This document shows positions 1 to 64,000 of a DNA stretch of 64,000 bases, piece by piece. Origin of the DNA: Synechococcus sp. HK01-R (GTDB lineage Bacteria > Cyanobacteriota > Cyanobacteriia > PCC-6307 > Cyanobiaceae). The DNA lies in NCBI RefSeq assembly GCF_014217855.1, contig NZ_CP059059.1:1488001-1552000 (forward strand), written 5' to 3'. The position numbers were made by a program, and so were the translations under genes. Within the stretch, counting starts at the first letter, position 1, and the number at the start of each line of letters is the position of its first letter. The notes beneath the pieces were generated by a model. That model saw nothing but the letters and a program-made list of their open reading frames with translations. It was not told the DNA's origin and searched no databases.

Positions 1-855
1 CACTGTGATGTGGCGCTGACCGTCCATGGCCAGCGCCCAGGTCGCCAGTGGCTGCGCTGCCACTGGTGTGACCATCGCGCTGAGATCACCAGTGCCTGCG
101 GCCACTGCGGCTCCCTGGCGTTTAAGCCTTTCGGGGCTGGAACCCAGAGGGTTCTTGAACGCCTCTCTGAGGAACTCGAGGGCTTGAGGCTGTTGCGGTT
201 CGACCGGGACACCACCGGGGGGCGTGACGGTCACCGGCGCCTGTTGGAGCGTTTTGCAGCCGGCGAGGCGGATGTGCTGGTTGGCACGCAGATGCTCGCC
301 AAGGGAATGGATCTGCCTCGCGTGACCCTGGCGGCCGTTCTGGCTGCCGATGGCTTGCTCCACCGGCCTGATCTGCGCGCCGGTGAGCAGGCGCTCCAGC
401 TGCTCCTTCAGCTCGCCGGTCGGGCCGGTCGTGGGGAGCGACCCGGCCAGGTGTTGGTGCAGACCTACACGCCTGATCATCCCGTGATCCGACATCTCGT
501 GGATGGACGCTATGAGCGTTTTCTTGAGGAGGAGGAAGTCGTACGCCGTGAGGCGGCCCTGGTGCCTTTCAGTCGGGCCTGTCTCCTGCGCCTCTCGGGT
601 GTGTCGGTGTCGGCCACGGCCACGGCTGCCAGCGTGCTCGCCGAGCGGCTTCGCCCCCTGTGTCAGGCCTCGGGTTGGCTGTTACTGGGACCAGCCCCAG
701 CTCCCGTGGCCCGGGTGGCCGGACGCAGCCGCTGGCAGTTGCTCCTGCACGGTCCTTCCGGAACTGATCTGCCTCTGCCACCGGGATCGGCCCTTTGGGA
801 TGCCTTGCCCAGGGATGTGGCCCTTGCTGTTGATCCCGATCCCCTGCAGCTCTGA
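1..855 (+). CDS. priA: Primosomal protein N' (PriA helicase), 3' part only
   Basis: This is the C-terminal 284 residues of the replication-restart helicase PriA, which rebuilds replication forks after stalling; the 5' part lies outside the window. Frame 1 is open from the first base. Zinc-binding cysteine pairs (CHWC near residue 19 and CGHC near residue 33 of the fragment) lie within the helicase core. They are followed by the helicase motif MLAKGMDLP, close to the PriA MxAKGHxFP signature, and by motif VI, QLAGRAGRG. The remainder is the usual PriA C-terminal domain. The product ends directly before a convergent gene, with one base between them. Family assignment is firm; only the start is missing. 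Confidence 0.93.
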   Translation, partial: HCDVALTVHGQRPGRQWLRCHWCDHRAEITSACGHCGSLAFKPFGAGTQRVLERLSEELEGLRLLRFDRDTTGGRDGHRRLLERFAAGEADVLVGTQMLAKGMDLPRVTLAAVLAADGLLHRPDLRAGEQALQLLLQLAGRAGRGERPGQVLVQTYTPDHPVIRHLVDGRYERFLEEEEVVRREAALVPFSRACLLRLSGVSVSATATAASVLAERLRPLCQASGWLLLGPAPAPVARVAGRSRWQLLLHGPSGTDLPLPPGSALWDALPRDVALAVDPDPLQL

Positions 856-856
856 A

Positions 857-1954
857 TCAGGACGGCAGCTCCGGGTAACCAAAGCCCAGATTCAGGCGCA
901 GACGCTGGAGCAGCAGGGTCACCCCAAGCAGCACCACCACGACGAGGGCGCCGAGACCCAGCCGGCTCCAGCGCCAGATCCGCAGTGTCAGCCGGTTCAC
1001 CTGACCTGCTTCAAGGGGCCAGAGCAGTGCGCCGTCGCCGATGGTGGGCTTCTGTGGGCTGCCCTGGCTGTGGCGGCCCGCAGCTGGCGGCGTCAGCCGT
1101 ACGCGCAGTTCGGGCAGCGGCAGCCCCTTCAGCGCTTGTAGATCCAGGCTCAGTTCCAGCCGTTGCTGCACCCCGATCAACCAGTTGCGCTCCTTGAGCT
1201 CCAGCTGAGGCGCAGGCAGATCAAGGCCCGCGGCGGCGGCGGCGGCCGCCGCCGTGTTCTGCAGCAGCCGTTGCGCTTCGTCGCTGCGAAGCACGGGGGC
1301 CTGGAAGTGTTGTGAACCGCCCCGGGGCTGGGAGGCCGACCAGCGGGGGCTCAGTGCTTCCAGGCTTCGAGCGAAGCGGCCCTGCCAGGGAAGCGGCTGA
1401 CTGGTGCCGCTGTCGATCGTCCATCCCAGCTGCACTCGGTCTGGACCGGGCAGACCGATGTCCGCCGTCAGGCGTCCGCATCCACTGAGCAGCACGGTCA
1501 GCCCGATGAACACCAGCAGCACCACGACAGCGAATCCAGGCGTGGCGGCTGTGGTGGGGCCGGTCGGCGGTGGCGGCGGCGGTGGTGGCCCCTGATTGCG
1601 GCGGCGACGGATGGGGCGGGGTCGTTCCCCCATCTGCGGCGCCAAGTCGAGGGTTGGCAGTTGCATCGACCACCGCGCCGGCCGCTGCAGGCTCGGTGCC
1701 TCAAGCACCTCCAACAATTGTTTGGCACGGGTGCGCACCTCGTTGTCACGGCAGCGAGTCAGCAGGCGACAGGTGCTCAGGGCTTTCTCCTCCTGCCCCT
1801 GCCCCATCCAGGCCGTCACCATCAGCATCCGGATCTGGGCCCCGGCCGGATCCGTGATCGGGCAATCGGCCACCAGCGGCTCCAGCAGCTGCAGGCACAG
1901 GCCATAGTCCCCCCGTTCAAGGGCGGCTTCCGCCGGTGCTACGGGCGTGCTCAT
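857..1954 (-). CDS. Cyanobacterial DUF3153-type membrane protein
   Basis: 365 residues. The N-terminal ~95 residues are helical and TPR-like (AALERGDYGLCLQLLEPL). A linker with an eight-proline run follows, then a hydrophobic segment around residues 140-160 ending in a lipobox-like LLSGC, a soluble domain, and a second hydrophobic segment near the C-terminus (LGALVVVVLLGVTLLL). I recognise the C-terminal half as the DUF3153 type seen in cyanobacteria; no reaction is known to me. A run of nine alanines near residue 235 is encoded by a GCC/GCG-rich tract. The start lies 3 bases downstream of the argB stop on the same strand, so the two are probably co-transcribed. Confidence 0.75.
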   Translation of the reverse strand: MSTPVAPAEAALERGDYGLCLQLLEPLVADCPITDPAGAQIRMLMVTAWMGQGQEEKALSTCRLLTRCRDNEVRTRAKQLLEVLEAPSLQRPARWSMQLPTLDLAPQMGERPRPIRRRRNQGPPPPPPPPTGPTTAATPGFAVVVLLVFIGLTVLLSGCGRLTADIGLPGPDRVQLGWTIDSGTSQPLPWQGRFARSLEALSPRWSASQPRGGSQHFQAPVLRSDEAQRLLQNTAAAAAAAAGLDLPAPQLELKERNWLIGVQQRLELSLDLQALKGLPLPELRVRLTPPAAGRHSQGSPQKPTIGDGALLWPLEAGQVNRLTLRIWRWSRLGLGALVVVVLLGVTLLLQRLRLNLGFGYPELPS

Positions 1955-1957
1955 CGA

Positions 1958-2821
1958 TCAACCGCGACCCAGCACCATCGTGCCGATTCCGGCATCGGTG
2001 AACACCTCCAGCAAGAGGGCATGGGGCACGCGTCCATCAAGGATGTGTGCTGCGGCAACCCCCTGGGCGAGGGCACGGATGCAGCACTCGGTTTTCGGTG
2101 TCATGCCTCCAGCCACGACGCCCTCGCTGATCAACTGTCTCGCCTCCGAGAGCCGCAGTTGGCGGATGAGGGAGTCGGGGTCGTCACGATCCCTCAGGAT
2201 CCCCGGGGTGTCGGTGAGCAGGATCAGCTTCTCGGCTTCCAGGGCTGCGGCTAGCTCACCGGCGACAGTGTCGGCATTGATGTTGTGAGCACGGCCATCA
2301 GCGGTGGCGGCCACACTCGAGATCACCGGCACGTAGCCCTTCTCAAGCAGTGGTTCGAGCACATCGGGGTTGACCCGGGCCACATCTCCGACCAGTCCAT
2401 GGCTGCCATCCCCCCAAGGGCGCGCTTCAACAAGCATTCCATCGCTGCCGCTGAGGCCAACGGCCCTGGCGCCTAGGCGGTTGAGGCCGTTGACGATCTG
2501 TTTGTTGACCCGTCCCACCAGCACCATCTCGACCACATCCATCGTGGCCGGATCCGTCACCCGAAGGCCGTCACGGAACTCAGCCGGAATCTCGAGACGT
2601 TTCAACCAGGTGTTGATCTCTGGCCCGCCGCCATGCACCACCACCGGCTGCACACCCACGCTGGTGAGCAGGGCGATATCCCGGAACACCGCTTCCTGCA
2701 ATGCGGCATGGGCCATGGCAGCCCCGCCATACTTCACCACGATCCGCCGACCGGCGAAACGCTGGATGTAGGGAAGGGCTTCGCTGAGAACCGAAACCCT
2801 CAGGGCGTCGTCAGTGGCCAT
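1958..2821 (-). CDS. argB: Acetylglutamate kinase
   Basis: 287 residues, the usual length. The enzyme phosphorylates N-acetyl-L-glutamate in the second step of arginine synthesis. Visible family signatures are KYGGAAM near residue 30 (nucleotide phosphate binding), VHGGGPEIN near 63 (acetylglutamate binding), GLSGSDG near 130 and the conserved VAGGMTPK near 238. Cyanobacterial ArgB is known to be controlled by the PII protein, and a C-terminal arginine-sensing region is present; PII control here is inference from the family. It heads a minus-strand run with the DUF3153 gene, and the DUF2854 gene ends 9 bases upstream of it. Confidence 0.96.
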
Positions 2822-2830
2822 CGCGTCAGT

Positions 2831-3385
2831 TCACTGCTCTCCATGCTCGCCTGCCGCCGGCAGCAGGGTCAGGTCGATCCGATCACTCCCCAGAGCTGCG
2901 ATCTTGGCTTGAAGGCCTTTGGCGAAGAAGCGTCCCAGACGTTCTTCCCGCTCCTGCCAGCGCTCCAATGGCACGGCTCCAAGGGTGAAACGAAGTCTGA
3001 GGCCATAACCGCCATCACTGGCTAATTCCTCGATCTCCAGCAGCTGGGGCGGGGTGTCTTCATCCCAGAGTTTGAGGGCTTCCAGCGAAGATTCCAGATG
3101 GGCTTTCTGCCCGTAGCGCCAGCGGGTCACATCACCGAGCAGCTTGCCCAGTTCCGGAGCGGCGGCTTCACGCTGTTGCCGAAAGGTGGTGGCTGGAATC
3201 ACTCGGCGGGCTGGGGGCAGTTCGGATGACTTGAGTGCCAGGCCCCCCAGCAGGATCGGAATCCCGTAGAAGATTGTCGGCAGGCTGAGGTTGGCGTTCC
3301 CGCTGCCATAGGCGATGGCACCCACCACGGTGAGCACACCGCCAGCCACGGTGATCAGGTTGCCGGGAGAGATCAGGTTGGTCAT
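2831..3385 (-). CDS. DUF2854 family membrane protein
   Basis: 184 residues from the ATG at 3385; an upstream in-frame ATG at 3460 would add an unconvincing proline-rich leader. The protein starts MTNLISPGN and has two N-terminal hydrophobic segments (about residues 10-25 and 33-50, the second containing GIPILLGGLALK) followed by a soluble domain. The pattern matches DUF2854, a family of cyanobacteria and plastids with no assigned reaction. It lies just upstream of argB on the same strand. The 91 bases to the divergent small gene would hold promoters for both. Confidence 0.78.
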   Translation of the reverse strand: MTNLISPGNLITVAGGVLTVVGAIAYGSGNANLSLPTIFYGIPILLGGLALKSSELPPARRVIPATTFRQQREAAAPELGKLLGDVTRWRYGQKAHLESSLEALKLWDEDTPPQLLEIEELASDGGYGLRLRFTLGAVPLERWQEREERLGRFFAKGLQAKIAALGSDRIDLTLLPAAGEHGEQ

Positions 3386-3476
3386 GGGTGCACTCTGATG
3401 CAAAGGCCTGCCCTGGCGTGGCGCAGCAGGGCCCGGGGGCACGGAGAATGGGATGGTCATCGGCGGTTATGCCCCC

Positions 3477-3689
3477 ATGGAGAGCTCCCCCCAACAGGAC
3501 CCGGGCACGTCTGCTGATCTGGCCACCCTGATCGCCAAGCTCGACCAGGACAGGGCCTGGCTGCTCGAGCAGATCGATCGTGGACGCTGGGCCGAGCTGA
3601 GGCTTGATCTGGCGGCCTTGGAGCGGGAGCTGGGCCAGTTGCTGGTGAAGGCGGCGGAGCGTCTGGAGACGGATGGCGGCAGGTCCTGA
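3477..3689 (+). CDS. Small helical hypothetical protein
   Basis: 70 residues from the ATG at 3477; an in-frame ATG at 3453 would add eight. The product is acidic and almost wholly helical (AKLDQDRAWLLEQIDRG, then ELRLDLAALERELGQLL), compatible with a short coiled coil. There is no signal peptide or known motif. It is divergent from the DUF2854 gene and codon use matches its neighbours, which supports it as a real gene. I cannot assign a function. Confidence 0.55.
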   Translation: MESSPQQDPGTSADLATLIAKLDQDRAWLLEQIDRGRWAELRLDLAALERELGQLLVKAAERLETDGGRS

Positions 3690-3720
3690 GCGCTCACCTC
3701 ACCGCCGGCTTCATGGCATT

Positions 3721-3810
3721 GGCTGTTCGGATAGGCCTCGCTGTTCCGGACAGACCGGCTGTTTAGAAAGGTCTGGCTGTTCAGAAAGGTCTGGCTGTTT
3801 AGAAGGGAAT
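3721..3810. repeat. 18-bp tandem repeat, five units, overlapping the ssb stop codon
   Basis: Five units start at 3721, 3739, 3757, 3775 and 3793, exactly 18 bp apart. Each opens with GGCTGTT (CGCTGTT in unit 2). Units 3 and 4 are GGCTGTTTAGAAAGGTCT and GGCTGTTCAGAAAGGTCT. The ssb stop codon, read on the minus strand, lies in unit 5. Units 3 and 4 repeat the same Phe-stop ending in the ssb frame, while units 1 and 2 have lost the stop. Confidence 0.9.
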
Positions 3811-4269
3811 GTCGTCGGTGTCAGGCACGAGCGGTGCGCTGTTCCAGGTGGCGGCTGCCTCCTGGGGTTGCGCTGGAGCTGGGGGTACCTGTTTGGGAGC
3901 AGGCGTCACAGGGCCGCTCGAGGCGGGGGCAGCCGAGCGGGGAGCTTGCGGCGCTGTGGTGGCTCCAGAGCCCACGGGATGGAGACGAGCAAGCGTGAAT
4001 TCCGCACGCTTCTCCTTGGTGCCGTCCTGGCGGGCCACGGTGTTCATCCGCAGGCGCCCTTCAATCATCAGGCGCTGTCCTGGCTGAACTCGGTTCTGAA
4101 GGTCCTGGGCGAGGTTGCCCCAGCCCACCACCTTGATCTGGCCGGCCGGATCATCGGGACGCAGGCCGTCGAAACGCACCTCCATTTCCGCGATCGGGGT
4201 CTGGTTGTCCTGGGTGTAGCGAAGGGTGGGGGCCTCCAGCACCTCCACTTCGAGCACACAGTGGTTCAT
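3799..4269 (-). CDS. ssb: Single-stranded DNA-binding protein (SSB family)
   Basis: 156 residues from the ATG at 4269, giving MNHCVLEVEVLEAP. The N-terminal ~105 residues form an OB fold with SSB features (VRFDGLRPDD, VVGWGNLAQDL, LMIEGRLRMNTVARQDGTKE). A Pro/Ala-rich linker follows, then the acidic tip DTDDIPF that recruits partner proteins. It resembles the cyanobacterial SSB-like group (Slr1034 type) more than E. coli Ssb in the OB fold. Its 3' end lies inside the 18-bp tandem repeat. It is divergent from cobK, with 34 bases between start codons. Confidence 0.9.
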   Translation of the reverse strand: MNHCVLEVEVLEAPTLRYTQDNQTPIAEMEVRFDGLRPDDPAGQIKVVGWGNLAQDLQNRVQPGQRLMIEGRLRMNTVARQDGTKEKRAEFTLARLHPVGSGATTAPQAPRSAAPASSGPVTPAPKQVPPAPAQPQEAAATWNSAPLVPDTDDIPF

Positions 4270-4303
4270 CGCCGTCCGACGCGTTGATGGAGTCGCCATC
4301 CTG

Positions 4304-5083
4304 ATGCACGAACCGCGCAACCGCCAGGGCCATGTGTGGCTGCTTGCCGGCACCGGCGAAGGCCCTCTGATCGCCCGCACCCTGCTGGCCAAAGGCTGGC
4401 AGGTCAGCGTGAGTGTGGTCTCCTCCTCTGCTGCAAGCGTTTACGACGGCCTGTCGCTGCGTCACCTATGGATCGGTGCCCTGGCCGGACCGCAGGCGAT
4501 CCGGGGACTCTTCGAGCGCGAAGGGATTGATCGGGTTGTGGATGCCACCCATCCCTTCGCCACGCGGATTACGGCCCAGCTGCTGGAGGCCTGCGGCGGC
4601 GAGGGGCCAGCGTTGTTCCGCTTTGAACGACCGATCGAGCCCCTTGCCGGTGCACGGCTGATGGAGGGCGTTGATGCACTCACAAGCTCCGCGGGAGGGC
4701 GTCGGATCCTTCTGGCTCTGGGTGCTCGGCACCTGCCGGCGGTCGTGGCAGCCCTCAAGCCCGGCGGGCATCACCTCCATGCCCGCGTGCTGCCCAGTCC
4801 TCTCGCCCTTCGCCAGGCCCTGGCGGCCGGACTTCCCGCCCAACGTCTGGCGGTGCACCGTCCGCAGCAGGAAGGGGATGGCGCCTCCCTGGAGGCAGCG
4901 CTCTGTCGCCACTGGGCGATCACGGATGTGCTCTGCCGACAGTCTGGGGGGATCACGGAGCGTGCCTGGCACCGGGTGACCCAGCAACAGGGGCTTCAGC
5001 TGTGGCTGCTGCGTCGCCCCCCTCTGCCGGAGCAACTTGAAACCGTGCATAGCGTGGATCAGCTGCTCGATCGCCTGTGCTGA
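4304..5083 (+). CDS. cobK: Precorrin-6A reductase
   Basis: 259 residues from the ATG at 4304. CobK reduces precorrin-6A to dihydro-precorrin-6 with NADPH during corrin ring (cobalamin-type) synthesis. The N-terminus has the expected VWLLAGTGEGPLIARTLL nucleotide-binding start, then the CobK signature VVDATHPFATRIT near residues 77-89 and a C-terminal SGGITERAWHRV segment resembling the family's conserved end. The stop codon overlaps the start of cutA by seven bases, so the two are translationally linked. cobO, another cobalamin gene, lies near 27 kb. Confidence 0.88.
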   Translation: MHEPRNRQGHVWLLAGTGEGPLIARTLLAKGWQVSVSVVSSSAASVYDGLSLRHLWIGALAGPQAIRGLFEREGIDRVVDATHPFATRITAQLLEACGGEGPALFRFERPIEPLAGARLMEGVDALTSSAGGRRILLALGARHLPAVVAALKPGGHHLHARVLPSPLALRQALAAGLPAQRLAVHRPQQEGDGASLEAALCRHWAITDVLCRQSGGITERAWHRVTQQQGLQLWLLRRPPLPEQLETVHSVDQLLDRLC

Positions 5084-5385
5084 AGCTTGTTCTCACCACC
5101 GAAGCCGATGCCGCAAAAGCGGATGCGCTGGCCCAGGCCTTGGTGGAGCGGCGCCTGGCCGCTTGCGTCAGTCAGCATCCAATCCGCTCGTGCTACCGCT
5201 GGAACGGGGTGATCGAGCACAGCGAGGAGGTGCAGCTGCTGATCAAGACGACCGAGGCCGCGTGGCCGCAACTCCAGCCCGTGCTGTGTGAGCTGCACAG
5301 TTATGACACCCCCGAATTGCTCCACTGGACGGTGGAGGCCAGTGATGGGTATGGGGGGTGGGTGGTAGCGGAGCTGCTCAGCTGA
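5077..5385 (+). CDS. cutA: CutA1-type divalent-ion tolerance protein
   Basis: 102 residues, full length for the trimeric CutA1 family. The start is GTG at 5077, inside the end of cobK. Conserved features are the N-terminal VLTTEADAAKADALAQALVERRLAACV, the core SCYRWNGVIEHSEEVQLLIKT and the C-terminal HSYDTPEL. CutA was named from copper tolerance in E. coli, but its exact role in cyanobacteria is unsettled. Its last bases overlap the 3' end of the convergent PfkB gene by eight bases. Confidence 0.93.
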   Translation: MLKLVLTTEADAAKADALAQALVERRLAACVSQHPIRSCYRWNGVIEHSEEVQLLIKTTEAAWPQLQPVLCELHSYDTPELLHWTVEASDGYGGWVVAELLS

Positions 5386-6391
5386 GGTGCTGCCGCACGA
5401 GCTCGGGCAGGGATGCCTGGGAGCGGGGGCCGAGCTGGGTGACCACCTGACCGGCGCAAACAGACCCGATTCGGCCGCAGCTTTCAAGGTCGAGCCCCTG
5501 GGTGTAGCCGTGGAGGAATCCGCCGGCATAGAGGTCGCCTGCTCCAGTGGTGTCGACCAGGGTGCCCAGGCGATAAGCAGGAATGTCCCAACGCTGATCG
5601 CCGCTGAGCACGACGGAGCCCTGTTCACTGCGGGTCAGGGCCGCCACCTGGCAGCACCCCTTCACCTGTTCAAGGGCGCTCTCAAAACTGTCGGTGCCGT
5701 ACAGCGAGGTGATTTCACTTTCGTTGGCGAACAGCACATCCACATGGCCATTCACGAGCTCAAGAAAGCTGTCGCGGTGACGATCCACGCAGAAGCCGTC
5801 GGAGAGGGAGAGGGCGACTTGTCCGCCGCTGTCCCGACAGGCTTCCGCTGCTGCGATGAAGGCGCGCTTGGCTGCTGGGCTGTCCCAGAGGTAGCCCTCC
5901 AGGTAGAGCACCTTGGCGTCACGGACCATGGAGAGATCCAGGTCTTCGGGTTCCAGTTGCACGGAAGCACCCAGGTAGGTGCACATCGTGCGCTGGGCAT
6001 CGGGCGTCACCAGAATCAGGCAACGGGCCGTGCTGGGGCCGTTGGTCGCTGCTGGGGTGTCAAAGCGGGTTCCGACAGCTCGGATGTCGTGGCTGAAGAT
6101 TTCACCGAGCTGGTCATTGCGCACGCGACCGATGAATCCGGCCCGGCTTCCTAGTTGAGCGAGACCCGCCAGGGTGTTGGCGGCAGATCCACCGGAGGTC
6201 TCGAGGCCGGCGCCACTGGCCTGGTAGAGGATCTGGGCCTGCTCTTCATCCACGAGGGCCATCGCCCCCTTGGTGAGGCCATGGCTTTCCAGGAATGCAT
6301 CGCCGGTCTGGACCAGCACATCCACAATCGCGTTGCCGATGCCCACCACATCCAGGGAAGCGGCGGAGTTGCTGAATCGGGATGAGGTCAT
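5378..6391 (-). CDS. PfkB-family sugar/adenosine kinase
   Basis: 337 residues. The protein starts in the ribokinase style (DVVGIGNAIVDVLVQTGD), has GGSAANTLAGLAQLGSRAGFIGRV near residues 68-90 and the PfkB anion-hole/catalytic signature DTTGAGDLYAGGFLHG near 285-300, whose Asp is the catalytic base. Substrate is not decidable from sequence: related cyanobacterial genes are annotated as adenosine kinase or simply carbohydrate kinase. The gene lies upstream of, and convergent with, cutA. purA, which makes adenylosuccinate, ends 51 bases upstream on the same strand, so a purine-salvage role is plausible but inferred. Confidence 0.87.
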   Translation of the reverse strand: MTSSRFSNSAASLDVVGIGNAIVDVLVQTGDAFLESHGLTKGAMALVDEEQAQILYQASGAGLETSGGSAANTLAGLAQLGSRAGFIGRVRNDQLGEIFSHDIRAVGTRFDTPAATNGPSTARCLILVTPDAQRTMCTYLGASVQLEPEDLDLSMVRDAKVLYLEGYLWDSPAAKRAFIAAAEACRDSGGQVALSLSDGFCVDRHRDSFLELVNGHVDVLFANESEITSLYGTDSFESALEQVKGCCQVAALTRSEQGSVVLSGDQRWDIPAYRLGTLVDTTGAGDLYAGGFLHGYTQGLDLESCGRIGSVCAGQVVTQLGPRSQASLPELVRQHLS

Positions 6392-6442
6392 CGGGTGATG
6401 GCGAACGCGTTACGCCGCAGTATCACCCTTCGCCGGATCGAC

Positions 6443-7762
6443 TCAGGCGCTGAGCAGGGCCCGTTTGGGCCCGTGGATTGGGTCTTCCACCACGATCGTC
6501 TGATCTCTACTGGCGCCGAGCGACACGATCGCGATCGGCACTTCCATCAGGTCGGCCAGGAAGCGCAGATAGGCCATCGCCTTCTCTGGCAGATCGTCCA
6601 GGCGCCGGCAGTCGGCGGTGGAACACTGCCAGCCCTGCAGGCTTTCAAAAATCGGCTTGCAACGGGAGAACTCCTCGGCGCAGCTGGGGAAGTAATCGAT
6701 GCGCTCTCCATCCAGTTCGTAGGCCACACACACCTGGATCTCATCGAGCTCATCGAGCACGTCCAGCTTGGTGACGGCCAGGCAGTCCAGACCGTTCACT
6801 TCAACGGCATAGCGGCCGATCACGCCGTCAAACCAGCCGCAGCGGCGACGACGGCCCGTGGTGGTGCCGAACTCGCCGCCACGCTCGGTGAGCTGGTCGT
6901 TGAGACTGCCACTCAGCTCTGTTGGGAACGGCCCTTCGCCAACACGGGTGGTGTAGGCCTTGGCCACGCCGATCACCCGGTCGATCAAGGTCGGGCCGAC
7001 GCCGGCACCGATGCAGGCCCCGCCGGAGACCGGATTGGAGGAGGTGACGTAGGGGTAAGTGCCGTGGTCGAGATCCAGCAGTGTTCCCTGGGCCCCTTCG
7101 AACAGGATGTTTTTGCGGTTGCGGGCGGCGCTGTGAATCGCCCGGGTGCAGTCGACCACATGGGGAGCCAGACGCTGCCCATAGGCCAGGTATTCCTGGA
7201 TCACCTCGTCGCCATCGACGGGCTCCATCCCGTAAATGGTTTCGAGCAGTTGGTTTTTCTCCCTGAGGGGCCCTTCGAGTCGGTCGCGGAGGCGCTGCTC
7301 GTCGAGCAGGTCAATCACCCGGATCCCGCTGCGTTGGGATTTGTCGGCGTAGGTGGGGCCGATGCCGCGTCCGGTGGTGCCAATCCTGCGATCACCACGC
7401 TGCTTCTCCATCGCCAGATCCAGCAGGCGGTGGTAGGGCATGGTCACGTGGGCGGTGGAGGCCAGCTGGAGGCCGGAGATGTCGATCCCGTTCTCGATGA
7501 GCATGTCGAGCTCCCCAAGCATCACCTTCGGGTCAACGACCGTTCCCGAACCGATCAAGCAGATGGTGTCGGGATAAAGGATTCCAGAAGGGATCAGGTG
7601 AAGCTTGAGCACCCGACCGTCCACGACGATCGTGTGGCCAGCGTTGACGCCGCCCTGATAACGGACGACAACATCGGCGGAGCGGCTCAGGAGATCGGTG
7701 ATCTTTCCTTTTCCCTCGTCACCCCACTGAGCACCGATGACGACAACGTTGGCCAAAGACAC
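6443..7762 (-). CDS. purA: Adenylosuccinate synthetase
   Basis: 439 residues, full length. The enzyme condenses IMP and aspartate with GTP to adenylosuccinate, the first committed step to AMP. Diagnostic motifs are [14 protein letters not shown] at residues ~10-23 (P-loop-like GTP site with the catalytic Asp), [11 protein letters not shown] near 35-45 (catalytic His), [14 protein letters not shown] near 128-141 and [12 protein letters not shown] near 300. Reading is unambiguous. Its start faces a 135-base gap before psb27. Confidence 0.97.
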
Positions 7763-7881
7763 TGCGGCCCGAAGCCGCTAATCTGCACAATCCGGCAGTT
7801 TCGCACTTCACCCTTCCCTACGTCAAAAATGCCCCTGAGTGCGTGACATTTTCAGTCCGGATCAGCGCGATGCCGCATGCG

Positions 7882-7906
7882 GGCAGCTGAGCTTTCCTCA
7901 GCTGCC
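7882..7906 (-). terminator. Stem-loop at the 3' end of psb27
   Basis: GGCAGCTGAG (7882-7891) and CTCAGCTGCC (7897-7906) form a perfect 10-bp stem with a 5-base loop, overlapping the psb27 stop codon. No T-run follows on the minus strand, so this may be an RNA-stabilising or weak terminating structure rather than a classic intrinsic terminator. Confidence 0.5.
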
Positions 7907-8335
7907 GCGCACAGCCGAACGCTCGGCCTTGGACAGTTCTTTGCCGACCCGTTCTTTCAGGCTCTCGGGCAGTGGGCGGTTGGCGTAGGTGTTGTAGTGA
8001 CCGGCCAGGGAATTCAGAGCGGTCTGCATCGTGGTGAAGGAGGCCAGGCCATTCACTTGGGGGCGTGGGCGGTACCGGGACATGTAGTCATTGATCAGAC
8101 TCCGCGCTGCCAGTTCTGCATCAGGACGCTCGGCATCGTCCTGGCTCAGGGCGATCGTGGCCTGCAGGGTGTGTGCAACGGCCACCGTGTCCTCCACGTA
8201 ATCCCCGGTCAGGCCGGACGCTGAGGCCCCGGAGCAGGCGGTCAGCAGCAGGGTGACGCTGAGGCAGGCCACCACGGTCCAGGCCATCGCCACCTTCAGC
8301 AGCTGTTGGGTGAGGCGATACAGGGCGGAGAGCAT
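7898..8335 (-). CDS. psb27: Photosystem II repair lipoprotein Psb27
   Basis: 145 residues. A signal segment (VVACLSVTLLLTAC) ends in a lipobox with Cys34 as the lipidated residue, followed by the four-helix Psb27 domain with the characteristic SRYRPRPQVNGLASFTTMQTALNSL and YNTYANRPLPESLKERV stretches. Psb27 sits on the lumenal side of CP43 during assembly and repair of photosystem II, before the manganese cluster forms. It lies 15 bases downstream of proS on the same strand and is probably co-transcribed. A stem-loop overlaps its stop. Confidence 0.93.
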   Translation of the reverse strand: MLSALYRLTQQLLKVAMAWTVVACLSVTLLLTACSGASASGLTGDYVEDTVAVAHTLQATIALSQDDAERPDAELAARSLINDYMSRYRPRPQVNGLASFTTMQTALNSLAGHYNTYANRPLPESLKERVGKELSKAERSAVRGS

Positions 8336-8350
8336 GGTGGCGGATCCGAT

Positions 8351-10168
8351 TCAGGCGACTGTACGAGTTGTGCCCCGAACCGTCAGCCCAGAGCGGATCG
8401 CGCTGATCACTTTCTCGAGGGCTTCTCCCTGGGGCAGCACCGCCGTGCTGCGGTTTTGGCGCTCCACGAGCTCAATCCGCCCATCGGCAGCATCGCGACC
8501 GACCACGAGGCGCCAGGGGATGCCGATCAGGTCGGCATCCTTGAACTTCACCCCGGCCCGTTCGTTGCGGTCATCGAGCAGCGCATCGATGCCGGCCTCC
8601 AGGAGTTGGCTGTAGAGCTGCTCGCCGAGCTGGCGTTGCGTGTCGTCCTGCATGCTCGCCACCACCACGATCACTTGGAAGGGGGCGATGGCCAGGGGCC
8701 AGCAGATGCCACCCTCGTCGTGGTGCTGCTCGACGGCGGCCTGCGCGAGGCGCGAGACGCCGATGCCGTAGCAGCCCATCCAGAAGGGTTCTTGCCCGCC
8801 ATCCGCATTGGTGAAGGTGGCTTCCATGGCGGAGGAGTACTTGCGCCCCAACTGGAAGATGTGACCCACTTCGATGCCGCGCCGCTCGATCAGTTGCTGC
8901 GAAGGGTCCGAGAAACAGCGATCCCCTGCTCGGGCATTGCGCAGGTCCACCTGGATTGGTGCCGTCCCAAGATCGCCCCAGCTCCAGCCCCAGCGATGCC
9001 GGTCCGGCTCATTGGCGCCGCAGACGAAACGGTCCAGCTCAAGGGCTGTGGGGTCGGCGAAGCGAAGGAAGGAGTGAGCCCATGATTTGGCGCCCTGAAG
9101 GATCCCGTCCTCCAGATCCGGACCGAGAGCACCGAACGGCCAGGCCTGCAGCCCCTGGCTGCCGATCTGCTCCGGGCTCACGGGATTGAGATCCAGGACT
9201 CCTTCACCAAGGTGGGCCGCCAGGGCGTTGGTCAGCTTCACCTCATTGAGCTCCTGGTCACCACGAAGGCTGACCAGGAGCGGACGCATGGCCCCGGATT
9301 CCATCCGGGCAACCAGGGCCAGCACCTTGACCACCTGGCTCGGCTCAAGAGCCTGGTTTTGGCAGAGCGCCTCAATCGTGTGCTGGCCGGGTGTGTCGAT
9401 CACACGACGCTCACCCGCTGGCAGGGCAACGGCATCGGGAGGAATCGAGACCGCCTTCTCAAGATTGGCGGCGTAGTCACCCGATTCGCTCATCAGGATC
9501 AGGTCTTCACCCGCTTCAGCCGTGACCATGAACTCCTGAGATGCGGCGCCGCCAATGGCGCCGCTGTCGGCATCCACGGCAACGGCTTGCAGGCCGCAGC
9601 GTTCGAAGATCCGCCGGTAGGCCCCATCCATGGCCTCGTAGCAGCTGCGCAGATCGGCTTCGTCTGCATGGAAGGAATAGGCATCTTTCATGATGAATTC
9701 ACGCCCGCGCATCAAGCCGAAACGGGGTCGAATCTCATCCCTGAATTTGCTTTGAATTTGGTAAAGCGTGACTGGCAACTGCCGATAGGAGCGCAGCAGG
9801 TCTCCCGCGAGGGCGGTGACCACTTCTTCGTGGGTCGGCCCTAGGCCAAGACGGCGCCCCTGACGGTCCTCGAGGTTGAACATGATGCCCTCGCCGGCGG
9901 TGTAGCCCTGCCAGCGACCGCTGCGCTCCCAGAGCTCGGAGGGCTGGAGTTGCGGCAGCAGGGTCTCCAGTGCTCCGGTGGCGTCCATTTCCTCGCGCAC
10001 GATGGAGCTGATCCTGCGCAGCACCCTCCACATCAGGGGCATGTAGGCATAGATGCCGGATCCGACCCGCCGGATGTAGCCGCCTCGCAGGAGCAGTTGA
10101 TGCGAAGCGATCTCAGCGTCAGCGGGAACATCCCGCAGCGTCACCAGCATCAGGCAGGAGACGCGCAT
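8351..10168 (-). CDS. proS: Prolyl-tRNA synthetase
   Basis: 605 residues, the bacterial-type length. The N-terminal class II catalytic domain shows motif 1 and 2 regions (QSKFRDEIRPRFGLMRGREF near 136-155 and MKDAYSFH). A YbaK-type editing insertion occupies roughly residues 225-395, and the motif 3 region contains GCYGIGVSRLAQAAVEQHHDE near 453-473. The C-terminal anticodon-binding domain runs from about 480. It attaches proline to tRNA-Pro. It is divergent from the DNA-binding protein gene at 10.3 kb. Confidence 0.97.
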   Translation of the reverse strand: MRVSCLMLVTLRDVPADAEIASHQLLLRGGYIRRVGSGIYAYMPLMWRVLRRISSIVREEMDATGALETLLPQLQPSELWERSGRWQGYTAGEGIMFNLEDRQGRRLGLGPTHEEVVTALAGDLLRSYRQLPVTLYQIQSKFRDEIRPRFGLMRGREFIMKDAYSFHADEADLRSCYEAMDGAYRRIFERCGLQAVAVDADSGAIGGAASQEFMVTAEAGEDLILMSESGDYAANLEKAVSIPPDAVALPAGERRVIDTPGQHTIEALCQNQALEPSQVVKVLALVARMESGAMRPLLVSLRGDQELNEVKLTNALAAHLGEGVLDLNPVSPEQIGSQGLQAWPFGALGPDLEDGILQGAKSWAHSFLRFADPTALELDRFVCGANEPDRHRWGWSWGDLGTAPIQVDLRNARAGDRCFSDPSQQLIERRGIEVGHIFQLGRKYSSAMEATFTNADGGQEPFWMGCYGIGVSRLAQAAVEQHHDEGGICWPLAIAPFQVIVVVASMQDDTQRQLGEQLYSQLLEAGIDALLDDRNERAGVKFKDADLIGIPWRLVVGRDAADGRIELVERQNRSTAVLPQGEALEKVISAIRSGLTVRGTTRTVA

Positions 10169-10314
10169 GGGAGGAGATGACGAGAAAGCGGGAAATTACC
10201 ACCGCTTCAGTTAAGGGTCGATCGGCGAAGTGGCCCTGATCGAAGGAGGAATGGGTGACTCTTGAGTCTCAACTGCTAACGTCCCTGAGACTTCAGTTGC
10301 CATCAGGCTTTCCC

Positions 10315-10779
10315 ATGCTTTCTCGGTCGATCGACCCTGCTTCCGCCGCCGGCGGAGTCTCCGTCGAAACGACCGCCGATGTGGATGCGGTGATCGCCCG
10401 TTCCGACGCGCTCGTCGGCATCGAAGACGTTCAGAAATCGCTCAACAGATCCCGCGCGTCGGTGTACCGCTACACCAACACCGATCCCAGGAATCTCAAC
10501 CCTCCGTTTAATCCTCGCAAGCTCAATCCTGAGTACCGCGGCGACCAAAAAGATCCCCTCCTCTTCCACCCCAACGAGGTGGCTCGCTTCGCTAAGGACG
10601 TCCTTCGCATCAAGGAGGTCACCGTTGAAGTGCTCAACTCGCCTTCAACCGCCACACAGCAATGTCTGGGGGCGATTCTCGAGGAGCTGCGTCTGATTCG
10701 CTCCCATCTCGAGGGCCTGCAGGACGCTCCTTCCGATCTTTCCGCTCGCCGTGAGCGTCAGGACCGCAGCGCCGCCTGA
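10315..10779 (+). CDS. Small resolvase-like/HTH DNA-binding protein
   Basis: 154 residues from the ATG at 10315; upstream in-frame starts from 10255 are possible. The central part, VGIEDVQKSLNRSRASVYRYTNTDPR, looks like a helix-turn-helix of the kind annotated as resolvase-like in marine picocyanobacteria. A basic segment with repeated LNP motifs (RNLNPPFNPRKLNPEYRG) follows, and the C-terminus is helical (LGAILEELRLIRSHLEGL). There is no serine- or tyrosine-recombinase catalytic domain, so it is more likely a DNA-binding regulator than an enzyme. It stands alone between divergent proS and the ppa region. Confidence 0.65.
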   Translation: MLSRSIDPASAAGGVSVETTADVDAVIARSDALVGIEDVQKSLNRSRASVYRYTNTDPRNLNPPFNPRKLNPEYRGDQKDPLLFHPNEVARFAKDVLRIKEVTVEVLNSPSTATQQCLGAILEELRLIRSHLEGLQDAPSDLSARRERQDRSAA

Positions 10780-10928
10780 TCGATCACCCGTCCTGCAGTC
10801 TGCTGGAGGCGATGCCATGATGGATCGGCTAGCCCTGCATTGTTTGTGATGGAGGGCGGCTCTCCCGGATGAGAGATCGAGCCCCCCATGGTGCTCCTCT
10901 TCATTGGGATGTCCCCGATCACCCCTGC

Positions 10929-11216
10929 ATGGACCCCGAACCTCCTCACGGTTCCCAGCCCGACTCTTCCCATCACGACGGCCTCGACCTTTCTGGCCCG
11001 GCCCTCGTTCTTGCTGGTTTTGCCCTCGCAATCGTCAGTCTCGGTGTTCCGATGATTGCAGTGATTACGGACCGGCCCCTCAGAGGTGCTCTGCCCTCCA
11101 CCGCTCAGGAGCGCAATGGATCTGCGATCCCTTCCCCCTTCGCCATCACCCGGGTTGGTGAACCTGGTGGTGGAGATCCCGGCGGGCAGCCGCAACAAAT
11201 ACGAGTATTTCGCTGA
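10929..11216 (+). CDS. Possible small membrane protein overlapping ppa
   Basis: 95 residues from the ATG at 10929. An N-terminal hydrophilic His-containing segment ([15 protein letters not shown]) is followed by one strong hydrophobic helix ([22 protein letters not shown]). The last ~100 bases overlap the ppa start in another frame, where the product becomes Gly/Pro-rich and unconvincing. Either the gene is real with a long overlap, or its true end differs. I cannot assign a function. Confidence 0.4.
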
Positions 11217-11628
11217 CGCGGGAATCATGGCCCTGGATCGGGTGCTGCACTCCTCGGTGCGCTACCCGTTCGACTACGGATTCATTCCCAACACCCTGGC
11301 CGAAGACGGGTCTCCCCTCGATGCGATGGTGATCATGGAGGAGCCCACCTTCGCGGGTTGCCTGATCTGTGCCCGGCCGATCGGCGTGCTCGATATGCAC
11401 GACACAGGCCATTACGACGGCAAGATCCTCTGCGTCCCCGTGGCTGACCCCCGTCAACGAGGCATCACCAGCATCCGTCAGATCGCTGCGAACCAGTTGG
11501 AGGATGTGGCTGAATTTTTCCGGATTTACAAAAATCTCGAAGGCCGGGTGACCTCCATCGGTGGCTGGCGTGATGCCGATGCGGTTGCCCCGTTGCTGGA
11601 GACTTGTATCCGAGCCACCCAGGTCTGA
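11116..11628 (+). CDS. ppa: Inorganic pyrophosphatase
   Basis: 170 residues from the ATG at 11116. This is the soluble family I enzyme that hydrolyses pyrophosphate to pull biosynthetic reactions forward. Signatures are [11 protein letters not shown] near residue 19, [23 protein letters not shown] near 50-72 with the Mg-binding Asp residues, and [16 protein letters not shown] near 107-122. The start was chosen over the upstream ATG at 11086, which would add ten poorly conserved residues. A possible small ORF overlaps its 5' end. Confidence 0.95.
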
Positions 11629-11653
11629 TCGGCGCGCGGTCCCTTCCTTGGTG

Positions 11654-11671
11654 ACGTTCCGGGAACGTTCC
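11654..11671. promoter_or_regulatory. Overlapping palindromes upstream of the ferredoxin gene
   Basis: ACGTTCCGGGAACGT (11654-11668) is a perfect inverted repeat around one central base, and it overlaps the palindrome GGAACGTTCC (11662-11671). It lies 68 bases before the ferredoxin start and after the ppa stop. The loop-free symmetry suits a protein-binding site better than a hairpin, but no regulator is identified. Confidence 0.35.
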
Positions 11672-11738
11672 GTTGCAGAGCCGCGGGTTGGTGCCGGGAT
11701 GCTTGTAAGTTGGTGCGCGCCCAGCATGTGAACGACCC

Positions 11739-12098
11739 GTGCCCACCATCCGTTTCGAGCAGGAAGGCCAGCAGGTCGGTTGCATTGAAGGAGCCAATCT
11801 TCGAAAGGCCGCCCTCGACGCCGGCATCAACCCCTACAAGGGTTTGAACAACCTCAACAACTGCGGTGGTGTCGGCCAGTGCGGCACCTGTGTGGTGGAG
11901 GTTGTCGAGGGTGCCCAGAACCTCTCTCCCCGCTCTGATGTCGAGGAGGTCTATCTGGCCGACCGTCCCGCGAACTACCGCCTGAGCTGCCGCACCAGCG
12001 TCAACGGTGACGTCACCGTCCGTACCAGGCCCAGTGATGGGGTGGGTAAGGGTTCCAACAGCCTGCTCGGCGCCGTCAAGAACCTCCTCGGACGCTGA
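11739..12098 (+). CDS. Plant-type 2Fe-2S ferredoxin
   Basis: 119 residues from a GTG start at 11739. The beta-grasp 2Fe-2S fold is shown by Cys42, Cys48, Cys51 and Cys84 (spacing CX5CX2CX32C) in the contexts NNCGGVGQCGTC and YRLSCRTSV. An extra Cys15 is not a ligand. It differs from photosynthetic PetF, which has CX4CX2C spacing, and has a basic, glycine-rich C-terminal tail (GSNSLLGAVKNLLGR). It is probably a specialised electron carrier; its partner is unknown. The ArsC/Spx-like gene follows after six bases, suggesting one transcript. Confidence 0.9.
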   Translation: MPTIRFEQEGQQVGCIEGANLRKAALDAGINPYKGLNNLNNCGGVGQCGTCVVEVVEGAQNLSPRSDVEEVYLADRPANYRLSCRTSVNGDVTVRTRPSDGVGKGSNSLLGAVKNLLGR

Positions 12099-12104
12099 TT
12101 CTCT

Positions 12105-12464
12105 GTGGCTGGCTTGCAGATCTGGAGCTACTCAAAATGCTCCACCTGTCGCAAAGCCCTGGCTTGGCTTGATCAGCGGGGTATTGCCTACGAGTGCGTC
12201 GATATCACCGTCAACCCACCCGAACGCGACAGGTTGGTCCGAGCCTTCCAGCACTTCGGTCGCCTTCAGCCGCTTTTTAACACAAGCGGTCAGAGCTACA
12301 GGGCCCTGGGAGCTGCCGCTGTCAAAGCCATGACGCCTGAGCAGGCTCTTGATGCTCTGGCCGCAGACGGAAAGCTGATTAAGCGTCCCTTCCTTGAGAG
12401 CGGAGACGGCGCTTTCCTCGTTGGATTCAACGAGGCCGTATGGAGCGAGACGTTTCAGGGTTGA
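12105..12464 (+). CDS. ArsC/Spx-family thioredoxin-fold protein
   Basis: 119 residues from a GTG start at 12105. It has the ArsC/Spx/YffB fold with a CXXC pair at Cys12 and Cys15 (SKCSTCRKALAWL) instead of the single active-site Cys of glutaredoxin-linked arsenate reductase. The C-terminal LIKRPFLESGDGAFLVGFNE matches the family's conserved RP motif. The CXXC favours a Spx- or YffB-like redox role over arsenate reduction, but this cannot be settled from sequence. Its last 38 bases overlap the convergent membrane-protein gene. Confidence 0.85.
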   Translation: MAGLQIWSYSKCSTCRKALAWLDQRGIAYECVDITVNPPERDRLVRAFQHFGRLQPLFNTSGQSYRALGAAAVKAMTPEQALDALAADGKLIKRPFLESGDGAFLVGFNEAVWSETFQG

Positions 12465-13932
12465 AGCTGAGGCCATCCAGTTCGGTGATCAGCTCATCGA
12501 CGCCACCCTGGTCGCGGAGTTGCACGACACTGTTGCGCTTGAACTCTTCCAGGAACGAAGCCACCAGTTCCTGGCTGCGTTCCAGAACCGGACCTTGTTC
12601 CAGCGTGCGGGCCAGTTCCTCCCAGAAGCGATCGAAGGCCTTGATGGTCAGCTCCTCCATCTGTGCGTCTTTGCGGCCCAGGCGCTGACCGGTCTGCCGG
12701 GAGAGATCCAGAAAGGCATCCACCATTCCTGCTGCGAGTTGGCGGCTGATCCCGCTCTCTGCTTGCTGCACGGCAGCCAGCTCACGCAGCGGAGAGGGCA
12801 CCATCACATCATTCATGCTGCGCTGCAAGGCATGGCCGAAGAGGGCGATCAGCTGTGGGCGCATGCCAGGTCCGACCTGGGTGAGCATCAGGGGGGCCCA
12901 GAGCCGCACCAGTTCCGCAAGCTCTCGTTCGCCGTTCTCTTCCACGGACTGGTGACTGCAGAGTCCTCGGATCCGCTGAGGCAGCCGTGGTGATCGGATC
13001 AGTCCCTGGAGAGCATCGAGGATTCGCAGGGTGAGGACTTCAAACAGTTCCAGGGCCAGCACGGCGACCACCGCACGGCTCACCGCTGTGCGCAGGGGCT
13101 CCAGCTGGATGAGGCCGCTGCTCGAGAGCCGCTCGGTCACCGGAAGAATCCGCAGCAGGCGCCAGAAGGGCAGAAGCAAAGGCAGGTCAATCCAGCGTCT
13201 CAGCAACGCATCTCTCCAGTGGATCGCTGGATAGCGCCGTTTGAGCCGTACCGCACGGATGAGGATGTCGAGCAGGAACAGCACCTGAAAAGGGGTGTCG
13301 ATCCTCCAGGCGTGATCGATCGGCTGGCCGTTCTCGTCAATTCCCCGCCAATAATTGGTTGCGGCCAGGGGAAGGACGCGGGTGTTCCAGAAGGCACGCT
13401 CTCTCTCCCAGTCGCTCAGCTTGAGATAGGAATCGCTCAGCAGTCGTGCGGCGGCTTGTTTCGCTGAATCGAGGCCGGCGCGAGCCCTCAGATGGTTTTT
13501 CAGCTTCTCGAGCGTTCCTGCATTGCCCGATCCGATGAATGGGTTCTCATCGATCAGCTGGCTGTTGCGGACCACCATCTCCAGGCGCAGCTGTCGAGCC
13601 GCCGCGCTTTGGATCCCCTGCGACTCCGCAACCCGCTCCAACTGACGGAACTGGGAGATGAAGGCCTGCGTGTCCCGGTGGGGTTCGATGCCCTTCACCC
13701 GGTCATAGGTCGGAGTGATGTCAGGCAGCCAGGGCAGGGGCAGGGCCAGGTTCACCGATGGCAGGGGGTACAGGGTCCGCTGTTGCCAGAAGGTGCGCAG
13801 TGGCACATAGGTCACATCGAAGACCACCCAGGCCAAGTTGGCGGTCGCCACCAGTGCGATCAGTCGGTCCCAGCGCAGCCAGAAGCGGCCGGTGGCTGTG
13901 GGTTGCAACGCTTGCCAGCGGGGACGGACCAT
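12427..13932 (-). CDS. Conserved cyanobacterial membrane protein, unknown function
   Basis: 501 residues. Hydrophobic segments lie near residues 24-42 (DRLIALVATANLAWVVFDV), 218-232 (FQVLFLLDILIRAV), 250-272 (IDLPLLLPFWRLLRILPV) and 288-305. The last ~190 residues are soluble and helical. The stretch from the second to the third segment, with an Asp near the end of one helix and regularly placed Arg in the next (LLLPFWRLLRIL), faintly resembles the S3-S4 region of voltage-gated ion channels, but no pore helix or selectivity filter is visible. I know of no function. It is divergent from lepB, with 80 bases between. Confidence 0.7.
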   Translation of the reverse strand: MVRPRWQALQPTATGRFWLRWDRLIALVATANLAWVVFDVTYVPLRTFWQQRTLYPLPSVNLALPLPWLPDITPTYDRVKGIEPHRDTQAFISQFRQLERVAESQGIQSAAARQLRLEMVVRNSQLIDENPFIGSGNAGTLEKLKNHLRARAGLDSAKQAAARLLSDSYLKLSDWERERAFWNTRVLPLAATNYWRGIDENGQPIDHAWRIDTPFQVLFLLDILIRAVRLKRRYPAIHWRDALLRRWIDLPLLLPFWRLLRILPVTERLSSSGLIQLEPLRTAVSRAVVAVLALELFEVLTLRILDALQGLIRSPRLPQRIRGLCSHQSVEENGERELAELVRLWAPLMLTQVGPGMRPQLIALFGHALQRSMNDVMVPSPLRELAAVQQAESGISRQLAAGMVDAFLDLSRQTGQRLGRKDAQMEELTIKAFDRFWEELARTLEQGPVLERSQELVASFLEEFKRNSVVQLRDQGGVDELITELDGLSFNPETSRSIRPR

Positions 13933-14012
13933 AGACCTGTCTGCCTGACGTCAGCCTAGAAGCCGGCACCGGTCGCGCCTATCCTTCCGGATCAAACGAG
14001 ACTTGCAGCGCC

Positions 14013-14726
14013 TTGGCTGACGAGCAGAGGGATCCAGAGCTTCAGGCGCAGCCCGATGCCAAGTCGGAGGCCAAGAAGAGCAACACCCATCCCTTCTGGG
14101 ATTTCTGGGGGCCGGTGCTGTTCACCGTTGCTCTTTATCTAGGCATCAGGCACTACGTGGCTGAAGCCCGCTTCATTCCCTCGGGCTCCATGCTGCCAGG
14201 GCTCCAGATTCAGGATCGGCTCTTGGTGGAGAAGCTCACCTACCGCCGCCGATCCCCCCGTCGTGGCGAGATCGTCGTGTTCCACTCGCCCTATGCCTTC
14301 GACCCTGTCCTCAAGTCCAACGCCTCTCCATCCGGCTTGCGTTGCGCCCTGGCCAACCTGCCTCTCGTCGGCTTGATTCCCGGGGTCGGCGATGTGGCCT
14401 GTGACGCCTACATCAAGCGAGTGGTTGCCGTGGCAGGTGATCAGGTGGTGGTGAACCCCCGCGGGCAAGTGAGCGTCAATGGTGAAGCGGTATCAGAGCC
14501 CTATGTGAGCCATGACTGCCCGCTGGACGAGCAGGGAATGAGCCGTTGCCGCACCCTCAATGTGACCGTGCCGAAGGGGCATGTGCTTGTGCTTGGGGAT
14601 AACCGCCGCAACAGCTGGGATGGCCGCTACTGGCCCGGTGGCCCTTTTCTGCCTGAAAAGGAGATCCTTGGGCGGGCGGTCTGGAGGTTCTGGCCCCTCA
14701 ATCGCACCGGTTCCCTGGGCTCCTGA
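14013..14726 (+). CDS. lepB: Signal peptidase I
   Basis: 237 residues from a TTG start at 14013. Type I signal peptidase cleaves Sec/Tat signal peptides at the membrane. One N-terminal transmembrane helix (PVLFTVALYLGIRHYV, residues 34-49) precedes the catalytic serine box FIPSGSMLP (nucleophile Ser59) and the catalytic lysine Lys135 in DAYIKRVVAVAGD. The conserved box GDNRRNSWDGRYW lies near residue 196. The start codon is unusual, but the frame closes upstream and MADEQRDPEL is the only sensible N-terminus. Its 3' end overlaps the convergent dihydroorotase-like gene. Confidence 0.94.
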   Translation: MADEQRDPELQAQPDAKSEAKKSNTHPFWDFWGPVLFTVALYLGIRHYVAEARFIPSGSMLPGLQIQDRLLVEKLTYRRRSPRRGEIVVFHSPYAFDPVLKSNASPSGLRCALANLPLVGLIPGVGDVACDAYIKRVVAVAGDQVVVNPRGQVSVNGEAVSEPYVSHDCPLDEQGMSRCRTLNVTVPKGHVLVLGDNRRNSWDGRYWPGGPFLPEKEILGRAVWRFWPLNRTGSLGS

Positions 14727-15975
14727 GGCCTGAGCTGGTCACCCGACCCTGAAGCATCAAACCCTGCCAGGGCTGATTGGCAGCTCGGGGTTGATCAGGG
14801 TCTCGGCGATCCATGCGCCAGCTGTGCTCCGGATCAAACAGGAGCCAGCGTCTGCTGCCAGTTTCCAGGCGCTCCTCCGGCCGGCCAAGAAGGCGTGAGG
14901 GGCCAAAGCTCAGCACCTCCCAGAGCTGACGGATCGTCCAGCCCCGTTCCAGCACAAGGGTTTGCCAGAGCGCAGGCAGCACCAGCTGATGACCGGCCAG
15001 GCCTCGTTTTCGCTGGTCCGGCGGGAGCAGGCAGTCCTCCTCGTCGATCGGCACCGCATGCACCGCCACGGCCTGAATCACGCCGGACCCTAGGGCTTGG
15101 ATCAGGGCCTCCCGGTCCTCCGGGGCACCGAGGGATGGGGTCACGCTCCAACCCATCTCGGTGGGGCTCAGCCGGCTGTGGTCGCTGACCAGATGCCACC
15201 AGCAAACACTCGCCTGCGGGCGGACGCTCGCAGCGGCAAGCTGGCTGACGGCCGCGGCGGTGGAGAGATTCATCAGCCGAAGCCGCCGCTGTGGAAACTG
15301 GCGCTGAAGGTCTAGCAGCTGTCCGAGCGGCAGCGTTTCGCTGGCGACAGGGTCAGGCGTCCATCCGGCCCGCAGGGTGGCGACCCCCTCTCGCACCAGG
15401 CCATCACCCTGGATGCCGGGATCGCGGGGTGCCAACAGGACTGGCGCTTCACCCATTTCACCAAGCACGAGTGCCCGCTGCAGCAGAGCGATCGGCGGGC
15501 AGGCATCGTCTTCGGCGAGACCGCATGCACCCTGATCCAGCAGGTCGCCGTGGGCTGAAAGCTGCTCTCCACGGCCCTCGAGGCTGAAGCCACCCCACAG
15601 GTGCACTCGCACATCGCTGTCCTCCCCGGCAAATCCCTGCAGGCGCTCCACCCGGTCGCGCCACGAGTTGGCTCTGGGCAGCAGCGCCACCTGGCCGTAG
15701 CCCGCTCGGGCGGCGGCATGGCGCAGGCTCAGGAGCGTCTCGGCCGCTCCTGAGAAGGGGCGATCCAGCACCGAATGGGGGTCCACAAGGCAGGGGGCCA
15801 GGATCTGGCTCGGCCTTGGATCGGGCGCCACTCCGAGCGTGGAAGCCTGTTGCCGAGCCTCGTCATCGAAGGCCACGAGAACGCCGTCCTGGATCAGTGC
15901 GGCGCCACCATCATTGGGCTCCCGGTCACGACTGATCAGGAGCCGGACGGGATCCAGCAACAGGGTCTGGCGCAT
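14698..15975 (-). CDS. Dihydroorotase-like protein lacking metal ligands (pseudo-enzyme)
   Basis: 425 residues aligning end to end with the type I dihydroorotase/amidohydrolase family. The metal-binding DxHxHxR box is DPHSVLD here (residues 65-71), so the second His and the Arg are lost. The C-terminal DHAPH catalytic box reads VHAVP (305-309), so the catalytic Asp is lost too. Framework segments are retained (AAETLLSLRHAAARAGYG, and GLAGHQLVLPALWQ for the usual GxxGLETxLPL). It cannot be an active zinc hydrolase as written. In other bacteria inactive PyrC paralogues serve as structural partners of aspartate transcarbamoylase (PyrB); that role is inference here. It lies four bases downstream of the mutase gene on the same strand. 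Confidence 0.8.
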   Translation of the reverse strand: MRQTLLLDPVRLLISRDREPNDGGAALIQDGVLVAFDDEARQQASTLGVAPDPRPSQILAPCLVDPHSVLDRPFSGAAETLLSLRHAAARAGYGQVALLPRANSWRDRVERLQGFAGEDSDVRVHLWGGFSLEGRGEQLSAHGDLLDQGACGLAEDDACPPIALLQRALVLGEMGEAPVLLAPRDPGIQGDGLVREGVATLRAGWTPDPVASETLPLGQLLDLQRQFPQRRLRLMNLSTAAAVSQLAAASVRPQASVCWWHLVSDHSRLSPTEMGWSVTPSLGAPEDREALIQALGSGVIQAVAVHAVPIDEEDCLLPPDQRKRGLAGHQLVLPALWQTLVLERGWTIRQLWEVLSFGPSRLLGRPEERLETGSRRWLLFDPEHSWRMDRRDPDQPRAANQPWQGLMLQGRVTSSGLRSPGNRCD

Positions 15976-15979
15976 CAGC

Positions 15980-17308
15980 TCAGAGGGCTCCGGCGGCGGT
16001 GCGATCGAGAACGCCTCCCAGGTGGGAGGTGAGATTGAGGCAGGTCACCACTGCAGGCTGGCCCGGATCGACCGGCATGTCGACCACGGTCACACCACCG
16101 TTGCCCTGTTTCACCGCCCAAATGTCCCCGGGGCTGAGGCCGAGCAGCTGGCAGAGAATGGTTTTGTTGACCGCGTCATGGGCAACCACAAGGGCGGTCT
16201 CCTCAGGCTCGAGGCTGTCGGCGATGGTGGACCAGGTGTTGACGGAGCGATCCCAAACGTTCTGGATTGTTTCCCCCTCCGGCATCTGAACCGTTTCCGG
16301 CGTGCGCTTCCACTCCTCGAGAAGAGCACCCCACTCCGCCTGGATTTCGGCTTCCAGCTTGCCCTCCCAGAGCCCATGGCCGATCTCCACCAGGCCGCGG
16401 GTCACGGTGAGGGGTACACCTGGATGGGAGCGCAGGATGCCCTCTGCGGTCTGACGGGGTCTGGACATCGAACTGCTGTAGGCCCTCTGCAGAGAGACGT
16501 CAGCAAGGAAGGCCCTGGCGGCCTCTGCCTGGGCGTGACCGTTCTGGTTGAGGGGGATGTCGATCTGTCCCTGGAAGCGACCCTCTCGGTTCCAATGGGT
16601 TTCTCCGTGGCGAACCAGGATGAGGCGGGCGCCCTTGCCCTTCGCCGGCAGGGCCTGGCCGAGGTGGGAGGTGTTGTTGAGGCATTCGATCTGCACCTGA
16701 TGGCCATCGGCCTTTGGCGTGAGGTTGAACACCGACAGGGAGGCATTGTCGATCTGAAGGCGTCGGAATCCCCGCTCCGGTTCCCCCAGGAGCACCAGGA
16801 TCAGGCAGCGCAGGATCGCGTTGTGCCCCACCACGAGAACGGTTTCGTTCCCATCCACCGGGTGCTTCTCGAGCAGTCGGGTCAGGAAGTGGCGGGCCTG
16901 CTCCATTAATTCGGGCACAGGCCGGTAGCGACTGCCGTCCTTGCGGGTGAGTTCCAGTGTTTCTGGGTGCAGGCGCCAAGCGCTGTAGGCCTCTGGATCT
17001 CTGGCAGCCCGCTCATCGGCCGTGAGACCACTCCAGGGCTCCAGGTCCACCTCCAGCAATCCCTCATCCAGCACAGGTTGGAGATCACCGCCCTTCGCGG
17101 CGAGCAGGCCTGCGGTGGTGGCTGCCGCTCGCTGGAGCGGGGAGCTGTAGACCGCATCGATCGGCACCTCCTGGAGAGCTTCGCCGGTCCGTCTCGCCTG
17201 CGCTTCCCCCTCGTTGGTGAGCTTGGACAGATCATCCCGTCCCTGGATCCGGCGTTCCACGTTGAAGCTGCTCAGGCCATGGCGAACGAGGAGAAGTCGC
17301 AGAGACAC
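15980..17308 (-). CDS. Tandem two-domain phosphoglycerate mutase-like protein
   Basis: 442 residues from a GTG at 17308, which gives VSLRLLLVRHG; the frame stays open further upstream but that part is low-complexity and antisense to the protease gene. Two complete histidine-phosphatase domains are present. The first has LLVRHG with catalytic His10 and a second His in VVGHNA. The second has LILVRHGETHWN with His234 and VVAHDAVNK. Each domain ends with a similar C-terminal motif (CLNNTSHLG and CLNLTSHLGG), so the whole unit was duplicated. It could be a cofactor-dependent mutase or a phosphatase such as a PSP- or CobC-like enzyme; sequence alone does not decide. Confidence 0.85.
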   Translation of the reverse strand: MSLRLLLVRHGLSSFNVERRIQGRDDLSKLTNEGEAQARRTGEALQEVPIDAVYSSPLQRAAATTAGLLAAKGGDLQPVLDEGLLEVDLEPWSGLTADERAARDPEAYSAWRLHPETLELTRKDGSRYRPVPELMEQARHFLTRLLEKHPVDGNETVLVVGHNAILRCLILVLLGEPERGFRRLQIDNASLSVFNLTPKADGHQVQIECLNNTSHLGQALPAKGKGARLILVRHGETHWNREGRFQGQIDIPLNQNGHAQAEAARAFLADVSLQRAYSSSMSRPRQTAEGILRSHPGVPLTVTRGLVEIGHGLWEGKLEAEIQAEWGALLEEWKRTPETVQMPEGETIQNVWDRSVNTWSTIADSLEPEETALVVAHDAVNKTILCQLLGLSPGDIWAVKQGNGGVTVVDMPVDPGQPAVVTCLNLTSHLGGVLDRTAAGAL

Positions 17309-17348
17309 CGGATCAGGGGCGAAGGCGCGGCCATCGTATGGGCGGCCG

Positions 17349-18749
17349 GTGAGAATCAGTGCCAGTCGCCGCCGGCCGTTGACCACGCCCCCGCTCGGAC
17401 GCACCACTCCCGTCAAGGGATTCCTGGCCGTTCTCTCTCTGCTTTTGGCAGTGACCGTGTGGGTGGTGGGCCTGTTGGATAGTCTCAGTCGCCCCTCAGT
17501 GGCGCCGGCCCTGTCCCTCCAGCAGCAGGAGATGGCTTTGCTGGCCGGATCCGCCTTGCCGGATCCGCTGCGCTCCCTCTTGGTCGGCAGCGATCCGGCG
17601 GCCACCCTTCGGGATGCTCTAAGAGAGATCCCTCTCGATCGACTGGACGATCGGCAGCGTCTTTTGCTGGCGTCCCTTGAGGCTGACTCAGACAAACGGC
17701 GACTTGTGCTGGCACCACCGCTCGGCAGTCCTGACCTGCAACCACTGCAGCGGGCTCTGGTGGATGACACGCAGTCCGCACAGTTGTCGGTGTCGGAGCG
17801 AGATCTCCTTGCGGACCCCAAGGCCGATCCACTCCTGCGGGAGTTGAGTTGTCTGGCGCTTGGTGGCACCACCGTTGATTGTCGGCAGCAGGCCATCGCC
17901 AGGGCCGTCGCCCGTCGTCTGGTCCTAGCGGAATTGCTGCCCTTGCTCGCTCTGGTGCTTGGTGCCGGCCTGCTGCTGCGTCATCTGTGGCTGCTCTGGC
18001 GGGGGGGGATCAACCCTTGGCCAATGCTCACGGCTCCGCCTCTGACGCTCGTTGACATGGTGCTCCTGGTGGCGGGTGGTTTCGTCGTGCTCGGGGAGGT
18101 GCTTCTGCCCCTGGTGGTGAGTCCGGTGACGGCGGCGCTGTCGCGGGGGTTGGCTCCTCCCCTCAGTCAGGCGGTGTCGGTGCTGTTGGGTTACGCCGCC
18201 CTGGCCCTGCCTCCTTTGGTGATCATCCGCCAGCAGCTCAAGGGTGTGGACCCGGCCACGAGGCCGGAGTTTGGTTGGCTGCAGTGGCGCCTCCGTCCTG
18301 CGGGGACGTCCGTGATCCAGGGGGGACGGGCCTGGCTCATGGTGATGCCACCGGTGGTGTTCACGGGTTGGCTGATGGGGCGTCTTCTCGGCGATCAGGG
18401 GGGCAGCAATCCCCTGCTCGAACTTGTGCTGCGCAGCCAGGATCCGCTTGCGCTGATCTTGCTGGCCACCACGGCCATCGTGCTGGCTCCGCTGTTTGAG
18501 GAGACCGTCTTCCGGGGGGTGCTGCTGCCGGTGCTTGTGCGTTATCTCGGCCGCGGCTGGGGTGTGTTTCTCAGCGGTCTTGTTTTTGCAGTTGCGCATC
18601 TGAGCATCGGGGAGTTGCCACCATTGCTCGTACTTGGTCTGGGGTTGGCGTTGCTGCGTCTCAGCAGCGGTCGTCTGTTGCCCTGTGTGGTCATGCACGC
18701 CTTCTGGAACGGCGCCACTTTCCTCAATCTGATCCTGCTGGGTGGCTAG
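17349..18749 (+). CDS. CPBP-family intramembrane metalloprotease
   Basis: 466 residues from a GTG at 17349, 40 bases from the divergent mutase start; longer readings from 17214 are antisense to that gene. An N-terminal membrane anchor (residues ~24-44) is followed by a soluble region of about 150 residues and then six or more hydrophobic helices. The CPBP/CAAX-protease motifs are EETVFRG (Glu384, Glu385, Arg389), FAVAHLS (His417) and HAFWNGATF (His450, Asn454). Cyanobacteria carry several such proteases with unknown substrates; the plant homologues are chloroplast proteins. Confidence 0.9.
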   Translation: MRISASRRRPLTTPPLGRTTPVKGFLAVLSLLLAVTVWVVGLLDSLSRPSVAPALSLQQQEMALLAGSALPDPLRSLLVGSDPAATLRDALREIPLDRLDDRQRLLLASLEADSDKRRLVLAPPLGSPDLQPLQRALVDDTQSAQLSVSERDLLADPKADPLLRELSCLALGGTTVDCRQQAIARAVARRLVLAELLPLLALVLGAGLLLRHLWLLWRGGINPWPMLTAPPLTLVDMVLLVAGGFVVLGEVLLPLVVSPVTAALSRGLAPPLSQAVSVLLGYAALALPPLVIIRQQLKGVDPATRPEFGWLQWRLRPAGTSVIQGGRAWLMVMPPVVFTGWLMGRLLGDQGGSNPLLELVLRSQDPLALILLATTAIVLAPLFEETVFRGVLLPVLVRYLGRGWGVFLSGLVFAVAHLSIGELPPLLVLGLGLALLRLSSGRLLPCVVMHAFWNGATFLNLILLGG

Positions 18750-18915
18750 CCCAAAGGCCCTGTGATGATCCGGTGTCTGCCGCTTGCAGCAGCCTGTCTC
18801 AGGTGGTTCACTGGCGCATTGGTTGGCAGCTGCCGTGACCGCCGTTCCCCAGCCCAGAGAGACTGCCCATGAGCGCAGTCGCGCTAACGCGGCGCTTGAG
18901 CTGATTCAGGGCTCT

Positions 18916-19287
18916 ATGTCAGCCCAGAAGGTGGCCCGGCGTTCCCCCTTGCTGGCTAGTTGTCATCGTGCAGCTGATGGGGGCTTGCTCGGCGTGTTCC
19001 TGGCTGTGGTCGTGCTGAGTGGCCTCACCCTTCATTGGCAGCACCGCTGGACCATGGCGTTCCGCCAGCTGGAAGTCACCCGCTCCCTGTCCCATCGCTT
19101 GACGGAATCCACGGCGATGCTTGAGCAACATCTTCTCGAAAAAGCGCGACTTCCCCGCACCTTGGTTCCCACCAAGGCATCGGATCTTGTCTATCTAGAG
19201 CGGCCCGCTGCTGCGAGTCAGCCACCGCTGAATCATCTGGCGATGATCGGTGCCTGGATGGACGGGCCCATCCATCAGGGGTACTGA
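18916..19287 (+). CDS. FtsL-like bitopic membrane protein upstream of ftsI
   Basis: 123 residues from the ATG at 18916. A short cytoplasmic basic segment (MSAQKVARRS) is followed by one transmembrane helix (residues ~22-39, GGLLGVFLAVVVLSGLTL) and a helical periplasmic segment with coiled-coil spacing (AFRQLEVTRSLSHRLTESTAMLEQHLL, 48-74, given here as a description of the helix). The tail is proline-rich. Size, topology and position four bases before ftsI match FtsL, which bridges FtsB/FtsQ and FtsI in the divisome. FtsL evolves fast and is seldom recognised by similarity, so the call rests on architecture and neighbourhood. Confidence 0.6.
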   Translation: MSAQKVARRSPLLASCHRAADGGLLGVFLAVVVLSGLTLHWQHRWTMAFRQLEVTRSLSHRLTESTAMLEQHLLEKARLPRTLVPTKASDLVYLERPAAASQPPLNHLAMIGAWMDGPIHQGY

Positions 19288-19291
19288 GCTG

Positions 19292-21088
19292 ATGCCGAAG
19301 GCGATGGATGAGAGGACGCGCAGGCCGGCGCGTCCCCGCCAGCGGGTGATTCACCTTGAACCGGTTCCCGCAGGTCGGATCCGCATTGTCTATGCGTTGC
19401 TTTGCCTGGGATTGATCGGTCTGGCCGGGCGGATGGCCTGGTTGCAGGTGGTGCAGTCACAGGACCTTGAGGCTCGGGCGCGTTCCTTGCAGACCCAGCG
19501 CACCGATCCGCTCGGAACCCGGCGTCCAATCGTCGATCGTTCCGGTCGTCTTGTCGCTCTTGATGAGGAGCGCTTTCGCCTTTGGGCTCATCCCCGCTAT
19601 TTCAATTTCCCCGGTGATGCCCCCCAGCGGGTGCGCCCGCCCCTTGAGGTGGCCCGTCGCCTCTCCGGCCTACTGGCGGTGCCGATGGCTGAACTCGTCA
19701 AGCGAATCGGTGATCGTCCCTCGGGGATTCGTCTCGCCGAGGGCATTGATCCTGAAACCGCATCCGAGATCCGGCGGCTTGGCATTAGTGGTCTTGATCT
19801 TGAGGCCTACCCCTATCGCGTTTATCCGCAGGGTGACCTTTTCGCCAATGTGGTGGGCTTTCTCAATCTGGAGCGGGTTCCACAGGCTGGTCTGGAGCAG
19901 AGCCGGGATGAAGACCTGCGCCGTCATGAGCAGTCCCGAAGCCTGAGGCGCGGTGCTGACGGCACGCCCCTGCCCGACAGCCTCAGCCCCGGGGTCTTCT
20001 TTGGAGATGATCTGCGCTTGCAGCTCACCCTCGATGCTCGACTGCAGGAGCTGGCTGCCAAGGCACTGACGGCTCAGGTCAAGAAATGGAAGGCCCGCAA
20101 GGGTGTTGCGATCGTGATGGATGTGCGCAACGGCGAGCTGCTTGCCCTTGCCTCCACCCCCACCTACAACCCCAATCGCTACTGGTCCTTCCCTGCGGCA
20201 CGGTTCCGGGAATGGTCTGTGCAGGATCTCTATGAACCTGGCTCCACCTTCAAGCCCATCAATCTTGCGATCGCTCTTCAGGAGGGGGTGATCCAAGCCA
20301 ACGGTCGAGTGAATGACACCGGTCAGCTTCAGATCGGTGGCTGGCCGATCTTCAACCATGACCGCCAGGGCAATGGCGTGATTGATTTTCCCACCGTGCT
20401 TCAGGTGTCAAGCAATGTCGGCATGGTGCAAGCCATGCGCAATCTCAATCCGTCCGTTTATTGGGATTGGCTTTACCGACTCGGTATCGAGACCCGTCCG
20501 GATACGGATCTCCCTGGTGCCCAGGCTGGCCAGTTGAAAGCGAAGGAGCTCTTCACAACCCAGCCGATTGAGCCTGCTACAGCCGCATTCGGCCAAGGAT
20601 TCGCTCTCACGCCGTTGAAGCTCACTCAGCTCCATGCCCTGCTTGCCAATGGTGGTCGTCTGGTCAGTCCCCACATCACGCGTGGTCTTCGCGCCGGTGA
20701 TGCCCTCACCAGCTCGGGCCGTTCGTCTGGTCAGCAGTTGCTCCGCCCTGAGGTCACCCGCACCGTGATGGCCTGGATGGAGTCGGTGGTGGATAAGGGC
20801 AGCGGCAAGGGAGCCAAAACCCCCGGCTACCGGATCGGTGGCAAAACCGGAACGGCTCAAAAAGCCCACAACGGTGTGTACATCCCTGGGGCCCGGATCT
20901 GCAGTTTCGTGGCCACCCTTCCCGTCAACGATCCCCGCTTCGTGGTGGTGGTGGTGGTGGATGAACCTCAGGGAGACAACGCCTATGGATCCACCGTTGC
21001 CGTGCCTGTGGCCAAGCAGATCATTGATGGCTTGCTGGTGTTGGAACAGATTCCGCCCCAGGTCGCGGTCAACGCAGCACCCGGGTAG
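19292..21088 (+). CDS. ftsI: Penicillin-binding protein 3-type peptidoglycan transpeptidase
   Basis: 598 residues from the ATG at 19292. It is a class B PBP that cross-links septal peptidoglycan. A short basic cytoplasmic N-terminus precedes a transmembrane helix ([21 protein letters not shown] near residues 32-52) and the PBP dimerisation domain ([16 protein letters not shown]). The transpeptidase domain has the nucleophile box [10 protein letters not shown] (SxxK), the SSN triad in [10 protein letters not shown] and the KTGTAQ box. It is preceded after four bases by the FtsL-like gene, so the two probably form a division operon. There is no PASTA domain. Confidence 0.95.
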
Positions 21089-21152
21089 CGCAGAGGGCTG
21101 TCAGTTCGAAAACCGCCGCTACGTTACGGGCATTGAGCCTGTTCTTTGCCCC

Positions 21153-22325
21153 ATGGCTTCACTTCTCGAGCAGCTGTCCGCCATGACCGTTGTCGTGGCC
21201 GACACCGGTGATCTCGAGGCGATCCGTCGGTTCACCCCTCGGGATGCCACCACCAATCCGTCCCTGATCCTGGCAGCGGCACAGATTCCCGCTTACCAGA
21301 GCCTCATTGATGAGGCCTTGCGCTGCTCACGCAAGCTGATCGGCGAGAACGCACCCGTGGAGGATGTGGTGCATGAGGCCCTCGATGAGATCAGCGTGAT
21401 CTTCGGTAAGGAGATCCTCAAGATCGTGCCCGGCCGGGTGTCGACTGAGGTTGATGCCCGCCTCAGCTTCGATACTGAGGCCACCATTGCCAAGGGTCGC
21501 AAGCTGATTCGGCTCTACAACGATGCTGGGATCAGCCATGATCGCGTCCTGATCAAAATCGCCTCCACCTGGGAGGGGATTAAGGCCGCAGAAGTGCTGG
21601 AAAAAGAGGGCATTCATTGCAATCTCACCCTGCTGTTCGGTTTCGGTCAGGCCGTGGCCTGTGCCGAGGCAGGTGTCACCCTGATCTCCCCCTTTGTCGG
21701 GCGCATTCTCGACTGGTACAAGGCCGATACCGGCCGCGACTTCTATCCCGGTCCTGAGGATCCGGGCGTGCTGTCGGTGACGCGAATCTTTAACTACTTC
21801 AAGACCTACGGCTACAAAACCGAAGTCATGGGTGCGAGTTTCCGCAACATCGATGAGATTGTCGAATTGGCTGGTTGCGATCTGCTCACCATCTCACCCA
21901 AGCTTCTTGATCAGCTGCGTGAGAGTGATGCCTTACTCACCCGCAAGCTTGATGGCTCCAATCCGGTGAGCAGCGAAGAGCAGATCCATGTGGATCGTGA
22001 TCGCTTTGATGAACTGATGCATGCCGATCGCATGGCGACTGACAAGCTCGGTGAGGGCATCAAGGGCTTCAGCAAGGCCATCGAGACCCTCGAGCAGCAG
22101 CTGGCGCATCGTCTGGCCGAACTGGAGGGGGGAGCGGCATTTCGTCATGCCGTTCAGGAGATCTTCATGCTCAATGACATGAATGGCGACGGTTCGATCA
22201 CTCGTGACGAGTGGCTCGGTAGTGATGCCGTTTTCGATGCCCTCGATCAGGACCATGACGGTCGCCTCACTCCCGAGGACGTGCGTCAGGGCTTCGGGGC
22301 CGCACTGACCCTGGCCACCGCCTGA
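21153..22325 (+). CDS. tal: Transaldolase with C-terminal EF-hand pair
   Basis: 390 residues from the ATG at 21153. Residues 1-~315 are a TalA/TalB-type transaldolase of the pentose phosphate pathway, with [11 protein letters not shown] near residue 28, the Schiff-base lysine Lys135 in [12 protein letters not shown] and the family's later NCNLTLLF-like stretch ([13 protein letters not shown]). Residues ~330-385 form an extra domain with two EF-hand loops: [12 protein letters not shown] (342-353), canonical, and [12 protein letters not shown] (365-376), with Asp at position 12. This implies calcium (or Mg/Mn) binding. The cyclic-nucleotide-binding gene starts one base after its stop. Confidence 0.95.
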
Positions 22326-22326
22326 G

Positions 22327-22713
22327 ATGAACGCTCTCGATACGATGCGAGCCCTTGCCGCCAAGGGTGAATCTCGCAGCTGCAACGCCGGGGATGTGAT
22401 CTTTGCGGCCGGTGATTCGGGCACATCAATGTTTGGTGTGCTCGAGGGATCGGTCCGGCTGAATTGGCACACCGATGCCGGCACAGAGGGCTACGAGCTG
22501 ATCGAAGCGGGCCATGTGTTCGGTGCTGGTGCTCTCGTGATGAGCGACCACCGACGGCTCGGCACCGCCATCGCCGTGACGCCCTGTCGGCTTCTTGAGA
22601 TGAACCGGGAGAAGTTCCTGTTCGCTGTGCAGGAGGCTCCGATGTTTGCGATCGAGTTGCTCGCTTCCGTCGATGAACGGCTGCGTGATCTCAAGCTCAA
22701 GGGCCAGGCCTGA
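22327..22713 (+). CDS. Stand-alone cyclic-nucleotide-binding domain protein
   Basis: 128 residues from the ATG at 22327, one base after tal. It is a cNMP-binding (CRP-like) beta-roll: CNAGDVIFAAGDSGTSMFGVLEGSVRLNW near residues 19-47, then EAGHVFGAGALV and a C-terminal helix. There is no helix-turn-helix, so it is not itself a transcription factor. The phosphate-binding cassette (GAGALVMSDHRRLGTAIA) lacks a clear GELAL..PRAA match, so nucleotide binding is uncertain. Tight spacing implies co-translation with the EF-hand transaldolase. Confidence 0.85.
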   Translation: MNALDTMRALAAKGESRSCNAGDVIFAAGDSGTSMFGVLEGSVRLNWHTDAGTEGYELIEAGHVFGAGALVMSDHRRLGTAIAVTPCRLLEMNREKFLFAVQEAPMFAIELLASVDERLRDLKLKGQA

Positions 22714-22728
22714 AGGTGGGAAGCCGCT

Positions 22729-22746
22729 GAACAGAGCGCTCTGTTC
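22729..22746. promoter_or_regulatory. 18-bp perfect palindrome upstream of the photolyase gene
   Basis: GAACAGAGCGCTCTGTTC is a perfect inverted repeat without a loop, 29 bases before the photolyase ATG and 15 bases after the previous stop. The symmetry suits a dimeric regulator. The half-sites GAAC...GTTC recall SOS-type boxes, but the spacing does not match a LexA box I can name. A tight hairpin acting in the RNA is the alternative. Confidence 0.4.
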
Positions 22747-22775
22747 CTAGGGTCATTTCCGGTGCTTTAAGGCTG

Positions 22776-24275
22776 ATGCCGGATCACGACCGGCCCCTCC
22801 AGCTGGTCTGGTTCAAGCGTGATCTCCGCACGGTTGATCACTGGCCCCTGTTTGAGGCTTTGCAGCAGGGGCCAGTGCTTCCCCTCTACATCGTTGAGCC
22901 TGAGTTTTGGCGTCAGCCCGATGCTTCCGCCAGGCAGTGGGCCTTTTGCGCTGAAGCGCTTGCAGATCTGCGCCAGAGACTCGAGCAGCTCGGGCAACCG
23001 CTTGTGGTGCGTGTGGGGGATGCGATCTCTGTGCTTGAGCGGGCTCGGCAGCGCTTGGGTATGGCGGCTCTCTGGAGCCATGAGGAAACAGGCCATGCGC
23101 TGAGCTACGCCCGCGATCGGCGGGTGGCGGCCTGGGCTCGGGAGCATGGCATTCCCTGGAGGGAGATTCCCCAGTTCGGGGTGATCAGGGGGTTGCGACG
23201 GCGGCAGGGGTGGGCACAGCACTGGGAGACACGGATGAGGGCCGAGCTCGCTCCTGAGCCGCAGTCTCTGCTCCGGCTCGATGGCCTGGCCCCTGGAGCG
23301 ATCCCCACATCCGCCGATCTGCAGCTGCGCTCCGATCCCTGTCCCCATCGTCAGATCGGCGGTCGTCGTGAAGGACAACAGACCCTGGACACATTCCTGC
23401 GTCGTCGTGTGAACCGCTACGCCGGTGGCATCTCCAGCCCGCTCACCGCGTTCGAGGTCTGTTCCAGGCTTTCGCCCTATCTCACCTGGGGCTGTCTGTC
23501 CCTGCGGGAAGTGGTCCAGGCCAGTGCGCCGATTCAGGGACGTGGTGGACGTCAGTTCCGCTCCCGCCTGCACTGGCATTGTCATTTCATCCAGAAGCTC
23601 GAAAGCGAGCCTGCGATCGAATTTCAAGACTTCCACCCCTTCATGCGCGGCATCCGTCCGTCGCACCCCGAGCGCTTGCAGGCCTGGGCGGAGGGGCGCA
23701 CCGGTCTGCCGTTCGTGGATGCCTGCATGCGTGCGCTGATCGCCCATGGCTGGCTCAACTTCCGGATGCGGGCGATGTTGATGTCAGTGGCGAGTTACCA
23801 CCTCTGGCTTCCGTGGCGAGAGAGCGGTCTGCATCTGGCCCGGTTGTTCGTGGACTACGAGCCTGGGATCCATTGGAGTCAGTGCCAGATGCAGTCGGGC
23901 AGCACCTCAATCAACACGATTCGCATCTACAACCCGATCAAGCAGGGGCTCGACCATGACCCGCACGGGGTGTTCATCCGTCGCTGGTGTCCAGAGCTGG
24001 CAGGAGTTCCTGATGTGGTGCTGCACGAACCCTGGCGGGGTCACCCTGACCATCCACGGCCGATCGTCGATCCAAAGGTTGCGGCCCGGGAGGCGCGCGA
24101 TCGCATCTGGGAGATTCGGCGCGCCTCCGGTTTCGATCAGCTTGCTGATGCAATCCAGGAGCGCCATGGATCGCGGCGTGCGGGGCTTCGGCCCTTGGGC
24201 AAACGTCGATCACGCCGGACCCTGGAGGGGGCAGGCGCTCAGCAGCTGACCCTGGATCTGGGGGCAGAGATTTAA
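22776..24275 (+). CDS. Photolyase/cryptochrome-family FAD protein
   Basis: 499 residues. The N-terminal Rossmann antenna domain starts LVWFKRDLRTVDHWPLFEAL. The FAD-binding C-terminal domain has TGLPFVDACMRALIAHGWLNFRMR near residues 309-332, DYEPGIHWSQCQMQSG and the NTIRIYNPIKQG stretch, all diagnostic of the family. DNA repair of UV dimers by blue light is expected, but assignment to CPD photolyase, (6-4) photolyase or cryptochrome needs phylogeny. The short basic C-terminus has no long cryptochrome tail. Its stop overlaps that of the convergent reductase gene. Confidence 0.88.
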   Translation: MPDHDRPLQLVWFKRDLRTVDHWPLFEALQQGPVLPLYIVEPEFWRQPDASARQWAFCAEALADLRQRLEQLGQPLVVRVGDAISVLERARQRLGMAALWSHEETGHALSYARDRRVAAWAREHGIPWREIPQFGVIRGLRRRQGWAQHWETRMRAELAPEPQSLLRLDGLAPGAIPTSADLQLRSDPCPHRQIGGRREGQQTLDTFLRRRVNRYAGGISSPLTAFEVCSRLSPYLTWGCLSLREVVQASAPIQGRGGRQFRSRLHWHCHFIQKLESEPAIEFQDFHPFMRGIRPSHPERLQAWAEGRTGLPFVDACMRALIAHGWLNFRMRAMLMSVASYHLWLPWRESGLHLARLFVDYEPGIHWSQCQMQSGSTSINTIRIYNPIKQGLDHDPHGVFIRRWCPELAGVPDVVLHEPWRGHPDHPRPIVDPKVAAREARDRIWEIRRASGFDQLADAIQERHGSRRAGLRPLGKRRSRRTLEGAGAQQLTLDLGAEI

Positions 24276-25420
24276 CCGCGCTGCAGCATCAGACGGCGGA
24301 TCACCCGTTGGGCAATGTCGCCGTAGCCCATCTCGCCGGAGAGAATCTGGGCAATGCGCTGGGGAGCGGTTGGCCGCTTGATTCCCAGCTGGTAGCCCAC
24401 CTTCGGAAAGCGGTAAAAGACCTGAGCAATCCGGCGACCCCAGGCCATGGAGTCTCCCCAGCGTCGCCGCATGCCGGCGCTGTAGCCGCTGAGATCGCGG
24501 TTCTCGCCTCGGAGCCAACCATCCAGATGGGTCGCCGCTTCACACCCGCTCATCAGCGCGGGCCGCAACCCCTCCGCCAGGAAGGGATCACAGAGAGAGG
24601 CCGCATCACCCACCGCCAGGATGGCCTCGCCGTGGAGGCGCTGATGGCCATTCCAGACCCGCAAGGAAGCCTGTTGGCGTAGCCCCGCATCCGCAGCGAA
24701 ACCCAGATCCGGAAGCAGTTGCTTCAGGATCGCCTCGCTGTCGGTGTCCTGACGACCGATGAAGGTGCCGACCCCCACATTGACCCCATCACCGATCGGA
24801 AAAGCCCAGGCGAAGCCGTGGTGCACCAGGCCAAATTCGAACCGGGCCGAACCGGGTTGCAGCGCTCCGCGACCCTGAAGGCGCACAGAGGTGGTGCGTG
24901 CTGTGTGAAGGCTGGAGGGGCCCAGGCCGAAACGCGCCGGCCAGGGGGAGTTCGAACCATCGGCAATCACCACGGCTCGGCCGACACATTCCTGGCCGTC
25001 GTCACTGCGGACCAGCCAACGCTCATTCTTCCGCTCCAGGTCCTTCACCGACCAGCCCTGCAGAAGTTCAGCCCCCTGCGCTTGGGCCTGCTCCAGGAGA
25101 AGCTGATCGAGTCGTTCGCGGCGCACAATCCAGAACGGTGCCGAGCCAGGAAGGTTCGCCACCACAGGATCCTCCAGGCACCAACTGAAATCGACCCTGT
25201 TGATCACCTCCTCCACCGCCGGGGTGAGTGGGAAGGGGAACCATTGCTGCACGGATGCCGCCATGCCCCCGCCACAGGGTTTGACCCTGGGCGAGGGATC
25301 CCGTTCAAGAACGACCACCCGGTGTCCCGCGCTGGCCAGATGGAAGGCCGCAGCACCCCCGGCTGCACCACCCCCCACGATCAGCACATCGGCATCGCTA
25401 CACCATGCAGAACCGGTCAC
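24272..25420 (-). CDS. Geranylgeranyl reductase-family flavoprotein
   Basis: 382 residues. The N-terminal FAD-binding Rossmann motif is VLIVGGGAAGGAAAFHLASAGHRVVVLERD (residues 12-40), followed by the family's PRVKPCGGGM box. A second FAD contact is GDAASLCDPFLAEGLRPALMSG near 279-300. The family includes ChlP, which reduces the geranylgeranyl tail of chlorophyll and tocopherol precursors, but this shorter protein seems a paralogue, so its substrate is open. It is the last gene of a minus-strand run after frr and pyrH, starting 10 bases downstream of frr. Confidence 0.85.
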   Translation of the reverse strand: MTGSAWCSDADVLIVGGGAAGGAAAFHLASAGHRVVVLERDPSPRVKPCGGGMAASVQQWFPFPLTPAVEEVINRVDFSWCLEDPVVANLPGSAPFWIVRRERLDQLLLEQAQAQGAELLQGWSVKDLERKNERWLVRSDDGQECVGRAVVIADGSNSPWPARFGLGPSSLHTARTTSVRLQGRGALQPGSARFEFGLVHHGFAWAFPIGDGVNVGVGTFIGRQDTDSEAILKQLLPDLGFAADAGLRQQASLRVWNGHQRLHGEAILAVGDAASLCDPFLAEGLRPALMSGCEAATHLDGWLRGENRDLSGYSAGMRRRWGDSMAWGRRIAQVFYRFPKVGYQLGIKRPTAPQRIAQILSGEMGYGDIAQRVIRRLMLQRG

Positions 25421-25430
25421 AGGTGTCTGC

Positions 25431-25979
25431 TCACACCTTCAGGATGTCGGCTTCCTTCGTGGCGAGGTGCTTCTCGATCTCGGAGATGTAGCGGTCGGTG
25501 AGCTTCTGGATACCGTCCTGCTCGTCACGGCTCTGATCCTCCGAGAACTCACCCTCCTTTTCCAGCTTCTTCACCTTGTCGATGCCATCGCGGCGGATGT
25601 TGCGAAGGGCCACCTTCCCCTCCTCCGCATATTTGGAGGCCAGCTTGCAGAACTCTTTGCGCCGTTCTTCGGTGAGGGGCGGCACGTTGATGCGGATGAT
25701 CTTGCCGTCGTTGTTGGGGGTGAAGCCCAGTTCGCTCATGGCGATCGCCTTCTCAATCGCGCCAAGGGCACCGATGTCGAAGGGTTGGATCTGGATCGTC
25801 TGGGAGTCGGGGGTGGAGAGGGTTGCCAGCGACTTCAGGGGGGTGTCGGCGCCGTAGTACTCGACGCTGATGCGGTCGAGCAGGGAGGGGTTGGCCCGCC
25901 CGGTGCGGATCGTGTTGAACATGCGCTGGGTGGATTCCACCGACTTCTGCATGCTGGCTTCGATCTCGTTCTGAGTCAT
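25431..25979 (-). CDS. frr: Ribosome recycling factor
   Basis: 182 residues, full length. RRF splits post-termination ribosomes with EF-G. Recognisable parts are the N-terminal helix [26 protein letters not shown], the hinge region [17 protein letters not shown], and [37 protein letters not shown] near residues 107-140, typical of the family. It follows pyrH at eight bases, the usual bacterial pyrH-frr order. Confidence 0.97.
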
Positions 25980-25987
25980 GACGTTCT

Positions 25988-26695
25988 CTAGTTGCTGATG
26001 CGGGATCCGATCGGTTCACCGGCCACGGCCCTGCCGATGTTGCCGGGTTCAAACAGATTGAAGACCACAATCGGAATGTTGTTGTCTTTGCACAGGGCGA
26101 TGGCGGTGCTGTCCATCACGGCCAGTTCCCCACTGAGGACCTGTTGGAAGGTGAGACTGTCGTAGCGCACGGCATCGCTGTGCTTCTCCGGATCCTTGTC
26201 GTAGACCCCATCCACCTTGGTGGCCTTGAAGACAACGTCGGCGCTGATCTCTGCAGCCCGCAGGGCAGCGGTGGTGTCCGTGGTGAAAAAGGGGTTGCCG
26301 CAGCCGGCGCCGAACACCACGACGCGACCTTTCTCCAGATGCCGGATCGCCTTGCGGCGGATGTAAGGCTCGGCGACTTCCTGCATGCCGATAGCGGTTT
26401 GCACTCGGGTCGGCACACCGGCGCGTTCCAGGCCGTCCTGGAGTGTGATCGCGTTCATCACCGTGGCCAACATGCCGACGTAATCGGCAGTGGCTCGATC
26501 CATCCCAGCAGCTGAACCCTTGAGACCCCGGAAGATGTTGCCTCCGCCGACAACGATCGCCAGCTGGGTGCCACTGGCAACGACCCGTGCCACGTCCTCG
26601 GCGATCGATTGAACGATGGCGGGATCAATTCCATACCCCTGATCACCCATCAGCGCTTCGCCGCTGAGTTTGAGAAGGGCACGCGCGTAGGCCAT
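25988..26695 (-). CDS. pyrH: UMP kinase
   Basis: 235 residues from the ATG at 26695 ([15 protein letters not shown]); in-frame sequence further upstream is not conserved in character. It phosphorylates UMP to UDP. Amino-acid-kinase-family motifs are KLSGEAL at the N-terminus, [10 protein letters not shown] near residues 48-57, [11 protein letters not shown] near 82 and [21 protein letters not shown] near 125-145. It is co-directional with frr eight bases downstream. It is divergent from the small gene at 26.8 kb. Confidence 0.96.
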
Positions 26696-26828
26696 GCATC
26701 CACCAGATCTTGCTGACAGTAGCAACAGCCACTCAACGTTTCTTCCCGTGGGGACTTCGCAACTGAAGTGGCCAGGGGCTGGTGCATTGCCCCTGGAATC
26801 GCTTCCATGGAGCAGTGCTGAGCAGTGC

Positions 26829-27014
26829 ATGGCGGCGGAGCAGGAACCTCGCAGCGGCGTGATGGCCCGTCTCACCCTTTCCGCACTCGATCGGGCCAGT
26901 CGCGATCCTGCCTGCTGGCGAGATCCAATCGTTCATCGGGCCTTGCTCGTGAGCGGTTTGTCTGTGCTCACCACCGCCTCCAGCCTTCTGGAGGCCGATC
27001 TCAACCGCTCCTGA
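26829..27014 (+). CDS. Small hypothetical protein
   Basis: 61 residues from the ATG at 26829; the frame is open from 26694, but the upstream part is low quality. The product has a basic start ([22 protein letters not shown]) and a mildly hydrophobic helix ([22 protein letters not shown]). There is no recognised motif. It fills the gap between divergent pyrH and convergent cobO and could be a real small gene, but evidence is only coding character. Confidence 0.4.
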
Positions 27015-27022
27015 ACCTGGCG

Positions 27023-27706
27023 TCAGTATTCGATTCCTGCCTGGGCCTTGACGCCTTGTTCGCGGAATGGATGGCGCACCAGAGTCATTTCCGTCACGAG
27101 ATCAGCCCGTTCAATGAGTCCCTGGGGTGCACCTCGGCCCGTCAGGGCTACATGGGTGAGGGTCGGTCGGGCATCCACGCCGGCCAGCACGTCCTCAAGG
27201 TCGAGGTAACCCAGTTTCAGGGCCACATTCACCTCATCGAGAATCACCAGCTGGTGCTCTTCGCTGCGCAGGTAGTCGAGTGACTGTCGCCAGGCTCCCT
27301 GCACCAGCTGCCGATCCCGTTCACGATCCTGGGTTTCCCAGGTGAATCCCTCCCCGAGGGCGTGCCAATTCAGGGCATCACCAAAGGTCTGTAGGGCTCG
27401 GGCTTCCCCAGGTTCCCAGCCACCCTTGATGAACTGCACAATGGCGACCCGATGGCCATGTCCGAGGGTGCGCAGAGCGAGGCCAAGGGCGGCTGTGGTC
27501 TTGCCTTTGCCATGACCTGTGAACACCATGACCAGGCCCTTTTCCAGGGAGCGTTCCTGCACGCGTTGCTGTTGCACTTGCTGCCGTCGACGCATGCGCG
27601 CCTGGTAGGCCTCCGCATCGCGTTCAGGGGCGAGATCGCCCCCCATGCCGAGTTCTTCTGCGGATTGATCGAGGGTGTTGCCCTCGTGGGTGGCTCCAGA
27701 AGTCAT
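27023..27706 (-). CDS. cobO: Cob(I)yrinic acid a,c-diamide adenosyltransferase
   Basis: 227 residues from the ATG at 27706. It transfers the adenosyl group of ATP to cobalt in corrinoid (pseudocobalamin in cyanobacteria) synthesis or salvage. A charged N-terminal extension (YQARMRRRQQVQQQRVQER) precedes the P-loop VFTGHGKGKTTAALG near residues 61-75. Further CobO motifs are VQFIKGGWEPGEA, LVILDEVNVALKLGYL and the C-terminal ALTGRGAPQGLIERADLVTEM. Its start overlaps the methyltransferase stop by four bases (ATGA), so translation is coupled. Confidence 0.95.
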   Translation of the reverse strand: MTSGATHEGNTLDQSAEELGMGGDLAPERDAEAYQARMRRRQQVQQQRVQERSLEKGLVMVFTGHGKGKTTAALGLALRTLGHGHRVAIVQFIKGGWEPGEARALQTFGDALNWHALGEGFTWETQDRERDRQLVQGAWRQSLDYLRSEEHQLVILDEVNVALKLGYLDLEDVLAGVDARPTLTHVALTGRGAPQGLIERADLVTEMTLVRHPFREQGVKAQAGIEY

Positions 27707-28371
27707 GCCATCGCGTCCTGGTCTGTGAGCAGCATGGCCGCAGGATCGCGTTGCGCCACGATCCGTTGCAGCGCGTCGCCTGCGAGCGACTCCCAATCCA
27801 CGCTTCGATAGCCGATTGTTGTCAGCTGGCGGGGTAAATCGTCCTCCAGGAGCGCCAGGGCCGTTTCGGTTTCAAACAGGGCGCAGAACAGCCTCTGGGG
27901 CAAGCGCAGCCACGGACCTGCCGCATGCAGGTCAACGATCACGATCCAGCCCCCCGGCTTCAGCAGCCGAAGGCTGCTGCGCAGCACCCTCTCCCGTTCC
28001 TGGCGACTGAATTCATGCAGCGCCAGGCTGATTTGGATGGCGTCGAAACTGGCCTCCGGCAGTGGCGGGTCTTCGGCAAGGCCCTCGATCCGCTCTAAGG
28101 CTGGGTGTCGCTGGGCCGCCAGTGCTAAGGCCCTGGGTGAAACGTCGAGCCCCGTCACCTGAAAGCCGGAGGCCAGCCAGGGGGAGGCCGCTTCACCACT
28201 CCCGCAGCAGAGGTCCAGCACGGTGGCCTGTTGGGGCAACCGCGGCTGCAGCGCTTCCAACCCCAGGGCACGCAGCCGAGGAACCCCTCCCACTGCCAAC
28301 GCTGCAATCGCGGTCACACTGTCGTAGATCCAGCGGTGGCGGTAGGCGAGCTGACGTAGAGGTGAGGCCAT
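27703..28371 (-). CDS. Class I SAM-dependent methyltransferase
   Basis: 222 residues. The SAM-binding motif I is VLDLCCGSGEAASPWL near residues 51-66. Motif II is VTGLDVSPRALALAA, and LLKPGGWIVIVDLHAAG matches the UbiE-type region. The leading segment (YRHRWIYDSVTAIAALAVGGVPRLRALGL) is typical of a group of small cyanobacterial methyltransferases annotated as UbiE/COQ5-like; the substrate is unknown. It sits nine bases downstream of the integrase gene and overlaps cobO by four bases. Confidence 0.85.
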   Translation of the reverse strand: MASPLRQLAYRHRWIYDSVTAIAALAVGGVPRLRALGLEALQPRLPQQATVLDLCCGSGEAASPWLASGFQVTGLDVSPRALALAAQRHPALERIEGLAEDPPLPEASFDAIQISLALHEFSRQERERVLRSSLRLLKPGGWIVIVDLHAAGPWLRLPQRLFCALFETETALALLEDDLPRQLTTIGYRSVDWESLAGDALQRIVAQRDPAAMLLTDQDAMA

Positions 28372-28380
28372 GGATTCCGA

Positions 28381-29580
28381 TCAGGCTCTGTGGCGCGCCA
28401 GGGCTGCATCCACCGCCTGCTGCTGGTCACGGCGGGTGATCCAGTGGTGGTAGGTGCGGGTGTGAATCGCCACGGAGTGGCCCATCATTCTTGCGGCGAC
28501 TGTGTCGGGCAGGCCGATGTGAATGGTCCGCACCGCCCAGGCATGGCGCAGGTCATAGGGGGTGAAGGGCAGTTCGTAGCGCCGGAACTGTTCCGCCACC
28601 CGGCGTCCTACCTGCTGAAGGGTGGTGCGGCGTAGATCGGTGCAGACAGCTGGCAGTAGGGATTCATCGCGGCCGAGGGGCTCCAGCCCGAAGCGCTCAA
28701 CCCACTCAGGATGAAAGGGCCAGGCCTGATGTTCTCCCGTTTTGCTGGTGGGCAGCACGCGGATTACACGATCACCTCCCGGGGCGAGGGCTGAGAGATC
28801 GCAGAAAAACACCTCGTGATTGCGCAGGCCATAGGTGGCCATCAAGCCGAACACCAGTCGCCATCGAGGGTTGGGAATTCGCAGGCAGGTTTCGAGAATC
28901 TCCCCGTCAGTCGGCAGGCTGCGGAAGCGGGCACGGTGCAGTCCGTAGCCACCGGCCTCTGCGCGCCAGTTCTGGGGGAGTGTGATGGCGCAGTGCCGCG
29001 CCAGGGCGGCGAGGGCCGTGGCGCATTGCTGTCTGCTGCGGCTGCCCTCCTCGTAGCTCTCAAGGGTGGCCTTCAGCAACTCGACGCCCAGCGGTAACGG
29101 CCTGCTCTCCGCCAGCATTTGGAGCCGGCGCAGGTAAGGGCGGTAGGCGGCCGTCCAGGTGCTGCGGCTGCCGGCAGCCGCCCGTCGTCGGATCGGATCG
29201 CTGAAAAAGGCGTCCTTAAAGCTGTTCAGTTGGCTGTTCAGCGATTGGCTGTTGAGCGACTGGCTGTTAGGCGAGTTCTGGTCTGAGCGTGCGTTGGGAG
29301 TTGCGGATTGACGGGCAGGGCTCTGCCACTGGTCCCAGCGGAACTGGCTACGCCTCAGTTGCAGATCCACCATCTGCAGCAGTCGTTCAGCCTCCTGCAG
29401 GTTCTCCTCAGCAGCGGAAAGTCCAAGGCTCAGCCGTTGCACCCGCAGCGTTGCGGAGTCCTTGCGGCAGGGCAGGGGACCGCGGAGATTCAGGCGTTGC
29501 CCCCGCTGCTCGATCCGCAGGCGGATGCCATGCGCCGCCAGGTCAGCGTTGATTGTTGTCAGTGCGCTGCTCAGATCCAT
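28381..29580 (-). CDS. Tyrosine site-specific recombinase (integrase family)
   Basis: 399 residues. The C-terminal catalytic domain keeps Arg253 (YGLRNHEVF), Lys280, Arg345 and His346 (YDLRHAWAV), His368 (MMGHSV) and the nucleophile Tyr377 (TRTYHHW). The first position of the HxxR box is Tyr342 instead of His, a known variation. The N-terminal ~120 residues form a helical arm plus a low-complexity linker with NSQSL repeats. There is no adjacent tRNA, excisionase, phage gene or visible att repeat. It reads in line with metabolic genes, so it appears to be a resident recombinase rather than the marker of an island. Confidence 0.88.
   Translation of the reverse strand: MDLSSALTTINADLAAHGIRLRIEQRGQRLNLRGPLPCRKDSATLRVQRLSLGLSAAEENLQEAERLLQMVDLQLRRSQFRWDQWQSPARQSATPNARSDQNSPNSQSLNSQSLNSQLNSFKDAFFSDPIRRRAAAGSRSTWTAAYRPYLRRLQMLAESRPLPLGVELLKATLESYEEGSRSRQQCATALAALARHCAITLPQNWRAEAGGYGLHRARFRSLPTDGEILETCLRIPNPRWRLVFGLMATYGLRNHEVFFCDLSALAPGGDRVIRVLPTSKTGEHQAWPFHPEWVERFGLEPLGRDESLLPAVCTDLRRTTLQQVGRRVAEQFRRYELPFTPYDLRHAWAVRTIHIGLPDTVAARMMGHSVAIHTRTYHHWITRRDQQQAVDAALARHRA
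29220..29276. repeat. 15-bp tandem repeat inside the integrase gene
   Basis: Three units of 15 bp start at 29232, 29247 and 29262, each opening with GGCTGTT, preceded by a 12-bp partial unit starting AGCTGTT at 29220. Read on the coding (minus) strand they give the NSQSL repeats at residues ~105-119. The same heptamer opens the 18-bp repeat near ssb. Confidence 0.85.
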
Positions 29581-29673
29581 CCAGTCCGGGTGACGCCTCC
29601 ACGCTTGGCCTTGATGCCACGTTGGCGTTGATGGGGGTTACGCTCAAGCCCCTTCTTGCCTCGCACATTCTCC

Positions 29674-30849
29674 ATGGCCAGGGTCGGTGTCCTTCTTCTC
29701 AACCTCGGGGGACCCGAACGCATTCAGGATGTCGGTCCCTTCCTTTACAACCTGTTCGCCGATCCTGAGATCATCCGGTTGCCGATCCCGGCATTGCAGA
29801 AGCCTCTGGCCTGGTTGATCAGCACCCTTCGCAGCGGCAAGTCCCAGGAGGCCTATCGCTCGATTGGTGGCGGTTCTCCCCTGAGACGGATCACCGAGCA
29901 GCAGGCCCGTGAACTCCAGAGTGTGCTGCGTCAGCGGGGGATCGAAGCCACCACCTACGTAGCCATGCGCTACTGGCATCCGTTTACGGAATCCGCTGTG
30001 GCTGACCTCAAGGCCGATGGCATTGAGCAAGTGGTGGTGCTCCCCCTCTACCCCCATTTTTCGATCAGCACCAGCGGCTCCAGCTTCAGGGAGTTGCAAC
30101 GGCTGCGTCAGCAGGATCCAGCCTTCCAGACCTTGCCGATCCGTTGCATTCGCAGTTGGTACGACCATCCCGGCTACGTGCGTGCGATGGCGGAATTGAT
30201 CGCTGGCCAGGTGCGCGCCTCGGATTGTCCCGAGGCCGCCCATGTGTTCTTCAGCGCCCATGGTGTGCCGAAGAGCTACGTGGAGGAAGCGGGCGATCCC
30301 TATCAACGGGAGATCGAGGCCTGCACGGAATTGATCATGGCCGAGCTTGGCGCGATCCTCGGCTGGTCGAATCCCCATACCCTCGCCTACCAGAGCCGGG
30401 TTGGCCCCGTTGAGTGGCTCAAGCCCTACACCGAGGAGGCCCTTGAAGAGCTCGGCCATGCCGGTACCAGGGATCTGGTGGTGGTGCCCATCAGTTTTGT
30501 CAGTGAACACATCGAAACCCTCGAGGAGATCGATATCGAATACAGGGAGCTGGCGACGGAGGCCGGGGTGGTGAATTTCCGCCGTGTTCCTGCGCTCGAT
30601 ACCTACGCGCCTTTCATCGAAGGATTGGCCGATCTGGTCTCCACCAGCCTGGAAGGGCCCGAGATCAACCTCGACCAGGCGGCAGAGCTGCCCACCAAGG
30701 TCAAGCTCTACCCGCAGGAGAAGTGGGAGTGGGGTTGGAACAACAGTTCAGAGGTCTGGAACGGTCGTCTCGCAATGATCGGTTTCTCGGCTTTCTTGCT
30801 GGAGTTGATCACCGGTCAGGGGCCTTTGCATGCCCTCGGCCTGCTCTGA
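29674..30849 (+). CDS. hemH: Ferrochelatase with C-terminal chlorophyll a/b-binding-like segment
   Basis: 391 residues from the ATG at 29674 ([15 protein letters not shown]). It inserts iron into protoporphyrin IX, the branch-point step to haem. Core motifs are LLNLGGP, YGGGSPL-like [10 protein letters not shown], the catalytic [10 protein letters not shown] near residue 194 and [16 protein letters not shown] near 272-287. The last ~43 residues are joined by a proline-containing linker and form a CAB/Hlip helix with Glu360, Asn363 and Arg365 in [10 protein letters not shown], a known feature of cyanobacterial and plastid type II enzymes linked to chlorophyll binding. The upstream in-frame ATG at 29656 is less likely. 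Confidence 0.96.
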
Positions 30850-30904
30850 AGCAGCCTTTCGCCCGGGCCCTTAATCTTGAGGTCTAGACCCGTGTGATGA
30901 CGCA

Positions 30905-32758
30905 GTGACCCTGACCTCCGCTCCCTCGGTCTCCAGTGCGTCCGATCCAGCCGGCAGTCGCCGGGTCACCGGGGCAGAGGCCCTGATGGATGCCCTGCAT
31001 CGCCATGGCGTTGACACGATTTTCGGTTACCCCGGCGGGGCGATCCTGCCGATCTACGACGCCTTGCATGTGGCGGAAAGCCAAGGCTGGGTGAAGCACA
31101 TCCTGGTGCGTCATGAGCAGGCGGGCACCCATGCCGCCGATGCCTATGCCCGTGCCACTGGCAAGGTCGGGGTGTGTTTCGGAACCTCTGGGCCTGGCGC
31201 TACCAACCTGGTGACCGGCATTGCTACCGCCCAGATGGACTCGGTGCCGTTGGTGGTGATCACCGGTCAGGTGCCCCGCGCGGCGATCGGCACAGACGCC
31301 TTCCAGGAAACAGATATTTTCGGGATCACCCTTCCGATCGTGAAGCACTCCTGGGTGGTGCGTGATCCCGCCGATCTCGGTTCGATCGTTGCTCAAGCGT
31401 TTCTGATCGCTGCCAGCGGCAGGCCCGGTCCCGTGTTGATCGACATCCCTAAGGACGTCGGCCAGGAGGAGTTTGATTACGTGCCCGTTGAGCCCGGCAG
31501 TGTGATTCCTGCCGGTTTCCGTCAGCCCGCGCCTCCTGAAGAGGCAGCGGTGGCAGCGGCACTGGCCCTGATCGAGGAGGCCCGTCGTCCCCTTCTCTAC
31601 GTCGGAGGTGGTGCGATCTCAGCTGGAGCTCACGCCAGTCTGCGGATGCTTGCCGAACGTTTCCAGCTGCCTGTCACCACCACGTTGATGGGCAAAGGGG
31701 CCTTTGACGAGAACCATCCCCTCTCGGTGGGCATGCTGGGCATGCACGGCACGGCCTATGCCAATTTCGCGGTGACGGAATGCGATCTGTTGATTGCCGT
31801 AGGCGCCCGGTTTGATGACCGTGTCACGGGCAAACTCGACACCTTCGCGCCCCGGGCGCGAGTTGTGCATTTCGAGATTGATCCTGCTGAGGTGGGCAAG
31901 AATCGCCCCGCCGATGTGGCCGTGCTCGGTGACCTTGGCCTCAGCCTCTCGCGACTGGTGGATCTGAGCCTTCAGCGTCATGAGGAGCCGCGAACCGCTG
32001 CTTGGCTCGAGCGCATCGAGGCTTGGAAGCAGCGTTATCCGCTCACGGTTCCCCAGCCGGAAGGTCCGATCTATCCCCAGGAAGTGCTGTTGGCTGTACG
32101 TGATCTTGCCAACGACGCCATCGTCACCACGGACGTGGGCCAGCATCAGATGTGGGCGGCCCAGTATCTGCGCAATGGGCCCCGCGGCTGGATCAGTAGT
32201 GCTGGTCTTGGCACTATGGGTTTTGGCATGCCTGCTGCGATCGGCGCTCAGATGGCCTGTCCCGAGCGTCAGGTGATTTGCATCGCTGGCGACGCCAGCA
32301 TCCTGATGAACATTCAGGAGTTGGGAACGCTTGCGGCCTATGGCTTGCCAGTGAAGGTGGTGATCGTGAACAACCATTGGCAGGGAATGGTGCGCCAGTG
32401 GCAGGAGAGTTTTTACGAGGAGCGCTACTCGGCCTCCGACATGCTCAATGGCATGCCCGACTTCATCGCGCTGGCCTCCGCCTTCGGAGTGGGTGGCGTC
32501 AAGATCACGGAACGTTCCCGCTTGCATGCAGACCTCGGCGAGGCCCTGCGTGCTCCTGGCCCGATGCTGATCGACGTGCATGTGCGCCGTGGCGAGAACT
32601 GCTATCCGATGGTTCCCCCTGGCAAGAGCAATGCTCAGATGGTTGGCTTGCCGGCCCATCCCGAGCTGGCCATGGATACAACCCGCAGCTGTGGCAGCTG
32701 TGGTGCCACAACGGCCCATGAACATCGCTTCTGTCCATCCTGTGGGGCTTCGCTCTGA
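30905..32758 (+). CDS. ilvB: Acetolactate synthase large subunit with C-terminal zinc ribbon
   Basis: 617 residues from a GTG start. It is the ThDP enzyme that makes acetolactate or acetohydroxybutyrate for valine, leucine and isoleucine. It has DTIFGYPGGAILPIYDAL near residue 39, RHEQAGTHAADAYARATG near 70, GARFDDRVTGKLDTFAP near 300 and the ThDP motif GDASILMNIQELGTLAAYGLPVKVVIVNN near 462. After residue 590 an extra tail forms a zinc-ribbon-like CX2CX10CX2C pattern (Cys596, Cys599, Cys610, Cys613), which E. coli-type IlvB lacks. The stop overlaps the next start by one base. Confidence 0.96.
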   Translation: MTLTSAPSVSSASDPAGSRRVTGAEALMDALHRHGVDTIFGYPGGAILPIYDALHVAESQGWVKHILVRHEQAGTHAADAYARATGKVGVCFGTSGPGATNLVTGIATAQMDSVPLVVITGQVPRAAIGTDAFQETDIFGITLPIVKHSWVVRDPADLGSIVAQAFLIAASGRPGPVLIDIPKDVGQEEFDYVPVEPGSVIPAGFRQPAPPEEAAVAAALALIEEARRPLLYVGGGAISAGAHASLRMLAERFQLPVTTTLMGKGAFDENHPLSVGMLGMHGTAYANFAVTECDLLIAVGARFDDRVTGKLDTFAPRARVVHFEIDPAEVGKNRPADVAVLGDLGLSLSRLVDLSLQRHEEPRTAAWLERIEAWKQRYPLTVPQPEGPIYPQEVLLAVRDLANDAIVTTDVGQHQMWAAQYLRNGPRGWISSAGLGTMGFGMPAAIGAQMACPERQVICIAGDASILMNIQELGTLAAYGLPVKVVIVNNHWQGMVRQWQESFYEERYSASDMLNGMPDFIALASAFGVGGVKITERSRLHADLGEALRAPGPMLIDVHVRRGENCYPMVPPGKSNAQMVGLPAHPELAMDTTRSCGSCGATTAHEHRFCPSCGASL

Positions 32759-33147
32759 TGGGGAGGGATTGGAAAGCCCGACTCCTCCATCTGGTCTGCG
32801 TGGTGGTGTTGCTCCTGACTCTGCCGTTGGCTGCCGCTGCCGCAGAAGTCCTCCAGGTGCGCAGCCCCTCGCTGCTGCAAATCGGTGACCGCAACCGCAA
32901 TTACACCGTGCGTCTCGCTTGCCTGGAGGTGGATGCAGCTCAGGAGGCGGAGGCCATCGATTGGCTGCGTCAGGCCCTGCCTAGGCGCCGTCGTGTCAAT
33001 CTTCGTCCCGTGGGTACTGAAGACGGAACCCTGCTCGCCCGTGTGACTCCGCTTGGTGCAGAACAGGATCTGTCGATGGCGATGGATCAGGCCGGTGTCG
33101 GGCATTTCACTTGCCCCTCTGAACCTCCCACTGTTGCCAGCCTCTGA
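32758..33147 (+). CDS. Secreted SNase-like protein, probably degenerate
   Basis: 129 residues. A signal peptide (LLHLVCVVVLLLTLPLAAAAA, about residues 9-29) precedes a short domain resembling the staphylococcal nuclease/OB fold (NYTVRLACLEVDAAQEAEAIDWLRQAL then GTLLARVTPLG). The catalytic Arg-Asp...Glu...Arg set of active SNase domains is not evident: the usual IDAPE is LEVDA, and the DxYGR motif is EDGTLLAR. It is probably a non-catalytic binding protein. It starts inside the last codon of ilvB, so it is translationally coupled to it. Confidence 0.6.
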   Translation: MGRDWKARLLHLVCVVVLLLTLPLAAAAAEVLQVRSPSLLQIGDRNRNYTVRLACLEVDAAQEAEAIDWLRQALPRRRRVNLRPVGTEDGTLLARVTPLGAEQDLSMAMDQAGVGHFTCPSEPPTVASL

Positions 33148-33148
33148 G

Positions 33149-33385
33149 ATGGAGCGCAATCGTGTTGCGGCAGGCGTGGTGATGGTGCCCTGTGTGCTGC
33201 TTGGGGCCGCGTTCTTGAGTACGGCGGTGTGGACCGAAGCGGCCGGGGAGAACCGACCTCTGGCAGCGGTGATCGGTGTTCTTCTGATGCTGGCAGGTCT
33301 GGCGTCCTTGCGTCTGCCAGCTGTGGCCGACGCGGATCTGCCCGATCCTGTGACAAAGCCGGACGGGGTTGAAGACTCTCCCTAG
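33149..33385 (+). CDS. Small two-helix membrane protein
   Basis: 78 residues from the ATG at 33149, one base after the SNase-like stop. Two hydrophobic segments (GVVMVPCVLLGAAFLSTAVW and AAVIGVLLMLAGLASL) are followed by an acidic, proline-rich tail (ADADLPDPVTKPDGVEDSP). I recognise no family. Its place in the ilvB-SNase run suggests one transcript. Confidence 0.6.
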   Translation: MERNRVAAGVVMVPCVLLGAAFLSTAVWTEAAGENRPLAAVIGVLLMLAGLASLRLPAVADADLPDPVTKPDGVEDSP

Positions 33386-33417
33386 CTTGAAGTCTTCAGA
33401 ACGCACCCCTCCCTGCC

Positions 33418-34677
33418 ATGGCCGCCTCGCCGGAGGCTCCCTTTCAAGATTCTGCTGTTTCAGGGCCCCTCGGCCCTGATCGGGAGGAGCGGGTTCTTGG
33501 GACGTTCGGGTGGCGTCAGGGTCGCCGCTTGAGGCAGGGGGCCATCGTTTTGGCGACTCTGCTCGGTTGTCAGGCCATGGCAGCGGCGCAGATGCCGAGG
33601 GCCTCTGTAGCCGTGCTTCTCCCCACTGGGCCCGATCGGGCGAGGGTGTCCTTCCTCGATGGCTTTCAACTCGGACAGGATGCCGTGCGCTCCTGCGGTC
33701 TTAAGCCCCTCATCCCCGACTGGCGACCGTTTGCCTGGGATGGAGATCCGCTCGCCTTGTTCCCATCTGGGACGGTGCCATCGCTAGTGGTTGCTCCCTA
33801 TGCGGCTGATCTGCGTGCCTTCAGCAAGCTGGCGGAGATCAGTGATGCTCGCGTCTTGCTGCCCCTGCAGAGAGGTGCCTCCCTTCAGAGACTGAAGGGC
33901 CTGGATGCCGGCGGTCGGCTCTGGCCGCTCGTACCTTCGCGGGAGGAGGATTACCGCGCCCTGGCCACCGATGCCTTGAAACGAGGCTGGAAGCGGCTTG
34001 TGGTGGTGCGTGACCCCACAACCCTGCAGGGCGAGGCTGCCGCCGCCTTTGTGGAGCTGTTCCAGGGCGATGGGGGGCAGGTGCTCTCGTACAACGAGAC
34101 CCTGCTGCAGGATGTGGATCCTTCCCGTCCTGAACAGCTGTCGCAGTTGGCGCAGGATTTGGCCTGGCTGGCTCCTGATGCCATGGTGCTGGCGGCTCCT
34201 CCGGATGGTGCGCTTGCTCAGGCCCTGCGCCAAGCCCAGCGGCAGGGTGAGTTCGTCCCGGCACATCCCACCTGGATCTGGCTTTTGCCTGCGGATCAGG
34301 CGGCCAGGCTGCCATCTCAGGACTGGCCCCAGCTGGCTCTGAAGCGCCCGGCGGTGGGGCCTGCCTGGGCTGCCTTCGCCAATCGCTTTCAGCAGCGCTT
34401 TGGTCGGGAACCTGATCAGTTGGCCGCGGCTGGTTATGAGACAGCGCGTGTTCTTGCCCTCTCCACGCTGGCACCATCACCCGTCTCCAGCGAGGGAACC
34501 CGTGATCCCCTCGGCTGGATCGATCCGGATGCCGAGGTCAGCCCCCTGTGTGAAGCGATGGCGCGTCGTCGTGATGGACAAAGGGTGCGACTGGAGGGAG
34601 TGGCCAGCCGCTTTGATCTGCGTGCCGGTCAGGCCCCCTCAGGCCGTGCCAGCACCCGCCTGATTGCGGCTCAGTAG
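33418..34677 (+). CDS. Periplasmic ligand-binding-like protein (type 1 fold)
   Basis: 419 residues. A long leader, a hydrophobic segment (GAIVLATLLGCQAMAAA, ~41-57) and a mature region beginning ASVAVLLPTGPDRARVSFLDGFQLGQDAV resemble type 1 periplasmic binding proteins of the Leu/Ile/Val or LppC kind. It has the alternating strand/helix pattern (RLVVVRDPTTLQGEAAAAFVELF) and a C-terminal half with WLLPADQAARLP. No ABC permease or ATPase gene is nearby, so it is an orphan binding protein. It could sense a ligand or, like LpoA, act on peptidoglycan synthesis; neither is shown here. Confidence 0.6.
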   Translation: MAASPEAPFQDSAVSGPLGPDREERVLGTFGWRQGRRLRQGAIVLATLLGCQAMAAAQMPRASVAVLLPTGPDRARVSFLDGFQLGQDAVRSCGLKPLIPDWRPFAWDGDPLALFPSGTVPSLVVAPYAADLRAFSKLAEISDARVLLPLQRGASLQRLKGLDAGGRLWPLVPSREEDYRALATDALKRGWKRLVVVRDPTTLQGEAAAAFVELFQGDGGQVLSYNETLLQDVDPSRPEQLSQLAQDLAWLAPDAMVLAAPPDGALAQALRQAQRQGEFVPAHPTWIWLLPADQAARLPSQDWPQLALKRPAVGPAWAAFANRFQQRFGREPDQLAAAGYETARVLALSTLAPSPVSSEGTRDPLGWIDPDAEVSPLCEAMARRRDGQRVRLEGVASRFDLRAGQAPSGRASTRLIAAQ

Positions 34678-34705
34678 GTTTGAAAGGGTTCGGCGGGCGA
34701 CGCGC

Positions 34706-36379
34706 GTGTTGCGCTTGAGCGAAGTGCGGTTACCCCTCGACCATGGGGTTGAGGATCTCGAGGTTGCGATCCTGCGTCGGCTTCGGCTGCCGGCCGATCA
34801 GCTCCTTAGCCATCGGCTTGTCAAGCGCAGCATCGATGCCCGTCGTCGCGAGCGAATTCAGATCATCTATAGCGTCGATGTTGAGGTGCAGGATGAGCGT
34901 GCGCTGCTCCGGCGCCATCGCGGCGAAGCCCGTCTACGTCCTGCACCTGAGACTGATTACCGCGCCGTGGGCCTGGCGCCAGAGGGGTTCCCCAGCGCAC
35001 AGGAGCAGCGTCCGGTGGTGGTGGGGGCTGGTCCCTGCGGCTATTTCGCAGCCTTGCTGCTGGCACAGATGGGCTTCAGGCCCTTGCTTCTCGAACGTGG
35101 TCAGCCCGTGCGGCAGCGCACCGGTGACACCTTCGGCTTCTGGCGCGGTGCCCTGCCTCTGAACCCTGAGTCGAACGTGCAGTTCGGCGAGGGGGGCGCT
35201 GGCACCTTCTCCGATGGAAAGCTCTACAGCCAGGTCAGTGATCCTGAGCATTACGGCCGCAAAGTGCTGGAGGAGCTAGTGGCCAGCGGTGCCAACCCAG
35301 AGATCCTCACCGTGCATCGCCCTCATATCGGCACCTTCAAGCTCGCCACGGTTGTGCGCGGGCTTCGATCCAGAATCGAGGCCCTGGGCGGGGAGGTGCG
35401 CTTCGGAGCCCTGGTTGAGGAGTTGCTGGTCGAACCGCTCCAGGCCGAGGCGGAGGGGCAGAGCCAACGCCTGGTGGGGGTTCGATTGGCTGATGGCTCG
35501 GCTTTGGCTTGCCGGCATCTTGTTCTGGCACCTGGGCATTCCGCCCGCGATACCTTCGCGATGCTGGAGCGGGTGGGTGTGGCGATGGAGGCCAAGCCGT
35601 TCGCGGTTGGTTTACGCATCGAACATCCGCAGCCACTGATCGATCGCGCCCGCTGGGGGCAGCAGGCGGGGCATGCGCGCCTTGGTGCCGCGGAGTACAA
35701 GCTCGTGCATCACGCCAGCAATGGACGCTGTGTTTACAGCTTCTGCATGTGCCCCGGAGGCCTTGTGGTGGGTGCCACCAGCGAACTAGGCCGCGTGGTG
35801 ACCAACGGGATGAGTCAGCACTCTCGGAATGAACGCAATGCCAACAGCGGTTTAGTGGTTCCTGTTCAGCCTGAGGATCTAGAGCCGTTTGAACGCTATT
35901 CAGGAGATCCACTGGCAGGCGTGGCCTTTCAGCGCGCACTCGAAGAACGGGCTTTCACCCTGGGTGGAGAGGACTACAGCGCTCCTGTGCAGCGTTTGGA
36001 GGACTTTCTCTCCGGCAGCCCATCCACAGCCCTAGGCCTGATTCAACCCTCGTATCAACCAGGAGTTCGCCCTGCCGATCTTCGTGATGCTCTGCCTGCG
36101 GCCATGATTGAGGCACTGCAGGAAGCTCTGCCTCGTTTCGCGACACGCCTTGAGGGCTACGACCATCCAGACGCCATTCTCACTGGAGTGGAAACCCGCA
36201 CCTCCTCACCGGTGCGCTTGACCAGGGATCAGCGGGGAGAGTCGATCAACACCCAGGGGCTGATGCCGGCGGGAGAGGGCGCCGGTTATGCCGGTGGGAT
36301 CCTTTCAGCGGCGATCGATGGAATCCGTGCAGCAGAAGCAGTGGCTCTTCGTTTGCTTGAGGTTCAGAGCGGCGCCTGA
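34706..36379 (+). CDS. FAD-dependent NAD(P)-binding oxidoreductase (COG2509 type)
   Basis: 557 residues from a GTG at 34706 (VLRLSEVRLPLDHG); a TTG at 34664 would add fourteen residues and overlap the previous gene. The N-terminal ~100 residues are an RNA-binding-like ferredoxin-type domain (SHRLVKRSIDARRRERIQIIYSVDV). The FAD Rossmann motif VVVGAGPCGYFAALLLAQMGFRPLLLERG follows, then NVQFGEGGAGTFSDGKLYSQ and a C-terminal GEGAGYAGGILSAAIDGIRAAEAVA typical of COG2509 dehydrogenases. Substrate is unknown. It is convergent with pgeF, overlapping by 16 bases. Confidence 0.85.
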   Translation: MLRLSEVRLPLDHGVEDLEVAILRRLRLPADQLLSHRLVKRSIDARRRERIQIIYSVDVEVQDERALLRRHRGEARLRPAPETDYRAVGLAPEGFPSAQEQRPVVVGAGPCGYFAALLLAQMGFRPLLLERGQPVRQRTGDTFGFWRGALPLNPESNVQFGEGGAGTFSDGKLYSQVSDPEHYGRKVLEELVASGANPEILTVHRPHIGTFKLATVVRGLRSRIEALGGEVRFGALVEELLVEPLQAEAEGQSQRLVGVRLADGSALACRHLVLAPGHSARDTFAMLERVGVAMEAKPFAVGLRIEHPQPLIDRARWGQQAGHARLGAAEYKLVHHASNGRCVYSFCMCPGGLVVGATSELGRVVTNGMSQHSRNERNANSGLVVPVQPEDLEPFERYSGDPLAGVAFQRALEERAFTLGGEDYSAPVQRLEDFLSGSPSTALGLIQPSYQPGVRPADLRDALPAAMIEALQEALPRFATRLEGYDHPDAILTGVETRTSSPVRLTRDQRGESINTQGLMPAGEGAGYAGGILSAAIDGIRAAEAVALRLLEVQSGA

Positions 36380-37155
36380 GCAACGATGCCGCTCCACTGC
36401 ACAGCCTTCACCTGATCCCGTCGCCAGGAATGGAAGAGATCCGGCTCGCTAACCGTGCAGAGAGGGCAGACGCTGATTCGCTCAGGTCGTAGGCCATGGC
36501 CAATGAGTTGGGCGCGGGCCGCCTGACGGATGTCGAGCCGACAGCGACCCGGTTCTGGATCATCGCTGGCGATGCCCTCCTGAAGGTTGGGATCAATGGA
36601 GGCGATGACCTGATCCGCTACGGAATCCTCCACCTGATAACAAGCTCCACTCACGGCAGGACCAAGGGCCACCACCAGGTCGCTTTGACTGGCGCCGCGT
36701 TGCTCGAGGAGGGCCACTGCTTCGCCCAGGATTCCGCTCGCCACACCACGCCAGCCGGCATGGCAGGCCGCCGCATGGCCGGTGCCTGGATCTGCGAGCA
36801 GTACTGGGGTGCAGTCAGCACCACAAACCCAGAGGCTTTGCCCTCCCCTGTCGCTGACCAGTCCATCGGCCTCCGGCCAGGGAGGACCGCTGGCCGCCGA
36901 GGCCTCCAGCACCCGTGAGCCGTGCACCTGCTGGGGACGGTGCACGCTGACGCCGGCCGAGAGATAGGCCGCCAACACATCCGGGGCTCGGCCCTGCCAG
37001 CGCCTGGTAAAGAATCCATGCTCAAAGCCCTGGTCCTGCAGCAGGTCTGCGCTCAGGTAGTAGCCCCCGTAGCAGCCAACCCAGGTCCATCCGTTCAGGG
37101 TGTTGAAGCGGGTATCAGGCTGGGCGAGCGGATCGCGCTCCTGGTCTGCGCTCAT
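36364..37155 (-). CDS. pgeF: Laccase-domain purine nucleoside phosphorylase-like protein (PgeF/YfiH family)
   Basis: 263 residues. The YfiH/DUF152 domain shows its zinc-ligand signatures: QVHGSRV near residue 77, CGADCTPVLLADPGTGHAAACHAGWRGVASG near 110-140 and ALGPAVSGACYQV near 163. Family members have been reported as purine nucleoside phosphorylase/adenosine deaminase enzymes and, in E. coli, as editing factors for peptidoglycan precursors. It is the last gene of a coupled operon: its start overlaps the Tab2-like stop by four bases. Confidence 0.9.
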   Translation of the reverse strand: MSADQERDPLAQPDTRFNTLNGWTWVGCYGGYYLSADLLQDQGFEHGFFTRRWQGRAPDVLAAYLSAGVSVHRPQQVHGSRVLEASAASGPPWPEADGLVSDRGGQSLWVCGADCTPVLLADPGTGHAAACHAGWRGVASGILGEAVALLEQRGASQSDLVVALGPAVSGACYQVEDSVADQVIASIDPNLQEGIASDDPEPGRCRLDIRQAARAQLIGHGLRPERISVCPLCTVSEPDLFHSWRRDQVKAVQWSGIVAQAPL

Positions 37156-38066
37156 GGCTCCGGCTGGTCCCGGAGCATCCAGAAGCCCTCAAACCGAGGG
37201 GTGTCAGGCGTGGCCTGCACGGCAATGAATTGCAGACCCTTGACCTGTTCACGGGCTGAAGCCAGCAGCTCGATCGTCTCAGCTGCCGCATCGGCACTGA
37301 GGTCGGTCACCAGCCAGGTGTCGTCTTGACCGGCATCCAACACCAGTTGTTGACCGTCGACTCGAAGGCGCACTGGTTCAAGCCCACCGAGCCATCCGGC
37401 CAGGGCGAGGGCACGGGAACGGCTGAACAGCCGCAGTCCTGGCACCGAAAGCTCTGGATCAAGGCTGTCGGAAATCGGCAGCAGGTCGCTGAATCCCAAA
37501 GGCCAGTCGGCGGCCTCCCTGAGGCTGCCCAGAGGCAGGCTGGCCAAGCTGAGTGCATCACCTCGAACCGCCTCAGGGAGAGGGACGGCCGGGGTGCTGA
37601 CGGGCGCTGGAGGGGGAGCGAGTGGACCGCTCATGTAGCCCTCCTCGAGCGGATACACCTCTTGATCGCGCTGGGCCAGCCAGTCGATCAGTGCATAGGT
37701 GCGGCGGCTGGAGATCACATCCAGTTCCAGTTCGGCAGCGGCTCGCAGCACCATCGTGCGCATGGCACTGCGCCATGAACGCAGGCGCCGCGGTGGTGCC
37801 CATCCCTCCCTGCTGGCCTGTTCAAGCGCATCCCGCAGAGCGGCGGCCAGCCAGGTGGAGTTGACGTCTCCAGCGGGGCAGCGCCGTTCGAATCGAAAGG
37901 GCTCAGCTCCTGAGAGATCCGGTGTTCCGGTGATCAGGAGTTCCCAGCGTTTCTTCCCGTCGGGTTCGAGAATCGGCCTGGAATAGAAATCAAGCTCCCA
38001 ATCGGCCTGACGGGCTGACTGAGAGCTCGCGGTCGCGTCGCTCGACGGGGGGTCGGCCGTGATCAT
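37152..38066 (-). CDS. Tab2/Atab2-family RNA-binding protein
   Basis: 304 residues. The N-terminus WELDFYSRPILEPDGKKRWELLI is the Tab2 signature. Other conserved stretches are RTMVLRAAAELELDVISSRRTYALIDWLAQRDQEVYP near residues 107-140 and the final FEGFWMLRDQPEP. In algae and plants Tab2 binds photosystem mRNA (psaB in Chlamydomonas) to promote translation, and cyanobacterial homologues are tied to photosystem accumulation. It is coupled by four-base overlaps to rps1b upstream and pgeF downstream. Confidence 0.88.
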   Translation of the reverse strand: MITADPPSSDATASSQSARQADWELDFYSRPILEPDGKKRWELLITGTPDLSGAEPFRFERRCPAGDVNSTWLAAALRDALEQASREGWAPPRRLRSWRSAMRTMVLRAAAELELDVISSRRTYALIDWLAQRDQEVYPLEEGYMSGPLAPPPAPVSTPAVPLPEAVRGDALSLASLPLGSLREAADWPLGFSDLLPISDSLDPELSVPGLRLFSRSRALALAGWLGGLEPVRLRVDGQQLVLDAGQDDTWLVTDLSADAAAETIELLASAREQVKGLQFIAVQATPDTPRFEGFWMLRDQPEP

Positions 38067-39361
38067 CCGGCGGATTGTTCCTGCTGCCTGAGGACGTTAC
38101 GAGCCCTGTTGGCCCTGTCGGCGGCTTCTGCCATCACTTTGTCTTTTTCGATGAGCAGCTCACCGGGCTGCCCTTCCAGCATGGCGGTGTTCAAGGCGAT
38201 CCGCCCCCGTCCAGGGTCGAGTTCAGTAATCAGGGCCTTGACCGTGTCGCCCTGATCGAACACCTCGCGCAGGGAGCGCATGCTGCCTCCGGTCACCATC
38301 GACTGGTGCAACAGGCCACTGATACCGCCGAGATCCACGAAGAAGCCGTAGGGCTTGACCGCCACCACCGTGCCTTCCACCAGCTGACCGACCTCGAGTT
38401 CCGCAAAGCGGGCGGCGGTGGCTGCCCGCTTTTCAGAAAGCACCAGTTTCCTGGTTTCGGAATTGACCTCCAGGAAGGCGACGCCAAGGGTCTTGCCCAC
38501 TAAGGCTTCGTGGTTTTCACCGTCCTGCAGCTGGGAGCGGGGAACAAAGCCGCGCAGACCCTCCAGGTCGCAGGTCACGCCGCCGCGGTTGAAACCGCTG
38601 ACCTTCACCTGAACAACCTTCCCTTCCTTTTCGAGCTGCTTCACCTTGTCCCAGCTCTTGCGCAGGGCCAGCGCACGGCAGCTGATCGTGACCATGCCAT
38701 CCGCATTCTGTTCGCGGGTGACCAGCACCTCCACTTCCAGTCCCTTGGGGAAGCGCTCCTTCAGGTTGGTGATCACCCCGAGCCCGCATTCACTCTTGGG
38801 CATAAATCCGGGTGCTTTACCTCCGATGTCCACGTAGACACCGTCGCTTTCCATCCCGATCACGATCCCGGTGACCACTTCTCCGGTGGTACCGACTGGT
38901 TCGTTCTCATCGAGTGCCGCGAGGAAGGCATCCTCATCGAAATCGAAATCATCCACGCTGCGGCTGGCGGCACGAGCAGCCGGCTGCTGCTGGCCGGCAC
39001 CACCGCCTCGGCTCTGGTCTGCGGGGCCCAGAAGGTCTGCCATGGTCAGCCCCTCAAGTTCGGAGCTGTCGAAGCGGCTGTCGTCCTCTGAATCCGCAGC
39101 AACGGATCGCTGCGGCGGAGCTGGCCGGCTGGGGGCCTTGGGGGCCATTGGGCTGCCGGCGGCTGCGGCAGCTTGCTCGAGGGCTCTGGCACGCTCTTCC
39201 GCTGCCGCAGCCGCAGCCCTGGCTTCCTCGGCTTCCTTGAGCAGCCGCTCCTGCTCCTCCTTTTTGCTGATGTGCATCACCAGCTGGGGTTTGCGTGGTG
39301 CTTCCGCCGATGGCACTGCAGGTTTCGGCTGCTTGGGCTGCGGACTGCCGGATCCGGCCAT
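38063..39361 (-). CDS. rps1b: S1 RNA-binding-domain protein (ribosomal protein S1 homologue)
   Basis: 432 residues. A basic then alanine/glutamate-rich coiled coil (KKEEQERLLKEAEEARAAAA...) and an acidic region (DDFDFDEDAFLAALDENEP) precede three S1 OB-fold domains: GEVVTGIVIGMESDGVYVDIGGKAPGFMP from ~160, GKVVQVKVSGFNRGGVTCDLEGLRGFVP from ~248 and GQLVEGTVVAVKPYGFFVDLGGISGLLH from ~328. Cyanobacteria carry a main rps1a and a second gene, rps1b; the long N-terminal extension suits the latter, but the split is my inference. It leads the rps1b-tab2-pgeF operon. Confidence 0.87.
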   Translation of the reverse strand: MAGSGSPQPKQPKPAVPSAEAPRKPQLVMHISKKEEQERLLKEAEEARAAAAAAEERARALEQAAAAAGSPMAPKAPSRPAPPQRSVAADSEDDSRFDSSELEGLTMADLLGPADQSRGGGAGQQQPAARAASRSVDDFDFDEDAFLAALDENEPVGTTGEVVTGIVIGMESDGVYVDIGGKAPGFMPKSECGLGVITNLKERFPKGLEVEVLVTREQNADGMVTISCRALALRKSWDKVKQLEKEGKVVQVKVSGFNRGGVTCDLEGLRGFVPRSQLQDGENHEALVGKTLGVAFLEVNSETRKLVLSEKRAATAARFAELEVGQLVEGTVVAVKPYGFFVDLGGISGLLHQSMVTGGSMRSLREVFDQGDTVKALITELDPGRGRIALNTAMLEGQPGELLIEKDKVMAEAADRANRARNVLRQQEQSAG

Positions 39362-39427
39362 GGGCCCTGGGGGGTGTCGATCGGACAGTCTGACAGGCAG
39401 GGTGGAGATTGAGCGCCGTCTTCAGTC

Positions 39428-40252
39428 GTGATGCTTTCCCCACTGAATCGTCTGGATGCGTTGAGCTGGCCTCAGGTGAAGGCCGCCCTGAATCGAGAAG
39501 GTTCCACGGTGGTTTGGCCCTTCGGCGCCTGTGAACAACACGGTCCTCAACTGCCTTTGACCACCGATGCGCTGTTCGCTGAACGAATCCTTCAGGTGGT
39601 CCTGGAGCAACTGCCTTCTGAGCTGCCGATCTGGGCTTTGCCTGTGCAGGCCATCGGGTTTTCTCCTGAGCACGCTGGCTTCCCAGGCACGCTCAGCCTT
39701 TCGGCCGATCTCCTGATCCGTCTGCTCGAGGAGGTGGGTTCTCAGCTGGCCGATGCGGGAGCGCAGAGGTTGGTGTTGTTCAACGCCCATGGTGGGCAAA
39801 TCGGTTTGCTTCAGGCGGCGGCTCGCAGCCTGCGGGCCCTTCGGCCTTCCCTGGCGGTGCTGCCCTGTTTCCTTTGGAGTGGCGTGGCGGGTCTGGAGGC
39901 CTTGCTTCCCGAGCAGGAGGCTCGGGAGGGGCTCCATGCCGGTTTAGCGGAGACAAGCCTGATGCTGGCGCTCGCTCCCCATCTGGTCGGCTCCGAGCGG
40001 CCCGTTGATGGCCTCCATCACGATCCGTCGCTGCCGGCCACACCTCCTCCAGGTTGGAGTCTGGAGGGGCATGCCCCCTGTGCCTGGTTCACCAGGGAGC
40101 TCAGTGCAACCGGCGTGATCGGGGACAGCCGTCAGGCATCAGAGGCGCTGGGGAAGGCACTCGAGGACGCCCTGGTTCGCCATTGGCTGGATCGCTTCCA
40201 GGCCTTGCTTGCCAGTGACTGGCCTCCGAGAGCGCAGGTCATCAGGTTGTGA
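39428..40252 (+). CDS. Creatininase-family amidohydrolase
   Basis: 274 residues from GTG at 39428 (ATG follows at 39431). The metal-site motifs of the creatininase/mycofactocin-MftE family are present: [19 protein letters not shown] near residues 30-48 (Glu, His and Asp ligands), [15 protein letters not shown] near 77, NAHGGQIG near 118 and an [11 protein letters not shown] segment near 178. The substrate cannot be deduced; family members act on creatinine, 2-amino-5-formylamino-riboflavin precursors or other amides. It is upstream of ado, with 74 bases between. Confidence 0.85.
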
Positions 40253-40326
40253 TCTCAGAACGCGGAAGCAGTCCAACAGCGGATGTGCTGGTTACAGTCG
40301 GTCCCATTGCTCATCACGAGAGACCC

Positions 40327-41058
40327 ATGCCGACCCTCGAGACGTCTGAGGTCGCCGTCCTTGAAGACCAGTCAGGGTCCGCATCCCAGCTGCCCGACTT
40401 CACCAGCGCGGCCTACAAAGACGCCTACAGCCGCATCAACGCGATCGTCATCGAGGGCGAGCAGGAAGCGCACGACAACTACATCGCCCTTGGCACGCTC
40501 ATCCCTGAGCAGCAGGAGGAGCTGGCCCGTCTGGCACGCATGGAGATGAAGCACATGAAGGGCTTCATGTCCTGCGGACGCAATCTCGGAGTTGAGGCCG
40601 ATATGCCCTTCGCCCGTGAGTTCTTTGCTCCCCTGCACGGCAACTTTCAGGCGGCGCTCAAGGAGGGCAAGGTGGTCACTTGTCTCCTGATCCAGGCACT
40701 CCTGATTGAGGCGTTCGCCATTTCGGCCTATCACATCTATATCCCGGTGGCCGATCCCTTCGCTCGCAAGATCACTGAGGGTGTGGTGAAGGATGAATAC
40801 ACCCATCTCAATTACGGCCAGGAGTGGCTCAAGGCCAACTTCGAAGCCAGCCGAGACGAGCTGATGGAGGCCAACAAGGTCAACCTCCCCCTGATCCGCT
40901 CCATGCTCGAGCAAGTGGCTGCCGACGCCTCTGCTCTGCAGATGGAGAAAGAAGACCTGATCGAGGATTTCCTGATCGCTTACCAGGAAGCGCTCAGCGA
41001 GATCGGCTTCAGTTCCCGCGATATCGCCCGTATGGCCGCGGCTGCTCTCGCCATCTGA
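40327..41058 (+). CDS. ado: Aldehyde deformylating oxygenase (alkane synthesis)
   Basis: 243 residues from the ATG at 40327; upstream in-frame sequence from 40249 is not conserved in character. It converts fatty aldehydes and O2 to alkanes and formate with electrons from ferredoxin. It is an all-helical ferritin-like di-iron protein, and the six ligands are all present: Glu45, Glu73, His76 (EMKH), Glu128, Glu157 and His160 (DEYTH), at the same numbering as the characterised Prochlorococcus MIT9313 enzyme. The partner gene aar follows 202 bases downstream, so both steps are present. Confidence 0.97.
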
Positions 41059-41068
41059 GCCCACTGTT

Positions 41069-41137
41069 GAGGGCAATCATTTGATCTGAGGGCAATCTTC
41101 CGGATCTCAGGCCTCGGTTTTTTAGGCCTGGGATCCG
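41069..41137. promoter_or_regulatory. Direct repeats and long stem-loop between ado and aar
   Basis: GAGGGCAATC occurs twice, near 41069 and 41088. It is followed by a 14-bp stem, CGGATCTCAGGCCT (41101-41114) with AGGCCTGGGATCCG (41124-41137), one G-U pair, and a 9-base loop containing six T. The arm is terminator-like, but the T-run sits in the loop rather than after the stem. It may separate or attenuate ado and aar expression. Confidence 0.55.
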
Positions 41138-41260
41138 ACGCTCCGGTTCTGCTTCGTGCACACTCACGTAGCTTCGGATACATGCTTTCGTGGGAGCATG
41201 GCAGGCCAGGCCGCCTTCCCTTGTGCCCCTGGCTTTAAATCTGTTGAACGTCGGCGGGAC

Positions 41261-42301
41261 ATGTTTGGTCTGATCGGACACTCCACAAGCTTTGAGGCTG
41301 CCCGGCGTAAAGCCTCGGAGCTTGGATTCGATCACATCGCCGAAGGGGATTTGGACGTGTGGTGCAGCGCACCCCCTCAGCTGGTCGAGACCTTTGACGT
41401 CACCAGCCCCACCGGCACCACCATTACCGGTGCCTATATCGACTCCTGCTTCGTGCCGGAGATGCTGAGTCGGTTCAAGACCGCGCGTCGCAAGGTTCTC
41501 AATGCGATGGAGCTTGCTCAGAAGAAGGGCATCAGCATCACAGCCCTCGGCGGCTTCACCTCGATCATTTTCGAGAACTTCAATCTGCTTCAGCATCAGC
41601 ATGTGCGCAGCACGACCCTGGAGTGGGAACGCTTCACCACGGGAAATACCCACACCGCATGGGTGATCAGCCGTCAGGTCGAAGTGAACGCGCCCCTGCT
41701 AGGGATTGACCTCTCCAAGGCCAGGGTGGCTGTGGTGGGAGCCACTGGAGACATCGGCAGCGCTGTTTGCCGTTGGCTTTCGCAGCGCACCGGAGTGGCT
41801 GAATTGCTGTTGGTGGCCCGTCAGCAGCAGCCCCTGCTTGATCTGCAGCAAGAGCTTGGTGGTGGACGCATTCTCACCCTTGAGGAAGCTCTTCCAGAGG
41901 CGGATGTGGTGGTTTGGGTCGCAAGCATGCCCCGCACACTTGAAATCGACGCCAGCACATTGCGTCAACCCTGCCTGATGATTGATGGCGGTTATCCCAA
42001 GAATCTCGACGCTCGTGTCGCTGGCTCAGGCGTTCATGTGCTCAAAGGTGGCATTGTCGAGTTCAGCACCGACATCGGCTGGACCATGATGGAGATCGCT
42101 GAGATGGAAAAGCCGCAACGACAGATGTTTGCCTGTTTCGCTGAAGCAATGCTTCTGGAATTTGAGGCCTGTCATACGAATTTCAGCTGGGGTCGCAACA
42201 ACATCACGCTCGAGAAGATGGACTTCATTGGTGCAGCATCCCAGCGCCACGGTTTCTCCACGCTCAATCTGCCCACCTCGGTTCAGGCCGCTGCAGCCTG
42301 A
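41261..42301 (+). CDS. aar: Long-chain acyl-[acyl-carrier-protein] reductase
   Basis: 346 residues from the ATG at 41261 ([11 protein letters not shown]). It reduces acyl-ACP to fatty aldehyde with NADPH, supplying ADO. The NADPH-binding motif is [15 protein letters not shown] near residues 156-170. The SDR-like core ends with [16 protein letters not shown], and Cys292 in this motif corresponds to the nucleophilic cysteine reported for the S. elongatus enzyme (from memory). It is followed by accA after 20 bases, linking it to fatty-acid supply. Confidence 0.96.
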
Positions 42302-42321
42302 ACTCTTCCCCCATCTCTGTC

Positions 42322-43311
42322 ATGGCCCGTCGTCCCCTGCTCGATTTTGAGAAGCCCCTGGTGGAGCTGGAGCAGCAGATCGAGCAGATTCGACAGCTGG
42401 CACGCGACTCAGAGGTCGATGTGAGCCAGCAGCTTCTGCAGCTGGAGACCCTGGCCGCCCGGCGACGTGAAGAGATCTTCTCCAACCTGACGCCCGCGCA
42501 GAAGATTCAGGTCGCTCGTCATCCCCATCGTCCGAGCACCCTGGATTTCATTCAGATGTTCTGTGACGACTGGGTTGAGCTCCATGGTGATCGCCGCGGA
42601 AGCGATGATCAGGCCCTTGTGGGAGGTCTGGGCAGAATCGGATCGCGTTCCGTGCTTCTGCTTGGTCATCAGAAGGGGCGGGACACCAAGGAAAACGTGG
42701 CCCGCAATTTTGGGATGGCCACTCCTGGGGGCTATCGCAAGGCCTTGCGTCTGATGGATCACGCCGATCGTTTTGGTCTGCCGATCTTGAGCTTCATCGA
42801 CACACCAGGGGCCTACGCCGGTCTGCTGGCCGAGGAGCAGGGACAGGGTGAGGCGATCGCGGTCAACCTGCGTGAAATGTTCCGATTGCGCGTGCCGATC
42901 ATCGCAACGGTCATTGGCGAGGGCGGTTCAGGTGGTGCTTTGGGAATTGGTGTGGCCGATCGCCTGTTGATGTTCGAGCACAGCGTCTACACCGTGGCAA
43001 GTCCGGAGGCTTGTGCGTCCATTCTTTGGCGCGATGCAGGGAAGGCCCCTGAGGCGGCAGCGGCTCTGCGCATCACCGGCCCTGACCTCCAAAGCCTCGG
43101 AGTGGTGGATGAAGTGCTCCCTGAGCCGGCTGGAGGCAACAATTGGGCCCCTCTTCAGGCCGGTGAAGTGCTCAAGGAAGCGATTGAGCGCCACCTGAGC
43201 GAACTCGAGCTGCTGTCTCCTAATGATCTGCGGGAGCAGCGGTACCGCAAATTCCGCGCGATGGGTCGGGTCCTGTCGTCGGGAACTCCGGAAATCGATC
43301 CGGCTGTCTAG
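42322..43311 (+). CDS. accA: Acetyl-CoA carboxylase carboxyltransferase subunit alpha
   Basis: 329 residues, full length. It forms the carboxyltransferase with AccD and commits acetyl-CoA to malonyl-CoA for fatty acids. It has [14 protein letters not shown] at the N-terminus, a coiled segment, [21 protein letters not shown] near residue 75, [41 protein letters not shown] near 175-212 and [16 protein letters not shown] near 222-236. It directly follows aar. The arrangement of accA after ado-aar is typical of marine picocyanobacteria and gives a plausible supply link. Confidence 0.97.
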
Positions 43312-43335
43312 GGTGTCTCGGCTTGCAAGGCCGAT

Positions 43336-44043
43336 TTGCCTTCTGTTCTGATCACCGGTGCTTCACGAGGCATCGGTCATGCGACAGCACGACGCTTCGC
43401 CGATGCCGGATGGGATCTCCTTTTGGTGTCCCGCAGTGAGGCGGCTCTTCAGTCTCTTGCCTCGGAGTTGTCCAGCACCGGTCGCAAAGTGCACTACCGG
43501 GCCATTGACCTGAGTGACCCCGAAGCCATCGCTACCGGCGTGGAGGAACTCCTCAGCTTGGGGCTGCGTCCTTCCGTGCTCATCAATAACGCAGGCGCTG
43601 CCTGGACCGGTGAGCTCCTGGACATGCCCCTTGACCGCTGGCAGTGGTTGCTCCAGCTCAATCTCACCAGCGTCTTTCAGATCTGTGCAGCAGTGGTGCC
43701 GGTGATGCGCCCCTCCGGAGGTCTTGTCATCAATGTGAGCAGCCATGCTGCTCGCAACGCCTTCCCAGGCTGGGGGGCGTACTGCACCACCAAGGCTGCT
43801 CTGGCTAGCTTCACCCGATGTTTGGCAGAGGAGGAGCGAAAGCATGGAGTGCGTGCTTGCACGCTCACGCTCGGTGCAGTGGATTCCCCTCTCTGGGATT
43901 CCCCCACGGTGCAGAGCGACTTCGACCGCCGTGCCATGCTTCCTGTCGATCAGGCAGCGGCAGCCCTCCTCCATCTCGCTCAGCAACCTGCTACGCAGGT
44001 GATTGAGGATCTCACTCTGATGCCAGCAACTGGCGCTTTTTAA
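43336..44043 (+). CDS. Short-chain dehydrogenase/reductase
   Basis: 235 residues from a TTG start at 43336. The SDR motifs are TGASRGIGHATARRF (TGxxxGIG), LINNAG near residue 83, VSSHAARNAF with the active Ser and YCTTKAALASFTRCL with catalytic Tyr and Lys. The cofactor is probably NADP(H), given the basic residues after strand 2 (VSRSEAAL). Position between accA and folE suggests either fatty-acid or pterin chemistry, but the substrate is not decidable. Not clearly FabG: the C-terminus is truncated compared with that family. Confidence 0.88.
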   Translation: MPSVLITGASRGIGHATARRFADAGWDLLLVSRSEAALQSLASELSSTGRKVHYRAIDLSDPEAIATGVEELLSLGLRPSVLINNAGAAWTGELLDMPLDRWQWLLQLNLTSVFQICAAVVPVMRPSGGLVINVSSHAARNAFPGWGAYCTTKAALASFTRCLAEEERKHGVRACTLTLGAVDSPLWDSPTVQSDFDRRAMLPVDQAAAALLHLAQQPATQVIEDLTLMPATGAF

Positions 44044-44054
44044 ACCCGGCATTC

Positions 44055-44801
44055 ATGACTTCTACGCTTTCCGCCTCAGCCAACGGTCTCAGCCGTGAAA
44101 AAGCCCCGGTGCTGCCCCAGAGCATCTCTGCCAGGATTCGGGCCCGCCTGAAAGCAGCTGACGCCAGCTTCCTGGCGAACGACAATATTGCTGATTACAT
44201 CCTCGAGGGTGAACTTGAGGGGTTGGAATGTGAGGTTGCGGATCGCGTTCGTGATCTTCTTCGCGCTCTTGTGATTGACATTGAGAACGATCACAACACC
44301 GAAGAGACAGCCGAGCGTGTTGCGCGCATGTATCTCCAAGAGGTGTTCAAGGGTCGCTACCACCAGCAGCCCAAGGTCGCCAGTTTCCCCAACGTCAAAA
44401 ATCTCGATGAGATTTATACCGTGGGTCCCATCACGGTGCGCTCCGCCTGTTCGCACCATCTGGTGCCGATCATGGGCAACTGCTGGATCGGGATCAAGCC
44501 TGGTAGCCGGGTGATCGGTCTTTCCAAGTTCACCCGTGTGGCCGATTGGGTCTTCTCAAGGCCTCACATTCAGGAGGAAGCCGTAATGATCCTGGCGGAC
44601 GAAATCGAGCGACTCTGTGAACCACAGGGTCTTGGCATCATTGTTAAAGCCCAGCACTACTGCATGAAGTGGCGTGGTGTTCGTGAGCCGCAGACCAGCA
44701 TGGTGAACTCGGTCGTGAGGGGAGACTTCCGTCACGACCCAAGCTTGAAGCAGGAATTTTTTGAATTGGTGCGTCAGCAGGAAGCCCTTCTGAGCACCTG
44801 A
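44055..44801 (+). CDS. folE: GTP cyclohydrolase I
   Basis: 248 residues including an N-terminal extension of ~60. The enzyme makes dihydroneopterin triphosphate from GTP, the first step of folate and pterin synthesis. It has ETAERVARMYLQEVFKGRY near residue 76, the zinc-binding SACSHHLVPIMGNCWIGI near 131 and the second cysteine in KAQHYCMKWRGVREP near 198. These are family I FolE signatures. It is the last gene of the plus-strand run from ado; the secreted-protein gene converges on it with 12 bases between. Confidence 0.97.
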   Translation: MTSTLSASANGLSREKAPVLPQSISARIRARLKAADASFLANDNIADYILEGELEGLECEVADRVRDLLRALVIDIENDHNTEETAERVARMYLQEVFKGRYHQQPKVASFPNVKNLDEIYTVGPITVRSACSHHLVPIMGNCWIGIKPGSRVIGLSKFTRVADWVFSRPHIQEEAVMILADEIERLCEPQGLGIIVKAQHYCMKWRGVREPQTSMVNSVVRGDFRHDPSLKQEFFELVRQQEALLST

Positions 44802-44813
44802 CCACCCACAGCG

Positions 44814-45326
44814 TCAGTTCACAGGCACAGGTCCGATTGTGTTGCTGTTCACGCGGCTCACGTTTCCGTTCTGGTCGGTGACTGTCAAAACAGCCATCAC
44901 TGAACTGCCTGCATCGTCAGGCCCGATGGTGTAGATGCTCTCGCTCACGTCCTGCACCAAGATCCAGGCCCCGTTGCCTTGGCGGCGGTACCAGTGGAGA
45001 TGAACGGCTGACATGGATCCGCCATTCAGCATCAGCTCTGCCTTCAGCAGCTGCCCCTGTCGGGCCTCACCCACCAGTACAAAACGCTGCAGATCGCTGA
45101 TGGTCTGTTGGATCCGTCCTTCAGCCTGGAGACCACTGCTGATCTCCCCATCCAGCACCTGGATCTGCTGCTGAGGATCCGCCGTCATCCCTGGCACGCA
45201 CTGAAGGCTTCCGTTCTCGAGCCGGCATCCCGCCAGCATTCCCTGACTGCGCACGCCAGGGGTTCCCAGGAATGCAAGCACGCTGGCGAGTCCTAGGGGG
45301 GCCAGGCGGATCAGTGCGGATCCCAT
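44814..45326 (-). CDS. Secreted hypothetical protein
   Basis: 170 residues. A signal peptide is likely (IRLAPLGLASVLAFLGTPGVRSQG, ~5-28). The mature part has a central helical segment (QVLDGEISSGLQAEGRIQQTISDLQRF) and a C-terminal beta-sandwich-like region (GAWILVQDVSESIYTIG then MAVLTVTDQNGNVSRVNSNTIG) resembling an immunoglobulin-like domain. There is a pair of cysteines (Cys34 and Cys43) near its start. No function is recognisable. It is convergent with folE and 26 bases upstream of the trpF end. Confidence 0.6.
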   Translation of the reverse strand: MGSALIRLAPLGLASVLAFLGTPGVRSQGMLAGCRLENGSLQCVPGMTADPQQQIQVLDGEISSGLQAEGRIQQTISDLQRFVLVGEARQGQLLKAELMLNGGSMSAVHLHWYRRQGNGAWILVQDVSESIYTIGPDDAGSSVMAVLTVTDQNGNVSRVNSNTIGPVPVN

Positions 45327-45352
45327 CAGTCAAAAGAGGTTGGGCGCTCAAG

Positions 45353-46027
45353 CTATCCCTGGTTGCTCCCGATGGCGTCAACCAGGGCCTGCACTTTTTG
45401 AAGGTCTTTCAAGCCCGGGGAAATTTCCAGGCGACTGGAGGCATCCAGTCCATCGGGCTGAACGCGTTCCAGCAGGTCTGGGATCCACTCCGCACTGATC
45501 CCCCCGGCCAGCCACCAGGGCAGGCTGGACGGACGCAGGCTTTGTAGGGTCTGGAGCCAGTCGAGATTCAGGCGATGCCCGGTACCACCGAGCTGCTCAG
45601 GGCTCCAGGCGTCGAGCAGTAGGGCATCAACGCAGTCCTCGTAGGCGGCGAGTTGCTCCAGATCCGCTGGCTCCCGGATCCGCATGGCTTTCCACCAGCG
45701 CACCTCAGGGTGACGCTGCCGCAAGCTGCGGCAGCGTTCAGCCGATTCGCCTCCATGCAGCTGCACCACGCTCGGTGCGCCGTCACCGCAGAGAGCCGCT
45801 GCTAACGCGGCATCGTCGAGGTTGGCGACCACCCAGACCCGCTCCAGGTCTGGGAACGACCTCTGAAGGCCAGCGAACAATTCACGGCGTTCCGTTGCAT
45901 TCAGGTGTCTCGGGGATTCCGGTACTCCAATCACACCGATCGCCTCCACACCCATGGCTGCGACTGCGTGGGCCTGCTGTGGGTCCTTCAGGCCACAGAT
46001 CTTCAGGTTCGGGCGTCGCTTGGGCAT
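45353..46027 (-). CDS. trpF: Phosphoribosylanthranilate isomerase
   Basis: 224 residues from the ATG at 46027 (MPKRRPNLKICGLKDPQQA). TrpF performs the Amadori rearrangement in tryptophan synthesis on a TIM-barrel. It has KICGLKDPQQAHAVAAMGVEAIGVI with the catalytic Cys, VVQLHGGESAERC near residue 87, LLLDAW near 138 with the catalytic Asp and AGGISAEWIPDLLERVQPDGLDASSRLE near 166-190. It stands as a single gene, divergent from the site-2 protease gene, whose start lies 80 bases away. Confidence 0.95.
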   Translation of the reverse strand: MPKRRPNLKICGLKDPQQAHAVAAMGVEAIGVIGVPESPRHLNATERRELFAGLQRSFPDLERVWVVANLDDAALAAALCGDGAPSVVQLHGGESAERCRSLRQRHPEVRWWKAMRIREPADLEQLAAYEDCVDALLLDAWSPEQLGGTGHRLNLDWLQTLQSLRPSSLPWWLAGGISAEWIPDLLERVQPDGLDASSRLEISPGLKDLQKVQALVDAIGSNQG

Positions 46028-46106
46028 GACGGGCACAGTTTCTAGGATTGAATCAACTCGGGATTTTGAACAGCCCGGGATCTTGAACTGCCCGGTGGAG
46101 GGTTTC

Positions 46107-47396
46107 GTGGGTGAAGGCTGGCAGTTGATGAGGATTCGGGGCATCCCCATACGGGTCCACCCCAGTTGGTTTCTCATCTTGATGCTGGCCACCCTGGCGT
46201 TTCAGAACCAGGTGGCCACTCAGCCTGCTGCGCAGGCAGCTGGAGCTTGGCTCAGCTGGTTGCTCGGCCTTGTGACGGCGCTGCTTCTGTTCGTTTCGGT
46301 GCTGCTCCACGAACTCGGCCACTCCCTGGTCGCGCTGCAGGAGGGGGTCAAGGTGCGCAGCATCACGCTCTTCCTGTTGGGCGGTGTTGCCAGTGTCGAA
46401 CGCGAGTGCTCGACCCCCATGGGCACCCTGCGGGTCGCTGCTGCCGGCCCCTTGGTCAGCCTCGGCCTTGCGGCCCTGCTGTTGTTATCCATTCACCCGG
46501 CCGGACACCTCAATCCTCTGCTCGGCAATCTGGTCGGTCAGCTCGGTGCCCTCAATTTGGTGCTGGCGCTGTTCAATCTGCTGCCAGGACTTCCCCTTGA
46601 TGGTGGGTTGATTCTCAAGGCCCTCGTGTGGCAGTGGACCGGCAGTCAGCGCAAGGGCATCCAGGTGGCCAGTGCCACGGGGCGAACCCTCTCCTTGTTT
46701 GCGATGGTGATGGGAGCCTGGATGTTTCTGCGGGGCGGCGGTCTTGGGGCACTCTGGTTGGTGATGCTGGGCTGGTTTGGTCTCGGGGCCTCCCGCAGCC
46801 AGGGTCAGGTTCTCGCTCTTCAGCACGTGCTGCGTCGCATCACCGTTGCTGATGCCAGCAGCCGCCGCTTCCGGGTGCTTGAGTTTGATCAGACCCTCAG
46901 ACGCCTCAGTCAGCTGCGCCTGGCTTCCTCCGGCGCGAATGACGGGACGGACTCTGTGGGTGACTGGGTGCTGATTACCCGATCCGGGCGCTGGGTTGGC
47001 TATGTCACCGATGCCCCCCTCAGGGATCTGCCCGTGCAGCAGTGGGATCGACAGCGGCTGGGGGATCATCTGCGCCCGCTGGAGGATCTTCCCTCGATCG
47101 CTGACACCGCTCCTCTCTGGAGGGCGGTTCTGGCCTTGGAGAGCAGTGCGGAGGGCCGCCTGCTCGTGATGAATCGGGCAGGACTGCCCGGGGGCACGAT
47201 CGATCGCTGTGATGTGGGGGAAGCGGTGCTCAAAGCCCTGTCTCTGCGCCTGCCGCCCTCGCTGCTTGAGGCCGCCAGGCGCCAGAACATTTATCCCTTT
47301 GGACTTCCGCTTGTGCAGGCCGTGGAGACCATGCGGGCCTCGGGACTCCTGGAGGAGGACCCTGAAGTTCCGGTGGATGCTCAGGCCAGGCGGTAG
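46107..47396 (+). CDS. Site-2 protease family membrane metalloprotease with CBS-like domain
   Basis: 429 residues from a GTG at 46107, giving VGEGWQLMRIRGIPIRVHPSWF, the usual start style of cyanobacterial S2P proteins; the frame stays open to 45954. The zinc motif is VLLHELGHSLVAL near residue 69, and LPLDGGLILKAL near 155 supplies the third ligand. Several hydrophobic helices surround them. The C-terminal ~180 residues resemble a CBS pair (DWVLITRSGRWVGYVTDAPLRDL). Such proteases release regulatory domains from membrane proteins; the substrate here is unknown. Confidence 0.9.
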   Translation: MGEGWQLMRIRGIPIRVHPSWFLILMLATLAFQNQVATQPAAQAAGAWLSWLLGLVTALLLFVSVLLHELGHSLVALQEGVKVRSITLFLLGGVASVERECSTPMGTLRVAAAGPLVSLGLAALLLLSIHPAGHLNPLLGNLVGQLGALNLVLALFNLLPGLPLDGGLILKALVWQWTGSQRKGIQVASATGRTLSLFAMVMGAWMFLRGGGLGALWLVMLGWFGLGASRSQGQVLALQHVLRRITVADASSRRFRVLEFDQTLRRLSQLRLASSGANDGTDSVGDWVLITRSGRWVGYVTDAPLRDLPVQQWDRQRLGDHLRPLEDLPSIADTAPLWRAVLALESSAEGRLLVMNRAGLPGGTIDRCDVGEAVLKALSLRLPPSLLEAARRQNIYPFGLPLVQAVETMRASGLLEEDPEVPVDAQARR

Positions 47397-48127
47397 TTCC
47401 CGCTAGCCGACTTCACCTGTTGCCAGGCATCATCCCCAAGGGTTTGCCCATGCCAATGGACCTCCGGCCAACGGTTCTGCAGTGTTTGGGTGAGGGCGGT
47501 GATCAGCTCTTGTTGGGTTAATGCTTCCAGCGGGGCGGGGGGAGTGCTGTCGAACAGCGTCTCCCAGAGATCAGCTGGGGGCTGAAGCACGATCTCACCG
47601 TGCTGGAGCAGGTGTCCATGCAGCCAGTACTGAGCACTACCGATCCGTTTGTGAGCTTCACTGTTGTGAGGTTCACGGTCCACCAGGTCCGCTGCACTGG
47701 CGCCAGCAAAGCAGTTCTGCAGCCTTGCAGTGGCCGCAGATCGGCCGGGCTCAAGCGTGTGACCCAGGCTTTGGAAGCTGTCGATTAGCCAGGTCGATGT
47801 CTGCCGGTAAGCCTCGCGCCGCTGGCGGGGGGCACCCGGCCAGATCAGTGCGTAGGTCAGCCCTCCGGAGTGGAGCACGGCGCCGCCGCCACTGGGCCGT
47901 CGCACGAGCTTGATGACACCTGCATCCGCCAGGGCCTGCCAGTGGGGCGGCGTCGCGACCTGGTGGCGACCCAGGGAAAGCCAGGGGCCCTTCCAACCGT
48001 AAAAGCGAAGCACTGGGCTTTTCGTTCCGGAGGTCACGCTCTGCTCGAGCAGCCAGCGGTCCAGAGCCATCTGACTGGGCCCGTCCAGCTCCAGAAACGG
48101 AAGCGTCCAGCCCTGTCCGGCGGGCAT
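47381..48127 (-). CDS. Lipoate-protein ligase A family protein
   Basis: 248 residues from the ATG at 48127. The BPL/LplA catalytic fold shows RRPSGGGAVLHSGGLTYALIW near residues 78-98 and the lysine motif KRIGSAQYWLHGHLLQHGEIVL near 156-177. It attaches lipoyl or octanoyl groups to carrier domains such as the E2 and GcvH proteins; ligase versus octanoyl transferase cannot be told apart from sequence. Its 3' end overlaps the protease gene by 16 bases and its start is 34 bases from divergent tauE. Confidence 0.88.
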   Translation of the reverse strand: MPAGQGWTLPFLELDGPSQMALDRWLLEQSVTSGTKSPVLRFYGWKGPWLSLGRHQVATPPHWQALADAGVIKLVRRPSGGGAVLHSGGLTYALIWPGAPRQRREAYRQTSTWLIDSFQSLGHTLEPGRSAATARLQNCFAGASAADLVDREPHNSEAHKRIGSAQYWLHGHLLQHGEIVLQPPADLWETLFDSTPPAPLEALTQQELITALTQTLQNRWPEVHWHGQTLGDDAWQQVKSASGNYRLA

Positions 48128-48161
48128 GGGTCGGCAGGATGCGGTGGTTGAAAGGATCGGC

Positions 48162-48935
48162 ATGGAGCTCGGGGATCTGCTGCTGGTGCTGCCCCTCGGG
48201 CTGCTCGCTGGCCTGCTGGCCGGTCTGCTGGGAATTGGTGGCGGGTTGATCTTCGCGCCTCTGCTCCTCTGGATGGGGCTGAGTCCCCATCAAGCGTTAG
48301 CCACCAGCACCTTCGCAATTGTGCCCACGGCTCTCGGGGGCACGCTCACCCACCTTCGCGCCAGGGGGCTCCCAGGCCGAGCCGGGTTCGTCTTGGGTCT
48401 GGCCGCCTTCGTGGCGGCACTCCTCTTCAGCCGCCTCGGTCGCTTTGCGGCCGGCTGGCACCTCCTGGCACTACAGGCTCTTCTGTATCTGCTGTTGGCA
48501 CTCATGATCCAGGCAGATCATGCCGGTCCTGAGACGCGCTCTGATGCACGAGAACCCCTGGTCGGGATGGCAGCCATCGGCGGCGTGGCCGGCCTGGCTG
48601 GTGGATTATTGGGACTCGGGGGCGGACTTGTGATGGTGCCCTTGATGGTGCGGGGACTCTCTGTGCCGATTCATCTGGCGATTCGTTTCAGCACCCTCGC
48701 GGTGGCCTGTTCAGCCAGTGCCGCATCCCTGCAGTTTCTGGAGATGGGGCGGGGGGTCCCCCTGCTTGGTCTGGTGCTGGGGGGAGTGGCGGCTCTGGCG
48801 GCTCAGTGGAGTGCCTCCCGGCTCGATCGGGTCGGCGGGGCCAGGCTCGCCTGGATGCTCCGAGCCCTTTCCTTACTGCTGGCTTTTGATAGCGGTCGCA
48901 GGGCGCTGATGCTTGCGCTCCTGGATCACGCTTGA
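48162..48935 (+). CDS. TauE/SafE-family sulfite/anion exporter
   Basis: 257 residues from the ATG at 48162. It is a polytopic membrane protein with the internal duplication of the family: GLLAGLLAGLLGIGGGLIFAPLLLWMGLSPHQALATS in the first half and VAGLAGGLLGLGGGLVMVPLMVRGLSVPIHLAIRFST in the second. Substrates of the family include sulfite and organosulfonates; which one is unknown here. It is convergent with the CRR6-like gene, overlapping by ten bases. Confidence 0.9.
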   Translation: MELGDLLLVLPLGLLAGLLAGLLGIGGGLIFAPLLLWMGLSPHQALATSTFAIVPTALGGTLTHLRARGLPGRAGFVLGLAAFVAALLFSRLGRFAAGWHLLALQALLYLLLALMIQADHAGPETRSDAREPLVGMAAIGGVAGLAGGLLGLGGGLVMVPLMVRGLSVPIHLAIRFSTLAVACSASAASLQFLEMGRGVPLLGLVLGGVAALAAQWSASRLDRVGGARLAWMLRALSLLLAFDSGRRALMLALLDHA

Positions 48936-49396
48936 TCCAGCAGGGCCCAGAAGGCGGGTTCCAGCTCGTAGCCAAGGCTTTGGGCCATCTGGGTGAGATT
49001 GCCGCGCTGGCTCTCGCCCCTTTGCTTGGTGAGGTCATCCAGCAGCATCAAGCGTTGGGTGATCCAGAGCTCCAGGGCCTGGGGATCGAAGCGAAGACCT
49101 TCGCTGCGGCTGAAGTGATGGGGAACGAGCATCGCCACGTGCTGAGCGAGGGAGCCGCTGTTCCGGTCGAGGAGCAGCGGTAGCCAGGGGCAGCGGCCAT
49201 CCGCACGAAGCGCCCAAAGCCTTGGCTCTGGGCATTCGCTCAGCTCCCGGGGATCCTCCGACTCTCGGGGCCAGACGTACTCCAGCGTTAAAACAGCACC
49301 GGCTTCGAGTCGATCCTTCAGAGGTAACGCCAGCCATTCGGAGAGGGGAGCAAGATCCAGGCGGCGGATCGCCTCCTCCGAGATCAGCACAGACAT
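48926..49396 (-). CDS. CRR6-like NDH-1 maturation factor
   Basis: 156 residues from the ATG at 49396. The conserved core WPRESEDPRELSECPEPRLWALR, then CPWLPLLLDRNSG and AMLVPHHFSRSEGLRFDPQALELWI, matches my recollection of the DUF1817/CRR6 family (Slr1097 in Synechocystis). This family helps mature the NdhI subunit of the photosynthetic NDH-1 complex. The match is from motif memory, not a search. It is divergent from psaM, and the 81 bases between hold both promoters. Confidence 0.7.
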   Translation of the reverse strand: MSVLISEEAIRRLDLAPLSEWLALPLKDRLEAGAVLTLEYVWPRESEDPRELSECPEPRLWALRADGRCPWLPLLLDRNSGSLAQHVAMLVPHHFSRSEGLRFDPQALELWITQRLMLLDDLTKQRGESQRGNLTQMAQSLGYELEPAFWALLDQA

Positions 49397-49477
49397 GGAT
49401 GGTGTGACAGGCCTTTGCGAATGATGGCGTCCTGTGCGGCAATGCAGGAAGAATGGAAAGGCTTTTCCCCGACAATC

Positions 49478-49582
49478 ATGGCCAGCTCCCTCACCCAGGC
49501 TGAAGTGCTGATCGCTCTTGTGGTGGCGGCTCACGCCGGTGTGCTGGCCGTGCGTCTGTGCGTCAGCCTCTATCGCGCCTGA
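49478..49582 (+). CDS. psaM: Photosystem I reaction centre subunit XII (PsaM)
   Basis: 34 residues. One membrane helix with the pattern TQAEVLIALVVAAHAGVLAVRL followed by SLYRA matches PsaM, whose consensus is TxxQVxxALVxALxxxxLAxRLxxxLYK. PsaM is a small peripheral helix of photosystem I involved in trimer contact and carotenoid binding. The gene is short enough to be missed by automated calling. It is divergent from the CRR6-like gene and upstream of the helical membrane protein gene by 66 bases. Confidence 0.82.
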   Translation: MASSLTQAEVLIALVVAAHAGVLAVRLCVSLYRA

Positions 49583-49648
49583 ATGCATCTGGGGAGGCCT
49601 AGTCAACTGATGTTTGCTGCGTTACAAGCGGGCATCTGAACTCAAGCG

Positions 49649-50038
49649 GTGGCCTCCTCCCTGGCTCAATCAAGCCGATCGCTTCGCGGTCGTCCATCGG
49701 TCACCACTGCAGGCGGTCCTGCTGATGCTGCAAGCATTGCCTCTGACCTCCAGCTCGAGGCTGAGCGCAGGGAGATGGTCTGCAGTGCCCTCGCGCTGGC
49801 TGTGAAAGTTGGTTTGATTGCCCTTGGGACGGTCAGCCTTGTGAAGCTCTCCTTGGCTTATCAACAACGGCTCGATCGTCATGGTGAGCTGGCTGCAGTT
49901 GTTGACGTGGAGACCAGCAAGCTCCACGGACTGCAGCAACGCTTTGATCGTCTCTTCAGCCTTGGCGGTGACCGCCGACTCATGGATGAGCAGGATCAGT
50001 GGATCGAGCCCAATCGGTTGAGGGTGATCTGGCGCTGA
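49649..50038 (+). CDS. Conserved hypothetical membrane protein
   Basis: 129 residues from a GTG start. After a polar N-terminus comes one hydrophobic helix (VKVGLIALGTVSLVKLSLAY, ~53-72) and a helical charged tail (QQRLDRHGELAAVVDVETSKLHGLQQRFDRLF) ending DEQDQWIEPNRLRVIWR. The pattern of this tail is one I recall as conserved in cyanobacteria, but no function is known to me. It lies between psaM and por on the same strand, suggesting a thylakoid-related job by context only. Confidence 0.68.
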   Translation: MASSLAQSSRSLRGRPSVTTAGGPADAASIASDLQLEAERREMVCSALALAVKVGLIALGTVSLVKLSLAYQQRLDRHGELAAVVDVETSKLHGLQQRFDRLFSLGGDRRLMDEQDQWIEPNRLRVIWR

Positions 50039-50111
50039 TCCGCCAACTGTTGCACTCCCTCTTTGCTGGGGTCTTGGGGGGGGCTCCCCCCGCTTAGCTT
50101 GACTCCCCTGA

Positions 50112-51140
<1,029 letters not shown>

Positions 51141-51142
51141 GC

Positions 51143-52138
<996 letters not shown>

Positions 52139-52160
52139 TCACAGATTCTCTGGTGGTTTC

Positions 52161-52170
52161 TACCTAGGTA
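52161..52170. promoter_or_regulatory. Palindrome in the chlB-chlL gap
   Basis: TACCTAGGTA is a perfect 10-bp palindrome in the 169-base gap between the chlB stop and the chlL start on the minus strand. The gap is large for this otherwise packed operon and AT-richer than the genes. A regulator site or chlL promoter is possible; nothing more specific can be seen. Confidence 0.3.
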
Positions 52171-52202
52171 TTTCTTGCATGAATCGCTGCGCATCCTCGT
52201 GC

Positions 52203-53807
52203 TCATGCACTGAAGTGGGCCTTGGCGTCATACAGGGTTTCACTGTTGATCTCCTTCCGCCCGCTTTCCCGGGCATAGGCCTCAGTGTTACGACGAACCT
52301 TGCCGCGCACGAAGAAGGGGATCTTCTTGAGTTCCGCTTCTCCGTCGGCAGTCCATTGCAGGGTTAGTGAGTGCGCTGCAGTCGATTGTTCCTCGCTGTC
52401 AGCGCTGATTTCGGCCGTCATTTGGCCTGCCTGCAACCCGCCAAGATGACCGAGATGGCTTTGGTGGCCATCCACAAACTCAAAGTCATGGCGGAACATG
52501 CCGATCAGGTGCTCCTCCAGGCCCATCATCAACGGATGCACCCAGGTGTCAAAGATCACATTGGCTCCTTCCCAGCCCATCTGTGGGCTGTAGCGGGCTG
52601 GAACGTCCTGCACATGCATTGGTGTGCTGATCACGGCGCAGGGAATCCCCAGTCGCTTGGCGCTATGACGTTCCATCTGGGTCCCGAGCACCAGTTCAGG
52701 GGCCGCTTCCGCCATCGCGGCCTCCACCGCTAGGTAGTCATCACTGATCAAGGCTTCCAGGCCCAGCTCCTTCGCCAGCGTCCGGACCGGTCGCGCCATC
52801 TCTCGGCTGTAGGTGCCCAGGCCCACCACCTGGAAGCCCAGTTCCTGTCGGGCGATCCGGGCCGCTGCCAGCACATGGCTTCCGTCGCCGAAAATGAACA
52901 CCCGCTTGCCGGTGAGGTAAGTGGAGTCGACGGAGTCCGAATACCAGGGCAAGCGCGAGCGCTGCCTTCCCTCCTCCGGATCCGGCGGCTCCAGGCCGAG
53001 CAGTGCGTGCAGTTCCTGCAAGAACTGTGTTGTTGCCCCGATTCCGATCGGCACAGTGCGTGTGAAGGGGATGCCGTAGTTGCGCTCCAGCCAGCTGCAG
53101 CAGGGCTCAGCGATTTCCGGGTAGAGGCAGATGTTCGCGTCCGCGTCGGGCAGTCGCATCACATCAGCCACGGAGGCTCCCATCGGCAGCACGACCTGAA
53201 CGTCAATGCCGTGGTCCTCCAGCAGTCCTCGGATCTCATGCACGTCATCCCGGCAGCGAAAGCCCAGGAGGGATGGGCCCATCAGGTTCACCCTGGGGCG
53301 TCGTTGCTGCTCTTTCCAGGCCTGGGGGCCAGGGTTGGCAGCCCCAGGAGATTGGGCAGCGGCGTTGTGGAGGAGTAACCCGCGCACCAGCTGATACAGG
53401 GTTTCCGCTGCACCCCAGTTCTCCTTCTTGCTGTAGGCGGGAAGTTCCAGGCTCACGATGGGTAAGTCCAGTCCCATGCCCGCGGCGAGGGCCCCTGGCT
53501 GGTCCTGGATCAGTTCGGCAGTGCAGCTCTCCCCCACCAGCAGGGCATCGGGCCTGAAGCGAGCGACGGCTTCGCGCACATGCCGCTTCACCAGCTCGGC
53601 GGTGTCGCCGCCGAGGTCGCGGGCCTGGAACGTGGTGTAGGTGACGGGTGGGCGCCGGCCGCGCCGCTCGATCATGGTGAAGAGCAGATCGGCATAGGTG
53701 TCGCCCTGAGGGGCGTGAAGCACGTAGTGCACACCCTCCATCGAGGCAGCGATGCGCATGGCCCCCACATGGGGCGGCCCTTCATAGGTCCAGAGAGTGA
53801 GGTCCAT
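52203..53807 (-). CDS. chlB: Light-independent protochlorophyllide reductase subunit B
   Basis: 534 residues. ChlB is the NifK-like subunit of the catalytic component. The N-terminus [20 protein letters not shown] is typical, followed by [14 protein letters not shown] near residue 91, [36 protein letters not shown] and a C-terminal helical domain ending [11 protein letters not shown]-like ([10 protein letters not shown]). It contributes to the 4Fe-4S cluster shared with ChlN. It lies three bases downstream of chlN. One line of codons encodes a slightly expanded linker ([20 protein letters not shown]), ordinary for the genus. Confidence 0.97.
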
Positions 53808-53810
53808 CGG

Positions 53811-55163
<1,353 letters not shown>

Positions 55164-55196
55164 CTACTGTTCGAGCGCAATCCATGGCGTCTTTCC

Positions 55197-55676
55197 TTGT
55201 CTCCCCTGCGCGTTCTGCCCGAGGTTCTCGCTTGGACTGTGGCGTTGGCTGCCTGTCAATCCCCGGCAAAAAAGGCGGTGAAGGATGAAGTGAAAGTGGC
55301 CCAAGGTGTCGAGGCCGTTTGCGCGGCACGTCTCGACGTGGATGCGGCTGTGGCAAGCGTGAATTCCCTGACCGCTCAGTCGACCATCGCTGATGCCGAG
55401 AAGGCCGGTGAGTCCCTCAAGGCAGCGCTTAGCAAGCTTGAAGGGGCGGAGGAACAGCTCAATAAGGCTGAGGTCAAGGAGTACCGCGGTCAGGTGCAGC
55501 TCTTCCAGAAGGCGATTCAATCTGTCACTCAAGACAAAAACCTGACCCTCGAACAGGCTGCCGAGCAGCTCAAGGGTAAGACTGCTCTGGTGGTCGCGGC
55601 CCGCGAACAGCTGGCTGCGACCACGGTGTGTGTCGAGATCAAGGCGCCTGCCGCTCAAGACAAAGCCAAGCCCTGA
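55197..55676 (+). CDS. Putative lipoprotein with helical domain
   Basis: 159 residues from a TTG at 55197; the frame is open to 54981 but that part is antisense to chlN. A short leader (LSPLRVLPEVLAWTVALAAC) ends in a lipobox, so Cys20 would be lipidated. The rest is a helical, alanine-rich domain (AVASVNSLTAQSTIADAEKAGESLKAALSKL, LEQAAEQLKGKTALVVAAREQL) with two further cysteines that might pair. No family is recognised. The start codon is uncertain. Confidence 0.55.
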   Translation: MSPLRVLPEVLAWTVALAACQSPAKKAVKDEVKVAQGVEAVCAARLDVDAAVASVNSLTAQSTIADAEKAGESLKAALSKLEGAEEQLNKAEVKEYRGQVQLFQKAIQSVTQDKNLTLEQAAEQLKGKTALVVAAREQLAATTVCVEIKAPAAQDKAKP

Positions 55677-55678
55677 TC

Positions 55679-56047
55679 TCAGAGACGGCGGCGGAAACGA
55701 TCATCGTTGAAGCCGCCCGACTTGCTGTCGCTGCTTTCGATTCGGGTCAATCGCCAGACGTTGCGGCTGACCCGACGGGCACGGAGGCCGCCTCGTTCCA
55801 CTGTTTCAGCACCGGGTCTGGCGCCGAGCAGCAGGCTCACCTCTGCGGTTGAAAGGGGTGCACCTGTTTCCACAGCGAGGGCCGTGAGTTCAAGGCGCTG
55901 GCGCAGCTGGCGAATGGAATCGGCGGTTTCGTCAGCCGGGGCGTCCAGCCAGGGAAGGTCCACTTGCCCTTCATGGGCCAAGCGCTGCATCAGGGTGTAG
56001 CTCACCAGGCCGAGAGCCTGTTCGGCATTGAGCTCCGGGGTCGCCAT
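55679..56047 (-). CDS. Conserved hypothetical protein near the carboxysome locus
   Basis: 122 residues from the ATG at 56047 (MATPELNAEQALGLV). The N-terminal half is acidic and helical. The middle has PLSTAEVSLLLGARPGAETVERGGLRARRVSRNVWRL, which looks like a small winged- or helix-turn-helix segment, and the tail is basic (DDRFRRRL). It might bind nucleic acid; the evidence is weak. It is divergent from csoS1D, with 97 bases between them. Confidence 0.55.
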   Translation of the reverse strand: MATPELNAEQALGLVSYTLMQRLAHEGQVDLPWLDAPADETADSIRQLRQRLELTALAVETGAPLSTAEVSLLLGARPGAETVERGGLRARRVSRNVWRLTRIESSDSKSGGFNDDRFRRRL

Positions 56048-56144
56048 GGTTCGAAACAACGGATGGCCGGACGGTATCGGTTGCCTGTCGGTGTGCAAGC
56101 GCTTGCAGCTCCTTTATTCATGACCTTCCGGTAAGATCCCGGCT

Positions 56145-56930
56145 ATGACTCGTTTCGCCGGCTTCGATCCCCGGGAGCGGCGGCGTGGAGGCAGCGCTCT
56201 CGTCACCGGCACGGAGGTTCACCCCTCCGCTGGAGGTCCGAGCTGTGTGGTGACCACCGATAGCGAATCCCCCCGTCTGAATCGACAGAACAGTCATGTG
56301 CAGTCGATTGAACTGCGGACCCATGTCTTTATCGATTCCCTCCAGCCTCAGTTGGCGGCTTACATGGGTTCAGTCAGTCAGGGGTTTCTTCCGATTCCCG
56401 GCGATGCCTGCCTGTGGATGGAGGTGTCCCCTGGCATGGCCGTGCATCGGGTCACGGACATAGCCCTGAAGGCCAGCAACGTGCGCCTCGGTCAGATGGT
56501 CGTGGAGCGTGCCTTCGGTTCGATGGCGCTCTATCACCGCGATCAGAGCACCGTGCTCCATTCCGGTGATGTGGTCCTCGAGGCCATTGGTAGCTCGATC
56601 GAGCAGCGCAGTCCGGCTGATGTCAGCTGGACGGAGGTGATCCGTGCGATCACTCCCGACCATGCAGTGCTGATCAACCGCCAGAACCGCCGGGGCTCGA
56701 TGATCGAGGCCGGGATGAGCATGTTCATTCTTGAGACCGAACCCGCCGGCTACGTCTTGATCGCTGCCAATGAGGCGGAGAAAGCCTCCAACATCACACT
56801 TGTGGATGTGAAAGCTGTCGGTGCGTTCGGGCGGCTCACTCTGGCCGGACGTGAGGGCGACGTGGAGGAGGCCGCTGCTGCAGCGATGCGGGCGATCGAG
56901 CTCATTAACCGCCGCTCGTCACTGCGTTGA
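56145..56930 (+). CDS. csoS1D: Carboxysome shell protein CsoS1D (tandem BMC pseudohexamer)
   Basis: 261 residues. An N-terminal extension of ~55 residues is followed by two BMC domains: the first from about [22 protein letters not shown] and the second from [43 protein letters not shown]. It forms trimers with a gated pore and can stack face to face, in the known Prochlorococcus structure. The distinctive stretch [24 protein letters not shown] matches this family. It lies ahead of the main cso operon but is separated by rdgB on the other strand. Confidence 0.93.
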
Positions 56931-56933
56931 TGA

Positions 56934-57521
56934 TCACCGGTTGAGTCCGAGACGTTCCCGCAGGCGTGGCGCCAGCGCTCTTGCTGCCTTTCCTCGGCTA
57001 CCAAGGCGAGCCAGCTGGGATCCATTTAGTTCGCCGTAGCTGCAGTTGGCCTCGCGCACCCAGAACAGGGATTCAATGCCGCCGCCGCTGAAGGCCGGTG
57101 CTTTGAGGAGTTCCCCCCAGCAGACTCCCTCCGCTTCTTCCAGGCACTGCCCTTCTGGTGAACAGAGAACCATCGCACTACGAAAGCAGGCGCTGCGGTA
57201 AGGATCGCCTTCCAGAGCTTCAAGCAACCTTTGGATCTTTTCGGAATCGGTTGGTGCCAGCCGTGCAGTGAAAAGACCAGGGGCTCCTCCAAGCGCATCA
57301 ACCTCCAAGCCGGAGTCGTCTGCGAGTGACCAGTATCCGGTACGGCGTGCTGCCGCAACTGCTTTCAGACGGGCGTTTTCGAGGTAAGTCGCTCCCGTTT
57401 CTTCCACATCAAGATCGTCAGGTTGACGCCTCACCTCGAGAGCGAGAGGGCCAAGCATCGAGACGATCTCAGCAACCTTGTTGGGGTTGCCACTGGCAAT
57501 GGTCAAAACAGGGCGAACCAA
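56934..57521 (-). CDS. rdgB: dITP/XTP pyrophosphatase (Ham1 family)
   Basis: 195 residues from a TTG at 57521 (LVRPVLTIASGNPNKVAEI); this is the only start that places the conserved SGNxNKxxE box at the N-terminus. It removes non-canonical purine nucleoside triphosphates. It has ETGATYLENARLKA near residue 42, LADDSGLEVDALGGAPGLFTARLAP near 67-91 and FSGGGIESLFWV near 143. It is transcribed against the carboxysome genes, between csoS1D and csoS1, so these two cannot share one simple transcript. Confidence 0.9.
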   Translation of the reverse strand: MVRPVLTIASGNPNKVAEIVSMLGPLALEVRRQPDDLDVEETGATYLENARLKAVAAARRTGYWSLADDSGLEVDALGGAPGLFTARLAPTDSEKIQRLLEALEGDPYRSACFRSAMVLCSPEGQCLEEAEGVCWGELLKAPAFSGGGIESLFWVREANCSYGELNGSQLARLGSRGKAARALAPRLRERLGLNR

Positions 57522-57863
57522 TCCTGAACAGGTCGGAAGGCATCCATTGTGTGGCTTAGCGGTATGAATCTCTCCACGTCGCGAGGTTGGAGCCAGAACG
57601 GGTTGAACATTCCACCCCCGCAGGCGCGGGGCACTGTCTCCAAATGTGAAGCTAGGTCTGGCGCGCGCTCTTGCCATCGGCCTGTCCGGGGGTGCTCACA
57701 TGAACCCCAACAGCGTCAGCGAACAGTTGGAGCCTTGGTGATTAGCCCTGCTTATAGCGTTCACTATGGACTGTGATGCTCAAAACGCCTCCTATCGCTT
57801 GACGTTTGGTGCTTCGGCAGAGCAATGTCAGCGGCGAACATTCCACCCCTTTCCCGGTAGGCA
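57522..57863. promoter_or_regulatory. 342-base intergenic region upstream of csoS1
   Basis: No convincing gene lies here. Contents seen: the 14-base direct repeat GAACATTCCACCCC at 57605-57618 and 57836-57849, a 6-bp GC hairpin at 57616-57631 (CCCCGC...GCGGGG) touching the first copy, and an AT-richer stretch with TATAGC near 57752 that could be a -10 element. The second repeat copy ends 14 bases before the csoS1 ATG. It probably holds the main carboxysome promoter. Confidence 0.5.
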
Positions 57864-58175
57864 ATGGCTAACGAAACCATGGGCATCGCTCTCGGCATGA
57901 TCGAGACCCGCGGCCTGGTCCCCGCGATCGAAGCTGCTGACGCCATGACCAAGGCTGCTGAAGTGCGCCTGATCGGTCGTGAGTTCGTCGGCGGCGGCTA
58001 CGTCACCGTTCTGGTGCGTGGCGAGACCGGCGCTGTGAACGCCGCTGTGCGCGCTGGTGCTGATGCTTGCGAGCGCGTCGGCGACGGCCTCGTTGCTGCT
58101 CACATCATTGCCCGCCCCCACCGCGAAGTGGAGCCTGCTCTGGGCAACGGCAACTTCCTGGGTCAGAAGGACTGA
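57864..58175 (+). CDS. csoS1: Major alpha-carboxysome shell protein CsoS1
   Basis: 103 residues, one BMC domain (MGIALGMIETRGLVPAIEAADAMTKAAEVRLIG, then RAGADACERVGDGLVAAHIIARPH). It forms the hexamers that tile the shell facets. The C-terminal GNGNFLGQKD is typical of the picocyanobacterial CsoS1A type. It is the first gene of the run csoS1-cbbL-cbbS-csoS2-csoSCA. Codon use is strongly biased toward C-ending codons, as expected for very high expression. Confidence 0.97.
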   Translation: MANETMGIALGMIETRGLVPAIEAADAMTKAAEVRLIGREFVGGGYVTVLVRGETGAVNAAVRAGADACERVGDGLVAAHIIARPHREVEPALGNGNFLGQKD

Positions 58176-58244
58176 GATCTGCCGCTGAGTTTTTGACGAA
58201 CTCGCGCCTCTCAAATCCCTTCACCGACCTAACGGAGTTTTCCC

Positions 58245-59660
58245 ATGAGCAAGAAGTACGACGCTGGGGTCAAGGAGTACAGAGACACTTACTGGACTCC
58301 TGATTACGTTCCCCTCGACACCGACCTGCTGGCCTGCTTCAAGTGCACCGGCCAGGAAGGTGTGCCCAAGGAAGAAGTCGCCGCTGCTGTGGCTGCTGAA
58401 TCCTCAACCGGCACCTGGTCCACTGTGTGGTCCGAGCTCCTCACCGACCTCGACTTCTACAAAGGCCGTTGCTATCGCATCGAAGACGTCCCTGGTGACA
58501 AGGAGTCCTTCTACGCGTTCATTGCCTACCCCCTCGATCTGTTCGAAGAGGGTTCCATCACCAACGTGCTGACCTCCTTGGTCGGCAACGTGTTCGGCTT
58601 CAAAGCCCTGCGTCACCTCCGTCTGGAAGACATCCGCTTCCCGATTGCGTTCATCAAGAGCTGCTACGGCCCGCCGAACGGCATTCAGGTCGAGCGCGAT
58701 CGGATGAACAAGTACGGCCGTCCTCTGCTGGGCTGCACCATCAAGCCGAAGCTCGGCCTGAGCGGTAAGAACTACGGTCGCGTGGTCTATGAGTGCCTGC
58801 GTGGCGGTCTGGACTTCACCAAGGACGACGAGAACATCAATTCCCAGCCCTTCCAGCGCTGGCAGAACCGCTTCGAGTTCGTTGCGGAAGCCATCAAGCT
58901 GGCTGAGCAGGAAACCGGTGAGCGTAAGGGTCACTACCTCAACGTGACCGCCAACACTCCTGAGGAGATGTATGAGCGCGCTGAGTTCGCTAAGGAACTC
59001 AAGATGCCGATCATCATGCACGACTTCATCACCGGTGGCTTCACTGCCAATACCGGTCTCTCGAAGTGGTGCCGTAAGAACGGCATGCTGCTCCACATCC
59101 ACCGCGCCATGCACGCGGTGATCGACCGTCATCCCAAGCACGGCATCCACTTCCGCGTTCTCGCCAAGTGTCTGCGTCTGTCCGGTGGTGACCAGCTCCA
59201 CACCGGCACCGTGGTCGGCAAGCTGGAAGGTGATCGTCAGACCACCCTCGGCTACATCGACCAGCTGCGTGAGTCCTTCGTTCCCGAAGATCGCAGCCGC
59301 GGCAACTTCTTCGATCAGGACTGGGGTTCCATGCCTGGCGTGTTCGCCGTCGCCTCCGGCGGTATCCACGTGTGGCACATGCCCGCCCTGGTCACCATCT
59401 TCGGTGACGACTCCGTTCTGCAGTTCGGTGGTGGTACCCATGGTCACCCCTGGGGTTCCGCTGCAGGTGCTGCTGCCAACCGTGTGGCCCTCGAAGCCTG
59501 CGTCAAGGCACGCAACGCCGGCCGTCATCTCGAGAAGGAGAGCCGCGACATCCTCACGGAAGCCGCGAAGCACAGCCCCGAGCTTGCCATCGCCCTCGAG
59601 ACCTGGAAGGAGATCAAGTTCGAGTTCGACACCGTCGACAAGCTCGACGTTCAGAACTGA
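58245..59660 (+). CDS. cbbL: Ribulose bisphosphate carboxylase large chain, Form IA
   Basis: 471 residues. It is the CO2-fixing catalytic chain, in L8S8 with CbbS and packed inside the carboxysome. It has [16 protein letters not shown] near residues 168-183, the carbamylated-lysine motif [17 protein letters not shown] and the loop 6 lysine region. The N-terminus [17 protein letters not shown] is of the Form IA type of alpha-carboxysome organisms, not the Form IB of freshwater cyanobacteria. A GGAG-like ribosome site lies upstream. Codon use is strongly biased. Confidence 0.98.
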
Positions 59661-59666
59661 TCGGCA

Positions 59667-59694
59667 GGGAGAGCACCTCAATCGGTGTTCTCCC
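59667..59694 (+). promoter_or_regulatory. Stem-loop between cbbL and cbbS
   Basis: GGGAGAGCACC (59667-59677) pairs with GGTGTTCTCCC (59684-59694): 11 base pairs including one G-U, and a 6-base loop, starting seven bases after the cbbL stop. No T-run follows, so it looks like a processing or 3'-end-protecting structure rather than a terminator. Confidence 0.65.
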
Positions 59695-59766
59695 ACCGTT
59701 CTTCGTCATGACTCCGGCCGGATAACAACAGATCCGGTCCAACCAATTCCGTAACCCAGGATCCCC

Positions 59767-60108
59767 ATGCCTTTCCAGAGCACCGTGGGTGACTACCAAA
59801 CAGTCGCCACCCTGGAGACCTTCGGCTTTCTTCCGCCGATGACCCAGGACGAGATCTACGACCAGATCGCCTACATCATTGCCCAGGGTTGGAGCCCGCT
59901 CGTCGAGCATGTCCACCCCAGCAACTCCATGGCCACGTATTGGTCCTATTGGAAGCTGCCCTTCTTCGGTGAGAAGGACCTCAATGTTGTGGTCAGCGAG
60001 CTCGAGGCTTGCCATCGCGCTTATCCCGACCACCACGTGCGCATCGTTGGTTACGACGCCTACACCCAAAGCCAGGGTGCTTGCTTCGTGGTCTTCGAAG
60101 GTCGCTGA
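59767..60108 (+). CDS. cbbS: Ribulose bisphosphate carboxylase small chain
   Basis: 113 residues. It caps the Rubisco L8 core. It has MPFQSTVGDYQTVATLETFGFLPPMTQDEIYDQIAYIIAQGWSPLVEH-type sequence at the N-terminus (start and core visible), YWSYWKLPFFGEKDLNVVVSELEACHRAYPDHHVRIVGYD in the middle, and a short C-terminus SQGACFVVFEGR, all Form IA style. It lies 106 bases after cbbL with a stem-loop between. A 16-bp tandem repeat starts in its stop codon region. Confidence 0.97.
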   Translation: MPFQSTVGDYQTVATLETFGFLPPMTQDEIYDQIAYIIAQGWSPLVEHVHPSNSMATYWSYWKLPFFGEKDLNVVVSELEACHRAYPDHHVRIVGYDAYTQSQGACFVVFEGR

Positions 60109-60135
60109 TCCTCGATCCAGCTGATCTTCGATCCA
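60104..60135. repeat. 16-bp tandem duplication at the cbbS stop codon
   Basis: GCTGATCCTCGATCCA (60104-60119) is followed directly by GCTGATCTTCGATCCA (60120-60135), 15 of 16 bases identical. The first copy contains the cbbS stop codon. Confidence 0.85.
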
Positions 60136-60143
60136 ATGGTTCC

Positions 60144-60176
60144 GAGCCCTGACCTTCATCAGGGCTCAACTCTTTT
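60144..60176 (+). terminator. Terminator-like stem-loop between cbbS and csoS2
   Basis: GAGCCCTGA (60144-60152) and TCAGGGCTC (60159-60167) form a perfect 9-bp stem with a 6-base loop, followed by AACTCTTTT. This has the form of an intrinsic terminator, though with a short T-run. Because csoS2 lies just downstream in the same cluster, partial termination (attenuation) is more likely than full termination. Confidence 0.65.
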
Positions 60177-60223
60177 CCGGGAGGGCTCCACCCTTCCATT
60201 CACGACGACAACCTCGGGCGGAC

Positions 60224-62611
60224 ATGGCAAGACTTTCCAGTCGCGAACTCGCACTTGAGCGCCGTAAGGCGCTGACCACCGCCGGGAAGAAGGCATCGGT
60301 TGCCGCAGGCGGTAAAGCGAATCGTGTGCGCACGGCTTCGGATGCACGTCCGACCCGCACGGATGCTGCTGCTGAGATCACAGCCACCACGCCTGTTGCT
60401 TCGCAATCTGCAGTCGCTTCTGTCTCTGCCCCTGCTGCCGTGACTCTGCAGCGCGCTCCAGTCGCCCGCTTCTCCCAGGTGAAGCCCCAGAGCAATCCCA
60501 GTCGTGAGCTGGTGCTCGCCCGTCGTGAAGCACTCTCCCGTCGAGGCAAAACCGCTGATACCAGTCGCGACCGCAATCGCACTGATGTGGCTCGGCAAAC
60601 GGTTGTCGCTCCCGCATCTGAACCGGCCAAGAAAGAGTGCGGATGCGGTGGACAGCGTGCAGCTGAGAAAGGATTGTCGACACGTCCTGCGGTCTCCGTT
60701 GAGCTGAGCAATCGCTCCGGCGACCGTCGCGCCGCTGCTGAGCGACGTAGTGCGTCACCCAAGCGCCGGTCCATTGAAAATCCCAGCCGCGCTTTGGTGC
60801 TGGCTCGCCGCGATGCCATGTCGAAGCACGGCAAGACTGCTGGCAAGCAGCCCACCAGCGCAGCCGCTGTTGCTCGTCAGGCCAATCCCGATCTCACCAG
60901 CCGTGAGTTGGCTCAGCAGGTGCGCGAATTGCGTGCCAAGGCTGGTGCCCGTAATAAGCAGAGTGCGGGTGTGACCCGCCCCTCTGGTCCCAATCGTCAT
61001 GGTTCCAAGCAGGCAGCCGCTGCGGATGCCCATTGGAAAGTGGGTGAGTCCCAGACAACAGGTGGTCAGACCGTCACCGGTACCCAGGCCAACCGCTCGG
61101 TGAAGACCACCGGCAATGAGGCCAGCACCTGCCGCTCCATCACTGGCACTGAGTACTTGGGTGCCGAAGTCTTCCAGACCTTCTGTCAAAGCGCTCCTGC
61201 CGTCACCACCCCTGCAAAGGTTCGCGTGACCGCTACCAGCCACGGCAATCGTGTGACCGGCAACGAAGTCGGACGCTCCGAGAAAGTGACTGGTGACGAG
61301 CCCGGCACCTGCAAATCCGTCACCGGTACTGAATACATCTCTGCGAACCAGTCCGCGGCTTATTGCGGTGGTTCCACCCCCTCCCCACGCAAAGTCGGAC
61401 ACAGCCTGACCCAGCAAGGACGTCCAGTGAGTGGCGTGATGGTGGGCCGTTCTTCCAGTGTCACTGGTGATGAAGCCGGAGCTGGTCGTGCCCTCACTGG
61501 AGATCAGTACCTCGGATCCGACCCCCTCCCTGAGGGACGTCCTGCCGCCAAGGTCGGACGTTCCGCCACCCTTTCCGGCACCGGTGTGACTGGAACGATG
61601 GTGGGTCGCTCTGCGCAGGTGACCGGCGATGAGTTCGGCTCTTGCCATCGCGTCACTGGTGATCAATACATCAGTGCTGAGCAAGTCAATGCTTTTTGCG
61701 GGTCTAAGGCAGAGCCTGAAGCCGCCAAGGTGGGTTTCAGCATCACCAACCGCAATCAGGTCGTCAGCGGCACCCGCACCGGTCGGTCCGACAAGGTCAC
61801 TGGGGACGAGCCCGGTAGCTGCAAGGCTGTGACCGGTACTCCCTATGCAGGTCTTGAGCAGGCTGGTCAATACTGCGGTACCCCTGCTGTGCAGGCCATC
61901 CGTGAACGCACTCCAGTGCGCGTCGGCACTCCTTCAGCCCCGATGACCGGTCTTCAGCCCGGGGTCGGTGGCGTGATGACCGGTGATGAGCGTGGAGCCT
62001 GCGAAGCGATTACTGGAACTCCCTATCTGGGTGCTGATCAACTCGCTGCGGCCTGCGGTTCCGATGCCCCCGCCGGCACTGAAACCCATGGTGTGTCACC
62101 GGAAGGTGCCCCTTGGACACGTTTCAGTGTGATGTCCCCCGCCCGTGCCGCTCAACAGGATCGTGAGCTTCGTTCCGGGGTCACTGGCACCGCCTATGAG
62201 CAGGGGAGCCGCATCACCGGCCCTTTTGATATGGCCGGCGGAAAAGTCACGGGTACCGAGCAGTTTCGCTTCGATAACCGCGAATTCCAGAACCGGCAAC
62301 AGCGACAGTTCCAGCCCACCGTGGCTGTGGTGAGTGAGCCTCCCACCAAGCCTGTCTCTCGGGTCACCGGCGAGGGTTCGTCCACCAAGGTCACCGGCGA
62401 CGACTGGGACCGTGGTGAGCACGTCACGGGTACGGAAGGGGCTTCAGCCCGCCGTCGCAATCCTTCCCGTCCTGGCCCGATGAGCGCCATGTCGTCCTTC
62501 GAACGCAAGCGCAACCAGGAAACGGAGTGGCCCGTCAGCCGTGTGACCGGCTCCTCTGGCAACACCGACAAAGGATCGCTGATCACCGTCTCCGGCGGCG
62601 CTCGGGGCTGA
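60224..62611 (+). CDS. csoS2: Carboxysome assembly scaffold protein CsoS2
   Basis: 795 residues, mostly disordered. CsoS2 links Rubisco to the shell. The N-terminal region has repeats that bind Rubisco: SSRELALERRKALTTAGKK (5-23), NPSRELVLARREALSRRGK (91-109), NPSRALVLARRDAMSKHGK (187-205) and a divergent fourth copy LTSRELAQQVRELRAKAG (224-241). The middle region has six ~50-residue repeats from about 271 to 611 with paired VTGT/VTGDE motifs and a Cys pair each; the third (389-430) lacks both cysteines. The C-terminal region (~612-795) is the shell-binding part with further VTG motifs. ECGCGG occurs at 138-143. Confidence 0.96.
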   Translation: MARLSSRELALERRKALTTAGKKASVAAGGKANRVRTASDARPTRTDAAAEITATTPVASQSAVASVSAPAAVTLQRAPVARFSQVKPQSNPSRELVLARREALSRRGKTADTSRDRNRTDVARQTVVAPASEPAKKECGCGGQRAAEKGLSTRPAVSVELSNRSGDRRAAAERRSASPKRRSIENPSRALVLARRDAMSKHGKTAGKQPTSAAAVARQANPDLTSRELAQQVRELRAKAGARNKQSAGVTRPSGPNRHGSKQAAAADAHWKVGESQTTGGQTVTGTQANRSVKTTGNEASTCRSITGTEYLGAEVFQTFCQSAPAVTTPAKVRVTATSHGNRVTGNEVGRSEKVTGDEPGTCKSVTGTEYISANQSAAYCGGSTPSPRKVGHSLTQQGRPVSGVMVGRSSSVTGDEAGAGRALTGDQYLGSDPLPEGRPAAKVGRSATLSGTGVTGTMVGRSAQVTGDEFGSCHRVTGDQYISAEQVNAFCGSKAEPEAAKVGFSITNRNQVVSGTRTGRSDKVTGDEPGSCKAVTGTPYAGLEQAGQYCGTPAVQAIRERTPVRVGTPSAPMTGLQPGVGGVMTGDERGACEAITGTPYLGADQLAAACGSDAPAGTETHGVSPEGAPWTRFSVMSPARAAQQDRELRSGVTGTAYEQGSRITGPFDMAGGKVTGTEQFRFDNREFQNRQQRQFQPTVAVVSEPPTKPVSRVTGEGSSTKVTGDDWDRGEHVTGTEGASARRRNPSRPGPMSAMSSFERKRNQETEWPVSRVTGSSGNTDKGSLITVSGGARG

Positions 62612-62618
62612 TCGAAGA

Positions 62619-64000
62619 ATGGTTCGCTCCCAACCATCGGCACGGAGCGGGCGCCCACTGGCTCCCACGGCTCCCACACGTCGTCAGCTGCAGTTGGCTC
62701 AGGCCCTCTCCAGCTCAACTGAGATGGGACCCAACCAGGATCAACCCGGATCGGATCCAGTTGCTACCACCCGCAGTGCCGCCCTTGAACGGCGTAAGGC
62801 GCTGACCACTGCGGGCAAAGCGGCAGTGGTGAATGATGCTCGTTTGTCCAGTGGACGGATTCGTTCAAGTCAGGACACCCGACGACCTGTCGTGCAGCGC
62901 CCCTCCTGGATTCGCCGGGATCAATCGGCTGAACTTCAGCCTCAGGCATGCTCTCCTTCCGCTCGATTTCAAGCGGCCACAGTGTCTCGCAGAGGTGTGT
63001 TGGCTGCCCATCCCCTCACCCAGCTCTCCGAGAACAACAGGCTCCAGGCCTATGAACTGGAGGTCAAGGGACGTTTTGATCGCATCGTTCCTGTTCTCCA
63101 GAGGGTTTCAGCCTTCCAACACGACGCTGATTTCATTACCCAGGCTCAACGCTTAGCTCGGGCCGAGCTCGGATTTGATCTACCCGATCACATCCTTGAG
63201 AAAGCATGGGTGCGTCCCCTCGACATGCGCGCCCTGTTTGCCTGGTGTGTGTTCCAGGCCCATCAATCCCTGAGCGAGCGTTTCTTTCTCGATGACCCTC
63301 TCGGCGGTGCGTCCGGGAGTCAGCGCGCTGAGCAGTTCAACACTTTCTTGCTCGACTGCGGTTTCCATCTGCTTGATGTCACTCCCTGCGCGGATGGTCG
63401 TTTAGCCCATTCCATTGCCTACGCCCTCCGCATTCCCTTCAGTGCCGTGCGGCGTCGCTCCCATGCCGGAGCCATGTTCGACGTGGAAAACACGGTCAAT
63501 CGTTGGGTCAAAACCGAGCATCGCCGTTTTCGCGAACATGTTCCCAACGAGCCCCATGCCCCTACGCGTTATTTGAAAGTGGTTACGTACCACTTCAGTT
63601 CTTTAGATCCATCCCACCAAGGCTGTGCCGCCCACGGCAGCAACGACTCCCTGGCGGCCTCTGCAGGTTTGCAACGCCTCAAGGATTTCCGTGAAGCCGT
63701 TGAGAACAGCTTCTGCTGTGGTGCTTCGGTGGATCTTTTATTGATCGGTCTCGACACTGACACCGATGCGATCCGGGTTCATGTTCCGGATCGTGATGGT
63801 GCGATCAAGCTTGATCAATGGTTGTGTGCTGCAACTCTTTATGAGAGCACCGCCTGTCTGCAGGCTGATCAGGCTCGTGAGGCGGTCATCGCTGCGGTGG
63901 AAACCCACTCCACGACGGCTCCTGATCCGGGCATGGTGCGCTTCATTGCTGAGTTACTGATCAACAATTTCTCCCAACAGGATTACGTCCGTGCCCTGCA
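62619..64000 (+). CDS. csoSCA: Carboxysomal carbonic anhydrase CsoSCA (5' part, cut by the window edge)
   Basis: 460 residues are visible from the ATG at 62619, seven bases after the csoS2 stop, and the frame is still open at the window edge. CsoSCA (CsoS3, epsilon-class beta carbonic anhydrase) dehydrates bicarbonate to CO2 inside the shell. Expected zinc ligands are Cys257 (TPCADGRLAHS, with the Asp259/Arg261 dyad), His325 (VTYHFSS) and Cys336 (HQGCAAHG), spaced as in the H. neapolitanus enzyme. The N-terminal ~120 residues are disordered and contain TRSAALERRKALTTAGK (51-67), nearly identical to the first CsoS2 repeat. Confidence 0.94.
   Translation, partial: MVRSQPSARSGRPLAPTAPTRRQLQLAQALSSSTEMGPNQDQPGSDPVATTRSAALERRKALTTAGKAAVVNDARLSSGRIRSSQDTRRPVVQRPSWIRRDQSAELQPQACSPSARFQAATVSRRGVLAAHPLTQLSENNRLQAYELEVKGRFDRIVPVLQRVSAFQHDADFITQAQRLARAELGFDLPDHILEKAWVRPLDMRALFAWCVFQAHQSLSERFFLDDPLGGASGSQRAEQFNTFLLDCGFHLLDVTPCADGRLAHSIAYALRIPFSAVRRRSHAGAMFDVENTVNRWVKTEHRRFREHVPNEPHAPTRYLKVVTYHFSSLDPSHQGCAAHGSNDSLAASAGLQRLKDFREAVENSFCCGASVDLLLIGLDTDTDAIRVHVPDRDGAIKLDQWLCAATLYESTACLQADQAREAVIAAVETHSTTAPDPGMVRFIAELLINNFSQQDYVRAL

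Follow-up and report, generated by a model that had tools for sequence, protein, structure and literature searches.

A dihydroorotase homologue with a degraded catalytic site, retained across the Cyanobacteriia, is probably a subunit of aspartate transcarbamoylase

Our analysis revealed a probable class-wide pseudoenzyme, currently labelled as a dihydroorotase, whose gene (here called pyrC') is kept by selection while another protein carries the dihydroorotase motifs. We suggest, with a probability of roughly two in three, that PyrC' (equivalent to PyrX, or pDHO) is the non-catalytic subunit of an aspartate transcarbamoylase (ATCase) of the class A2 type. The copy from which the analysis started lies in the window, that is, the whole stretch of 64,000 nucleotides that was analysed, which corresponds to C1:1488001-1552000 of the single-contig genome (2,479,154 bases) of Synechococcus sp. 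HK01-R. The features to which we refer are the following, in window positions:

14698..15975, minus strand: pyrC' (425 aa, ATG start), whose product is homologous to class I dihydroorotases but has no catalytic site
15763..15783, minus strand: DPHSVLD replacing DxHxHxR, box 1 (the first His remains, the second His and the Arg are gone)
15421..15432, minus strand: APRD replacing the H(A/S)ED motif (Ala at the His180 position)
15262..15273, minus strand: MNLS replacing xHIS (Asn at the His232 position)
15049..15063, minus strand: VHAVP replacing DHAPH (His at the position of the catalytic Asp305)
15980..17305, minus strand: gpmB-like two-domain histidine-phosphatase gene, on the same strand, 4 nt upstream of pyrC'
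14013..14726, plus strand: convergent lepB gene for signal peptidase I; the 3' ends of lepB and pyrC' overlap by 29 nt

The open reading frame of the gpmB-like gene extends to position 17896, the domains of its product begin near residue 198, and the best NCBIfam match of this product is PspA. A further open reading frame of 501 aa (12427-13932, minus strand) has no NCBIfam match at 1e-5, and its homologues stand beside lepB in 13 of the 15 loci read in the family of the window (hereafter f1). The distribution of the genes was analysed in a phylum sample of 291 genomes with the profiles NF005614 (PyrC'), TIGR00670 (PyrB), TIGR00856 (class II PyrC) and NF005751 (PRK07575); 142 of these genomes were assigned to the class of the window, which we take to be Cyanobacteriia, 37 of them belonging to f1 and 105 to other families.

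The relatives of the window protein in the PDB, by sequence, are class I dihydroorotases, and its best family match is the NCBIfam equivalog NF005614 (PRK07369, "dihydroorotase"), although the score falls below the cut-off (6e-74, 249 bits against 456); the match to TIGR00857 is likewise below its cut-off (2e-37, 129 bits against 279), and no Pfam family was matched. The AlphaFold model, computed from residue 2 onwards together with 52 relatives, reached a pLDDT of 88.2 and a pTM of 0.90. It matches the Aquifex dihydroorotase in its complex with ATCase (Z 43.7 for 3d6n and 43.8 for 4bjh, over 401-402 residues) and, at tied scores, 2z00 (Z 44.1) and 3mpg (Z 43.5), in agreement with Foldseek, while the entries of the free Aquifex subunit are placed lower (Z 37.9-38.9 over 348-356 residues). 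The window protein is predicted to keep the full-length class I dihydroorotase fold; the first-pass annotation of this DNA had proposed that the framework of the fold was kept, and a model of this confidence, with Z values of about 44 to solved dihydroorotases, supports that view.

What the protein seems to have lost is the active site. Both replacements on which the first-pass annotation was based, DPHSVLD for DxHxHxR and VHAVP for DHAPH, are present in the sequence, and outside them Ala and Asn stand in place of His180 and His232, respectively (Aquifex numbering, from the available text of PMC3880350). According to the same text, the Aquifex dihydroorotase is active and binds zinc through His61, His63 and Asp153; a second site is formed by His180 and His232, with Asp305 nearby, and the replacement of this second-site His pair with Ala costs little activity. 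We compared 83 copies from the class, 43 of f1 (28 from the genus of the window and 15 others) and 40 of other families, with a reference set of 18 motif-intact class I sequences and six proteobacterial dead copies. All 28 full-length copies of the genus (the cut copy L032 being excluded) retain the first His of box 1 and have lost the second His, the Arg, His180, His232 and Asp305. The same picture emerges in f1 as a whole, where the first His is found in 43/43 copies, the second in 0/43 and Asp305 in 0/43 (H in 35, Q in 5, N in 3). Box 1 of the other families shows the reverse, the first His being kept in 1/40 copies (Tyr in 39) and the second in 30/40, and Asp305 is kept there in 39/40. The box-1 Arg, His180 and His232 are kept by none of the 83 copies, the corresponding figures in the motif-intact set being 18/18, 18/18 and 17/18 (the eighteenth sequence is gapped); the last His of DHAPH is lost in 81 of the 83 copies (kept in 0/43 of f1 and 2/40 of the others), and L101 (from G156) is the only one of the 83 to keep both His of box 1. 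Since the second-site His are largely dispensable in Aquifex, the argument for inactivity outside f1 rests on the first His of box 1, the Arg and the last His, and thus on fewer residues, given that the catalytic Asp is mostly kept there. The case for inactivity is stronger in f1 than outside it, and the replacements suggest that the window protein lacks a working active site and has lost its activity. The cut-off of NF005614 is exceeded in 104 of the 291 phylum genomes, every one of them outside f1, and the 40 class copies that we read outside f1 are without the catalytic set, so that the name "dihydroorotase" given to this family looks wrong. It is also worth considering that ten positions, although rare in the 18 motif-intact sequences, are fixed in both cyanobacterial groups (at least 95% in each). 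Four of them are Trp (127, 259, 337 and 352, residue 1 being the Met), found in 83/83 class copies, in 0/18 motif-intact sequences and in 0/6 proteobacterial dead copies; these positions look like a new constraint rather than mere remnants.

If PyrC' does not catalyse the reaction, another protein should do so, and the expectation of the first-pass annotation that an active pyrC and a pyrB would be found elsewhere in the genome was borne out: the window genome harbors a motif-intact class II PyrC (447 bits; motifs DDWHVHLRDG, KLYPANAT and DSAPH), and PyrB is present as well. Class II PyrC or PRK07575 scored above cut-off in 140 of the 142 class genomes, without an internal stop in 136. Class II PyrC was above cut-off in 37/37 f1 genomes and PRK07575 in 0/37; outside f1, PRK07575 is the only one of the two in 82 of the 105 genomes and class II PyrC in 19, two genomes (G216 and G268) have class II PyrC together with a PRK07575 gene broken by stops, and two (G152 and G262) have neither. 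PRK07575 is the usual dihydroorotase of the class. Internal stops interrupt it in four of the 82 genomes (three stops in G205, one each in G132, G167 and G041), and G083 and G301 carry PRK07575 fragments with stops besides a class II PyrC. In G216, G268, G205, G083 and G301, four of which also carry class II PyrC, this stopped or fragmented state of PRK07575 can be read as a gene replacement caught in progress, in which the working dihydroorotase is swapped, the old one then decays and PyrC' persists. That the working enzyme is swapped while PyrC' persists argues that PyrC' is retained for a purpose other than catalysis, whichever type of dihydroorotase the genome has.

In three genomes (G152, G262 and G205) a search with TIGR00857 found no uninterrupted dihydroorotase except PyrC'; all three are rated 99% complete, G262 being assembled in two contigs. 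This finding, for G262 and G152, might be taken to mean that PyrC' is still a dihydroorotase working without the usual metal site, as the available text of PMC2770081 reports for a Zur-linked PyrC paralogue of Pseudomonas that is active without the zinc residues, and the frequent retention of the catalytic Asp and of the second His of box 1 outside f1 points in the same direction. We consider it very improbable: none of the 43 f1 copies has the catalytic Asp, the Arg or the last His of DHAPH, and the presence of class II PyrC in every f1 genome implies that a dihydroorotase activity of PyrC' is not needed in this family.

The genes for PyrC' and PRK07575 lie no more than about 2 kb apart in six genomes (G063, G035, G156, G279, G305 and G150), with lepB-like frames between them in G156, and this nearness perhaps represents an old gene order. 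As regards PyrB, the best match is weak in G081, G083, G089, G122, G187 and G295 (about 1e-67 to 1e-69, with three matches each) and much stronger in the other class genomes outside f1; an insertion (intein or intron) in pyrB of these six genomes is possible. PyrI (PF01948) was not found in the window genome (G000), and the same search found it in 7 of 14 control genomes, so that the window genome is without the regulatory chain by which class B ATCases are recognised.

The distribution of the gene and the substitutions that it has accumulated speak for a function. A PyrC' match was obtained in 105/105 class genomes outside f1 and in 26/37 of f1, and the 11 f1 genomes of the phylum sample without it all belong to one genus, g2. 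In the genus of the window the gene is present in 29/31 genomes, and in 24/24 of those that are at least 90% complete; none of the 29 copies has an internal stop. The dN/dS values (Nei-Gojobori, pairs with dS 0.05-1.5) have a median of 0.161 and a range of 0.093-0.318 (72 pairs, 28 copies), compared with medians of 0.078 for lepB (69 pairs, 27 copies) and 0.098 for gpmB (135 pairs, 28 copies). PyrC' is under purifying selection, weaker than that acting on its two neighbours, and the relaxed selection that would have spoken against the first reading of this gene is not seen, all 72 pairs being well under 1. It is true that a functionless, decaying relic would be expected to evolve faster than its neighbours, as PyrC' does, to be deleted in some genomes and to be broken in others, as it is in the assemblies of 3 of the 105 genomes outside f1 (one TAA in G126, one TGA in G212, two frames in G087). 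Nevertheless, with dN/dS far below 1, stop-free copies throughout the genus, and the predicted fold and the four Trp retained across the class, there is scarcely any likelihood that PyrC' is such a relic. In another f1 genus, g131, the PyrC' matches fall into two to three pieces in all seven genomes (G509-G515), which may reflect a split or an interruption of the gene. A scan of viral contigs, aimed at close relatives only, yielded no relative of the window protein.

A second line of evidence comes from the relatives of PyrC'. Six proteobacterial homologues, drawn from plasmid collection records and none of them from Pseudomonas, have lost the box-1 motif (Methylobacterium, Sinorhizobium, Azospirillum, Ruegeria, Sphingomonas and Acinetobacter), and a PyrB frame lies upstream in 6/6: it overlaps by 4 nt in Sinorhizobium and Sphingomonas, stands at most 30 nt away in Azospirillum and Acinetobacter, and about 0.65 kb away in Ruegeria (with one gene between) and Methylobacterium. 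The 13 copies from other classes of the cyanobacterial phylum (f31 and f36, probably non-photosynthetic) keep instead HxHxR and His180 (13/13) as well as His232 and DHAPH (12/12, L094 being cut), and in the 11 f31 genomes with both positions listed, no more than about 60 nt separate the dihydroorotase gene from pyrB. In a tree of 37 rows built after removing the catalytic columns (19 cyanobacterial, 4 proteobacterial dead and 14 motif-intact), one branch separates the cyanobacterial and proteobacterial dead copies from the motif-intact ones (96/90), and the same split was recovered with all 48 rows (SH-aLRT 92). One ancient loss shared with Proteobacteria is favoured by these trees, not proved, and fast-evolving dead copies may attract each other. 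The alternative origin, that is, a loss within the phylum from a motif-intact, pyrB-linked copy like those of the other classes, appears disfavoured by the tree, though the constraint joining cyanobacterial and other-class copies in one clade was not rejected (p-AU 0.128; 0.089 with f36 alone). The PyrB tree has long branches and gave no decision on co-inheritance.

The organization of the window locus itself speaks against the proposed role, pyrB being unlinked (C1:1104916-1105908, about 397 kb from pyrC' at C1:1502698-1503975) and gpmB linked. A gpmB gene was found upstream on the same strand in 15/15 f1 loci (3-kb flanks read) and, in the class loci outside f1, in 20/30 with 1.5-kb flanks and 5/11 with flanks of about 3 kb, while it was absent from the flanks read in the remaining 16 of these 41 loci. 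We also asked how near to each other pyrC' and pyrB lie in 44 genomes of the class (14 families) that consist of few contigs and carry the two genes on the same one: in four families the distance is at most 60 kb, where 1.23 would be expected (P 0.025), but P is 0.13 for a limit of 30 kb and 0.11 for one of 100 kb, and we regard this as no result. Nor did the covariation of rates provide a signal specific to PyrB: in the genome pairs with a readable GpmB of more than 250 aa as a control (30/39), GpmB performed equally well or better, the partial r of the PyrC' protein distances being 0.57-0.85 with GpmB and 0.18-0.66 with PyrB. Linkage and correlated distances are what one would expect if the dead fold served another partner, most plausibly the upstream GpmB-like phosphatase, which it would regulate or scaffold in a role that has nothing to do with pyrimidines. 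We judge this unlikely, in view of the 16 loci without a visible gpmB and of what happens to GpmB when pyrC' is lost.

Such a loss has occurred within f1. A family-wide search found the gene in 189 of 271 genomes, all 34 genera having at least one member with it; of the 82 genomes without it, the 20 listed all belong to g2, and a few of the other 62 may be g4. The g2 genomes measure 1.4-1.7 Mb, and nine of them keep the gene. In 6/6 lacking g2 genomes that were read, lepB and gpmB are separated by a gap of about 60 nt with no remnant found between them, and the gpmB frame is open in all six; in 2/2 keepers that were read, PyrC' stands between the two genes. All 24 g2 genomes searched, 8 of them keepers and 16 lackers, retain PyrB, which implies that PyrB cannot need PyrC' everywhere. 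In the PyrB tree the nine keepers form one group (support 0.84) and 22 lackers another (support 0.39), so that a single loss would suffice within g2. In one set of 16 genomes, the same for all four genes and with a single keeper (G236), the lacking/keeping rate ratio was 2.45 for PyrB (bootstrap 1.25-4.78), 0.80 for LepB (0.18-1.84), 0.91 for GpmB (0.45-1.71) and 1.44 for class II PyrC (0.85-2.83), and with all rows it was 1.68, 1.46, 1.06 and 1.59, respectively. The ratio of PyrB is the largest of the four in both sets, not clearly separated from the others, and GpmB shows no shift, its rate being unchanged after the loss. Moreover, of 122 PyrB sites that are invariant in 15 f1 genomes and the nine g2 keepers, 6 differ in every one of the 22 lackers; the reverse comparison gives 3 of 118. 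The dN/dS of PyrB among the lackers shows no increase (0.074 versus 0.103 in keepers). A PyrB rate shift following the loss of PyrC' is no more than suggestive, being a single event with overlapping intervals.

Returning to the ATCase subunit, the reading that we prefer, PyrC' dimers would bridge PyrB trimers and would stabilise the active PyrB trimer, as published for Pseudomonas aeruginosa. In that organism the ATCase chain by itself is described as an inactive monomer, which becomes active only in the dodecamer that it forms with pDHO (available text of PMC7053772). In Sinorhizobium meliloti, smc01361 adjoins pyrB, its disruption makes the cells auxotrophic for pyrimidines, and its product is proposed to be an inactive dihydroorotase on which PyrB depends (available text of PMC5929573). 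On the grounds of kinship and anatomy, the window gene would most simply encode the same kind of subunit as pDHO/PyrX; its PyrB-holding role is suggested by its kinship with the proteobacterial pseudo-dihydroorotases, and PyrB binding, PyrB dependence and stoichiometry would, by analogy, apply to the window protein.

The kind of system that we propose is already known, and what is notable is that it extends over the whole class, that the working enzyme has been exchanged around PyrC' and that close relatives have lost PyrC' cleanly. Labedan et al. (2004) reportedly classified ATCase quaternary types and may already list cyanobacteria; no earlier report of a cyanobacterial pseudo-dihydroorotase was evident in the openly licensed literature searched. 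Our results suggest that the NF005614 family in cyanobacteria is a pseudoenzyme, in which case pathway models counting it as a dihydroorotase would be wrong. They also describe, on the scale of a phylum, how a dead enzyme is retained, probably in a structural role; since some close relatives have deleted it naturally, its effect on ATCase is testable across sister lineages with and without it. One may speculate further that nearly all oxygenic bacteria assemble their ATCase around a dead dihydroorotase that goes back to a single ancient loss common to them and the Proteobacteria, and that a streamlined marine lineage broke this dependence by a clean deletion between lepB and gpmB while PyrB changed; this wider scenario is tentative, and the odds are somewhat against it as a whole.

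The closest known counterpart is the pDHO of class A2 ATCase (P. aeruginosa and P. putida), which shares with the window protein the class I fold, the lost zinc and substrate residues and the presence of an active dihydroorotase elsewhere; the lack of PyrI in the window genome fits the same type. Unlike the Pseudomonas gene, the window gene lies behind gpmB and not beside pyrB, and some genomes of its family are without it; in addition, the four invariant Trp of the window type were not seen in the six proteobacterial copies, none of which is from Pseudomonas. The S. meliloti gene L296, presumably smc01361 (the proposed PyrX), is homologous, lies beside pyrB and has lost the box-1 motif (DARVFVGEP); it shows about 34% identity to a cyanobacterial copy and, unlike the window gene, overlaps pyrB by 4 nt. 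The dodecamer of dihydroorotase and ATCase of Aquifex aeolicus (3d6n, 4bjh) contains a subunit with the same fold as that of the window protein, but the Aquifex dihydroorotase is, according to the available text of PMC3880350, active. Finally, the fungal pseudo-dihydroorotase domain of CAD-like proteins is, according to the available text of PMC7053772, a dead dihydroorotase kept with ATCase, as we propose here, with the difference that it is a domain within one long chain, whereas the window protein is a separate protein.
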